From: a virus | IMG/VR virus record: IMGVR_UViG_3300029787_000179 | Span: 1 to 33,759 of that record | Direction: 5' to 3' (one strand) | Length of the DNA: 33,759 bases | Shown here: piece by piece, positions 1-33,759 of the stretch | Layout of the letters: each line of letters begins with the position of its first letter | Position numbering within the stretch: position 1 is the first letter of the stretch | Notes under the pieces: generated by a model | Told to the model about the DNA's origin: nothing | Database searches by the model: none | What the model saw: the letters and a program-made list of their open reading frames with translations, nothing else | Position numbers and translations under genes: made by a program

Positions 1-450
1 AGTTTCAATTCTTACCATTACTTGAGCGTAACCATCAGTTTCAGATCCAGTAGTTGTATTTACAACGAATACCATTCCTTTAATTAAAAAATTAACTGAG
101 GATCCACCAGATGCAACACCACCAGTAACAGTATCAGCATCAACAGTAAATGTATAACTAGAATCAGCAGAAACAGTAGAGCCACCATTTACAGCAGCAG
201 CTAGCAAGAAGTTTCTTGTTGTCATGTTTATTTTTGATCTATTCTCTAAGTAACGAAATACTGAGTCATCGGTAGGCGATTTAGCAACCTGCGAAAGGTA
301 TACGAAGAATGGGGATTCTTCAGGAGCCAATTCAGCAACTCGATCACTAAAATCATACAGCCTTCTCAGGTCTGGTCTTTGTCCAACACCAGCATCTTGA
401 GTAGCCGCAGTAATATTACTAGAGAGCTTAATTCCTTGTGTAAGCGACAT
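1..450 (-). CDS. Major capsid protein, N-terminal 150 residues (cut by window edge)
   Basis: Reading leftward from the ATG at 450 gives 150 uninterrupted codons that run off the left edge, so the C-terminal part is missing. The protein begins MSLTQGIKLSSN and contains RVAELAPEESPFFVYLSQV and SVFRYLENR near residues 37-70. I recognise this style from the N-terminal arm of HK97-fold phage capsid proteins. A GGAGA ribosome binding site lies about 8 nt upstream. It directly follows the scaffold gene, in the usual portal-scaffold-capsid order. The family call rests on context and these stretches, not on a search; another abundant head protein is the main alternative. Confidence 0.82.
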   Translation of the reverse strand, partial: MSLTQGIKLSSNITAATQDAGVGQRPDLRRLYDFSDRVAELAPEESPFFVYLSQVAKSPTDDSVFRYLENRSKINMTTRNFLLAAAVNGGSTVSADSSYTFTVDADTVTGGVASGGSSVNFLIKGMVFVVNTTTGSETDGYAQVMVRIET

Positions 451-473
451 TTTTAATAGTCTCCATATTTAGT

Positions 474-1337
474 TTAAAGTAATCTTCCAGCGTTGCCAGC
501 TTTTAAGATTCTATCCCAAGAAACATCTAACTCGCTTTTTACATTAGGTTCTCCACCTTGTAAAACACCAGCAGATCTTGGCATAGCTTGAGTTTCAGTT
601 ACAGCTTGTATGTTTTCTGATGAGGGAGCATTTTCTCCTTTATTATAAAATTGTCTATAAACATTAATAAGAAAATCAACTGGTAGCTGATCTCTTGGTG
701 TCATAGCAAAATTAATAAAGTCATCTACTTCCTTATCATCACCCATACCATACTTACCTTTTAACTCAGTCTTAAGATTTTGCATAGCAACTTGACTTTG
801 GATTCCAGCCATTTGTTCAGAAACAGCTTCATTTACCAAAGCCTTTTCCTTCTCTACACGTAACTTGTACGATGCAGATTCAGGTTTGTAATAGGCTTCC
901 CATGGGTCAAATGAATTTTCATCTACAATATTTTCTTGAGATTTAGCTTCATTATTTTGCGTAGGTTTTCCTTCGAGTTGTTGTTGTAAAGCTTGAACTA
1001 CATCTGGTCTAGATTCTAAAACAGATTGTAACTGTTGTAAAGGTTGAATTTGAGAACTTAATGCATCAAAATCAGCTTTTTGCTTATCATACATAGATTG
1101 AAATTTTCTACTTTCTTGTTCCCAATCAGTAGCATAATCAATCTGCTCTTCATTTCCTTCAGCAGTTATTTCGCTTGGAGCCCTATATTCTTCTTGTTGT
1201 GGCTCTTTAGCTACTTGTTCTTGTGGTTCATTAGATACAACTTCAACATCTGGCATAGAAATATCTATACCTTTTCTGTCTTGCTCTAATCTTTCCTCGT
1301 AAGTATTTCCTACTTTTTCTGTTGTTTGGTTTTCCAT
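474..1337 (-). CDS. Capsid scaffolding protein
   Basis: The 287-aa product is strongly acidic and rich in Gln and Glu, with a disordered N-terminal third. A predicted coiled coil rich in Q, L and A covers about residues 75-125, and a short basic tail (WDRILKAGNAGRLL) ends the protein. This profile, with placement between portal and capsid, is typical of phage scaffolds that template the procapsid and then leave or are cleaved. An AAAGGA ribosome binding site precedes the ATG. The 78-bp gap to the portal gene holds no convincing gene. No protease motif is visible, so this looks like a plain scaffold rather than a protease-scaffold fusion. The sequence itself is not family-diagnostic. Confidence 0.75.
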   Translation of the reverse strand: MENQTTEKVGNTYEERLEQDRKGIDISMPDVEVVSNEPQEQVAKEPQQEEYRAPSEITAEGNEEQIDYATDWEQESRKFQSMYDKQKADFDALSSQIQPLQQLQSVLESRPDVVQALQQQLEGKPTQNNEAKSQENIVDENSFDPWEAYYKPESASYKLRVEKEKALVNEAVSEQMAGIQSQVAMQNLKTELKGKYGMGDDKEVDDFINFAMTPRDQLPVDFLINVYRQFYNKGENAPSSENIQAVTETQAMPRSAGVLQGGEPNVKSELDVSWDRILKAGNAGRLL

Positions 1338-1415
1338 TTTATTCCTTTCTGAATCTTCTTACTCTAACTTTGGCAATACCTTTCGATATCCTAGGTAAGA
1401 CCTGACTCTATATTG

Positions 1416-3431
1416 TTAACCTTCAACGCCTTCTTCGGCACCCAATATGCCTTGTTCTTGCCTTTGTCCGAATCTAGCCTGCAAATCAGCTTTGTCAATT
1501 ACATTTTCTAACTTATTGAGATTCTTTCTTTCTTTTTCTTTCATTTCGCCCATTACACTATCTAATCCACTTTTGAACTTTTGAGTGATGGTTTGTTTTC
1601 TAGCGTTAATCATTTCACGCTCAGAAGTTTGTAAATCACCACGCAACTTTTTAACCTCTTGCTCAAGTTGTTTAATGTATGACTGCATCTGATTCATAGT
1701 ACCTTTTCGCTGCAGAACACCTTCTTTGTCATAGATTTCAGTTTTCTTTAAAACCTCGACATCATCTACCAAGCCCAACTTGTAAGCATCTAAATACATA
1801 TTGTACTCAGCCATCTTATTTGATGGTAGCGTTGAACCTGATATTATCCGAATATCGTGCTGACCTAATGATATATCATTATCTATAGACTGTAATTCTT
1901 TAGACTTATCATCGTAAAGTCTGTTATTTACAGTAAATTCTGTAATGTCATTATTAGGCTGCACTATTCTAAAAGTCTTTTTAAAGCCATAGTGTCCTTT
2001 AGCAAAGTTATAAACACATCTACCAAGAACATCTAAGCTTCCCTCTATATCCCTTAATTTAGATCTACCTCTTGACTCTCCCATTTCTTGCAACAAGTAC
2101 GTACCTCTAGCTGTATCAGCAGCACCACTTCTAAATCCTTGTAACAATTCTGGTATACCAAAATTTAAATCTATATAATTTTCTACTCTACTAATTAATG
2201 CATAGAATTCAGAAGACAAAGCCTGAGGTGCTGGATAATGAGGTTCTCCAAACTCTGGATTAAACTCAATAACAGCATTAGGGTTTGCCCAATCTCTTTC
2301 TAACTGACCAATGTCATCAACACTACCTTCTGGAACTAAAAGTTTTAAACCAGCAGAAGCTTGTGCATGACTTAAGGTTAAAGAAAATAATTTATTAATC
2401 AGTCTTTGAGAATCCTTAACCTTGTTTACATCGGACTTTGGATAAGGAGTGTTTGTCCAAATATTTGGGACTGGTATAATGGGGTATATATCAGTATTTA
2501 GCACTTGTTCATAAAGCAGTATTTGTCCAACTGTAGCCACATGTTTTATCCGAGTTTGCATAACCTCGACTGCTTCAACCAGTCCCGATTCTATGATTTC
2601 AGATCTTTCATTTACAATTTTTTGAAAAGATTCTAAATCAACTATTTTTTCTTCTTGAGTCTGTTTATTAAATAATCTATAAAAAGGAACTTTAATTTTT
2701 TCAAATCTCTCGAGAATTTTATACTTTGTGTATCCCTCTCTGTCGTAATCTTTTATAACATCGGGAGTAAAAGAAGATGAAGAGTTTTTTCTTTTAGAAG
2801 AGGGATAATCCTCTTCATCTGTTGAGCTATCAATATTATCAATAATTTCTTCTAGCTTTGGATATAATCCTAACAACTGATCTTTTGTAAGTATAGTAGA
2901 GAGAACCATAGATGATGCATCAGCGTAATGCCTATCTCTAGATGCTGGGTCTACATAAACACGAAAAGGACTAACACCAGTAATCTTAACATCACCTCTA
3001 CCAAAGTCTGATTCTGGGTCAACATAAACATAAAAGTATCCTATGCCAGATACTGAATAGTCATGAACAACTTGTTTAAAATGTGTATTACAGTTTGATA
3101 TGTCCCAAATGTATTCTAATATAGTTCGCCAAACATTTGATAATTTATAATCAGAATCTTCTCTGGCAACTGCAGTAAACTTTGGATTTCTTGATGTTAA
3201 TAAGGACTTTAACTTATCTACAGCAGCGTATACTCTATCTATAATAAAATCACCTTGTCCAACAGATTGAAGCATTTCTGATTCATCTGATGAATAATGA
3301 TTTCCTAAAACAAAATCTATAGCATCCCTGGCTTCTGTATCCCAGTTTGCTCTAGCATCTCTATACCTTCTAAATAAGTCTCTATTTCGCTGTGCTTCTT
3401 CATGCTCAGCAAATGTTTCTACGTAGTTAAT
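1416..3431 (-). CDS. Portal protein, probably starting at a rare AUU codon
   Basis: The head-tail portal would be about 671 aa and forms the dodecameric ring for DNA entry and tail attachment. The first ATG is at 3275, but the frame is open and protein-like well upstream (for example RRYRDARANWDTEARDAIDF) to a stop at 3453-3455. No ATG, GTG or TTG exists in that extension. An AUU at 3431-3429 has AGGAG exactly 7 nt upstream and lies about 20 nt after the predicted transcription start, so I chose it. The C-terminus has a coiled coil (IKQLEQEVKKLRGDL). Position between TerL and scaffold supports the portal call, as does the middle domain with SRDRHYAD-type sequence. A sequencing error at the start codon is the alternative. 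Confidence 0.78.
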   Translation of the reverse strand: MNYVETFAEHEEAQRNRDLFRRYRDARANWDTEARDAIDFVLGNHYSSDESEMLQSVGQGDFIIDRVYAAVDKLKSLLTSRNPKFTAVAREDSDYKLSNVWRTILEYIWDISNCNTHFKQVVHDYSVSGIGYFYVYVDPESDFGRGDVKITGVSPFRVYVDPASRDRHYADASSMVLSTILTKDQLLGLYPKLEEIIDNIDSSTDEEDYPSSKRKNSSSSFTPDVIKDYDREGYTKYKILERFEKIKVPFYRLFNKQTQEEKIVDLESFQKIVNERSEIIESGLVEAVEVMQTRIKHVATVGQILLYEQVLNTDIYPIIPVPNIWTNTPYPKSDVNKVKDSQRLINKLFSLTLSHAQASAGLKLLVPEGSVDDIGQLERDWANPNAVIEFNPEFGEPHYPAPQALSSEFYALISRVENYIDLNFGIPELLQGFRSGAADTARGTYLLQEMGESRGRSKLRDIEGSLDVLGRCVYNFAKGHYGFKKTFRIVQPNNDITEFTVNNRLYDDKSKELQSIDNDISLGQHDIRIISGSTLPSNKMAEYNMYLDAYKLGLVDDVEVLKKTEIYDKEGVLQRKGTMNQMQSYIKQLEQEVKKLRGDLQTSEREMINARKQTITQKFKSGLDSVMGEMKEKERKNLNKLENVIDKADLQARFGQRQEQGILGAEEGVEG

Positions 3432-3458
3432 ACTCGGACTCCTAAATGTATACTATAT

Positions 3459-3487
3459 AATATAATACTTTTTAACCCTTTTGTCAA
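3459..3487 (-). promoter_or_regulatory. Leftward sigma-70 promoter for portal-scaffold-capsid
   Basis: On the minus strand TTGACA (3487-3482) is followed by a 17-bp spacer and TATATT (3464-3459). It lies in the short gap between TerL and portal and would start transcription near 3452, giving a leader of about 20 nt to the AUU start. The -35 is preceded by AC and followed by AAA, as in the other copies at 6358-6386 and 7816-7844. It probably boosts late head-gene expression. Confidence 0.85.
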
Positions 3488-3494
3488 GTATTTT

Positions 3495-5081
3495 TTATGT
3501 TCTTTGTCCAGTAATCCAACTTCTTAATATAGATTTTTGTTTTTTCTTTTGATTAATATTATCATTTGCTTGAAAATTATCAGAGTTAAAACCTTTACTT
3601 AGGGGGGCTCTAGCATTTACAACTGAATACCAAAGGCCATCTAATAGGTCATCATTCTTTCCTTTTGGAAAATGAAACATTTCATCTACTAATTCTTGAT
3701 GTATTTTTTTATGAAATAATTTACCACGATTTACAATAGGGCATAGTGTAGATTCTATTCTATCTTCTTTTTTAATTCCATGTGGTGGTCTAACTCCCCT
3801 AGCTATACCAGGAGCCATTTTTCTATCGAAACCACTCATATTGTTTACAGAGTCTTTAATAATTCCTTGAGCACCTACGTGCTCTACGTTAACTCTTCTA
3901 ACTGGATTATATTGTTTTGCCATCTCAAATATTTTTTGTGGCATTTCATATAAAGGTAAATGATCGTGATAGTAATCTAATATATAATAATTTTTTTCAC
4001 TATCAATAGCTGTAACCATGATAACCTGATAATCACTATTTGCATTTGCTTCATAAGCTAAGTCTACACCCATATAAACATTTACTGGTATAACTCTGTC
4101 TTTTGATTTTATATAAGCTTGATTAGAGTTAGATACAAACTCATAATCATGATGCTGTAGTTTATCAATTTTAAATTTAGCAGTAGCTAAGTCTCTAGCA
4201 TCATTCATATACTCTTGTGCAAACTTATGTAACTGTCCTACATTTTCATAGTCTTTTCTTATTTGATTTATTTTATCTTTACTAAAATAAGACTCCCATA
4301 AAGGTTTGCCATCTTCTAATACCCTATGAAATATAACATCCCAAGTATAAGATTCGTTTTTTTCTTGGGCTTCAAGATATCCATCGTATATAGCCTGCAA
4401 TGCTGAATCGTAATGTACGATAGTGCCAATTAACCAAATGGATCCCTCGTTGCCCTTAGACTCTTCTAAGGATGGGTAAACAGTCGACATCAACCATTCC
4501 TTAATTTCTCTTCTTCTATCTGGTGTTTTTGTATTTAACTCAGATTCAAAGTCATCAAGAATAATATTTGTATACCTAGTACCTAGCTCAGATCGACCAC
4601 GCAATCTTTGGCTAGTACCTTTTGCTATAACTCTATCTCCACGACTGGTTGTTATTTCTTTTTCAGTCCACTTATCCCCAACCATATCTCCAAAATAATA
4701 ATGCAATGGACTATTAAACTCAATATGATTTTTAATATACTTTAAATGATCAACAGCTTGTCCTTGTTCTTCTGATACCCAAGCAGCAAATTCTTTCTTA
4801 CCTTTTGGATTAAAATATATTTTATGCAATAATGCAGCTTTAGCCATAGTAGATTTAGAATGACCTCTAGGCAAAACAACACAAAGTTTTCTAAGGCTTT
4901 TATCAAGCAACTTATTACCAACCTCATAATGAAAAGGAGCTGGTGTGCTTTTCATAAAATCATCTGGAAGAAACAGTTGACCAAAAGCTATAAGATCTTT
5001 TGATACTAAATTAAGAACTCTTTCTTTTTCAGAAAGACCACTTGAGTTTATATTAAAATTATCTATTGTACCAATCTCCAC
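3495..5081 (-). CDS. Terminase large subunit (TerL)
   Basis: This 528-aa protein is the DNA-packaging motor. It has an ATPase with Walker A PRGHSKST at residues 71-78 and Walker B IILDDFE at 173-179. A C-terminal RNase H-like nuclease follows, with acidic residues in MGVDLAYE (D340), NVEHVG (E400) and NDDLLDG (D477, D478, D481). Length and domain order match phage TerL. The likely start is GTG at 5081, inside the end of the GGCT gene (23-nt overlap), with no strong ribosome binding site, so translation may be coupled. TerS is two genes upstream and portal follows. Confidence is high because all catalytic motifs are present. Confidence 0.95.
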   Translation of the reverse strand: MEIGTIDNFNINSSGLSEKERVLNLVSKDLIAFGQLFLPDDFMKSTPAPFHYEVGNKLLDKSLRKLCVVLPRGHSKSTMAKAALLHKIYFNPKGKKEFAAWVSEEQGQAVDHLKYIKNHIEFNSPLHYYFGDMVGDKWTEKEITTSRGDRVIAKGTSQRLRGRSELGTRYTNIILDDFESELNTKTPDRRREIKEWLMSTVYPSLEESKGNEGSIWLIGTIVHYDSALQAIYDGYLEAQEKNESYTWDVIFHRVLEDGKPLWESYFSKDKINQIRKDYENVGQLHKFAQEYMNDARDLATAKFKIDKLQHHDYEFVSNSNQAYIKSKDRVIPVNVYMGVDLAYEANANSDYQVIMVTAIDSEKNYYILDYYHDHLPLYEMPQKIFEMAKQYNPVRRVNVEHVGAQGIIKDSVNNMSGFDRKMAPGIARGVRPPHGIKKEDRIESTLCPIVNRGKLFHKKIHQELVDEMFHFPKGKNDDLLDGLWYSVVNARAPLSKGFNSDNFQANDNINQKKKQKSILRSWITGQRT

Positions 5082-5421
5082 TTTCTATTACTCTAAATGA
5101 ATTACTACGCTGCAACATCTCATCTCCAGCAACATACATCCAAACATTTTCTGTAGAACCATTATCCATCTCTACATTCGTTTTAACTCTTCTATATAAA
5201 CCAGAACTAATACCTTCATACATATCGTATCTCATTAGCTCTTCAAAGCTAATATCATGCACTTCAACAACTGTTCCTTTACCCTTATCATTTTGTATTA
5301 CAGCTGGAAAATTTTTATGTCCTGGGTATACAAGAGATGATTTTTTTACCTTGCCAGTATTCTTAGAACCTTTTCTAAGCGTTCCATATACAGCAAGCTT
5401 TATATCTTTTTTATTATTCAT
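5059..5421 (-). CDS. GGCT/AIG2-like gamma-glutamylcyclotransferase
   Basis: This 120-aa protein has the hallmark YGTLRKGSKN at residues 13-22 and a later RYDMYEGI...YRR segment typical of the GGCT/AIG2 fold. Family members cleave gamma-glutamyl-amine or gamma-glutamyl-amino-acid bonds, releasing 5-oxoproline. It sits between a small Cys protein and TerL, in a packaging operon where no metabolic role is obvious. It starts at ATG 5421, overlapping the previous stop (TAATG) with GGAGTGA upstream. The phage also carries an amidotransferase and an amidoligase at 11-14 kb, so the three may act on related bonds. That link is inference. Its true substrate could instead be a host metabolite such as a glutathione-like thiol. 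Confidence 0.82.
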   Translation of the reverse strand: MNNKKDIKLAVYGTLRKGSKNTGKVKKSSLVYPGHKNFPAVIQNDKGKGTVVEVHDISFEELMRYDMYEGISSGLYRRVKTNVEMDNGSTENVWMYVAGDEMLQRSNSFRVIESGDWYNR

Positions 5422-5645
5422 TAACTCACTCCATGAACTGCTGGTAAACCAACAGAATCTATTTCTAAGTTATTATCATAAATAGTCATACAACTCATAC
5501 ATTCAACATACATTTTATTTTGATCTAAGTTTTTTATTATGTAAGCAGTAGGAAATAGTTTATGCCCACATAGTACACAACGACTAGACTTCAACTTCTC
5601 TGTTAGCTTCTGCAATTTGTTTAACTCCTCCTGATCCGATGGCAT
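5421..5645 (-). CDS. Small zinc-ribbon-like protein
   Basis: The 74-aa product has a short helical N-terminus (EELNKLQKLTEKLKS), then CVLCGHKLF and, about 25 residues later, CMSCM. This makes a plausible four-Cys zinc ribbon. It starts at ATG 5645 with AAAGGAG at good spacing, inside the end of the TerS-like gene (62-nt overlap), and ends in a TAATG overlap with the GGCT gene. I do not recognise the family. Its position among packaging genes suggests a DNA- or terminase-associated role, but nothing in the sequence proves it. Confidence 0.65.
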   Translation of the reverse strand: MPSDQEELNKLQKLTEKLKSSRCVLCGHKLFPTAYIIKNLDQNKMYVECMSCMTIYDNNLEIDSVGLPAVHGVS

Positions 5646-6348
5646 TTAATTGCTCCTTTGTAAATCCTTGAAAGACAGCAACTGACTCTGTTCTTTTATC
5701 TGTATCCATCATCCCACTGATTTGCATTAATGTTTTAATAGCTTGTATTTTATCTTTATCTTGAGACTCCCCATTGTCTACAATATGTTTCATTTGTTCT
5801 AGTAAATACAAAGGAGTAATCTCAGCTTCTGTAAGAATCTTATCTATTTCTTCTCTAATCAATTTTTGTATCCTTTTTGCTTTCATGAGTATTTTGGCTT
5901 GACCCTCAGCATATTTTTTATTATTAGTCGGATATGCTTTTAAAAAAGAGTCTACTATATTTTCACCTTTAGCAACAAATTGAGCAAAAAGAAACTCTCT
6001 GTGTGTTAATTTTTTTTTCTCAATTTTATGATTCCAGACTGTTTTATTAGCCAAGCCAAAAGAGTAAAGATTTTTTCTAGGCTCTCCCTCTATCTTAACA
6101 GTTTTATTGCAAACAAAGGTTCCTAATGGAACTCTTATATAATCTTTTGTCGCATCAGAGTCTTTTGATACTTTAAGCTTTCCACGTTTTAAAACCTGAC
6201 AAACTTGTCCATCATCTGAAACTATCCAACTACCCTCGTCTCCATCTCTCCAGTTGTTAACAACATCTGTGTTTACATTGTACTGTTTAAATTCTTCTAT
6301 ACTTTCGTATATAGGATGATTAACCTTATTAATCTTTCTGCTTATCAT
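5584..6348 (-). CDS. Terminase small subunit-like protein (TerS)
   Basis: The 254-aa protein probably recognises phage DNA for packaging. Residues about 115-165 (LTHREFLFAQFVAKGENIVD, SFLKAYPTNNKKYAEGQA) resemble the helix-turn-helix of phage small terminases. The next segment (EEIDKILTEAEITPLYLLEQ) and a helical stretch to about residue 215 fit oligomerisation. The first 110 residues are unusual and unrecognised. The gene lies just upstream of TerL with two small genes between. Its ATG is only about 9 nt from the -10 box of the promoter at 6358-6386, so the mRNA would be nearly leaderless. Another HTH phage regulator is possible, but position favours TerS. Confidence 0.75.
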   Translation of the reverse strand: MISRKINKVNHPIYESIEEFKQYNVNTDVVNNWRDGDEGSWIVSDDGQVCQVLKRGKLKVSKDSDATKDYIRVPLGTFVCNKTVKIEGEPRKNLYSFGLANKTVWNHKIEKKKLTHREFLFAQFVAKGENIVDSFLKAYPTNNKKYAEGQAKILMKAKRIQKLIREEIDKILTEAEITPLYLLEQMKHIVDNGESQDKDKIQAIKTLMQISGMMDTDKRTESVAVFQGFTKEQLNAIGSGGVKQIAEANREVEV

Positions 6349-6357
6349 CTATTATAT

Positions 6358-6386
6358 AATATAACCTATTTTATTGTTTTTGTCAA
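6358..6386 (-). promoter_or_regulatory. Leftward sigma-70 promoter for TerS-TerL
   Basis: Minus strand TTGACA (6386-6381), 17-bp spacer, TATATT (6363-6358). The -35 overlaps the stop codon of the exonuclease gene. Predicted +1 is near 6351, just 2-3 nt before the TerS ATG at 6348. Both hexamers and the spacer match the copies at 3459-3487 and 7816-7844 exactly. Confidence 0.85.
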
Positions 6387-7261
6387 GTAGCAGATCTATA
6401 TGCTACGTTTGTTTCTAATGTATTTGACTTGCCTCTGATATGTGGAGAATAGCAAGATGTGCAATAGTAAACATCATATGCACTTGCACCAGTATAGTAT
6501 TTCTTTTTATGTTTCTTAATAGAATCACTACCACATACAGAACAAACATTCTTATCCATCATAACAGCGATGTTAGGATGGTTTTTAATGTAAGGTCTTA
6601 GTTTTAAATACATTTGTTCTAGCCCCATAATATCATGCTTGTTATACTCTTCCATATCTTTAAGAGCTTTTCTATCTCCATTCATACAATCAAGCCAAAG
6701 CTGAAAGTCTGTTTCTAGCTTTTGTTCTAGACCTAAAAACTTTGTAATATAATCTTGCTTGTTAGAAGTTAGAGCAAATTCTTTTCTAGCCACTTTTAAC
6801 GTATCTATTGTTTTGTATGGCATTGGTGGCACAAAGTCATTACTTAAGAATCTAGCTTTTAATTTCTTAAGATCAAACTTGTCTCCGTTATGAGCAATAA
6901 CAATATCTGCTTCATTAAGAAGTTTCCAAACAGATTTAATTATTCTCTTGTCATTTCTTTCTTTTGCTTCTTTAGGAGTTAGTACATCACTTAATATGTT
7001 ATCATCATACAACCATTTAGCAGACCAGCTTAATACATACCAATCTATAGTTTTGTTATTATTATCTTTTATAATGTTATGTGGATATACATACTGTTTG
7101 CCTATACTCCAAACCCATACAGCTATTGGTGTGGTCTCTATATCAAGAAAAAGTATTTTGGGTAGCTTTGCATCAAAAGCATCTGCTTTATCCATAGCAG
7201 CAGTATTGCCTTTTACAAACTGACCCTTTGCATTACGATTGCCATCTGCTTGCCAACTCAT
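6383..7261 (-). CDS. Stand-alone DEDDy 3'-5' exonuclease with zinc ribbon
   Basis: This 292-aa RNase H-fold exonuclease is of the DnaQ/DEDDy type. Exo I is FLDIET (D40, E42), Exo II is AHNGDKFD (D130), and Exo III is YNKHD (Y206, D210), so all catalytic residues are present. A C-terminal zinc ribbon follows with CSVC (C240, C243) and CTSC (C267, C270). The N-terminus NRNAKGQFVKGNT resembles a basic tail I know from small terminase-like phage proteins. No DNA polymerase is fused or nearby. It starts at ATG 7261 in an ATGA overlap with the DUF1599-like gene. It may proofread for the host polymerase, trim recombination ends or process packaging ends; the sequence cannot decide. Confidence 0.88.
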   Translation of the reverse strand: MSWQADGNRNAKGQFVKGNTAAMDKADAFDAKLPKILFLDIETTPIAVWVWSIGKQYVYPHNIIKDNNNKTIDWYVLSWSAKWLYDDNILSDVLTPKEAKERNDKRIIKSVWKLLNEADIVIAHNGDKFDLKKLKARFLSNDFVPPMPYKTIDTLKVARKEFALTSNKQDYITKFLGLEQKLETDFQLWLDCMNGDRKALKDMEEYNKHDIMGLEQMYLKLRPYIKNHPNIAVMMDKNVCSVCGSDSIKKHKKKYYTGASAYDVYYCTSCYSPHIRGKSNTLETNVAYRSAT

Positions 7262-7602
7262 TTACCCCAAACCCTTTCTGCAACCAACTGAGCAATCACG
7301 CCATATACTGACAAATCTCTAAATGCATCCATGTATGTTTCATCTGATACTGCATTCTTACCACTATTTTTAATTATAATATTTTTTAATCTATTTACTT
7401 TATCATTCATTCGAATAACCAAAGCAATAAGAGACAACATTCTGTCGCTTTCATTTTCAAGATCTCCACCAAGCGTAATGTTGCCACTTCCATAATCATA
7501 TTGTTTTTTACAAAATAATTCATACTGTTCAGTTGTTATTTCTCCAAACCTTTCCATCATCTGAGGATACATGTCCTCTATCTTTTTAGTAATCTCTCTC
7601 AT
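7258..7602 (-). CDS. DUF1599-like (nucleotide modification associated domain 1) protein
   Basis: This 114-aa protein has LFCKKQYDYGSGNITLGG at about residues 29-46, then helices with RMLSLIALVIRMNDKVNRLK. That layout matches DUF1599, also named nucleotide modification associated domain 1, which recurs in phages. The family's biochemical role is not established; links to modified nucleotides come from gene neighbourhoods. No other base-modification enzyme is visible here. It has AAAGGAA before the ATG and is translationally coupled (ATGA) to the exonuclease. The family call rests on motif recognition only. Confidence 0.6.
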   Translation of the reverse strand: MREITKKIEDMYPQMMERFGEITTEQYELFCKKQYDYGSGNITLGGDLENESDRMLSLIALVIRMNDKVNRLKNIIIKNSGKNAVSDETYMDAFRDLSVYGVIAQLVAERVWGK

Positions 7603-7611
7603 TTGATTCCT

Positions 7612-7809
7612 TTATAATGTTATTGCTGGTACTACAACTCTAGTAAAATAATTACACTCTGTGTCTATGGTACATTCCTTTCCTTGTCTTTTAGAATCGA
7701 TACGCATAATTAGTTTGCGATCAACAGAATACATATCACACCCTAGACATCTACCATTATCCCAGTTAGCACAATAGGTGCGTGCATCTTGTTTTTTATA
7801 TTTTTTCAT
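7612..7809 (-). CDS. Unknown 65-aa Cys-rich protein, leaderless start
   Basis: The open frame extends upstream to 7968, but that part would cross the promoter at 7816-7844 and encodes an implausible Tyr/Ile-rich stretch. The start is therefore ATG 7809, giving MKKYKKQDARTYCANWDNGR and about 65 residues in all. Cysteines occur as CANWDNGRCLGC and later CTIDTEC, consistent with metal binding or disulphides. Only 6 nt separate the -10 box from the ATG, so the A of ATG is the predicted +1 and the mRNA would lack a leader. It is the first gene of the leftward block. No family is recognised. Confidence 0.65.
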   Translation of the reverse strand: MKKYKKQDARTYCANWDNGRCLGCDMYSVDRKLIMRIDSKRQGKECTIDTECNYFTRVVVPAITL

Positions 7810-7815
7810 ACACTC

Positions 7816-7844
7816 AATATAATACAAAAAGAAACTTTTGTCAA
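7816..7844 (-). promoter_or_regulatory. Leftward sigma-70 promoter heading the left operon
   Basis: Minus strand TTGACA (7844-7839), 17-bp spacer, TATATT (7821-7816). It is back to back with the rightward promoter at 7859-7887, with 14 bp between the two -35 boxes. A protein bound between them could switch both. Predicted +1 coincides with the ATG at 7809. Confidence 0.88.
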
Positions 7845-7858
7845 GTTTTATTTTTTTC

Positions 7859-7887
7859 TTGACAAATGCTATTAAAGTACTTATATT
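7859..7887 (+). promoter_or_regulatory. Rightward sigma-70 promoter (probable early promoter)
   Basis: TTGACA (7859-7864), 17-bp spacer, TATATT (7882-7887), preceded by a T-rich stretch that could act as an UP-like element. It would start near 7894, giving a leader of about 200 nt before the lipoprotein gene, and transcription could run to the terminator at 9323-9352. Confidence 0.88.
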
Positions 7888-7912
7888 GTATATAGCTAAA
7901 CTAGAGAAATAA

Positions 7913-7936
7913 ATATATAATATATATATTATATAT
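7913..7936. repeat. 24-bp perfect AT palindrome
   Basis: The sequence is its own reverse complement, built of TA steps around a central block. It lies about 20 nt inside the leader made from the promoter at 7859. It may be an easily melted or cruciform-forming site or an operator. Simple AT composition makes some palindromy likely by chance. Confidence 0.5.
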
Positions 7937-7989
7937 AAACTATATAAAGAAAAATAAGTTATTAACATAACTTAGAAAAAGAAAAATAT

Positions 7990-8139
7990 ATGACCTATAG
8001 AAAAATTTTACCAAAAAATTTACAGAAATGGGTTTATAATATATCAGCACCTTATAAAATAAAAACTAAAGAAAGGTTAGAAAAAAACCAAAATGAAAAA
8101 ATCACTCTCTGTGTTGTTACTGTTGATTGGTTGCAGTAA
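7990..8139 (+). CDS. Possible 49-aa basic leader ORF overlapping the lipoprotein gene
   Basis: An ATG at 7990 opens a 49-codon frame (MTYRKILPKNLQKWVYNISA at the start) in the leader of the promoter at 7859, ending inside the lipoprotein gene in another frame. The product is Lys-rich and has no membrane segment. There is no clear ribosome binding site, only purines upstream. It could be a translated leader peptide that couples translation to the lipoprotein, or a chance frame. Confidence 0.3.
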   Translation: MTYRKILPKNLQKWVYNISAPYKIKTKERLEKNQNEKITLCVVTVDWLQ

Positions 8140-8419
8140 TCCTCCAAAGACTACATATTATAATTATAAAGACCTACATGGCAAACAACATATCTTTACT
8201 ACAGATATATATAAATTAAAAGAAACAGATTATCATTATTGTTATGAGCATGATACACTACATAAGCTAGAAGTAAAGGGATATGCACAAACTACTATGA
8301 TGGTAGATTCTACTGGATCAAAACATTTTTACGAACACATGTTGGACAACTCTAATAACTGGTGTTATGTCCATAATCGATATGAATATGTAGAAGCCTT
8401 AAAAACGTTTCAAGAATAA
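8093..8419 (+). CDS. Predicted early phage lipoprotein
   Basis: This 108-aa product begins MKKSLSVLLLLIGCSNPP: two lysines, a short hydrophobic core and a canonical lipobox LIGC with Cys14. Signal peptidase II would cleave before Cys14 and lipidate it. Ser at +2 would favour the outer membrane under the E. coli rule. The mature part is about 95 residues, His/Tyr-rich, with no recognised domain. It is the first sizeable gene after the strong rightward promoter. Phage lipoproteins expressed early often block superinfection at the receptor or DNA-entry step, and that is my inference here. The AAAGG upstream is spaced loosely (16 nt), so translation may depend on the leader. Confidence 0.72.
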   Translation: MKKSLSVLLLLIGCSNPPKTTYYNYKDLHGKQHIFTTDIYKLKETDYHYCYEHDTLHKLEVKGYAQTTMMVDSTGSKHFYEHMLDNSNNWCYVHNRYEYVEALKTFQE

Positions 8420-8607
8420 CATATGCATACTTATACTAGCCAAAAGTAAAAAAACTCCATATAGCCGCAAATTTGGGACAAATAGAAGTATTCTAGTTTT
8501 ATAGTCATACCCATATTCTACACATACACTTCACAGCTGTAAAAATTGTACTATTTTGTGTGTAGTTCTTTTTTGCGTGCCGACCCCCCCCTCCCGATTT
8601 GTTTGGC

Positions 8608-8667
8608 TTTCGACTTTTTGGTTAGAAAATCGACTTTTTAGTTTATATTTCGACCAGCCAGTCTAAA
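8608..8667 (+). repeat. Three 20-bp spaced iteron-like repeats
   Basis: CGAC occurs at 8611, 8631 and 8651, exactly 20 bp apart. The first two units share CGACTTTTT-G/A-GTT, the third keeps only TTTCGAC, and a degenerate fourth (TTTCAAA) begins at 8668. Twenty bases is close to two helical turns, so bound proteins would line up on one face. This suits an initiator or repressor array. Confidence 0.5.
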
Positions 8668-8721
8668 TTTCAAACTCCAACTTCCGAAATAAAAAAATTC
8701 GGAGTCTAATTTCCGAGATAT

Positions 8722-8799
8722 TTAAAACTTCAGTTTTTTTTCTTTAATCCAGGCACCACGATCACGATGGGTCATCGATAGCCCAGGTTGATGGATCAT
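8722..8799 (-). other. GC-rich island with possible 25-aa minus-strand ORF
   Basis: Reading leftward from the ATG at 8799 gives 25 codons (MIHQPGLSMTHRDRGAWIKE at the start) to TAA at 8722. The codons cover the GC-rich island. No ribosome binding site is visible; a weak promoter-like TTGATC-17-TAATTT lies at 8874-8846. It may be a small protein, a structured RNA, a DNA site shared with the host or a foreign fragment. Confidence 0.25.
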
Positions 8800-8908
8800 A
8801 GCTTTTTTTTATTGATTTTTAATTTAAACTATTTTCGATTTAAAAAAATTATTTGTAAATTGCAGCATGATCAAAAATCAATTAATAACAAGATAAGGAA
8901 AAAACTAA

Positions 8909-9295
8909 ATGAAAATAATGACAAAAAAAGAGTTTGAAGCTACTAAAAAGAGTTTGTCTAAACTTGGAATGGTAGAAGCATTAAATCAATTAGATAAAGA
9001 CTTAGAAGCTGGTAGTATCAAGCTAGTAGAGAAAGCATCTAGGCAAGGTCACATAGACTTTATAGTAGACGAAGAGTTAAAAGATAAATTAATTAATCTA
9101 AGTAATGAACTTAGCGAATTAATTAATTTTGAATATGAAGTACCTAATCAATCTATGTTAAATAAAGGTGAACTAAATAAAATATCTAAGTTAAAAAAGG
9201 AACCTAGCAAAATTATTAGAAAGTCTACTAAGTATTCTATTAATATTGCAACTGAGCCAATTTTCTTAGATGAAAAAGGAAAAGAGATTAAATAA
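8909..9295 (+). CDS. Unknown 128-aa charged protein
   Basis: The product begins MKIMTKKEFEATKK, is rich in Lys, Glu and Leu, and looks helical in its first 85 residues (LINLSNELSELINFEYE). A basic patch (SKLKKEPSKIIRKSTKYS) follows. There is no signal peptide or membrane segment. AAGGA lies about 10 nt before the ATG. It is the last gene before the strong terminator at 9323, alone downstream of the long non-coding region. The repeats there could be its binding site if it is a DNA-binding protein, but no HTH is recognised. Family unknown. Confidence 0.7.
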   Translation: MKIMTKKEFEATKKSLSKLGMVEALNQLDKDLEAGSIKLVEKASRQGHIDFIVDEELKDKLINLSNELSELINFEYEVPNQSMLNKGELNKISKLKKEPSKIIRKSTKYSINIATEPIFLDEKGKEIK

Positions 9296-9322
9296 TTTTA
9301 ATCTAGCCTAAATAAAACAAAG

Positions 9323-9352
9323 AGCCTATCTATTTTTATAGATGGGCTTTTT
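9323..9352 (+). terminator. Intrinsic terminator
   Basis: An 11-bp stem (AGCCTATCTAT at 9323-9333 with ATAGATGGGCT at 9338-9348, one G-U pair) closes a TTTT loop and is followed by a T run to 9352. It ends the first rightward unit. A TATAAT at 9358-9363 just after it may be a -10 for the next genes, but the matching -35 is poor (TTTATA). Confidence 0.88.
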
Positions 9353-9392
9353 GCGTTTATATAATAATCTTATCTATAAAGAAAGTTTATCT

Positions 9393-9782
9393 ATGAAAAA
9401 AATTTATTTTGAAATAGAATATACTCTACAAAAGAAGTGGCTACTTTATCTAGAGGATAAAGAGATAGGTTCTTTTTCTAACCATAAAGAGTTAATAGAG
9501 CGTATTCTATATATACGAGACTTATGCAGTAGAGAGTCAGATTATATAGAGATATATAATAGAAACAATAGAAGTATCTACAAAGTAGACCAACATAGAC
9601 TAGGCGACTTGATAGTCAGGCTAGGTGGTCTATTTACAGATGGTGGAGATATGACAGATACAGAGTATCTAGTCAAACATACACTAAAGATACATAAGCA
9701 ACCAATCAAAACACATAGAGCAATTAAGCCTATAGATACCAAAGTTACCAGACCTATACTTAGAGAGGACAAAACTTGGTAG
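9393..9782 (+). CDS. Unknown 129-aa protein
   Basis: The frame is open from 9342, but an upstream start would lie in the terminator. ATG 9393, preceded by GAAAG, gives MKKIYFEIEYTLQKKW and is preferred. The N-terminal 60 residues look alpha/beta and the C-terminus is basic and Thr-rich (HKQPIKTHRAIKPIDTKVT), perhaps nucleic-acid binding. It opens a long row of small rightward genes with AGA-, CTA- and ATA-rich codons. No family is recognised. Confidence 0.65.
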   Translation: MKKIYFEIEYTLQKKWLLYLEDKEIGSFSNHKELIERILYIRDLCSRESDYIEIYNRNNRSIYKVDQHRLGDLIVRLGGLFTDGGDMTDTEYLVKHTLKIHKQPIKTHRAIKPIDTKVTRPILREDKTW

Positions 9783-9814
9783 ACAATCAATTAACATAGA
9801 GAGGAGTTATTACT

Positions 9815-10042
9815 ATGGCTGAAAGTGTGAGAGTAATGAACGCTCTAACTAAAGCTCAAGAGAGAGTAAAAGAGTTAGAAGAAAAAAAGAAGTCTATGCA
9901 ATTACGTATAGATAGACTAGAAGAACATAGAGATGGCCTGAGAGGGCAAGTAAGATATCTACAAGACAGACTATATAGAGTTAATCAATCTATGTATCAG
10001 AGATTCAAAGACTATATCAAAGATAAAATAGATCAATGGTAG
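9815..10042 (+). CDS. Small coiled-coil protein
   Basis: This 75-aa protein is almost entirely a predicted coiled coil: QERVKELEEKKKSMQLRIDR and later LRGQVRYLQDRLYRV show heptad leucines and alternating charges. GAGAGGAG at suitable spacing precedes the ATG. It may oligomerise or act as an adaptor inhibiting a host protein, as many small early phage proteins do; this is speculation from size and position. Confidence 0.7.
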   Translation: MAESVRVMNALTKAQERVKELEEKKKSMQLRIDRLEEHRDGLRGQVRYLQDRLYRVNQSMYQRFKDYIKDKIDQW

Positions 10043-10084
10043 ACAGATGCCCACATAGTAGAAAGTGGCAACTGGTAGAGTGGT

Positions 10085-10438
10085 ATGTCAAACACTTTAA
10101 TACGTCTAAGAGAGATGGAAACTCTAAGACAAAGAAACAACTCTATGCAATATGGTATAGAGAGAAAGAGAGAAATGTCTATGAAAGAAAATAAGATTGA
10201 AGAAGCTGTTCTTAATAATTTATTAATATGGGTAATGGCTGTTAAACATAGTAAGAAAGACTACCTAAATTCTCATGATAGACATAAAGATAAAGAGAAA
10301 AAGCTATTTGGAGAAATTCAACCTATATGTTCTCAAAGAGAGTATAAGAGATGTTGCGACCCAATAGTTAATAAGATGTATGGTTCTATAGAAGCTCTCA
10401 TAGAGATAGAAGAAGAGATAAAGAAAAGGACTGAGTAA
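10085..10438 (+). CDS. Unknown 117-aa protein
   Basis: The product is basic and Arg/Met-rich at the N-terminus (RLREMETLRQRNNSMQYGIE), then mixed helical, ending in an acidic helix (EALIEIEEEIKKRTE). The ribosome binding site is modest (GGTAGAGTGGT), and later ATGs within the first 40 codons are possible starts. Its stop overlaps the next start as TAATG, so the two genes are coupled. No family is recognised. Confidence 0.6.
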   Translation: MSNTLIRLREMETLRQRNNSMQYGIERKREMSMKENKIEEAVLNNLLIWVMAVKHSKKDYLNSHDRHKDKEKKLFGEIQPICSQREYKRCCDPIVNKMYGSIEALIEIEEEIKKRTE

Positions 10439-10671
10439 TGGAAGAGAAAATAGACCCTAGAATAACTAATCTAATCAAAGCCTACGAGAAGACTCTAGAT
10501 AATATAGATCTGGATATAGAGAGAACTAAAGAGCAGATAGAAATAGAAGTAAAGTCAGAAGAAATGACAGATAAAGAAGCTAGAGTAGCTTTAGGATGGA
10601 TAGAAGCTTTAGAGTATGTATTAGTTTTAACCGAGAGAGAAAGAACACAAGGAGAAAAAATAATATGCTAG
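10438..10671 (+). CDS. Unknown 77-aa acidic helical protein
   Basis: The product (MEEKIDPRITNLIKAYEKTL at the start) is predicted to be nearly all helix with charged heptads (IDLDIERTKEQIEIEVKSEE), then an ALGWIEALEYVLVLTERE amphipathic helix. It is coupled to the previous gene by TAATG and overlaps the next by 7 nt. Function unknown. Confidence 0.65.
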   Translation: MEEKIDPRITNLIKAYEKTLDNIDLDIERTKEQIEIEVKSEEMTDKEARVALGWIEALEYVLVLTERERTQGEKIIC

Positions 10672-10817
10672 AATCAATTAAGCATTTACTAGGACTATGT
10701 GGAGAGCCACATGGTCTAGCACATATGCTATACGCATTTGGTGGTCTATTAGGTACAATATGCTATGGTATAATCAAGAGAACATTATGGTGGATAGAGG
10801 ATAACGTATGGATATAG
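10665..10817 (+). CDS. Small single-pass membrane protein
   Basis: The start is ATG 10665, since AAGGAG lies at 10649-10654; the frame also opens at 10596 but without support. The 50-aa product has one hydrophobic helix at about residues 20-38 (HMLYAFGGLLGTICYGIIK) followed by basic and aromatic residues. It probably sits in the inner membrane. Small early phage membrane proteins often affect superinfection or host physiology, but no family is recognised. Confidence 0.6.
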   Translation: MLESIKHLLGLCGEPHGLAHMLYAFGGLLGTICYGIIKRTLWWIEDNVWI

Positions 10818-10975
10818 AACAATTTGTTAACAAGTATAGAAGCAATATAGATAGCTACTTGGAAGAGAAGTATCCAAGATTTGAGAGAACAGATCAAGAG
10901 AGACAGCTGTTTGTAGAGAATGATGAGTATTTATATCTATGGGCAGTTAAAAAGGGATTATCTACGAAAGATTAG
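10808..10975 (+). CDS. Unknown 55-aa protein
   Basis: ATG 10808 lies inside the end of the membrane protein gene (10-nt overlap), suggesting coupling. The product starts MDIEQFVNKYRSNIDSYLEE, is charged and aromatic-rich and ends KKGLSTKD. The 134 nt after it, up to the amidotransferase, contain only two in-frame peptides of 15-16 codons that I do not call as genes. Confidence 0.5.
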   Translation: MDIEQFVNKYRSNIDSYLEEKYPRFERTDQERQLFVENDEYLYLWAVKKGLSTKD

Positions 10976-11109
10976 ATATGTATAAGATTTATAAAGAATT
11001 ACCTACAAAGAGAGAGGTAGTAGTATAGATGAAAAACAAACAACCAAGAATATTATCTAAAGGAGTATGCCTATGAGATAGTATTCTACAATCAAAGGAA
11101 GGAGAATAT

Positions 11110-12294
11110 ATGTGTGGTATATTTGGTTATGCAAAGCAGAGCAATGCACAGACAGACCAACAGATGGAGACCATCAACGTAGTTCTAAAAAACCTAGCTA
11201 GAGAATCAGAAGTCAGAGGTAAAGATTCTACTGGTATAGCAATTATCAGCGAGAATAAAAATCCTCTAGTATTCAAGTCTCTAAAGAAAGCTAGTAATCT
11301 AGTTAAGGACAAACACTATGGAAAGATTCAAGAGAGTATTGACAAAGAGACAGCGATAGTTCTAGGTCATACTAGATACGCTACTCACGGTACAGTATCT
11401 CTAAAGAACGCTCATCCATTTAGTTTTGGCTCTATTATTGGTACTCACAATGGTGTAATATACAATCATGAAGATGTCTCAGCATCTCTTAAAAGAGTGT
11501 ATGAGGTAGACTCACAAGCTGTGTTTGCTCTATTTGACCAGAATAGTAACTTACAAGAATGTCTAGACGAGATGTACGGAGACTACGCATTAGCATGGAA
11601 TAAAGATAACAAGAACACCTTGTATCTACTGAGAGAAGAAGGTAGACCATGCCATTACGTATACTGGAGTGAAGCTAAAGTTATGTTCTATGCATCTACT
11701 AAAGAGATACTAGAACAAGCTATACAGAAAAGCACTATGAGTAGACGTATAGATAAGCATACGATTGAAGTATACAATCACTTGCTCGATCTATACACGT
11801 CTGAGATACATACACTAGATGTGGATAAGTTATACACATTCGATACACACAAGTTTACAGACGAGTTAGTATACGAGACTAAAGACTATATCACAAACTC
11901 TATATCATATAACTACGTAAAAAGTAGAGGTGCCTGGGATTATGGTAGCTATGGTAGATATGGTGGTTATGGATATAATACTTGCGATGTAGATGATTAT
12001 ATGCTAGACGAGATTAGCTGTGATGGATGCGACGAGAAAACTCAGTACGTGGATATAATCTACAACGAAGATACTAAAGAGTATGTATGCTATGATTGTG
12101 AATACAAAGAGAATCCAAAACTAAACGTAGATGAAGCTTATATGGAAGGTATAGAGTGTAGCGACTGCAAGTCTTACGATGACAGCATATATAAAGTCAA
12201 TAAAGATTATATATGTGAAGATTGTTATTCTAAAGAAGACTCATCCAGAGAGGAGAGTTACGATGATAAACAGCAAAAATTCTTTCATCTCTAA
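11110..12294 (+). CDS. Class II glutamine amidotransferase with C-terminal zinc modules
   Basis: The N-terminal 240 residues are an Ntn-type glutaminase. They show nucleophile Cys2 exposed after Met removal (MCGIFGY), RGKDSTGI at 36-43, GHTRYATHG with R89, NAHPF at 100-104, HNG with N114-G115, and VDS with D134. It should release ammonia from glutamine. No synthase domain follows. Instead there is a Gly/Tyr-rich linker at about 272-290 and four CxxC pairs (304/307, 327/330, 350/353, 369/372), which look like two LIM- or treble-clef-like zinc modules. GGAGAATAT precedes the ATG. The amidoligase two genes on has similar Cys modules, so it is the likely ammonia or amine acceptor partner; this is inference. 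Confidence 0.9.
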   Translation: MCGIFGYAKQSNAQTDQQMETINVVLKNLARESEVRGKDSTGIAIISENKNPLVFKSLKKASNLVKDKHYGKIQESIDKETAIVLGHTRYATHGTVSLKNAHPFSFGSIIGTHNGVIYNHEDVSASLKRVYEVDSQAVFALFDQNSNLQECLDEMYGDYALAWNKDNKNTLYLLREEGRPCHYVYWSEAKVMFYASTKEILEQAIQKSTMSRRIDKHTIEVYNHLLDLYTSEIHTLDVDKLYTFDTHKFTDELVYETKDYITNSISYNYVKSRGAWDYGSYGRYGGYGYNTCDVDDYMLDEISCDGCDEKTQYVDIIYNEDTKEYVCYDCEYKENPKLNVDEAYMEGIECSDCKSYDDSIYKVNKDYICEDCYSKEDSSREESYDDKQQKFFHL

Positions 12295-12580
12295 AAAAGT
12301 AGCTATGATAGTTGGTATAGAAGATAGTATTAGATATCGTACCAAACTACAAGCTATGAAGAAGCTATACAAGAAAGCTAAGAACAATCCATTTACAGAT
12401 ACAGAGTCGTTTGATAGTTACATGAAGTTCATAGCTAACAAGATCAGAGAAGGTACAAGCGTAGACGTTCAATCAACAGAGCCAGAGGAGATATTCGATA
12501 CATTGAAGAAGATAGGTTGGCTCAGAGAGAGAAGCTACGCTAGTTTCTATATGATTACTACTAACAAAGCAATAGCTTAG
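12263..12580 (+). CDS. Unknown 105-aa protein between amidotransferase and amidoligase
   Basis: AGGAGAG at 12251 points to ATG 12263 rather than the more upstream frame opening at 12179. The gene overlaps the amidotransferase end by 32 nt. The product is basic and helical (LQAMKKLYKKAKNNPF, SYMKFIANKIREGT), then EPEEIFDTLKKIGWLRERS. There are no Cys modules. Its fixed place between two enzymes of one likely pathway suggests an accessory subunit or the substrate, but nothing in the sequence shows which. Confidence 0.7.
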   Translation: MINSKNSFISKKVAMIVGIEDSIRYRTKLQAMKKLYKKAKNNPFTDTESFDSYMKFIANKIREGTSVDVQSTEPEEIFDTLKKIGWLRERSYASFYMITTNKAIA

Positions 12581-12589
12581 GAGGTATGT

Positions 12590-13918
12590 ATGCCAGCTAG
12601 AATAAATACTAGAAGGATAGAAACCTTTGAATGTCATTGCTGTAGTGATACATATACAGTTAATAGTCTTGAAGCTAGAAAACAAGAAAGAGAAGGTACC
12701 TTAGAGCACCCCATTAGGCAGGTAAGAGATGTTAATATACACGGTCAAAGTTGGGAGATAATATGCAATGTCTGTTACGATGATGAAATAACAGAATGTG
12801 CTGATTGCTCTTGTAGTCTAGAAAGAGATAGTTCTTATACTTTCTATAGCGAAAATGGAGAAGCATACTGCGAAGATTGTTACTATGAAAACTATAGCCA
12901 TTGCGATGACTGTGGAGAAGAAGGTCATAGAGACTATATGATATACAGAGAAAGCAGAGAACAGATGTACTGTGAGAACTGCGATCCTGGAGATTCAGAT
13001 GATGTAGACCTATGGAGTTTCAATAGAATAAATAAGATAGAGTCTACAATACCAGAGACAGAGTCACGTAGGTTCGTAGGAGTTGAGATAGAGTGTTTAG
13101 TTGAGGATTCAGAGTGGTGGGATTATCATGATAATTATCCAGAGACATTCAGAGCTGTTAGCGATAGCTCTATAGAAAGAGTAGAAGATAGTAGTACAGT
13201 AGAGTTTGTACATAGAGCACCGATACAAGGTAGAAGACTTAAGAGGTCTATAGTTTCTATGTGTGATTATCTATCAGCCAATGACTTCTTTACTAATAGA
13301 AGCTGTGGTCTACACGTACACGTTGATGCTGCAGATATGGGTTATAGAGATCTTAAGTGGACTCTACTATTAGGTAAGTCTGTTCAAGACATTATCTATA
13401 AGATGATGCCAATGTCTAGACGAGATGGTAGATGGGCTAAGAGAATACCTATGAGTAGAGAGAGTATACTTAATATCTGTGATGACCATGACTTCGTAGA
13501 CCAATGGTACTCAGCCTGGGGCGTAGAACCTAGCTATGAGAAGTATAATAGCTCTAGATATTGTGGTATGAATATGCACTCTAGGATTATCAATGGCTCT
13601 ATTGAGTTTAGGTATCACTCTGGTACTATCAATAGAAACAAGATAATAAACTGGATTACTATATGCCAAGCGATAGTAGATACTGGTAGACTTCTAGGTA
13701 TGTATGGAGAAGCTAAATATATTGCTAACATTCCAGAAGAATATCATTATATAAAAGTACTAGCTAACCAGATCTCTGAGAGAGACTTAACCTATGGAGA
13801 GTTTTGTAAGTATCTTAGATTACCTCTTGAGGTAAAACAGCACACTAGGAAGAGACTAACTAAGTTCTACAACTCTGACTACAGAGAAGACTACGAGACT
13901 ATGCATTTCTACGTATAA
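12590..13918 (+). CDS. Amidoligase (glutamine-synthetase-fold COOH-NH2 ligase) with N-terminal zinc modules
   Basis: Residues about 160-420 match phage-type putative amidoligases. GVEIECL has metal-binding E166 and E168, SSTVEFVHRAP has E205, GLHVHVD has H242 and H244, and SIEFRYHSGTIN has E339 and R341. These enzymes use ATP to join a carboxyl to an amine. The first 135 residues hold repeated Cys pairs (C15/C18, C59/C62, C70/C73, C94/C97, C105/C108, C128/C131), probably several zinc modules that may choose the target. TAGGAGGT directly precedes the ATG. It lies in an operon with the class II amidotransferase. The substrate is unknown: phage protein, host protein or cell-wall peptide are all possible. 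Confidence 0.88.
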   Translation: MPARINTRRIETFECHCCSDTYTVNSLEARKQEREGTLEHPIRQVRDVNIHGQSWEIICNVCYDDEITECADCSCSLERDSSYTFYSENGEAYCEDCYYENYSHCDDCGEEGHRDYMIYRESREQMYCENCDPGDSDDVDLWSFNRINKIESTIPETESRRFVGVEIECLVEDSEWWDYHDNYPETFRAVSDSSIERVEDSSTVEFVHRAPIQGRRLKRSIVSMCDYLSANDFFTNRSCGLHVHVDAADMGYRDLKWTLLLGKSVQDIIYKMMPMSRRDGRWAKRIPMSRESILNICDDHDFVDQWYSAWGVEPSYEKYNSSRYCGMNMHSRIINGSIEFRYHSGTINRNKIINWITICQAIVDTGRLLGMYGEAKYIANIPEEYHYIKVLANQISERDLTYGEFCKYLRLPLEVKQHTRKRLTKFYNSDYREDYETMHFYV

Positions 13919-13934
13919 AAGAAAGGAGGTAGAG

Positions 13935-14171
13935 ATGAACGTAAAAGAATCGTTAGGAGATTACGAGAAAAAGATATTCGATAGATTCGGATATGATGTT
14001 AATAAATTAAATGATGAGCAGATAGAGATTATTCTACAGCCTCAATGGGCACCAGAAAACTTCTATCAAGATGGAGAGATAGATAGTAGAATGGCAGATA
14101 GGGTATGGCTTAAAAAGTTGATAACGCTCGGAGTTTATAATAGAAACTACGTTGAGTATATTCTAGGATAA
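13935..14171 (+). CDS. Unknown 78-aa acidic protein
   Basis: A strong AAAGGAGGT precedes the ATG. The product starts MNVKESLGDYEKKIFDRFGY, is acidic in its first half and has a WLKKLITLGVYNRNYVEYIL C-terminal segment. There are no membrane or Cys motifs. It follows the amidoligase by 16 nt and is probably in the same operon. Family unknown. Confidence 0.65.
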   Translation: MNVKESLGDYEKKIFDRFGYDVNKLNDEQIEIILQPQWAPENFYQDGEIDSRMADRVWLKKLITLGVYNRNYVEYILG

Positions 14172-14207
14172 AGATATACTAATATAAACAACAGAAAGGA
14201 GGTAGAA

Positions 14208-14393
14208 TTGGAAGAAGTAAAGTTAAAAAAGTTTGAAGTGTTTGCAACACAACTAGTAGACTGTGTGATCGAGATACAAGCTGAAACTAGAGATGATGCA
14301 ATGGAAGAAGCTACAAACATTAGCTGGGAAGAATGGAAAAGAGAATCGAACAGTCTAGATATATATGATGCTTTAGAGATAAAAAACAAATAG
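14208..14393 (+). CDS. Unknown 61-aa acidic protein with TTG start
   Basis: AAAGGAGGT at 14196-14204 fixes the start at TTG 14208, with no ATG nearby. The protein (MEEVKLKKFEVFATQLVDCV at the start) reads like a small beta-alpha domain. The pattern FEVFATQLVDCVIEIQAETR then DDAMEEATN resembles short phage proteins with a strand-strand-helix fold. It is the last gene before the divergent promoter pair, and its end would be covered by an antisense transcript from 14442. Confidence 0.65.
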   Translation: MEEVKLKKFEVFATQLVDCVIEIQAETRDDAMEEATNISWEEWKRESNSLDIYDALEIKNK

Positions 14394-14448
14394 TAATATA
14401 AATATATAAGTATATAATTATATATATATAGACCCAACCATTGTCTAC

Positions 14449-14477
14449 AATATACGGAGTTTAGTAAAGTTTGTCAA
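14449..14477 (-). promoter_or_regulatory. Leftward promoter pointing back into the amidoligase operon
   Basis: Minus strand TTGACA (14477-14472), 17-bp spacer, TATATT (14454-14449), identical in hexamers, spacer length and flanking C and AA to the three left-operon promoters. Predicted +1 is near 14442. No leftward gene of any size follows, only an ATG at 14441 with 7 codons. An antisense or regulatory RNA is therefore the likely product. Confidence 0.75.
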
Positions 14478-14490
14478 GAAAAAAAATATC

Positions 14491-14519
14491 TTGATATAAA
14501 ATATTTTTCTTTTTATATT
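14491..14519 (+). promoter_or_regulatory. Rightward sigma-70 promoter for the replication module
   Basis: TTGATA (14491-14496), 17-bp spacer, TATATT (14514-14519), ending 23 nt before the Cas4-like nuclease ATG. It is divergent to the promoter at 14449-14477. An overlapping alternative is TTGTCA (14471-14476) with TATAAA (14495-14500). It probably starts the recombination-replication block. Confidence 0.7.
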
Positions 14520-14542
14520 GTAGGCATGAGAAAGGATAACAT

Positions 14543-15433
14543 ATGCCAGCTATAGGATTTAAATATCCAGAGGGAGATACTATAACATTTGAAGATGCTC
14601 TAGAGAATAATAAGCTAGACATTAATAGAATGGGTGTGTATCCTACAGCTCTAAGAGAGATGGCTAAACAGAGAGATCCAGATAGAAAGCCATCTGTTAC
14701 AGAGCTACTCAATGGCACTTGCCAATCCTACTTACAGAGAACTACAGAATATTATCTAGACCCACAAGACCTAGCATTTTCTCTAGCAGGTACTCTACAT
14801 CATAATAAGTTAGAGAGTAACGCTGATGAGACAGATGCTGAGATAAATGTAGAGGGATTAGATATAACTGGTATTGTAGACTTGTACGACAGCCAGACAA
14901 AGTCTTTGATAGACTATAAGAATACTGGCTCTTATAAAGCTGCTCAAGTACTGGGTATGGAGTTCTTCTTAGAAGATGACCCTAGTGGTGCTGTCTATCT
15001 AAGAAGTGGTAAGTGGGGCAAGAAAGGCTCTCCAAAGAAAGTAAAGAGATTCTGGTCTAATCCAGAGAAAGCAGATTTTGGAGACTGGTCTTGGCAGATT
15101 AACATGTATAGATATATGTTAGAGTCTACTGGAAATCAAGTAGATAGCATGTATGTACAGATGACAGTTAGAGATGGTGGCATACTTGCAGCGAGAGACA
15201 GAGGTATAGACAGAAATATATATCTAGTTGAAGTGCCATACATACACAACGATCACTTACTAGAGTACTATAGAGACAAAAGAGATAGACTATTAGATGC
15301 TTTAGAGAGTAAGGTAACTCCAGAGAAGTGTAATAAAAGAGAAACGTGGGATGGTATGAAGTGTAAGAAGTATTGTGAAGTCAGACATCATTGTCCACAC
15401 GTAGACAATCGAGACATACTAGAAGGAAAATAA
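14543..15433 (+). CDS. Cas4/RecB-like PD-(D/E)XK nuclease with iron-sulphur cysteines
   Basis: This 296-aa nuclease has ITGIVDLYD then SLIDYKNTGS, the D...D-x-K core of PD-(D/E)XK enzymes, and a following QINMYRYML (the RecB-type motif with Gln). One Cys at 60 and three at the C-terminus (C274, C278, C284, with C263 nearby) match the split iron-sulphur cluster of Cas4 and AddB. It likely resects DNA ends to single strands for the annealing protein encoded next. It begins at ATG 14543, with the promoter at 14491 just upstream, and is separated from the next start by 1 nt. Confidence 0.85.
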   Translation: MPAIGFKYPEGDTITFEDALENNKLDINRMGVYPTALREMAKQRDPDRKPSVTELLNGTCQSYLQRTTEYYLDPQDLAFSLAGTLHHNKLESNADETDAEINVEGLDITGIVDLYDSQTKSLIDYKNTGSYKAAQVLGMEFFLEDDPSGAVYLRSGKWGKKGSPKKVKRFWSNPEKADFGDWSWQINMYRYMLESTGNQVDSMYVQMTVRDGGILAARDRGIDRNIYLVEVPYIHNDHLLEYYRDKRDRLLDALESKVTPEKCNKRETWDGMKCKKYCEVRHHCPHVDNRDILEGK

Positions 15434-15434
15434 T

Positions 15435-16004
15435 ATGAAAAGTAACATATTTGAAACATTAGATAAGATAGATGTCTCTACTCATACAGAGAAGAAAGGA
15501 CAGTTCAACTATCTAAGTTGGGCATGGGCAGTCAGAGAGCTACTTAGAGTGGCTCCAGAGGCTACCTGGACTGTACATGAGTGGGGATTAGAGGGTAATA
15601 AACAACCCTACATGCAGACAGAAGCAGGGTGCTTTGTAAAAGTATCTGTCTCTGTAAACAATATTGTTAGAGAACAAGTTCATCCAGTTCTTGACAATAG
15701 AAACCAACCTATTAAAAATCCAAATGCTTTCCAAGTAAATACATCTATACAAAGATGTCTAGCGAAAGCAATAGCTCTACATGGATTAGGATTGTATATA
15801 TTTGCTGGAGAAGATTTACCAGATACTAGGCTAGAAGAAGATAGTGTAAAAACACTAACTGATTTAGCAGAGAAAACTGGAGATGCAGATATAATGCAGA
15901 AGATAGATGAAAGTATAGCTAGTGGTAAGATTAACAAAACTAATGTAGTAGCTTATGAAGCTAGGCTACATAAATTAATAGACAACCCAAAGGAAGAAGG
16001 TTAA
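15435..16004 (+). CDS. Single-strand annealing recombinase, DUF1071/Sak3-like
   Basis: The 189-aa protein carries NYLSWAWAVRELLRVAPEAT near residues 25-44, an AGCFVKVSVSV strand and SIQRCLAKAIALHGLGLYIF at about 107-126. This pattern is known from DUF1071 / Sak3-type annealing proteins. It should anneal complementary single strands in phage recombination. It is directly between an end-resecting nuclease and an SSB-like protein, the classic arrangement. The C-terminal 60 residues are a charged linker and helix. The family name rests on recall of the core motif; another Rad52-like family is the alternative. Confidence 0.83.
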   Translation: MKSNIFETLDKIDVSTHTEKKGQFNYLSWAWAVRELLRVAPEATWTVHEWGLEGNKQPYMQTEAGCFVKVSVSVNNIVREQVHPVLDNRNQPIKNPNAFQVNTSIQRCLAKAIALHGLGLYIFAGEDLPDTRLEEDSVKTLTDLAEKTGDADIMQKIDESIASGKINKTNVVAYEARLHKLIDNPKEEG

Positions 16005-16586
16005 ATGAGTAACGTAGATACAATACTAGATAAGAGTACATCTGAAGCATACTACGATCCATCTATGGATTTTTCTGGTCTAATGCCAGAAGGAATGTAT
16101 AAAGCACATGCTACAGATTTAGTAATTAAAGAGAACATAGTTATCAAGAATAAATATATATCTGATATCTATGAAGTTAAGTTTGAGATAGCACCAGAGA
16201 ACGAAGAGAACACTTACGAAGATGATGGTAATGAGATTAGTGGCAAGACTTTCGTAGGTAAGGAGGTACGCTCTAAAGGTTTCTTTAGATTTAAGAAACC
16301 AGATAAGACTACTAATCCTAACTTAGAAGAAAATAGTGGATCGAATAAATCCTATATGGAGTTGATACAATCTTTTGGAATAGTATCAGAGCCAGATAGT
16401 GAGGGTAGATACTTCTTACCTGATGTAAACGAGAGCGATGTCGTAGGTATGCCAGTTGAGATAGAGGTAAAGCATAACGAATGGACAAACAGCGAGGGAG
16501 AGAAAGTTAAGACTCCAAAAGCTGTAGCTATTTTTAGGTGGGAAGGTCAAACTAAGAAAGATTTAACAGAAGATTTGCCTTTCTAG
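16005..16586 (+). CDS. Phage single-stranded DNA-binding protein-like
   Basis: This 193-aa protein is beta-rich in its middle (YEVKFEIAPENEEN, KTFVGKEVRSKGFFRFKKP, GMPVEIEVKHNEW), consistent with an OB fold. It ends in DLTEDLPF, an acidic tip with terminal Phe like the protein-docking tail of bacterial SSB. Its ATG follows the annealing protein stop directly. It would coat single strands and recruit the nuclease, annealer or helicase. OB strands cannot be confirmed without a model, but position and tail make SSB the best call. Confidence 0.75.
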   Translation: MSNVDTILDKSTSEAYYDPSMDFSGLMPEGMYKAHATDLVIKENIVIKNKYISDIYEVKFEIAPENEENTYEDDGNEISGKTFVGKEVRSKGFFRFKKPDKTTNPNLEENSGSNKSYMELIQSFGIVSEPDSEGRYFLPDVNESDVVGMPVEIEVKHNEWTNSEGEKVKTPKAVAIFRWEGQTKKDLTEDLPF

Positions 16587-16608
16587 TTGGTTGTTTGATT
16601 AGAGGAAC

Positions 16609-16636
16609 GGGGTGTGAGAATGTCTTCTTGCACCCC
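16609..16636 (+). other. 12-bp hairpin between SSB and a micro-ORF
   Basis: GGGGTGTGAGAA (16609-16620) pairs with TTCTTGCACCCC (16625-16636), including two G-U pairs, around a TGTC loop. No T run follows; instead a GGAG ribosome binding site begins a few nt later. It looks more like an mRNA stability or processing element than a terminator. Confidence 0.6.
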
Positions 16637-16650
16637 ACTTGGAGAAAATT

Positions 16651-16734
16651 ATGTATTATAAAAAATCATATTATAGCGTAGGGCATTTGATACTGCCCTT
16701 TCTTATACTTTGGTATTTAATACCAGCAACGTAG
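16651..16734 (+). CDS. 27-aa membrane micro-protein
   Basis: GGAG at 16641-16644 is 6 nt before ATG 16651. The peptide (MYYKKSYYSVGHLILPFLIL at the start) has a basic-aromatic N-terminus and one hydrophobic helix. A second small hairpin (AGGGCA/TGCCCT, 16680-16699) lies within it. Its stop TAG merges with the TAGGAG ribosome binding site of the next gene. It is too short for certainty, but spacing and composition favour a real peptide. Confidence 0.45.
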   Translation: MYYKKSYYSVGHLILPFLILWYLIPAT

Positions 16735-16742
16735 GAGAATAT

Positions 16743-16934
16743 ATGGACACACACAATATTAATAGTGCTTTGTCTACCGTAATGTCTTTGAATGGAATAA
16801 AAGATATAAAAAGAGTAAACATTAAAAGATCTTCAGAGACTGGAGAGCACTACATAAATTTTAAAGACCAATCTGATAGACAGTTTACACTTAAGGTAGA
16901 TGTAAATCACGAGGAGATGATAAGCGATGAATAG
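16743..16934 (+). CDS. Unknown 63-aa protein
   Basis: TAGGAG at 16732 sets the start at ATG 16743; the frame opens upstream without a site. The product (MDTHNINSALSTVMSLNGIK at the start) reads like a small alpha/beta domain with an acidic end (VDVNHEEMISDE). It overlaps the next gene by 8 nt. Function unknown. Confidence 0.6.
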   Translation: MDTHNINSALSTVMSLNGIKDIKRVNIKRSSETGEHYINFKDQSDRQFTLKVDVNHEEMISDE

Positions 16935-17181
16935 AATAACTATGGCAGAAGCATCAGAGGTAAATCCAGATAATATATTAGATATAGAATCTTTGATGAT
17001 AGAGAAAGGTAGTAGCACTACCAATGATGATATAAGGAATTTTATAAAATTTATATGCACCAAAGCTGAAGAAAGAGGATTGGTAGTTAGAAGAAAGGAC
17101 AGAGCTAATGAAGATATCAAAATGGATAGAGATAGAAAACGAAATGACAAGCATGATGGGATGGAAGAGGGGCATAGATGA
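16927..17181 (+). CDS. Unknown 84-aa protein
   Basis: It is coupled to the previous gene by an 8-nt overlap. The middle (NDDIRNFIKFICTKAEERGL) is a likely helix, and the C-terminus is a highly charged, disordered stretch of D, R, K and H. The next gene starts 74 nt before its end, so the tail may be an artefact of overlap or truly dual-coded. No family is recognised. Confidence 0.55.
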   Translation: MNRITMAEASEVNPDNILDIESLMIEKGSSTTNDDIRNFIKFICTKAEERGLVVRRKDRANEDIKMDRDRKRNDKHDGMEEGHR

Positions 17182-17335
17182 AATGGTCGATATCAAAAGA
17201 GAAGTTGCACCAAAAAAACCAATTGACGAACTCTCTCCAAGAGAAGATAAATTATTATTGTACAAGCTTAGACAACGATACGAAGGATATAGAGAGTATA
17301 AAAAAGAACTTGAATTTAAAAAATTATCATTTTGA
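17108..17335 (+). CDS. Unknown 75-aa basic helical protein
   Basis: AAGGA at good spacing precedes ATG 17108. The product ends in a strong basic helix (LYKLRQRYEGYREYKKELEF). A competing frame at 17178-17369 covers most of the same bases; I prefer this one for its ribosome binding site and more protein-like composition. Function unknown. Confidence 0.5.
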   Translation: MKISKWIEIENEMTSMMGWKRGIDEMVDIKREVAPKKPIDELSPREDKLLLYKLRQRYEGYREYKKELEFKKLSF

Positions 17336-17441
17336 AGAATTAAGAGAAATAGTGGAGAGGAGATATTAGATAATAATAACTTGTATGTGAGCAATGAATT
17401 ATATAATTGATCTGGTTGGCACCAATCTCCACTAAAAAATT

Positions 17442-17675
17442 ATGAAAAAAAGAAAAAACAAACCTACAATAAAAGAGATTCAGCTAGACTTGCAAACTGT
17501 GTATAGTGTAGTTAGGTCTATGGCAAACGAACTGCAGACTTTAAGAGTATTGATAGAACATTATTTAAATATGAAGAAAGATACTAAGAAGCTTGCAAAA
17601 TACATAGAATCAAAAGCAAAAGAGTTAGAAGATGAAAGCAAAGAATCTGAAAATAAAAAACACAAAACTACCTAA
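17442..17675 (+). CDS. Small coiled-coil protein
   Basis: This 77-aa protein has a basic start (MKKRKNKPTIKEIQ), then a leucine-rich coiled coil (VRSMANELQTLRVLIEHYLN) and a Lys/Glu tail. No clear ribosome binding site is seen. A weak promoter-like TTGTAT-15-TATAAT at 17381-17407 lies upstream. It overlaps the following zinc protein by 44 nt. Confidence 0.55.
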   Translation: MKKRKNKPTIKEIQLDLQTVYSVVRSMANELQTLRVLIEHYLNMKKDTKKLAKYIESKAKELEDESKESENKKHKTT

Positions 17676-17871
17676 GTTTTGCTCTAATTGTAAGGCAAAA
17701 AAAAGTGATAGATGGCATATATTATTGCTATGCGATAGTGATAGAATGAGTCCAAGGCACTATTTATTATGCGAATCTTGTTATCCATATTATGACAATG
17801 CTAGCCCAGACCATAAGTTTTGGATAGAAAGAAACATGGATAACTATGAGGATTGTGATCACTATGCCTAG
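17632..17871 (+). CDS. Zinc-finger-like 79-aa protein
   Basis: Cysteines are placed as FCSNCKAKK at the N-terminus and YLLCESCYPYYDN about 30 residues later, a likely four-Cys zinc site. A C-terminal segment with WIERNMDNYEDCDH follows. The start ATG 17632 has a purine-rich AGAAG site. It overlaps the resolvase-like gene by 8 nt. Probably DNA- or RNA-related by context only. Confidence 0.6.
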   Translation: MKAKNLKIKNTKLPKFCSNCKAKKSDRWHILLLCDSDRMSPRHYLLCESCYPYYDNASPDHKFWIERNMDNYEDCDHYA

Positions 17872-18166
17872 TAAGAGTAAACAAAAAGGAAACAGATTCG
17901 AAAAAGAATGTGTTGACAAAGCAATAGAAAAAGGCTTAGATTCTAAAAGAGCATGGGGCTCTGATGGCAGGTCTTTAGGAGAACATCCAGAGGTAGACTT
18001 GCTAATTAACAAACATAAAGCACAATGTAAAGTGAGAAAGAAGATAGCAAAATGGTTAACACCAACGAAAGAAGTGGACATACAGATAGTGAAAGAAGAC
18101 CGAGGGCAGATTTACGTAATCCAGAAGTACGAAGACTGGTTAGAGATGGTAAACTCTCTCTCGTAA
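17864..18166 (+). CDS. Holliday-junction-resolvase-like PD-(D/E)XK nuclease
   Basis: The preferred start is ATG 17864, giving 100 aa, rather than 6 codons upstream. The order KGNRFEKE (E13), then GSDGRSLGEHPEVDLLI (D45), then QCKVRKK (Q54, K56) matches the compact Hjc/archaeal-type resolvase and related phage endonucleases. It would resolve branched recombination or replication DNA before packaging. It sits between SSB and DnaB, consistent with that job. A nicking or HNH-free restriction-like role is possible. The next gene begins 115 nt before its end in another frame. Confidence 0.8.
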   Translation: MPSKSKQKGNRFEKECVDKAIEKGLDSKRAWGSDGRSLGEHPEVDLLINKHKAQCKVRKKIAKWLTPTKEVDIQIVKEDRGQIYVIQKYEDWLEMVNSLS

Positions 18167-18528
18167 TAGCAGCTGAAAATGGAACAAACTTAAGAACAAG
18201 TGATAGATCATATCAAAGAAGAGAGTATGCAAAGATAGAAGCATTGCTACATTACTTTGATGATGAGTGGTTTGATTTTGCTGGCATGAGAGCAGAGAAT
18301 AGATCAAAAGTAGTTCAGTCAAATGATAGAAGGTCTATGGATAGCAAACTAACACCAAGAAGATGCACTACATGTAATAGAGAATATCATAGAAATGGAT
18401 CAAAAAGCGGAGTAGAGTCAGTAGAATATCTAGACAAGAGTGTATTTGGTACAATAAGAATGGAAAAGAAAGAGTGTCCAGCATGCCAAGTAGAAAAGAA
18501 AAATGTCCCACTTGTGGATCGACAGTAA
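18052..18528 (+). CDS. Unknown 158-aa Cys-containing protein
   Basis: The frame begins inside the resolvase-like gene; the dual-coded part (RADLRNPEVRRLVRDGKLSL) looks protein-like, so I keep ATG 18052 although its ribosome binding site is weak. The middle is helical (REYAKIEALLHYFDDEWFDF). CTTC and CPAC pairs near the C-terminus could bind zinc. It overlaps the next gene by 46 nt. Given its place before the helicase, a replication accessory role is possible but unproven. Confidence 0.55.
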   Translation: MVNTNERSGHTDSERRPRADLRNPEVRRLVRDGKLSLVIAAENGTNLRTSDRSYQRREYAKIEALLHYFDDEWFDFAGMRAENRSKVVQSNDRRSMDSKLTPRRCTTCNREYHRNGSKSGVESVEYLDKSVFGTIRMEKKECPACQVEKKNVPLVDRQ

Positions 18529-18863
18529 AGAAACAAGAATATAAAAGTCAAATACAAACCAAGAGGATGCGATATAGTAAAGAGTGCTTGAGTCTTATAG
18601 ACCTTGCAATCAAAGAGATAAACGCATCTAGGTCAATCCAGTTAACAGATACAGATGTACATGCTTTTCTATCAGAGATAGATGGGTGTGATACAGATAT
18701 GATAGTTATGTCTTTAAACAATTACTTGAAGTCTAATGCACCTAGAGAAGGTAAGGGTCTAAGATACTTATCTGCGATAGTAACAAACAACAATTCAAGT
18801 AAAACTGTAAGAAAGAGAAACGAGTATCTGACTATGGATAGAATACCACCAAGGGTAGATTAG
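18483..18863 (+). CDS. Possible helicase-associated protein with short zinc motif
   Basis: GAAAGAG supports ATG 18483 (126 aa) over a GTG three codons upstream. CPTCGSTVKK follows the start. The C-terminal part (SLNNYLKSNAPREGKGLRYL, then SAIVTNNN) has a helical look. It is immediately upstream of DnaB (7-nt gap), where phages often place a helicase loader, but no AAA+ or known loader motif is visible. Function therefore remains open. Confidence 0.55.
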   Translation: MPSRKEKCPTCGSTVKKQEYKSQIQTKRMRYSKECLSLIDLAIKEINASRSIQLTDTDVHAFLSEIDGCDTDMIVMSLNNYLKSNAPREGKGLRYLSAIVTNNNSSKTVRKRNEYLTMDRIPPRVD

Positions 18864-18870
18864 AGGTTAT

Positions 18871-20259
18871 ATGCACAATATAGAAGCAGAAAAATCATTG
18901 CTATCTACAATGATGTTAGACCCATCTGTTATCGATGTGGTCAGAAGATGGATAGAAGAAGACAATGTATTCTATGATAGATTCCATAAAGATATATGGA
19001 GAACTATATCAAGATTAAAAGATAAGAACGAATCTATAGATATGATATCTGTTGTACATAGCTTTCCTAAGAAAGATTATAAAGACAGAGAGATAGCGTA
19101 TGAGATATCTGGTATAGCTACTAGCGAAGCTACTACTAGCAATGCAGAGAGCTATGCAAGAATGGTTCATGAACATTATTTGAGAAGAAAAATGGTAGAG
19201 CATTCTCATAGATTGATCAAGAATGCTGAAGACAATCACAAAGACATAGACTCTCTTATCAATGATGTTAATTTAGATTCATCTAATCTTATAAATCTTA
19301 GACCATCTAAAAATGATTTTAACATAGATAAAACTCTAGAAGAAACCAATGACTCTATATTTAATAGTAGAGGTATAATAAAAACTGGTCTAGATAAATT
19401 AGATTCAGTAGTACATGGCATGACTAGAGGAGAGATAACTATTGTAGCAGGTAGACCAGCTAATGGTAAGACTACTGTCGCTGCAAATATAGCTAGACAA
19501 TTAGTATTGTCTGGCAAGAGAGTGGTTATGTTTAATCGTGAGATGCCTAACATAGAGATGATGAAAAAGTTTATAGCTATGGAATCAGATACTATCTCTT
19601 ATAGAGGTTTGAGAAGTGGCACTAAGTCTGTAAAACCAGAGGTAGACAAAGCAATAGAATATATTAGAAATAATTACAAAGATAATTTATTTATGTATGA
19701 CTCGATAAGAGATATGCATGATACGTTTAGCGAGATAACAAGAATAAAACCAGACGTTGTTATTGATGACCATATTGGATTGATTGAATACCCATCAAAT
19801 GACAATCGTGATTTAAGGCATAAGATTCGTGATACAACTATGCGTTACAAATGGCTTGCAAAAGGCAACGACATGTGCGTAATTTTAGTATCACAATTAA
19901 ACAGAAACATTGAGCATAGGATCGATTCAACACCAAGACTATCAGACCTTGCAGAGTCTGGCTCTCTTGAGCAAGATGCAGAGATGGTAGTATTTACACA
20001 CTATCCTTATGTATCTAGATATGGTGCAGAGGATTCTAATGGTAGGATATGGATGCCAAACGAGATGATGCTTATTGTTTCTAAGAATAGATATGGTACT
20101 CCAGGTTCTGTAGAACTAGGATATTCTGGAGATAGCTGTAAGTTATTCAACGATATAAAAGAAGCAACCATACATGAAAAAAATAAGAACTCAATAGAGC
20201 TAGAAGGACAGATAAGGATTGAAGAAGATAATAGTCAAGTCAATACTAGATCATTATAA
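18871..20259 (+). CDS. dnaB: DnaB-type replicative helicase
   Basis: The 462-aa protein has the DnaB N-terminal helical domain (HNIEAEKSLLSTMMLDPSVI) and a RecA-fold ATPase. Walker A is GRPANGKTT at 194-202, then RVVMFNREMP, Walker B is VVIDDHIG at D299-D300, and the sensor VILVSQLNR follows at about 337-345. It would unwind the phage fork 5'-3' as a hexamer. No primase domain or separate primase or polymerase is in the window, so host DnaG and polymerase are probably used. Its end overlaps the HExxH gene by 41 nt. Confidence 0.93.
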   Translation: MHNIEAEKSLLSTMMLDPSVIDVVRRWIEEDNVFYDRFHKDIWRTISRLKDKNESIDMISVVHSFPKKDYKDREIAYEISGIATSEATTSNAESYARMVHEHYLRRKMVEHSHRLIKNAEDNHKDIDSLINDVNLDSSNLINLRPSKNDFNIDKTLEETNDSIFNSRGIIKTGLDKLDSVVHGMTRGEITIVAGRPANGKTTVAANIARQLVLSGKRVVMFNREMPNIEMMKKFIAMESDTISYRGLRSGTKSVKPEVDKAIEYIRNNYKDNLFMYDSIRDMHDTFSEITRIKPDVVIDDHIGLIEYPSNDNRDLRHKIRDTTMRYKWLAKGNDMCVILVSQLNRNIEHRIDSTPRLSDLAESGSLEQDAEMVVFTHYPYVSRYGAEDSNGRIWMPNEMMLIVSKNRYGTPGSVELGYSGDSCKLFNDIKEATIHEKNKNSIELEGQIRIEEDNSQVNTRSL

Positions 20260-20608
20260 CTTACATCCAGTTATTATATTGGATAAAGATTTAGATGTAA
20301 AAGCAAAATACATACCAGAAGAAGATAAGGTAATTATTAAAGATATACCACCAGAGAAAACCAATCCAAAAGATATGTTTATTACTGTATTACATGAAGC
20401 AAAACATATGTTAGATGCTAGGAATCTAGGTATTAGCAAGTTTCTTAAAAAGTATGCACAAGCTGGTACAGTAGCTGTATACTGTGATAAAGACTACCAT
20501 GATGATAACAAGTGGGAGATTAGAGCAGAGAAGTGGGCACACAAAGAATACAATGGGTATTGGTCTGAAGATAGAGAAGAAACTAAAGGGGCAAAGTTTT
20601 TAAGCTAA
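20219..20608 (+). CDS. Putative HExxH zinc metallopeptidase-like protein, TTG start
   Basis: The 129-aa protein has VLHEAKHMLD: His59, Glu60 and His63 form an HExxH zinc site, and Glu100 or Glu104 in WEIRAEKWAHKE could be the third ligand. This layout resembles small M78 (ImmA/IrrE-like) or similar proteases. It starts at TTG 20219 with AGAAGGA 10 nt upstream, inside the DnaB gene. As the last gene of the rightward block, it could cleave a phage or host regulator. The sequence gives no substrate. It could also be an inactive zinc-binding protein. Confidence 0.65.
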   Translation: MKKIIVKSILDHYNLHPVIILDKDLDVKAKYIPEEDKVIIKDIPPEKTNPKDMFITVLHEAKHMLDARNLGISKFLKKYAQAGTVAVYCDKDYHDDNKWEIRAEKWAHKEYNGYWSEDREETKGAKFLS

Positions 20609-20690
20609 GCCCCTCTAGCCTAGGAGGGAGAGAGAGAAAAGTTTTTCCTTATAGAGTGCAGTCATATTGCCTCTTTACTTGTGCAAAGAA

Positions 20691-20725
20691 AGAGGGTGTA
20701 GTAGTCGAGCTATGCCCTCTTTTTA
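20691..20725. terminator. Terminator between converging operons
   Basis: An 11-bp stem (20691-20701 with 20710-20720, two G-U pairs) with an 8-nt loop is followed rightward by TTTTTATTTT. Leftward the continuation is TCTTTCTTT, so it may work weakly in both directions. CCTCTTT at 20670-20676 can pair with AAAGAGG at 20689-20695 instead, an alternative fold that would break the terminator stem. Confidence 0.8.
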
Positions 20726-21106
20726 TTTTGTAAGTTGCTCTACTAACCTAGATATAAAATTTTCAGTCCCTGGCTTTACAGCTCCCATAGAAGAATACTG
20801 ACCCATTCCTTGTTGAAGTTGTCTCATAATCATATTCTCAGCTGGATCTTTAGATCCTTTTGCTAAGTCAGATATCATCTTTGCAATCTTTCCAGAAGAT
20901 GCTGGTATCAAAGTAGCAGCTTCTAATAACCCTAACCCAGGAGCAACTATAACTGGTCTAGCTTGACTCATAGTAAGTTGAGCTGGAGTATTGTTTGCTC
21001 TCATAGACATACCCACTTCTACATTAGTATTGTCTGATTGTGCTTGAGCTAAAAACTGACTTAAGTCAGAAGCTCTTAATATATCGTCTATTGATTTTTC
21101 ATTCAT
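20723..21106 (-). CDS. Unknown 127-aa protein, last gene of the right operon
   Basis: The product (MNEKSIDDILRASDLSQFLA at the start) is Met-, Gln- and Ala-rich, with a hydrophobic stretch VIVAPGLGLLEAATLIPASS and a Gln/Met-rich helix (ENMIMRQLQQGMGQYSSMG). It shares this Gln/Ala-rich style with the internal virion proteins of the same operon and may be a minor virion or ejection component. That is inference from composition and position. Confidence 0.6.
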   Translation of the reverse strand: MNEKSIDDILRASDLSQFLAQAQSDNTNVEVGMSMRANNTPAQLTMSQARPVIVAPGLGLLEAATLIPASSGKIAKMISDLAKGSKDPAENMIMRQLQQGMGQYSSMGAVKPGTENFISRLVEQLTK

Positions 21107-21110
21107 AATA

Positions 21111-21434
21111 TTACCATTTTACTTTATCTGCCCACCAAGCTGCAGACATTTTACCTCTTGCTATATTCTTTCTATGTCTAGCTTTGAATGACTTTCTCTT
21201 GGCTTTCATTCTAGCAGACTCACCTTTCTTTGGTTTACCAGCAGTACCAGATAGAGTTCCTACCTTTTTACCTTGCTGACCAAAGCGTATAGTTTTGATC
21301 TTAGTTCCCTCTTTTGCAACCACGACATGAGACTTTGTAGGATGGCTAGGAGTTCTCTTAGGTTTGTTGTAACCAGAAACACCAGCCTTAGCTAGTCTCG
21401 AATCTTTCTTCTTTCCTCTCTTTTTAGAAGCCAT
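21111..21434 (-). CDS. Conserved basic phage protein, DUF6321-like
   Basis: The 107-aa protein starts KKRGKKKDSRLAKAG and has TKSHVVVAKEGTKIKTIRFG followed by QQGKKVG, then FKARHRKNIARGKMSAAWWA. I recognise this SH-V...IRFGQQG...FKARH...WA pattern from proteins shared by phages and some large algal viruses (I believe DUF6321). The function is not known to me. It starts in a TAATG overlap with the 42-aa gene and is one of six lysine-rich products here. Confidence 0.72.
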   Translation of the reverse strand: MASKKRGKKKDSRLAKAGVSGYNKPKRTPSHPTKSHVVVAKEGTKIKTIRFGQQGKKVGTLSGTAGKPKKGESARMKAKRKSFKARHRKNIARGKMSAAWWADKVKW

Positions 21435-21562
21435 TACTTCTTCTTTTTTCTAGCTTTAGATTTTAATATTTTATTTTGAAGATTCTTTGGTAATGTCTTT
21501 TGCTTTGCAGTTAGACCATTCATTTTCTTTTTACCGTTTTTCTTTTTATGCTTTCCTGGCAT
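21434..21562 (-). CDS. 42-aa lysine-rich peptide
   Basis: It runs from ATG 21562 to TAA overlapping the next ATG. The start is MPGKHKKKNGKKKMNGLTAK and the end is SKARKKKK; over a third of residues are Lys. It is preceded by AGGAAGG, a reasonable site. Probably nucleic-acid binding, like its neighbours, or a protein packaged with the genome. Confidence 0.55.
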   Translation of the reverse strand: MPGKHKKKNGKKKMNGLTAKQKTLPKNLQNKILKSKARKKKK

Positions 21563-21575
21563 TTTATTATCCTTC

Positions 21576-21830
21576 CTATTTTACTACCTGATAACCTGAA
21601 TCTGTTATTATCTTTCTAACTTCTATCAAGTCTAAAGGCACTTTGTCTTTTATTGTTATTGTTATAACACCTTTTTTTAAATCTACTTTTACATTCTCTA
21701 CAGCTTCTAGTTTAGATATATTCTTTTTTATACCTTGAGCACAAAAAGAACATACCATCCCTTTAACTTCTATTTGCACATAAGTTGGCATAGCAAAAAC
21801 AAGGCTTAAAAATAATAGTATTCTATACAT
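21576..21830 (-). CDS. Secreted heavy-metal-associated (MerP/CopZ-like) protein
   Basis: The 84-aa protein has an N-terminal signal segment (MYRILLFLSLVFAMPTYVQ). A full HMA fold follows, with metal-binding GMVCSFCAQGIKK (Cys27, Cys30), strand AVENVKVDLKKGVITITI and a closing SGYQVV. The fold binds copper, mercury or similar ions through CxxC, and export makes it MerP-like. It starts directly after the stop of the 101-aa basic gene. Among virion-type genes this is unexpected. It may be host-derived and supply or sequester metal during infection. Confidence 0.8.
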   Translation of the reverse strand: MYRILLFLSLVFAMPTYVQIEVKGMVCSFCAQGIKKNISKLEAVENVKVDLKKGVITITIKDKVPLDLIEVRKIITDSGYQVVK

Positions 21831-22136
21831 TTACTTTTTCTTCTTTTTATTATGCATTCTTCTGATAGCATCTTTACCAGCCTTAGCTATCTTAGCTTGT
21901 TGTGTTTTCTTAGCTACCTTAGCTCTCTGCTCTAGTACAGTTAATATTTGTATTTTCCTAGCAAAAGGCTTTCTTATCTTCTTAACTTTAGCTACAGTTG
22001 CTCTAGCATCTGCAGGTGTAGCAAACTTTATTCTTACTGTATCCTTAGGATTCTCATCTGTATATAATCTTCTACCAGAACCCTTAGGCTTTTTACCAGT
22101 TCCTACTCTTGGGTCTCTCTTCTTCCTCTTCTTCAT
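21831..22136 (-). CDS. 101-aa lysine-rich protein
   Basis: The start is MKKRKKRDPRVGTGKKPKGS, the centre (IKFATPADARATVAKVKKIR) looks like a short alpha/beta segment, and the end is RRMHNKKKKK. It is translationally coupled by ATGA to the 105-aa gene upstream. The poly-lysine tail suggests DNA or RNA binding. No family is recognised. Confidence 0.62.
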   Translation of the reverse strand: MKKRKKRDPRVGTGKKPKGSGRRLYTDENPKDTVRIKFATPADARATVAKVKKIRKPFARKIQILTVLEQRAKVAKKTQQAKIAKAGKDAIRRMHNKKKKK

Positions 22137-22450
22137 TTCTTTTTACGCTTTGTAGTAGTCTTCTTTTTCTTCTTGCCACCTCTGATCAAATCAGCATCAG
22201 CTTTTCTAGCACCACCTTTGCCAGTAGCAAAGCTTCTTACTCTTCCTGCAGCCCATTGATGAGGACTAACTCCAGGTCTACTACCACTCGAATAGTACGC
22301 CCCCAACCCTCTCGAGTAGACCTTAGACAAGGTTGATTTAGATATACCAGAACTCTTAGAGTACTTTGCTAATACTGCAGACTTGCCTCCTCCAGTAGAT
22401 TTTTTCTTAGGACTTGCTTTTTTTCTTACGCTTTTTTTTCTTGTTGCCAC
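22133..22450 (-). CDS. 105-aa basic phage protein (possibly DUF5824)
   Basis: The core SRGLGAYYSSGSRPGVSPHQ then WAAGRVRSF and later ADADLIRGG is a pattern I associate with a conserved phage domain (I believe DUF5824). It is flanked by lysine-rich tails, MATRKKSVRKKASPKKK at the front and KKKKKTTTKRKKK at the end. It overlaps the upstream gene by 44 nt. Family name from memory; role unknown, virion association plausible. Confidence 0.65.
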   Translation of the reverse strand: MATRKKSVRKKASPKKKSTGGGKSAVLAKYSKSSGISKSTLSKVYSRGLGAYYSSGSRPGVSPHQWAAGRVRSFATGKGGARKADADLIRGGKKKKKTTTKRKKK

Positions 22451-22631
22451 TATTCTTCCTTACTTCCGATATAGCATCCATCATAGCTGGAGTTAGCTTT
22501 CCCTCTCTGTAAAGCTTTCTTGTTCTCATTATCTCAGCCTCACTAGCAGATGGATTCTTAGAACCTCTCACGTATTTAAGTGGAGTTCCTCTTTTTGTTT
22601 TGGGTACTTTTTTAAATTTTCTTTTAGACAT
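22407..22631 (-). CDS. 74-aa lysine-rich protein
   Basis: The start is MSKRKFKKVPKTKRGTPLKY, a helical middle follows (SEAEIMRTRKLYREGKLTPA), and the end is KKKKRKKKSKS. It is coupled to the 53-aa gene by TAATG. The middle resembles many small phage hypothetical proteins. Likely nucleic-acid binding by composition alone. Confidence 0.6.
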   Translation of the reverse strand: MSKRKFKKVPKTKRGTPLKYVRGSKNPSASEAEIMRTRKLYREGKLTPAMMDAISEVRKNSGNKKKKRKKKSKS

Positions 22632-22792
22632 TATCTTTTCTTAGCTTTATGAACCTTTTGTATATCAAAACTAGCCATCAAAGATGCACCTTTATGTGCT
22701 TTAAACTTACCAGTATGTTTCATTAGCTTGTAATTATTTTTACCTTTTTTCATCCAATGAAAGCCAGTAGGTGCTTTTACTTTCTTGATCAT
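22631..22792 (-). CDS. 53-aa lysine-rich protein
   Basis: It runs from ATG 22792, just after the stop of the 1222-aa gene, to a TAATG overlap with the next. The start is MIKKVKAPTGFHWMKKGKNN. The APTGFHWM then KLMKHTGKF arrangement is distinctive and may be conserved in related phages. GGGAGATAGT precedes the ATG. Confidence 0.6.
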   Translation of the reverse strand: MIKKVKAPTGFHWMKKGKNNYKLMKHTGKFKAHKGASLMASFDIQKVHKAKKR

Positions 22793-22793
22793 A

Positions 22794-25700
22794 CTATCTC
22801 CCTAACTTCATATTTTCTTGACTTATTCTTATTTGTTTATTTAATACTTTTCTATAAATACTTTTTGCACTTATGTCATCATATGTTAATGGATTTCTAG
22901 GAAAACTTTTATTCCATTGCCTTAAATTTTTTAAAGCATTTTCTCTTTTACCATCTATCATTAAGTCTAATATCCTAGCTTTTACTCTTGACTTTCTTGC
23001 TTTTTCTGCGTCTCTCTTCTGTCCTTCTGTAGCTACGAATCTTTCAGATATTCTCTTTGGAAAAGATCCAAACATGGGAGCTGCTTTGTGTAAAGCTCTT
23101 CTAAAAGGTGTTTGAGTCATTCCAAATGTATCTACACTTCTTTGAAACTCTTCTAAGACTTTAAATCCATTAATAAGATCACTTGCAAAAGCTGGTGTAA
23201 CTAGAAACTTAAGATTACCAACAGAGTCTTCTACATCTACAAAATCTGTTAACATCCCAAATGCACCTATTGCAGATAAGTTCTCTATAAACTCATCAAA
23301 GGTAGGATCTTTTTCATTATAAACTGGGTTACCAGAGAGTAGCTCAAACATTTTATTTTTTGCAAACTGTATAAACTTACCACCAGCCATACCAGCTAAG
23401 CCTAATCTTAAAAATATCATAGGGTTACCCATGGACATTTCTGATTTTATACTATCTTTTATAAACTTTGCTTGATTGTATCCAAAGCTTTTAAACATAA
23501 CCAATGGCCTAAACTTTGGATCGCTAGCCCAAGAAGGCTCTCTAAGAAAGTCTCTTTGTAGCTGAGATTTTTTAGCATAATTAGCCATACCAGATACAAC
23601 TTGAGACTCGGTAGGAATTTTACCTCCACTAGCATCTATATTAAAATATGTTTTTAATTTTTCAATAGCTTGTCTTCCTCTAATCCCATCAGGATTTCTT
23701 TTTACCACTCTTATAAAATCATCAATAGCAGTCTTAGCTACAGATGCTGCCATCAAACTATTAAATCTATTGACTGGATTAAACAAACTATATTTAGCAA
23801 ATTTTTCAGAATACCTTCTCATTGCAGAGCCAGTTCCAGCTTCTCCCAATATTTCTTTTACCATCTCAACCTGAGGAACTGTTAATTGTTTTCTGTAGTT
23901 TGCATCGCCTAGTTTTGCAAAGCCTCTTACAAATCTAAACATTCCTAGCTGAGGTATTATAGATATCATAAACTGACCAAGGTTTGCTATAGTAGCAGTA
24001 CCTAAAGATATCTTTGTTATGGTTTCAAAAGCCATAAGATTTTGCATATACTTTCTAACTCTTGGAGAAAAGTTTTTTGCAACATCATTTTCTACAGCAC
24101 CAGTAAGTTTGTCTATTCCATCTGCTAAAAGCTTTGCTTCGATAGGAGCTTTAGCTTGTACTTCTCTAACTTGTTTATTGATTACCTCATTTTTTCTTCC
24201 GAATATTTTAGCTGTTTCAATTCTTCTAGCTAACCTATGATCATATATTGCAACTAAATCAAAAGGGTTTAACTCAAAAAAAGGTGCTAGCTTATCAAAG
24301 TTTTCTTTCGTTAACTTTAATTTTCTTGATTTCTCAACAAAATTCATAGGTGCTATAGTGCCTGGAGTAATCCCTTCCATCATTAAGTCATATGCTTCTT
24401 TTGTAGTATTTAAATTATAACTATTTTTTATTGCTATTAAAAAATCTTTTGTGCTCTTTTTTATTTTATTAGTAACCGACATTCTATCTATCAGATTAGA
24501 AAACACTTGTTGAGTTTCTGTGCCAACTAAACTTTTATCAAAAGCTTTTCCAAATCTTTCATCTATAGTGATAAAGTCATCAAACAATGCATTTTTTACT
24601 TCTGCTTTAGTTATTAAAGGTAAGTACTTTTCTATTTCTCCAGCTCTTATTATATTACCAGTTCCAGCATATTGGTAAGATTCTTTTGCCCAAGCCCTAA
24701 TCCAATCAACATATTTTTTATTACCAGATGTAACATTTTCTAAACCTATAACTTCTTTATACACTTGCTTTTGTTTTTCTGGATTGTTTCTTATTTCTTT
24801 TAATGGAGAGTTGTTAAGCTTTGTTAACTGAGAGGATTCTCTATTATTAATATTTTGACCAGCATCAAACATAAGTTTTGCTGTGCTTTGTGCTCTAGGG
24901 TTTTTAAATGATAATTGATAGGACTTAAAATATCTACCTATATTTTCACCAAAGACATGATCAAATATATCTTTTTGAGGTATCTCGTTTACGTAATTAG
25001 TAAATTGTTTGTAAAAAGAATTTCTTTCAACTCTTTTAAAAAGTCTTTCGTTTATCTCTCTAAGTTGACCATCCTTAACTTTTGTAAGCTCAGTACCATT
25101 TAACTCTGTTAAAAATGCATTATCATCTAACTCTAAAGTATTCTTTAATTTTATAGCTAAACTTTCTGCGTTTGCTCTTACAAGAGGATTTCTGTTGTAC
25201 ACAGAAAAAAATTCTTTAGATGAGTATCTATTTTTTTTACTTCCCCCATCTTCAATCACTTCAAAACCTTTTTCTTCTTTAAATGGTTTTTTATTTTTAT
25301 TGCCAGCTTTTTGTTTAAACCTACTTACATAGACATCTCTTATTTGTTTTTGTACTGGTTTTGTATCTATGCCTTTTAATGCACCTATTAATCCAGACTC
25401 AATCTGTTTATATAAATTATCATCTACTGGAGATTCTACTCTTACATCCTTTATAATTCTAACTGCTGGTAAAAAGCTTCTGCCTTTAATATTTTCTTTT
25501 AAACTCCAGCTTTCCTCTCCTAGCTTTGCCAATGTTTTGTTAGCAGCTACGTCTTCAGCTAAATTTATTAAATCGTTTTTCTCTGAAGATGATAATCTAT
25601 TTAATGGATCAAACTCTTTGTTAGAGTATTTTCTTCTTATAGTAGAAAATTGATCTTTTAAAATTTTAGGAGCAGTCTGAGCTGTTCTTATACCAAGCAC

Positions 25701-26462
25701 AGTTCCCAAGCCAACAAGATAGTCTTGAGGTTCTGGAAGTCTACCACTTAATATAGGGTCTGCAGTACTAAATCCAATAGCTTCTTGTGTTAATGCTGAT
25801 GTAGTAGATGCTCCTCTGCCTATTGCTCTTCCAAATAAAGCTCCACCTAACGCACCAGATATACCAGCTTTAGATGATTCTGTTAATGTTTTAGTCCAGT
25901 CTATATCATTATCTTCTATTTGCTGTTTTAAAGCAGAGTTTAAACCAGTATAAGCAGATATAGCACCAGCTTGAGTAGCTGATGAAGATATTATTTTTTG
26001 AGCACCTTTTTCTATTACGCTGTCTGCAAGCTCTTTACCCATACCGAAGTTCATAAATCTTTTTGCACCCATATTCATAGCTCTTTTAAGACCAGTTTTA
26101 GCAGCAGCTCTTGTCGCAACAGAACCAATCCCACCTCCAGCCACAGCAGTTGCTAAGTCAGCAGGCATCATAAAACCAACTACAGCAGAGCCAATGTCTG
26201 ACAATACACCACTATCATAACCAGACATATCAAACCTTTCTTTTCCAGTAATAACTCTTTCTGCCATACCAGTAATAGATTCATTGTAGCCTTTTTTAAT
26301 CCAATCTGGCAACCATTTATCTAAATAATCATCTTCTAATTTTGGTATTAATGTTTTACCAGAGCTGTCTTTGTATATTTCATCAAAGGTAAATTTTTGA
26401 CGAACATTTCCTTCTGGTTCACGTATACCAGTTAATTGTTCAAAAGTAAATTTTTGTGACAT
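22794..26462 (-). CDS. Large internal virion / DNA-ejection protein
   Basis: At 1222 aa this is the largest product. The N-terminus repeats QKFTFEQL (residues 3-10) and QKFTFDEI (22-29), then hydrophobic segments around residues 85-125 (SAVVGFMMPADLATAVAGGG) and more amphipathic helices. Most of the rest is basic and helical, with another hydrophobic stretch ITKISLGTATIANLGQFMIS. This fits T7-like core proteins that leave the head and cross the host envelope during DNA entry. I see no transglycosylase or protease motif. Coupling to the upstream gene replaces a clear ribosome binding site. Confidence 0.7.
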   Translation of the reverse strand: MSQKFTFEQLTGIREPEGNVRQKFTFDEIYKDSSGKTLIPKLEDDYLDKWLPDWIKKGYNESITGMAERVITGKERFDMSGYDSGVLSDIGSAVVGFMMPADLATAVAGGGIGSVATRAAAKTGLKRAMNMGAKRFMNFGMGKELADSVIEKGAQKIISSSATQAGAISAYTGLNSALKQQIEDNDIDWTKTLTESSKAGISGALGGALFGRAIGRGASTTSALTQEAIGFSTADPILSGRLPEPQDYLVGLGTVLGIRTAQTAPKILKDQFSTIRRKYSNKEFDPLNRLSSSEKNDLINLAEDVAANKTLAKLGEESWSLKENIKGRSFLPAVRIIKDVRVESPVDDNLYKQIESGLIGALKGIDTKPVQKQIRDVYVSRFKQKAGNKNKKPFKEEKGFEVIEDGGSKKNRYSSKEFFSVYNRNPLVRANAESLAIKLKNTLELDDNAFLTELNGTELTKVKDGQLREINERLFKRVERNSFYKQFTNYVNEIPQKDIFDHVFGENIGRYFKSYQLSFKNPRAQSTAKLMFDAGQNINNRESSQLTKLNNSPLKEIRNNPEKQKQVYKEVIGLENVTSGNKKYVDWIRAWAKESYQYAGTGNIIRAGEIEKYLPLITKAEVKNALFDDFITIDERFGKAFDKSLVGTETQQVFSNLIDRMSVTNKIKKSTKDFLIAIKNSYNLNTTKEAYDLMMEGITPGTIAPMNFVEKSRKLKLTKENFDKLAPFFELNPFDLVAIYDHRLARRIETAKIFGRKNEVINKQVREVQAKAPIEAKLLADGIDKLTGAVENDVAKNFSPRVRKYMQNLMAFETITKISLGTATIANLGQFMISIIPQLGMFRFVRGFAKLGDANYRKQLTVPQVEMVKEILGEAGTGSAMRRYSEKFAKYSLFNPVNRFNSLMAASVAKTAIDDFIRVVKRNPDGIRGRQAIEKLKTYFNIDASGGKIPTESQVVSGMANYAKKSQLQRDFLREPSWASDPKFRPLVMFKSFGYNQAKFIKDSIKSEMSMGNPMIFLRLGLAGMAGGKFIQFAKNKMFELLSGNPVYNEKDPTFDEFIENLSAIGAFGMLTDFVDVEDSVGNLKFLVTPAFASDLINGFKVLEEFQRSVDTFGMTQTPFRRALHKAAPMFGSFPKRISERFVATEGQKRDAEKARKSRVKARILDLMIDGKRENALKNLRQWNKSFPRNPLTYDDISAKSIYRKVLNKQIRISQENMKLGR

Positions 26463-26463
26463 A

Positions 26464-28236
26464 TTAAAATTGTATTTCGCTTAACAAATCTATAGTATCT
26501 TGATTAAATATGTTTCTGCCCCCAGTTATTCTAAATGGAGTTTTAAGAGATTTTCTACCAGTAAAAAATGGATCTTGTTGTGTTGACTTCATTTTTTGCA
26601 AAAACTTTTTTAATCTAGCCTTTACTCTTGGGGTTGTTCCTTGGTCTAGATATGCTTCGTAAGCATTGCGTATTACGTTTTGAATATTTGTATTACCCAA
26701 CTCACTAGCTTCTAAATATTGTTCTTCTGTAGGTCTCTCCAATGCTCCCCCTTGTGTAGATATTAATCTTCTATTCTTTTTTAAATCAGATATCAAAACA
26801 TCTACATTGTCTTGTGCAGTTCTAACTGCCTGCACTTGGTCTTTTGGAGAGCCACCAAGAGTAAGCACTCCTCCTTGACCAGTACCAAATTGTTCTTGTA
26901 TCCTAGGTGCTCTTCTTAATAAATCTACAATATCAGTAACAGATGTAAAATCTCCACGATTAGTAAGAGACTGTGGAGTTTGAGATAATCTTTGTATAGC
27001 AGTAGCATCTGGTCTATCAGACTCTGATGGAGTTTTAAATACATCGCTTATAAAAGGATTGAATCCTTCTGGTCTTGGAAATCTATTTTCATCCATTTGC
27101 ATTTCTGTTGTTAATACAGATGGTGCTATCTCAGTTAAAGCTGATGGCATAAATTGTTCTGATCCTTGAGTTCTTTGACCTACTGGTGTTGCAGGTAAAT
27201 TTTCTTCAAGAACAGATTGTGGATCTATTGTTCTTCCAGTTCCGTAAAGGTTAACAAAATTTTGATCATTTGTGGGTATTGTAAATCTTTCAAAATTTCC
27301 TTCATCATCTTTAAAAAATATCTCATCTGCACCATCATTACTTTTTTTAACTACAAATTGACCAACTTCTATTTGATCTGAGCTAGTAACACTTTTTAAA
27401 TCTATTGGGTCAGTAAATGATTTTCCAGAACCTCTTAAGTTAGAACCATCTCCAAGGTATGAGGATGCAGGGTCTCTTCTTTGTTCTTGAACATTAGGAT
27501 TATCAGACAAAATTGAACTGACTCTTTGCTCAAACCCTTGTATTTGTTTTCGTAGTTGATTAAGTCTTGAATCTCCATATAAACCAGTTTCAGGATCTTG
27601 AACTACCAAACCCATTGTTTTTTCATTAAGATTTAAGCTTGCTATACGATTATTAAGAACATCAGTATATTTTTCTATGCCTTTAAATGCATTTTCTAAA
27701 AGTTTTTGTTGCCTAGAATCTTGCAAAGTTAAAAGAGCAGGAACAGTAGTGCTAGGAGTATAGCCTATTACATCAGCATTACTGTCTATTTCTTGGTTAA
27801 CAGCATCTATATTAAAAGACTTAAGATAAGCGAATTTTGTTTTAGCATTTTCTTTTTGCTGTCTAGTGGATGCTAAATCACTTTTTATTCTTGCTTTAAA
27901 CCTTGGGGTTTTAAAACCACTAACCTCCCCATCGTTTATATATGCTTCTAAAGAATCTATTTTATCAGTATATGTAGTAGCATTTCCTATAGTGGTATCA
28001 TATAAATTTTGATCTAATTCAAGATTATCTGTTAAGGTTTGTCTATTTTTTTCTTCATTAAATATATCTCTGTTTAAATTAATTTGTTGCTGTCTAAAAT
28101 CGTTAGCTGTTTCTAATTGATTTTGTTGAGCCTCAAACTGTCTATCAGCATTTTGTTGAGCTCTTTGATTTGCTAATTGTTGTTGGGCAAAATCAAATCC
28201 TCTATCTATTAAATAATCTATTCCAGTTCTAGCCAT
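26464..28236 (-). CDS. Internal virion protein candidate, Gln-rich coiled coil
   Basis: This 590-aa protein starts with a long Gln/Asn-rich helix (FDFAQQQLANQRAQQNADRQ) that likely forms a coiled coil to about residue 80. A mixed helical body and a basic C-terminus follow. AGGA precedes the ATG. It resembles T7 gp15-type core proteins only in composition and order, between a smaller Gly-rich protein and the 1222-aa protein. No enzymatic motif is visible. Confidence 0.62.
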   Translation of the reverse strand: MARTGIDYLIDRGFDFAQQQLANQRAQQNADRQFEAQQNQLETANDFRQQQINLNRDIFNEEKNRQTLTDNLELDQNLYDTTIGNATTYTDKIDSLEAYINDGEVSGFKTPRFKARIKSDLASTRQQKENAKTKFAYLKSFNIDAVNQEIDSNADVIGYTPSTTVPALLTLQDSRQQKLLENAFKGIEKYTDVLNNRIASLNLNEKTMGLVVQDPETGLYGDSRLNQLRKQIQGFEQRVSSILSDNPNVQEQRRDPASSYLGDGSNLRGSGKSFTDPIDLKSVTSSDQIEVGQFVVKKSNDGADEIFFKDDEGNFERFTIPTNDQNFVNLYGTGRTIDPQSVLEENLPATPVGQRTQGSEQFMPSALTEIAPSVLTTEMQMDENRFPRPEGFNPFISDVFKTPSESDRPDATAIQRLSQTPQSLTNRGDFTSVTDIVDLLRRAPRIQEQFGTGQGGVLTLGGSPKDQVQAVRTAQDNVDVLISDLKKNRRLISTQGGALERPTEEQYLEASELGNTNIQNVIRNAYEAYLDQGTTPRVKARLKKFLQKMKSTQQDPFFTGRKSLKTPFRITGGRNIFNQDTIDLLSEIQF

Positions 28237-28244
28237 TATATATC

Positions 28245-28919
28245 CTAACTATAAGATGATGGTGTATTTAATGAATTATCTTCTTCTAGCCTTGCTAAAG
28301 GGTCAGAACCACCACCACCACCAGCACCAGTTCCTACGCCAAATCCACTTTGAACCATAGCATTAGGATCAAACATAGTTGCACCAGATGGATTAAATCT
28401 TCGTATGTTTTGAGCTTGGGAAAATAATCCAGAAAGAAATTGATTTATCAAACTATTTAAGCTGGCTTGCTCAGTTCCTCTTTGTTGCTCTATATTAAAC
28501 TGACCCCTATCAAACGTGTTCATTAAACCAGACAAAGTATCTCCAGCTCTATCTCTAAAAGACTCTGCACCTCTTCGTAATGCTCCAAACCCAGAAAATC
28601 CAGCTTGACCAGCTGCACCAGCTAACTGTCTTGTTGAATCACCCAACTGTCTTCCAATGTTTTGAAAACCAGTATCAAGTCTATTTTGTAATTGATCTGT
28701 TCTAAATTGCATATTATCTGATATATTTTGAGAAGCTTTTTTAATAGCTTCGGTATCAAATGGTGTAAAGTATCTACCAAATTCCTCAGATTGAGATGGG
28801 CTAAATCCAAAAAACTGAGATATTTCATTAGCACCAGAAGTAAATAAACTTCCAAATTTATTAAAACTTTCTTGACCTAATGCTCTTTGTAGTATATCAT
28901 TTATTGTTTCTGTTGGCAT
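28245..28919 (-). CDS. Internal virion protein candidate, Gly-rich
   Basis: The 224-aa product has helical Gln/Phe-rich segments (GFQNIGRQLGDSTRQLAGAA, GQAGFSGFGALRRGAESFRD) and a Gly-rich C-terminus (GVGTGAGGGGGSD). Such amphipathic, Gly/Ala/Phe-rich sequence is common in proteins that insert in the host membrane for DNA ejection. AGGAG precedes the ATG. The call depends on neighbours and composition. Confidence 0.58.
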   Translation of the reverse strand: MPTETINDILQRALGQESFNKFGSLFTSGANEISQFFGFSPSQSEEFGRYFTPFDTEAIKKASQNISDNMQFRTDQLQNRLDTGFQNIGRQLGDSTRQLAGAAGQAGFSGFGALRRGAESFRDRAGDTLSGLMNTFDRGQFNIEQQRGTEQASLNSLINQFLSGLFSQAQNIRRFNPSGATMFDPNAMVQSGFGVGTGAGGGGGSDPLARLEEDNSLNTPSSYS

Positions 28920-28928
28920 TTTAAACTC

Positions 28929-29531
28929 CTATACAAATTCCATGTTTAACAAAGGAGATGGACTATCATAAATATTATCTATATTAAATCCTCCTCCTGG
29001 ATTAAAAAAATCTCTAATTGATTGACCAAAATTTTGAACACCTTCAAGTTGACCAACATTGTAAATTCTCATTGGATCAAATAACATATTAGAAAAAGCT
29101 TGAGCTCTGTCTAAATCTTCTGCTTTGTTTAAAAACTCATCAAGCCTTGCTGCTTGAACATCTGCAGCTTGTCCTCTATTTGCAAAAAAAGTTGTTTGTG
29201 GTGCTCTTGGTGCATCAGGTATACTTAAACCTGGAGTAGTTAAATTTTTAGCAGCACCTAAAGCAAAATTAGTTGCAGCTCCAGCAAGTGGATTAAATAT
29301 ACTAACTATACCACTAACTATTTCTTTTCCTAGTCTAAATTTAGAATCTGATTCAGCTTTTTTTCTTGCGTCTTTTTCTTGTTTTAATTTAAATCCAGGA
29401 AGAGTAACTTTTAAATAATTATCTAAAATATCTTTATCTCTTAAAGCATCTGTTAATAAAGCATCTCTTCCAATTGTTTGCCCTAAGTTTATTCCACTTC
29501 TAACATTTCCAAGCGATTCTGCTAAAGTCAT
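28929..29531 (-). CDS. Internal virion or head-completion protein candidate
   Basis: The 200-aa product begins MTLAESLGNVRSGINLGQTI and has a hydrophobic stretch GKEIVSGIVSIFNPLAGAAT then NFALGAAKN at about residues 68-96, which may insert in a membrane. AAGGAG precedes the ATG. It is the first of four consecutive ejection-type genes. No family is recognised. Confidence 0.55.
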   Translation of the reverse strand: MTLAESLGNVRSGINLGQTIGRDALLTDALRDKDILDNYLKVTLPGFKLKQEKDARKKAESDSKFRLGKEIVSGIVSIFNPLAGAATNFALGAAKNLTTPGLSIPDAPRAPQTTFFANRGQAADVQAARLDEFLNKAEDLDRAQAFSNMLFDPMRIYNVGQLEGVQNFGQSIRDFFNPGGGFNIDNIYDSPSPLLNMEFV

Positions 29532-29532
29532 T

Positions 29533-29718
29533 TTAACTCCTTGTAAATTCTAAATAGTGCCAAGCACCAAGTTCTTTTCTGTATAGCCTAAGCTTACCAT
29601 CAGGTGTCTTGACTACTCTTTCTTCGCCATCATTGCCAGAGTTACTAGCTGGATAGCCTTTTTGTAGTTTTGTTTTAACTCCTTTAGAGTTATATAAAAA
29701 TCTTTTTTCTCTGTCCAC
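29533..29718 (-). CDS. Unknown 61-aa protein with GTG start
   Basis: It starts at GTG 29718, overlapping the TAG of the large structural gene (TAGTG), with AAGG upstream. The basic product begins MDREKRFLYNSKGVKTKLQK and ends with RLYRKELGAWHYLEFTRS, perhaps a small beta domain. It may be a tail-module part; no family is recognised. Confidence 0.6.
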   Translation of the reverse strand: MDREKRFLYNSKGVKTKLQKGYPASNSGNDGEERVVKTPDGKLRLYRKELGAWHYLEFTRS

Positions 29719-32102
29719 TATGTAACCTTCTTGTAAATAGGTCTATACTCTACAGATACATTTGTAATCTTACTTTTAGTGTTTCCGTTTAAATCTAAAT
29801 GCACTTGAAAAGAAGAACATTCTACTGGAAGATTACCAGTTAATCTTGTTACAAAAAAAAGATTACTACTATCTGGTAAAGTACCAACAACAAAATCGCT
29901 ACTAGTGCTTTCTGTTGATACTCCAGCTGCAGTAGTAAAAAACATTCTTACTCCATCAGTATGAGCTGCACCATTAGCATGCTCTACTGTTACTGCATAA
30001 ACTTTTTTAACAACTCCAGGTAATCCAAAATCATCATTTTTTAACTTAATCTCTACATTATTATCATCATCTGGATCGCCATCGTAAACTAATATTTCGT
30101 TTGTTGATGAACCAACAGCTAGCTGATTAAATCCATCTGTTATAAAATTAGTATTAACTGCATTAGCCATAATATCTTCAACAAATGTAAATGATCTACT
30201 AATAAAACTATATATAAAAGCATCAGTAGAATCACCAACTTCTGAATCTGTCTGACAACTTCTTAATAAAATTAAATGCTTCTTGCTTGGCTCATAACCC
30301 AATATAGATGTATCACTAAAAATACCATCCCAGCTTTTAGTGCTAGAATCTGAGTACAATATTTTATCTTGCAAGTTAACTATTCTAGAACCATCATATA
30401 GATATAAACCATTTTTATTTGCCCATGCTATTCCAACATCTGTTTTAACAACAGCACCATGAAAACTAACTCCCATATTTTTATACTCTGCTTCTAAAAA
30501 CCATTGAGTGTCAGAACCACCTCCTATGTTTATAACATATAAAGTTTTTTCTTTGTAAGCTAATAATCTATCAGCATATGATTCTAGTTTTATAAACTCT
30601 TCTCCATCGTTTACACCTATATCTAAAAAATTAAACTCTGGAAATGTATCAAATTTATTTATTTCACTATATCTAATAGTATCTCCTCTGTTTTCAAGAA
30701 TACCCTCTTCATTTGTATATTTTACATTTGCTATAAAAGCTCTTCTATTACTAACAACGCTGGTTTGATATTTTTCTCCAGCCAATCCAATACTTATAAA
30801 AGATGCATCTTGATTATAGCCATTTAATGATTCGTAAGTATCTGCATTTATAGATGTGCTAACAAATTCAGAAAAAGCAAAAGGTGCACTTGAATACTCA
30901 AGACTCCAGCTTGTAAAGGCTCCATCAATAGTTGGCTTTGTTCCATTAACAAAACTTATTTCTCCAAAAAATATAAAAGCACCATCTGTTCCTTCTTCTC
31001 TAAAATATATTCTTCCACCTTTTATATTAGTAGCATATGTTGTACTTGATAAATTTTCTGTTGCTAAAACAGTACAAGTAATTTTTTGATTAGCAGTAAC
31101 AGTAAGGTTTCCAGCCAATGTATAAGGCAAAGATTCTTGGTCATTGTCATATAAAAATGTAGTAGCAAACTCATAATCTCCAGCCACCCAACTACCATCA
31201 GAAGAAGTTGCAAAGTTTAAATTAAATCCAGTTCCTGCAGCTGGATAAACACCATAATTTGATCCAGATCCAAAATTAGCACCACCTGCTGCTGTGTTTA
31301 AAGTAGTATCATTATTTCTGCTTGCAATAACATCTGATGAGCCAGTCGCATTTACAGCTAAATACGTGCTACTTCCTAATTCTGTTGAGAGTATTGCTGG
31401 AAAAGATGAGGCTGTTCCAGATGTCAATGTAGTGTCATTTCCACTAGATATACTTCCTCTCATTCCTACGCTACAAATACCTCTAGTAGGTTTACTTAAC
31501 TTAGTATCTAAATCTTGAAATCCAGTTGCACCAGCATACCCTCCAGGAGTTTGACTGCTACCAGAAGAGTTTCTCCATCTATCTGTAGTTTTAAAAAATC
31601 CATACTTTTTAATAGTCGTAGATGTATTAGAAACATTTGTATCACAAGCTCTAATTATTCCATCTGCAATATGAAATATTACTTTTCCTCCATGAGATGT
31701 TGCACTACTGCTAACATTTCCTAAGTCAATAGCTGCAGTTGCTGGATATGCTAATGATGTGCTTGGAGCTGAGTCTGATCTAAATACAAGACATTTTGAT
31801 CCATTATCAGAATCTGTGTAAAAAGTAGATAATGTAGGAACATTTGTATTACTAGCATTATAATCAAATCTAGCTTGAAACAATCCATATCCAGCTTCTA
31901 TAGCAGTTATACTGGTATTAGTTCCAGGATCTGTGTAATTAGTATCATCATCTGCAAACTTACCACAAGTCTTAACAACACCAAGCTCATCCACCATAAC
32001 ATTTTGAGCTAACACCATTTCGTTGTCAGCTATATCACGAGGACTAGCAATCGTATTTTGACCACCTTCAAACCTACTATATGTTTTTGTTTGCTTAGGC
32101 AT
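29718..32102 (-). CDS. Large tail-nozzle / head-completion-type structural protein
   Basis: The 794-aa protein is rich in Ser, Thr, Asn and Gly and beta-strand-like throughout. The start SRFEGGQNTIASPRDIADNE then NVMVDELGVVKTCGKF matches the opening style of podovirus nozzle/stabilisation proteins and other structural proteins that list a conserved GGQN...NV...G-F pattern. Repeats such as YEPSKKHLILLRS and DGSRIVNLQDKILY suggest a beta-propeller. It has AAGGAA before the ATG and is coupled to the endolysin gene. Its position between lysis and ejection genes is unusual but tolerable. A tail fibre is the alternative. Confidence 0.68.
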   Translation of the reverse strand: MPKQTKTYSRFEGGQNTIASPRDIADNEMVLAQNVMVDELGVVKTCGKFADDDTNYTDPGTNTSITAIEAGYGLFQARFDYNASNTNVPTLSTFYTDSDNGSKCLVFRSDSAPSTSLAYPATAAIDLGNVSSSATSHGGKVIFHIADGIIRACDTNVSNTSTTIKKYGFFKTTDRWRNSSGSSQTPGGYAGATGFQDLDTKLSKPTRGICSVGMRGSISSGNDTTLTSGTASSFPAILSTELGSSTYLAVNATGSSDVIASRNNDTTLNTAAGGANFGSGSNYGVYPAAGTGFNLNFATSSDGSWVAGDYEFATTFLYDNDQESLPYTLAGNLTVTANQKITCTVLATENLSSTTYATNIKGGRIYFREEGTDGAFIFFGEISFVNGTKPTIDGAFTSWSLEYSSAPFAFSEFVSTSINADTYESLNGYNQDASFISIGLAGEKYQTSVVSNRRAFIANVKYTNEEGILENRGDTIRYSEINKFDTFPEFNFLDIGVNDGEEFIKLESYADRLLAYKEKTLYVINIGGGSDTQWFLEAEYKNMGVSFHGAVVKTDVGIAWANKNGLYLYDGSRIVNLQDKILYSDSSTKSWDGIFSDTSILGYEPSKKHLILLRSCQTDSEVGDSTDAFIYSFISRSFTFVEDIMANAVNTNFITDGFNQLAVGSSTNEILVYDGDPDDDNNVEIKLKNDDFGLPGVVKKVYAVTVEHANGAAHTDGVRMFFTTAAGVSTESTSSDFVVGTLPDSSNLFFVTRLTGNLPVECSSFQVHLDLNGNTKSKITNVSVEYRPIYKKVT

Positions 32103-32494
32103 TATTCCTTAATCTCAAAGTGAACTAAATCATCAAAACTATTATCTTTGGTTTGGGTATCCATATCCCAGTCTCCACCCCATCTTATCTTGATTCCCAT
32201 TTGGGAAGCAATTCCCAAAACATAACCAGCAAAGTAGTGAAACCTATCACGATCCCTCCAATCAATAGGATAGGGAGCGACATCAACAGCAAGGCTAGGG
32301 CTTTTATTATGCTTACCATTAGGAAATTTAACTTTACTATTTCCTTTATTATATGCTTCATCTTGTTTTTTTTGACCCCTATGACCTTCTATAATTGTAC
32401 AATCAAAACCTTTTACAACTTCTTCAAAAAGTTCTATTAATTTTTCATCACAAGTATTTAACCTTGATTTGCTTCTTGTGCTAAATCTAGCCAT
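32102..32494 (-). CDS. Endolysin, M15-family L-alanyl-D-glutamate/D-Ala peptidase
   Basis: This 130-aa zinc peptidase has GHRGQKKQDEAYNKGNSKV then KHNKSPSLAVDVAPYP, giving His62 and Asp71, and WGGDWDMD then DLVHFEI, giving His125. These are the H...D...H zinc ligands of VanY/T5-lysin-type M15 enzymes, which cut peptidoglycan stem peptides. It has no signal peptide, so it needs a holin for release. It is coupled to a 58-aa gene by TAATG. All catalytic residues are present, so it should be active. Confidence 0.92.
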   Translation of the reverse strand: MARFSTRSKSRLNTCDEKLIELFEEVVKGFDCTIIEGHRGQKKQDEAYNKGNSKVKFPNGKHNKSPSLAVDVAPYPIDWRDRDRFHYFAGYVLGIASQMGIKIRWGGDWDMDTQTKDNSFDDLVHFEIKE

Positions 32495-32670
32495 TACTTG
32501 CTTAAGACTTTTCCCATTACATCTTCAAATACATTATAGATAGCAGCTATAACTTTTTCTTCTGTATCTTCATTGATAATAGGTATGTTAACACTTTTGT
32601 TTAATTCGTCAATAATTTTTTGTTTATTATCATCGTTAAACAAATATTCCATAATCATTTTTTGAATCAT
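32494..32670 (-). CDS. Unknown 58-aa protein between holin candidate and endolysin
   Basis: It is TAATG-coupled on both sides. The product (MIQKMIMEYLFNDDNKQKII at the start) is an acidic helical protein with VIAAIYNVFEDVMGKVLSK at the end and no membrane segment. Likely part of lysis control or a small virion component; its position argues for the former. Confidence 0.6.
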   Translation of the reverse strand: MIQKMIMEYLFNDDNKQKIIDELNKSVNIPIINEDTEEKVIAAIYNVFEDVMGKVLSK

Positions 32671-32819
32671 TATTTTCTCCTAATTTCATTATTTATTTTA
32701 ATTACTAAATACACTAATGTAGCAAGTGAAACAGCCATCTGTAAAGTCATTGGTAAGTTTACCCACCAGACTCCAACCCCAACAATACCATTTGCAACTG
32801 TTTTAGTTGTATCAACCAT
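32670..32819 (-). CDS. 49-aa membrane protein, holin candidate
   Basis: The product starts MVDTTKTVANGIVGVGVWWV and continues with a second hydrophobic segment (LQMAVSLATLVYLVIKI), ending in basic NNEIRRK. Two short helices of this type fit a class II-like holin or pinholin. It overlaps the neighbours by TAATG on both ends and lies two genes before the endolysin. Its small size limits certainty. Confidence 0.58.
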   Translation of the reverse strand: MVDTTKTVANGIVGVGVWWVNLPMTLQMAVSLATLVYLVIKINNEIRRK

Positions 32820-33121
32820 TATGATTTACCATTCATCCTTCCCTTAATATATGATAGATCATCCGTTACATCATTTAATTCAGATACAATAGCTTCTCTA
32901 TGTCTTTGGCTTGTATCATCTGACTTGTTCCACCTATCTAACATTTTTAAAACAATGCTCTCCACATTCCCCATTTTAGTTTCTAGTTTTGCATTAGCTT
33001 GTCTTATCAAATCTAAGTCTTCGTTTTGAAGTTTTTGACTAGACATTAAATTTAAAACCATATAACCAAACAATACTATCACTACCCCTACAGCTCCATA
33101 TTCTGCGTATGTTTCGAACAT
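32819..33121 (-). CDS. 100-aa inner-membrane coiled-coil protein, i-spanin or holin candidate
   Basis: One membrane helix at about residues 8-27 (YGAVGVVIVLFGYMVLNLMS) is followed by a long charged coiled coil (LIRQANAKLETKMGNVESIV, REAIVSELNDVTDDLSYIKG). AGGA precedes the ATG. Such a topology is that of an i-spanin-like Rz protein or a phage hemolysin-like lysis regulator. Its partner could be the lipoprotein at 33370-33606. The call is from topology and place. Confidence 0.55.
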   Translation of the reverse strand: MFETYAEYGAVGVVIVLFGYMVLNLMSSQKLQNEDLDLIRQANAKLETKMGNVESIVLKMLDRWNKSDDTSQRHREAIVSELNDVTDDLSYIKGRMNGKS

Positions 33122-33136
33122 TATCTATCCTATCAT

Positions 33137-33361
33137 TTATTCTTTATCTTCAGAGTCCTTTTCTAAAGATGCTTTTAGTGCATCAACAAAGGCTTGTTTT
33201 CCAAAGTTAAGTTGTTGAAGATTAAAAGTAGATGAATTAATCTTTCTCTCTAAATCAGCAACATGATCTACCATGACCTTTTGCTCTTTAGTTAAATCAT
33301 CTATTAAATATTCTTTCTCGTCTATTTTTAAAACAGCTTCTTTTTTTTGTTCTTTTGCCAT
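33137..33361 (-). CDS. Unknown 74-aa coiled-coil protein
   Basis: AGGAG precedes ATG 33361. The product (MAKEQKKEAVLKIDEKEYLI at the start) has strand-like VLKIDEKEYLIDDL then a coiled coil (VDHVADLERKINSSTFNLQQ) and an acidic end (KDSEDKE). It may be a chaperone or virion accessory; no family is recognised. Confidence 0.6.
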   Translation of the reverse strand: MAKEQKKEAVLKIDEKEYLIDDLTKEQKVMVDHVADLERKINSSTFNLQQLNFGKQAFVDALKASLEKDSEDKE

Positions 33362-33369
33362 TTTATCTC

Positions 33370-33606
33370 CTATTTTTGTATTATGCTAGAATCTCCTAGC
33401 GTTATTCTCATGTTCATTATTAGCGAATCTAATTCAAACATAGATCTTGCTAATTCTTTGTTTAGATCTTCTTTGCTTTTACCAAAATAAAATTCGTCAG
33501 CACAGCTAACAAAAATAATCATCAGTAAACAAGCAGATAAGAATCCATAAAAAAATTTGTTAAACCTTTCATTCATTCTTGCAACTACAGCAACAACAGC
33601 ATTCAC
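33370..33606 (-). CDS. Predicted lipoprotein or membrane-anchored protein, o-spanin candidate
   Basis: The 78-aa product has a basic region and a hydrophobic core (GFLSACLLMIIFVSC) with Cys35 in FVSC, close to but not a perfect lipobox (Phe at -3). The mature part is about 43 residues with a short helix. The start may be ATG 33606 or ATG 33576; neither has a good ribosome binding site. If lipidated, it could be the outer-membrane partner of the 100-aa coiled-coil protein. A plain membrane anchor is the alternative. Confidence 0.5.
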   Translation of the reverse strand: MNAVVAVVARMNERFNKFFYGFLSACLLMIIFVSCADEFYFGKSKEDLNKELARSMFELDSLIMNMRITLGDSSIIQK

Positions 33607-33615
33607 AATTATTCT

Positions 33616-33759
33616 TTACCAAGGTACACCATTGCCTTCTGTAGCTGCAGGTGGATTTTCTTGTGCATCTATTTGAGATGCGATATTATCTTCTTTAGCT
33701 TTCACATTATCTTCGCCTAGTGCAGTCTTTACCCATCCAATAGCTACATCTTCTGTTAA
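33616..33759 (-). CDS. Unknown protein, N-terminus cut by window edge
   Basis: Minus-strand reading from the right edge gives 47 codons to TAA at 33616 with no stop. The piece is acidic and Ala/Gln-rich (DNVKAKEDNIASQIDAQENP then GNGVPW at the end). Its start lies outside the window. A short virion-associated protein is plausible; family unknown. Confidence 0.6.
   Translation of the reverse strand, partial: LTEDVAIGWVKTALGEDNVKAKEDNIASQIDAQENPPAATEGNGVPW

Follow-up and report, generated by a model that had tools for sequence, protein, structure and literature searches.

Initiation at AUU, AUC or AUA codons, together denoted here as AUH, is known in a handful of bacterial genes. In the infC gene, which encodes initiation factor IF3, an AUH start preceded by a Shine-Dalgarno box is conserved, with the third base varying between species. 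The same is true for the phage portal gene described below; like infC and pcnB, it has an AUH codon with a Shine-Dalgarno box, no usable AUG, GUG or UUG, and conservation of AUH in the relatives. However, infC is a cellular gene acting in a feedback loop, whereas here the gene encodes a virion protein and no IF3 is encoded by the phage. Autoregulation as in infC requires that the product be IF3, and here it is the portal. The S. aureus genes cvfC1 (AUU) and ccpN (AUA) also combine a conserved AUH start with a strong Shine-Dalgarno box, and their translation is lowered: AUU and AUA starts in this setting give approximately 10% of the AUG yield (PMC13009471). These are bacterial genes verified by ribosome profiling, whereas the portal is a virion structural gene known from sequence. 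In sigR of Streptomyces, a weak start sets the stoichiometry relative to the partner encoded downstream, as is proposed here for the portal; on the other hand, sigR has a GTC start, belongs to a sigma/anti-sigma pair and was tested experimentally. Phage P22 shares with the considered locus the portal family (PF16510) and the gene order terL-portal-scaffold-coat; the P22 portal has a canonical start. No report of an AUH start in a phage structural gene was found in the open-access literature.

The window, as the whole analysed stretch of DNA is called below, corresponds to an IMG/VR virus record of 33.8 kb; the features of the locus are listed in Table 1. The portal frame belongs to the P22 type, as it matches PHROG 156 (E 1.8e-66) and Pfam P22_portal (E 2.3e-51, 175.5 bits at a cut-off of 26.1). 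The gene order in the window is terL-portal-scaffold-coat, the scaffold and coat genes being named by position only, and in the relatives both genes begin with ATG wherever they are covered. The AlphaFold model of the portal was poor (mean pLDDT 39) and was not used. When the window portal was used as a tblastn query against cultured phages, no match was obtained, the protein similarity being too low; the portal of locus L209 gave weak matches (22%) to P22-type portals. No prophage relatives were found on searching bacterial genomes. Elsewhere in the window, two adjoining genes, one for a protein like class II glutamine amidotransferases and the other for an Amidoligase_2 protein, occupy positions 11110-12294 and 12590-13918 of the plus strand.

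Table 1. Coordinates of features at the portal locus of the window
Feature	Position	Strand	Basis or comment
terL (terminase large subunit) gene, end 63 nt 5' of the AUU	3495..5081	-	
Predicted sigma-70-type promoter TTGACA-17-TATATT (11/12)	3459..3487	-	terL-portal gap; shared by the AUH group at this position, absent from the outgroup
In-frame stop TAG, 7 codons 5' of the AUU	3453..3455	-	sequence reading
Shine-Dalgarno box AGGAG, 7-nt spacer to the AUU	3439..3443	-	sequence reading and relatives
ATT (AUU), very probable initiation codon of the portal	3429..3431	-	AUH at the aligned codon in 112/114 ingroup portals (other 2 TTG)
Portal gene, 671 codons counted from the AUU	1416..3431	-	ORF and profile matches
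Earliest in-frame ATG (residue 53 from the ATT), rejected as start	3273..3275	-	no Shine-Dalgarno box
Covarying structured RNA element, portal-scaffold junction	1341..1412	-	clade-wise alignment, covariation
Scaffold-like gene, 287 aa, ATG start	474..1337	-	position, synteny with P22
Major-capsid-like gene, ATG start, cut by the window end	1..450	-	position, synteny

From stop to stop, the portal frame comprises 678 codons (1416-3452). The first-pass annotation suggested that the gene starts at an AUU, since 52 protein-like codons free of ATG, GTG and TTG precede the first ATG. Indeed, none of these triplets occurs in frame between the upstream stop and codon 53, and the Pfam match starts at residue 17, well upstream of the ATG. 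The positions given for the AUU and its Shine-Dalgarno box were correct as well; the minus strand around the start reads ...TTGACAAAAGGGTTAAAAAGTATTATATTATATAGTATACATTTAGGAGTCCGAGT-ATT-AACTACGTAGAA.... Among the 5552 ATT, ATC and ATA triplets on both strands of the window, only 21 (0.4%) have AGGAG or GGAGG 5-9 nt upstream. Initiation at the AUU would produce the N-terminal peptide MNYVETFAEHEEAQR with Met at position 1. This is the sole clear non-canonical start in the window; the remaining genes start canonically, which rules out a general loss of AUG use.

Searches of IMG/VR yielded several hundred loci with 158 distinct portal proteins whose 5' end was readable. In ten rows, each read individually, the start was set by hand over the automatic choice: ATT in L244, L247, L208 and L211, ATC in L059, L123, L151 and L175, and TTG in L156 and L157. 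The resulting starts are ATT (78), ATC (27), ATA (7), TTG (2), ATG (37) and GTG (7). Thus AUH occupies the aligned site in 112 of 158 portals, which agrees with the suggested AUU start, whereas in the outgroup it is taken by ATG or GTG (44 portals). All AUH portals form one group, a large set of uncultured marine phages with amino acid identity to the window portal ranging from 97% down to approximately 65%. No member of this group has ATG or GTG at the site, or starts at an ATG without homology upstream; ATG and GTG are confined to the separate outgroup. A base error, which the first-pass annotation had considered, is excluded, as contigs from many different metagenomes carry AUH at this site.

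The first two positions of the codon are invariant (83 sequences), and the third one is always T, C or A. The three-base periodicity begins directly after the AUH codon (0.09/0.05/0.33 for codons 2-22 in the nearest clade), and none was seen upstream of it. Most relatives retain AGGAG, AAGGAG, GGGGG or GAGGTG 5-8 nt upstream, and the Shine-Dalgarno boxes of the outgroup are weaker than those of the AUH group. An in-frame stop lies 1-37 codons upstream of the AUH start, and in L247 and L250 a single codon separates it from the ATT or ATC. In the outgroup, the ATG or GTG takes up the corresponding position and is followed by the same W(R/K)DAR motif; hence the conserved N-terminus is genuine protein with a natural start there. 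ATA is found at the start in 5 of 55 rows, compared to approximately 50% of isoleucine codons in these portals; although the rows are not independent, this scarcity favours a role in initiation over that of an ordinary isoleucine codon. Given the in-frame stops, the conserved N-terminus and the Shine-Dalgarno boxes in more than 100 distinct relatives, AUH is the only compatible reading, and translation of the portal almost certainly initiates at AUU, or at AUC or AUA in the relatives. As judged from these alignments, the unusually well-conserved non-canonical start in a phage virion gene appears to be real.

One record of the set, IMGVR_UViG_3300030708_000851 (80282 bases), contains two different portals of the family, L066 and L111, which are 86% and 83% identical to that of the window. 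At about twice the usual 38-kb genome, it is either a chimeric assembly or a case of joined genomes.

In the AUH group, the portal gene directly follows terL, and the gap of 61-88 nt contains the candidate promoter. In the window, transcription is predicted to start at about 3452, approximately 21 nt before the ATT, so that the AUU indeed lies just past the predicted transcription start, as originally described. The predicted leaders are 19-34 nt long, 41 of the 46 measurable ones contain no ATG in any frame, and the leader of the portal has no hidden structure (z +1.7). The promoter and the AUH start co-occur, and neither is found outside the group. One exception is L060, which has kept AUA and lost the promoter, with a rearranged upstream region and terL 362 nt away; the 96% identical L061 differs in upstream layout, and the region upstream of L060 is recombined. 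Another exception is L156 with a gap of 181 nt, and in the ISSI clade the match is weaker (TTGCAT-17-TAAATT). In outgroup records containing terL, other genes mostly lie between terL and the portal (0.5-2.5 kb), and the portal ATG is near the end of the preceding gene, without a promoter. The leaders of L244 and L247 contain ATG GGG TAG one codon ahead of the start (ATGGGGTAG-ATT-ATT and ATGGGGTAG-ACT-ATT); this two-codon ORF might allow reinitiation at the AUU in that clade. A second TTGACA-17-TATATT candidate is located in the window at 6348-6386 (minus strand). As only 9 nt separate its end from the start codon ATG of gene 5584-6348, the predicted transcript would be almost leaderless.

The spacer between the portal and scaffold genes is approximately 50-100 nt in the AUH group, compared to approximately 22 nt outside it, and contains a candidate structured RNA. 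In the clade of the window, it consists of three helices, namely an outer helix GAGUC..GAUUC, a variable six-pair helix and an inner hairpin UAUC-GAAA-GGUA; 7 pairs have changed on both sides, and 97.7% of cells are paired. The covariation score is 0.299, compared to 0.170 in shuffled alignments (0/500). The same element is present in L008, L061, L142, L194, L236, L244 and others. With a covariance model built from the window's clade, the element was recovered at this junction in most of the remaining AUH clades that were tested, weakly in several of them. The element was not found in any outgroup locus searched, including L306 and L308, and it has no match in Rfam. One may speculate that it insulates or autoregulates scaffold and coat. 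As the AUH group has a single origin, the association of the promoter, the AUH start and the RNA element is one unreplicated event.

P22 requires 12 subunits of the portal, 60-300 of the scaffold and 415 of the coat protein (PMC9320234), and the portal is the nucleus of procapsid assembly (PMC13386823). A promoter just before the portal gene from which scaffold and coat are transcribed as well would lead to portal overproduction unless portal translation is throttled. The explanation we prefer, with a probability of about 0.65 for the whole, combines the AUH start of the portal with a translational brake within the portal-scaffold-coat operon. The strong promoter in the terL-portal gap would produce a portal-scaffold-coat mRNA, on which scaffold and coat, having AUG starts, would be fully translated. 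The AUH codon would pair imperfectly with the initiator tRNA and be rejected by the host IF3, reducing portal translation to a fraction, whereas the strong Shine-Dalgarno box and the unstructured leader would keep the site usable. We infer both the IF3 dependence and the size of the effect; as the phage records contain neither IF3 nor tRNA genes, it is the host machinery that decides. The suggestion of the first-pass annotation that IF3 sensitivity could limit portal production would fit the operon layout, the subunit numbers of P22 and the approximately 10% yield of AUU and AUA starts in S. aureus. The brake would set the portal-to-coat ratio of 12 to approximately 415 and avert excess portal nuclei. 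That AUH is a built-in brake, keeping the 12-copy portal scarce relative to the coat, thus seems a reasonably probable reading of the analysis. A more elaborate version, in which the junction RNA, possibly bound by the scaffold protein, resets scaffold and coat translation or makes it autoregulated and, together with AUH throttling of the portal, fixes the portal : scaffold : coat ratio in response to the host IF3, is tentative and rather doubtful.

Rather than keeping a constant low level, the AUH start could serve as a switch, with portal synthesis following free IF3 or the state of the ribosomes and thereby timing assembly. AUU, AUC and AUA are codons rejected by IF3, and infC itself starts with AUU or AUC (PMC5472188); moreover, the output of the AUA start of S. 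aureus ccpN varies with the medium (PMC13009471). However, no trigger made by the phage is visible, as neither IF3 (PF00707) nor tRNA genes were found in 17 phage records, and no phage-encoded initiator tRNA was found; the constant brake is also simpler. We therefore consider such a switch unlikely.

Less likely still, AUH may be a relic of a single fixation by drift, maintained because weak initiation, which brings no benefit, is compensated by the strong promoter and Shine-Dalgarno box. The history of the codon was followed on a tree built by maximum likelihood from 79 representatives. A single clade of all AUH and TTG rows was not rejected by the AU test (p-AU 0.57); the constrained tree surpassed that of the free search by 1.25 log units, and L306 (ATG) falls outside the clade in it. 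Hence one switch from AUG to AUH is enough, and among 56 representative lineages none has to have returned to AUG. This single origin agrees with a relic, as does the fact that the Shine-Dalgarno boxes of the group exceed those of the outgroup. However, AUG is one base away, and within the AUH rows at least seven interchanges of AUU, AUC and AUA are required over a tree span of approximately 4.9 substitutions per site, none of them giving AUG. On the same tree, fourfold-degenerate third positions have undergone 13.8 changes on average, and 11 of 79 such columns have no G, so the missing G at the third start position is weak by itself. On the other hand, changes of natural start codons towards AUG outnumber those in the opposite direction, and a change from AUG to AUU was observed once in 61,358 ancestral starts (PMC5622118). 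Together with the long retention of AUH, as reconstructed from the tree, this implies selection against AUG.

Finally, a start elsewhere, whether at the ATG at 3275, by readthrough from terL or at an upstream start in another frame with a subsequent frameshift, is very improbable: although L128 has an in-frame ATG six codons upstream and a few leaders contain another ATG, most leaders are free of ATG in all frames, in-frame stops intervene and the periodicity is absent upstream, leaving a frameshift or upstream start ruled out or very unlikely, and the ATG at 3275 would cost 36 profile-matched residues.

A practical consequence of the AUH start is that standard gene callers would trim the N-terminus of the portal, by approximately 52 residues in the window, and the portal is a common phage marker gene. 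If the translational brake is true, the family, which keeps AUH lineage-wide on an essential virion gene and has not returned to AUG, would be a clear example from nature of assembly stoichiometry being set by the strength of a start codon.

Follow-up and report, generated by a model that had tools for sequence, protein, structure and literature searches.

The locus raises the question of why a single promoter-like form, TTGACA and TATATT separated by 17 bp, is repeated exactly in one phage genome, and whether it is read by the RNA polymerase of the host or by a factor of the phage. We read the five sites, with a probability of about 0.82, as promoters for a holoenzyme of the sigma-70 type, most likely the housekeeping RNA polymerase of the host.

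Genome organisation

The window analysed comprises an entire IMG/VR virus record (33,759 bases) and has an AT content of about 67%. Gene calls and family searches identify it as a tailed phage; the source is uncultured, from the ocean. Near-identity and protein searches gave no close relatives among isolated phages, and no lysogeny genes were recognised among the proteins scanned. The leftward arm runs from 7.9 kb to position 1 in the order p65, exonuclease, terminase small subunit (TerS), TerL, portal and then virion genes. A second leftward block extends from the other end of the record down to 20.7 kb, and would join the first if the record represents a circularly permuted piece. The rightward arm (8 to 20.6 kb) encodes a glutamine amidotransferase, an amidoligase, a PD-(D/E)XK exonuclease, a Sak-type annealing protein, a RusA-like resolvase and a DnaB helicase. 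Two hairpins resemble intrinsic terminators:

9318..9353, plus strand: hairpin of 16 pairs, 3' of the second rightward gene
20687..20724, plus strand: hairpin of 16 pairs, where the two gene arms converge

A class II glutamine amidotransferase (11110-12294), an amidoligase (12590-13918) and an open reading frame resembling gamma-glutamylcyclotransferase (5059-5421, the last recognised by eye only) are found together in this one phage and are possibly a peptide- or surface-modifying set. The interval 8420-8900, between two rightward genes, is gene-free and contains a C-run and repeated words, tcgacttttt and ttccga; it is a possible origin region.

Repeated sites in the window

The original prediction of five TTGACA-N17-TATATT sites is correct. 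Exactly five matches are found where 0.01 is expected from a dinucleotide-preserving shuffle, and none of 100 shuffles gave five. The mismatch scan added a single site with one mismatch. The predicted promoters are:

3459..3487, minus strand: P1, portal promoter, TTGACA-17-TATATT
6358..6386, minus strand: P2, terminase small subunit promoter
7816..7844, minus strand: P3, p65 promoter, left half of a back-to-back pair
7859..7887, plus strand: P4, promoter of the rightward (replication) arm, right half of the pair
14449..14477, minus strand: P5, strong leftward promoter, antisense to rightward genes
14490..14519, plus strand: P6, the one-mismatch site (CTTGATA-17-TATATT), weaker partner of P5, before the exonuclease gene at 14543-15433

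All five exact sites lie in gaps or at gene ends, as had been proposed. The edge of P1 at 3487 is 8 nt beyond the TerL stop (3495), and bases 6383-6386 of P2 just overlap the stop of the exonuclease gene at 6383-7261. P3 and P4 (7816-7887) are upstream of the true p65 start, with its ATG at 7809, and P5 is inside the gap 14394-14542. The sites carry 11 of the 12 consensus bases of sigma-70/sigma-A promoters at a spacing of 17 bp, and they are conserved upstream of genes, P5 being antisense to the genes that it faces.

Conservation in related viral contigs

The extended motif was to be looked for in related phages, and it recurs there as CTTGAC[A/T]-N17-TATATT. The relatives, which are marine, are the best 80 of 217 TerL-related stretches in viral contigs, with TerL 75-96% identical; the loci are mostly fragments. 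The window and the 80 loci together contain 212 matches to TTGAC-N18-TATATT, a number that reflects far fewer independent events because the relatives share ancestry (the thinned sets comprise 24, 20, 6, 19 and 4 sites for P1 to P5). All but one occupy five syntenic slots whose places relative to TerL do not change, the exception being a lone match in L081, so the motif is not common inside genes.

A search of the slots made without the motif gave an exact site in 75 of the 77 relatives covering the portal slot and in all 63 covering the TerS slot. The two portal exceptions are L017, with a 16-bp spacer, and L059, a partial TerL match with the motif at a shifted position. The distance from TTGAC to TATATT is almost invariant among relatives (207 sites at 17 bp; 1, 1 and 2 at 16, 18 and 19 bp), and TATAAT follows TTGAC at 17 bp only three times. 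The interior of the spacer is weakly conserved, at about 0.5-0.9 bit per base in a calculation whose search pattern already sets the -10 and most of the -35; the motif-free slot search is independent of that pattern. Since the spacer is poorly conserved, the boxes are under selection.

A C before the -35 and AA after it had been described as common to all five sites. This is true of the window; among relatives the C largely persists (C or G, 95:9 distinct sites), but the AA is often replaced by TT (CTTGACTTT). The sixth base of the -35 is A or T and the next bases are mostly AA or TT.

One record of 80,282 bases contains two different members of the family (L017 and L038), with TerL 88% and 84% identical to that of the window, and could represent an assembly chimaera or a pair that has been joined.

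Promoter form in bacterial chromosomes

The same form was sought in 26 bacterial genomes, each of which was picked for at least one similar site and which are thus not a fair sample, though strong TATAAT users are included. At 17 bp after TTGAC the ratio of TATATT to TATAAT is 85:8 in KSB1, 77:6 in Lentisphaeria, 36:4 and 46:13 in Kryptonia, 15:3 in Ignavibacteriales and 37:18 in Aminicenantes. The opposite preference is found in WOR-3 (23:332), a planctomycete (12:66) and Lachnospiraceae (14:50). Reversed-pattern controls are low, at most about ten per genome. The KSB1 spacer is as rigid as that of the phage (85 sites at 17 bp, 6 at 16 and 1 at 18), and a C precedes TTGAC in 52 of the 85, with AAA or TTT frequently overlapping its end or next to it. 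Across the KSB1 and Kryptonia sites C is present before TTGAC in 61-75%.

The phage sites share this FCB-type dialect, with TATATT over TATAAT, 17 bp only and C before TTGAC. Like bacterial sigma-70/sigma-A promoters they have a TTGACA -35, a 17-bp spacer and a -10 with A second and T last, and they stand before genes; they differ in that the -10 is almost always TATATT and hardly ever the E. coli optimum TATAAT, the spacer is invariant and the C before the -35 is nearly fixed. The Bacteroidota promoter type (-7 TANNTTTG, -33 TTTG) was ruled out, as the sites read TTGACA/TATATT; Shine-Dalgarno sites are present. In the open-access subset of the literature nothing specific was found on this promoter form.

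On this dialect the marine host would tentatively be placed in the FCB group or in a lineage whose sigma factor is similar. Marinimicrobia (SAR406), AT-rich and marine, are a natural candidate. The scan made of GTDB genomes gave no relative of TerL. Two stretches of Pelagibacter phage were read; neither has a TATATT-form site and one has TATAAT sites, and on this thin evidence a SAR11 host is not favoured.

Recognition by host polymerase or by a phage factor

Two readers had been suggested, host RNA polymerase with selection for one strong form, and a phage regulator that recognises the extra bases. The former is well supported by the conservation of orthologous sites and by the bacterial chromosomes with the same form, and from these we infer transcription from the sites.

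According to the second suggestion a phage-encoded regulator or a divergent sigma factor reads the invariant extra bases, and all five sites respond together. The motif is indeed stricter than most sigma-70 promoters, and in one clade (L038, L055) P1 and P2 have switched together from TTGACAAA to TTGACTTT while P4 and P5 kept TTGACAA. Several small phage proteins matched no family, and most PHROGs are without function. Against this, family searches found no sigma factor, polymerase or antiterminator among the phage proteins scanned, and other viral contigs, themselves selected by the pattern, hold the motif several times each. The extended form is found in KSB1 and Kryptonia chromosomes as well, which makes the extra bases features of a promoter dialect of bacteria. 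A regulator is not needed, as the C, the AAA or TTT, the 17-bp spacer and TATATT are all present in FCB-type chromosomal sites, and we consider it improbable. The statement that the sites are more alike than a sigma-70 promoter needs is right by E. coli standards and does not stand by those of FCB-type bacteria.

Leaders of p65 and TerS

Recognition by host polymerase would place two of the predicted starts at or close to a start codon:

7612..7809, minus strand: p65, small Cys-rich protein of 65 amino acids, ATG exactly 6 nt after TATATT
5584..6348, minus strand: terminase small subunit, whose ATG follows the -10 box at 9 nt, giving a predicted leader of very short length

The mechanical open reading frame 7612-7968 extends upstream of the p65 ATG only by chance. 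In L015 and other relatives the promoter contains in-frame stops, which exclude a longer p65 there. In 20 of 23 distinct measurable relatives the distance from TATATT to the ATG is exactly 6 nt, and the spacing is kept even in clades with a degenerate -35 (TTGCA or TTGTA). Given the usual 6-base gap from the -10 to +1, the A of the ATG would be the first transcribed base, and the p65 mRNA is predicted to be leaderless. The TerS ATG is 4-16 nt after TATATT across relatives, mostly 7 or 9, so close that in most of them the leader would have a few bases at most. Neither p65 nor most early proteins have a Pfam match, and the AlphaFold2 model of p65 (pLDDT 51) is unusable.

The arrangement resembles the leaderless genes of Deinococcus-Thermus with an ORF-adjacent -10 (PMC12340547), in which, as in p65, the -10 is a few bases before the ATG and the mRNA is expected to begin at or near the AUG. 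It differs in that a full -35 is found in several clades, in that the genes are those of a phage and in that only one or two genes per genome are concerned.

The portal start codon

The unit downstream of P1 begins with a gene whose start was missed by the mechanical call:

1416..3431, minus strand: portal gene, AUU start at 3431-3429 behind AGGAG, with a conserved frame upstream of 3275

The mechanical open reading frame (1416-3275) is 52 codons too short; the frame runs upstream of its first ATG to the AUU. The start is AUU, AUC or AUA in 44 distinct relatives, that is in every relative examined (within L006-L085), and a GGAG or GGGG ribosome site precedes the codon by about 7-8 nt. No in-frame ATG, GTG or TTG is found near the start in the 44 distinct sequences except in L061, with an ATG just upstream of its GGGGG, and in L010/L011, with a TTG overlapping the ribosome site. 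By its conserved frame, ribosome site and non-AUG codon the gene appears to belong to the class with non-AUG starts. In the open-access subset of the literature nothing specific was found on AUU portal starts.

The portal ring needs only 12 copies, which makes a dosage role for the AUU/AUC/AUA start a plausible inference. In staphylococcal genes such starts lower the yield (PMC13009471). The AUU or AUA starts of infC, pcnB and S. aureus cvfC1 and ccpN are comparable, and in cvfC1 and ccpN the start, which lowers yield and is conserved in relatives, stands behind a strong Shine-Dalgarno site (PMC13009471). The present case differs in that the gene encodes a phage portal and in that relatives exchange AUU, AUC and AUA for one another.

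Paired promoters and the P4 leader

P3 and P4 are back to back with 14 bp between their -35 boxes. Lambda pRM and pR are likewise back-to-back promoters, with a leaderless leftward gene and a rightward unit with a leader; P3/P4 have the same arrangement and are predicted to share the other two features. They are unlike them in that p65 is without a recognised DNA-binding domain and in that lysogeny genes are unrecognised in the proteins scanned. P5 and P6 form a second back-to-back pair (14449-14519), P5 being the strong half and antisense to the preceding rightward genes. P6 is exact in record G010. In the window and in 7 of the 11 related loci checked, P5 stands no more than 320 bases upstream of the exonuclease gene; one group of three similar loci lacks it there, and in one further locus it is farther off.

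Downstream of P4 the following are found:

7888..7980, plus strand: P4 leader, with the GTATATAG initial sequence, an AT-rich stretch and then a dyad
7955-7974, in the P4 leader: dyad TAAGTTAT-TAAC-ATAACTTA, a perfect inverted repeat

Across relatives 99% of the cells of the dyad are paired, with 47 two-sided and no one-sided changes, and five of its eight pairs vary on both sides. The changes include no G-U intermediates, and for this a DNA operator is as good a fit as an RNA hairpin, or a better one. The window contains a single perfect copy of the dyad, and the idea that it serves as a general operator at other places there was rejected. The first bases of the predicted P4 and P5 RNAs are alike (GTAAGTACGTAG...) in most genomes. 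AT palindromes are found downstream of both starts, replaced in one clade by CTATTCTAA repeats at both. Within-genome alignments of P4 with P5 beat every shuffle. The shuffles preserve nothing beyond base composition and such scores are raised by AT repeats, so the likeness is suggestive.

These shared sequences and the perfect dyad at P4 could be taken to mean that the motif is a binding site for a repressor or replication protein, with an incidental likeness to a promoter; a promoter next to AT-rich DNA also resembles an R-loop replication origin. The motif is, however, an asymmetric two-box structure with 17-bp spacing, its direction fits a gene start at P1 to P4, the P3 ATG is at a fixed 6 nt, and the shared extras are restricted to P4 and P5, all of which makes such a site very unlikely. 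Chance or the composition of an AT-rich genome is refuted: looser matches, up to three mismatches, are at chance level (34 against 29 expected), but the exact form far exceeds expectation, the reversed pattern occurs 0 times in the window and twice against 207 in 830 kb of relatives, and the positions are conserved.

Proposed transcription programme

Beyond the original prediction, reading the sites as host-type promoters leads us to propose a leaderless start, a non-AUG portal start, paired promoters and an antisense fifth site. One host-dialect form (CTTGAC[A/T], usually followed by AA or TT, a rigid 17 bp and TATATT) would serve all main transcription units. P3, P2 and P1 would start the leftward units, of p65, the terminase, and the portal and on into the virion genes; P4 would start the rightward replication arm, and from P5, which is paired with the weaker P6, a leftward RNA would run antisense to early genes. 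Output would be tuned after transcription, with the p65 mRNA starting at its own AUG, TerS almost leaderless and the portal AUU behind its Shine-Dalgarno site expected to lower the yield. It is conceivable, if doubtful, that P5, in the middle of the rightward arm, silences the early genes by opposing transcription, and that its RNA, with a beginning like that of the P4 leader, extends toward the late leftward genes or competes with that leader for whatever binds it.

The analysis gives a predicted promoter map, drawn from the genomes themselves, for a widespread family of uncultured marine phages. It suggests that the dialect of TATATT with a rigid 17-bp spacer could help to assign phages to hosts where no isolate, prophage or spacer is available. 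Standard open reading frame calls miss 52 codons of the portal gene because of the apparent AUU/AUC/AUA start in all relatives, and p65 is a candidate on which leaderless translation could be tested in these hosts. If the role of P5 is as proposed, the P5 switch and the AUU/AUC/AUA portal start would together be a compact means for the phage to set the timing and dosage of its genes with no transcription factors of its own.

Follow-up and report, generated by a model that had tools for sequence, protein, structure and literature searches.

Why should a phage encode a glutamine-hydrolyzing enzyme and an amide-forming ligase close together, each extended by paired CxxC motifs, and what would such enzymes act on? 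The question is raised by a 33.8-kb viral fragment (IMG/VR record IMGVR_UViG_3300029787_000179; 33,759 nt), referred to here in its whole length as the window. An earlier note on this DNA had proposed that the two enzymes, together with a gamma-glutamyl cyclotransferase-like protein, add and remove amine or gamma-glutamyl groups on a defined protein or peptide. The gene content of the window is that of a phage: portal, TerL, TerS, a DnaB-type helicase, a Sak-like annealing protein, an exonuclease, and an endolysin are encoded. Amid the structural genes, positions 21576 to 21830 (minus strand) encode an 84-aa protein that, judged by eye, has the look of a secreted heavy-metal-associated (HMA) protein, with the motif GMVCSFC.

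Organization of the locus

Three genes on the plus strand form the block of interest: GAT (11110 to 12294; 394 aa), a predicted stand-alone class II (Ntn) glutamine amidotransferase that would supply the glutaminase half; MID (12263 to 12580; ∼105 aa, with an inferred start codon); and AL (12590 to 13918; 442 aa), a predicted Amidoligase_2 carboxylate-amine ligase of the glutamine synthetase (GS)/GCL fold. A run of small ORFs and the exonuclease gene flank the block. Because the GAT and MID ORFs share 32 nt and AL starts 9 nt past MID, the three genes have the appearance of one operon. The two enzymes had been described in the earlier note as two genes apart; they are indeed close, but a single gene, MID, intervenes. 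The fourth gene, GGCT (5059 to 5421, minus strand; 120 aa, gamma-glutamyl[amine] cyclotransferase-like), lies 5.7 kb from the block in the terminase block, which is transcribed the opposite way; it occupies the interval between the TerS block and TerL and overlaps the start of TerL. Coordinates and ORFs of all four genes were exact on re-check. In the interval between TerS and GGCT, positions 5421 to 5645 (minus strand) encode a conserved 74-aa CxxC protein with no confident family match.

Enzyme families and active sites

Family assignments were made with Pfam, and those from PHROGs agreed on GATase_6, Amidoligase_2, and GGACT. GAT matched GATase families only (GATase_6, E value of 2e−16) and has no synthase domain, as the earlier note had it, so the ammonia it releases would require a partner. 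Against the PDB, GAT retrieved only glutaminase domains, those of GlmS, PurF, and AsnB (best E value of 2.5e−16). The protein begins MCGI, which places a Cys nucleophile directly after the Met; C2 was invariant in 23 GAT relatives, as were R89, N114, G115, and D134, the glutamine-binding residues identified by alignment to GlmS. The Cys nucleophile and the Arg, Asn-Gly, and Asp residues identify GAT as a predicted class II glutamine amidotransferase with predicted glutaminase activity.

AL matched PF12224 with an E value of 1.5e−18 and 68 bits (Pfam cutoff of 22). Its catalytic domain (13064 to 13879, plus strand) holds the residues invariant in 22 relatives, namely, E166, E168, D192, E205, H242, H244, R277, R323, N328, E339, and R341. 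An AlphaFold2 model of AL (pLDDT of 83.5) gave VIA Z scores of 13.4 to 1tt4, 13.3 to YbdK (1r8g), and 12.9 to plant GCL (2gwc); model residues 154 to 433 superpose on the YbdK family, plant GCL, and glutamine synthetases with Z scores of about 10 to 13, in agreement with the glutamine synthetase fold proposed earlier. The catalytic fold is thus one that AL has in common with the group of YbdK, glutamate-cysteine ligase, glutamine synthetase, and PafA, although identity to these proteins is about 10% and AL adds zinc modules. Score, modeled fold, and conserved acidic, His, and Arg residues all place AL in Amidoligase_2, and ATP-dependent amide formation is predicted. Conservation of the catalytic residues, a point on which the earlier proposal had been left to stand or fall, therefore extends to both enzymes.

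GGCT matched the GGACT family (PF06094) with an E value of 3.7e−14 and 53.7 bits against a cutoff of 22.8, which bears out the GGCT-like gene earlier placed beside TerL. Residues Y12-G13-T14-L15-R16 (YGTLR) and E69 (in the motif YEG) were at least 95% conserved among 20 nonredundant relatives; E69 is presumably the catalytic Glu of the GGCT/GGACT family. A phmmer search of the PDB with GGCT gave no match.

Putative zinc modules on both enzymes

Both enzymes carry extra CxxC modules, at the ends where the earlier note had seen them. GAT has two at its C terminus (12019 to 12225, plus strand), following a Gly/Tyr-rich linker, with CxxC motifs at residues 304, 327, 350, and 369 (C304/C307/C327/C330 and C350/C353/C369/C372). 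AL has three LIM-like modules at its N terminus (12632 to 12982, plus strand), with CxxC motifs at residues 15, 59, 70, 94, 105, and 128 (C15/C18/C59/C62, C70/C73/C94/C97, and C105/C108/C128/C131). The eight cysteines of AL modules 2 and 3 (C70 to C131) were invariant in the 22 relatives, the same degree of conservation as that of the catalytic residues, and those of module 1 were at least 90% conserved. In the first GAT module, C327 and C330 were invariant and C304 and C307 nearly so across the 23 relatives, not all of which retain the second module (C350 to C372). Since most of these cysteines are conserved in relatives together with the catalytic residues, they are not a chance pattern, and their arrangement suggests that the modules bind zinc.

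When module profiles of the two enzymes were compared by using hhalign, GAT and AL matched each other with probabilities of 84 to 88% and E values of 4e−6 to 7e−6; five further proteins from this phage clade, most of which have CxxC motifs, served as controls (thin ones, at four sequences each) and gave E values of 0.01 or worse. The AL module profile also retrieved LIM domains of CRP1 and CRP2 (E values of 0.001 to 0.005; 0.001 to 0.08 for LIM chains overall). A true LIM domain was rejected, as seven residues separate C97 from C105, compared to two between the fourth and fifth ligands in LIM. We regard the modules as tandem zinc modules of an apparently LIM-like type, and those of GAT probably share an origin with those of AL. 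The earlier note had the Cys modules choosing the target. That is one possibility. Given that GAT and AL carry the same module type, it is no less likely that the modules let GAT, MID, and AL dock with one another.

The middle protein and its neighborhood in viral genomes

A search with MID itself retrieved 74 viral loci, which include near-copies and hence represent fewer than 74 independent lineages. Of the 73 loci in which the MID model scores, GAT was immediately upstream in 73/73 and AL immediately downstream in 70/73; the three loci without a downstream AL (L270, L291, and L306) stop at a contig edge, and the 74th locus (L300) begins inside MID, with AL present. The gap from MID to AL was 2 to 14 nt in 69/70 loci, and MID without GAT or AL was never found where the contig reaches far enough. 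MID is a dedicated, conserved component of the GAT-AL system, which bears out that much of the earlier suggestion that the 105-aa protein is a subunit or the substrate.

MID had no match above chance in Pfam or PHROGs, and its model (pLDDT of 69.8) had none in the PDB at an E value of ≤0.001; against viral models there was one match (E value of 8e−4). Two lysines, K28 and K82, are invariant. A Pup-like tag, which would end in Gly-Gly-Gln/Glu, was considered and rejected because the C termini are variable, mostly IA, IS, or GV.

Searching with a GAT profile retrieved 80 viral loci. In each of the 31 closest (L072 to L102), MID adjoins GAT and is followed by AL-type sequence. AL was nearby in 44 of the 49 more distant loci; the other 5 begin no more than about 1.1 kb from the end of a contig. 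The co-occurrence of the enzyme genes with GGCT, a check set beforehand, was found in the first 31 MID-bearing records examined (AL in 31/31 and GGCT in 30/31), within one phage clade; 13 of 17 further MID records also carry GGCT. Wherever both are present on a contig, GGCT adjoins TerL. GGCT loci lacking GAT were considered as counterexamples and rejected, since their contigs appear to stop short of the GAT position. Wherever TerL was found in a MID phage, it is homologous to that of the others (61 to 96% identity); because the co-occurrence is confined to this clade, it may be plain vertical inheritance and is not by itself proof of a shared pathway.

One member of the clade, G002 (L331 to L333), has contig ends that share a 318-bp overlap (97% identity) and therefore represents a near-complete genome of about 46 kb. 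Two larger records, G009 (80 kb; L246 and L247) and G298 (64 kb), each contain two diverged TerL-plus-GGCT sets about 44 to 45 kb apart, each set with MID; they are two related phage genomes joined per record.

A second amidoligase gene, AL1, lies upstream of GAT in 55/73 MID loci. AL1 carries zinc modules in most cases and is often about 600 aa, and the window lineage does not have it. In the AL tree, the downstream ligases (AL2, to which AL of the window belongs) fall on one side of a branch with an SH-aLRT value of 94, and AL1 and AL2 group together with a value of 84. Because the AL1-less window lineage nests within AL2, loss of AL1 in that lineage appears to be the simpler reading, with moderate support.

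Comparison with known cassettes and other mobile elements

Phage cassettes of GAT, amidoligase, and GGCT are known, and peptidoglycan modification has been proposed for them (PMC5498523, which cites Iyer and Hardies). Each genome with the classical peptidoglycan modification cassette (RIO-1/PSA-HP1, phiEco32, and LUZ24-like phages) encodes a class II GAT, an amidoligase, and a GGCT, as does the window. The window differs from the classical cassette in having neither the ATP-grasp (PHROG 2599) nor the COOH-NH2 ligase (PHROG 3815) gene, both of which adjoin GAT and AL in named phages; its clade, in turn, has zinc modules on AL and GAT, MID, and, in most members, AL1, and it places GGCT beside TerL rather than within the cassette. 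Neither PHROG 2599 nor PHROG 3815 was found in the window or in any MID-bearing record searched, near-complete G002 among them; PHROG 2599 was found only in L106, which lacks MID.

Among ten named phage regions, AL was in every case without CxxC. The GAT genes of the Zobellviridae phages T5S1 (PQ867842) and T4S1 (PQ867841) and of Vibrio phage 275E43-1 (OX241572) adjoin ligase genes, as in the window. In the oyster phages T5S1 and T4S1, GAT has a C-terminal CxxC...CxxC pair like that of the window GAT; AL of all three phages, unlike the window AL, has no CxxC, and in T5S1 and T4S1 annotated ATP-grasp and COOH-NH2 ligase genes adjoin, again unlike in the window. L125 and L177 show the reverse, with many CxxC motifs on AL and none on GAT, so that the modules are not strictly tied between partners.

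Cellular relatives were sought in a bacterial and archaeal scan of one genome per species (84,980 species). Most of the Amidoligase_2 relatives found in bacteria have no CxxC; matches covering the zinc part came from Omnitrophota (loci L167 to L174, in six assemblies). A zinc-bearing AL is followed by a zinc-bearing GAT in 7/8 of these loci, and the eighth is cut at a contig end. RadC, a type IV secretion system (T4SS) coupling protein, and a TraG/TraC ATPase are encoded on those Omnitrophota contigs that were scanned for them. The two Omnitrophota enzymes, which carry 6 to 8 CxxC motifs on AL and 2 on GAT and are encoded by adjacent genes, resemble the phage pair in this; unlike in the window, the order is AL-GAT, the contigs are bacterial with T4SS-type genes, and the loci have no MID and no GGCT match. 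MID was likewise absent, in a search run without a positive control, from the seven bacterial genomes with AL and GAT (six Omnitrophota and one Elusimicrobia). The zinc pair, found in only six of 237 Omnitrophota genomes sampled, is therefore present on a second, conjugative-type kind of mobile element, which does not imply that Omnitrophota are hosts of the phages. A plasmid collection gave three weak matches, to the catalytic domain only. In Elusimicrobia, L177 (7470 to 8831) encodes an amidoligase with 22 overlapping CxxC motifs, which adjoins a GAT without CxxC and a second amidoligase.

A functional analogue is MurT/GatD, in which a separate glutaminase and an ATP-driven ligase form a carboxamide during peptidoglycan amidation (PMC6113224 and PMC3267633); the families differ on both sides, and the likeness to GAT and AL is one of analogy only. 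In all, the kind of system is already known, and the zinc modules, MID, the AL1/AL2 pair, and the reduced gene set are the features in which the window clade differs. In the open-license PMC literature searched, we met no report of partners that both carry zinc modules, of MID, of an AL1/AL2 pair, of the reduced set, or of the Omnitrophota elements, nor any report of the product of phage amidoligase/GAT cassettes, which have been noted for years.

Proposed function and alternatives

The enzyme families, conserved active sites, operon-like packing, obligate neighborhood, and shared modules are computed results. As the reading that we favor, while holding it at somewhat less than an even chance, we tentatively propose that GAT and AL work with MID as a single complex that makes amide bonds at the expense of glutamine and ATP, most likely acting on a peptide of the host cell envelope. 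GAT would free ammonia from glutamine and pass it to AL, which would activate a carboxyl with ATP and couple it with this ammonia (or with an amine), and the LIM-like modules of both enzymes, with MID, would keep the components in contact with one another and with the target. That target would most likely be a gamma-glutamyl-type carboxyl of an envelope peptide (a peptidoglycan precursor or stem peptide). GGCT might trim or recycle gamma-glutamyl by-products, and the envelope change during infection may exclude rival elements or protect the takeover. We infer the complex, its reaction partners, its target, and its benefit.

An envelope peptide is favored because a cell-envelope target has been proposed for the related cassette (PMC5498523 and PMC10580990) and because phages and conjugative elements would both gain by excluding rivals; the zinc pair on Omnitrophota elements with T4SS-type genes fits a function from which any mobile element could profit. 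Several results speak against it. The classical ATP-grasp and COOH-NH2 ligase, on which the case for peptidoglycan linkages partly rests, are missing here. GGCT stands apart under opposite transcription, its co-occurrence is a matter of one clade, and the zinc modules are not tied between partners. In addition, the presence of LIM-like modules and of a dedicated small protein would suit a protein as the target as well.

For that last reason a protein target comes close behind, though on its own we consider it rather unlikely: AL, guided by the modules and MID, would add an amine, an amino acid, or ammonia to carboxyls of a specific host or phage protein, with MID as adaptor or substrate. The modules are weakly similar to LIM, a protein-binding domain, and occur on both enzymes; MID is obligate and has its two invariant lysines; and AL shares its fold with PafA/Dop, enzymes whose substrates are carboxyls of proteins or of Pup. 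However, MID has no Pup- or ubiquitin-like C terminus, and the usual bacterial Amidoligase_2 protein dispenses with CxxC. A more specific version is more speculative still, namely, that MID, as adaptor or as tag through K28/K82, is the platform on which the LIM-like modules of GAT and AL come together in a mobile-element protein-amidation or -ligation system by which phages, and conjugative elements that lack MID, remodel a specific host protein by a glutamine-fueled amide bond. The earlier pairing of a protein target with a GGCT that reverses the AL product found no support.

The nearest folds to AL, YbdK and GCL, are small-molecule ligases, and GAT, amidoligase, and GGCT-type enzymes occur in secondary-metabolite pathways, such as the BtrG-type GGCT of butirosin synthesis. 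That the system makes a small peptide or an amide metabolite (e.g., a host-control or anti-defense compound), with no macromolecule modified, nevertheless seems improbable, given that no carrier protein, transporter, or precursor-peptide gene was noticed near the block and that MID is not peptide-like. DNA base hypermodification, in which AL would amidate a carboxyl-bearing base and the zinc modules would bind DNA, we consider the most far-fetched of the alternatives. The genes adjoin replication and recombination genes, and amidoligases are predicted in some base-modification pathways, but inspection by eye of the window and of the larger unmatched G002 ORFs revealed no base-modifying partner, and G002 showed just one short DNA-methyltransferase-like ORF. 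We also give little credence to auxiliary nitrogen or amino acid metabolism, in which the enzymes would boost host glutamine/glutamate metabolism, as has been proposed for phage ZRK32 with its GAT, amidoligase, glutathione synthase, and GGCT (PMC10945688); bulk metabolism needs neither zinc modules nor MID, MID phages have no PHROG 2599 ATP-grasp, and the obligate three-gene order would go unexplained.

Whichever target applies, a known cassette type is extended in the window clade by a third, conserved component and by zinc modules that match between the enzymes. That zinc-AL and zinc-GAT also accompany each other on conjugative-type elements suggests a function from which mobile elements in general would benefit. 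The window clade is a reduced version of the system (GAT, MID, and one AL, plus GGCT), and without the extra ligases its reconstitution should be simple.
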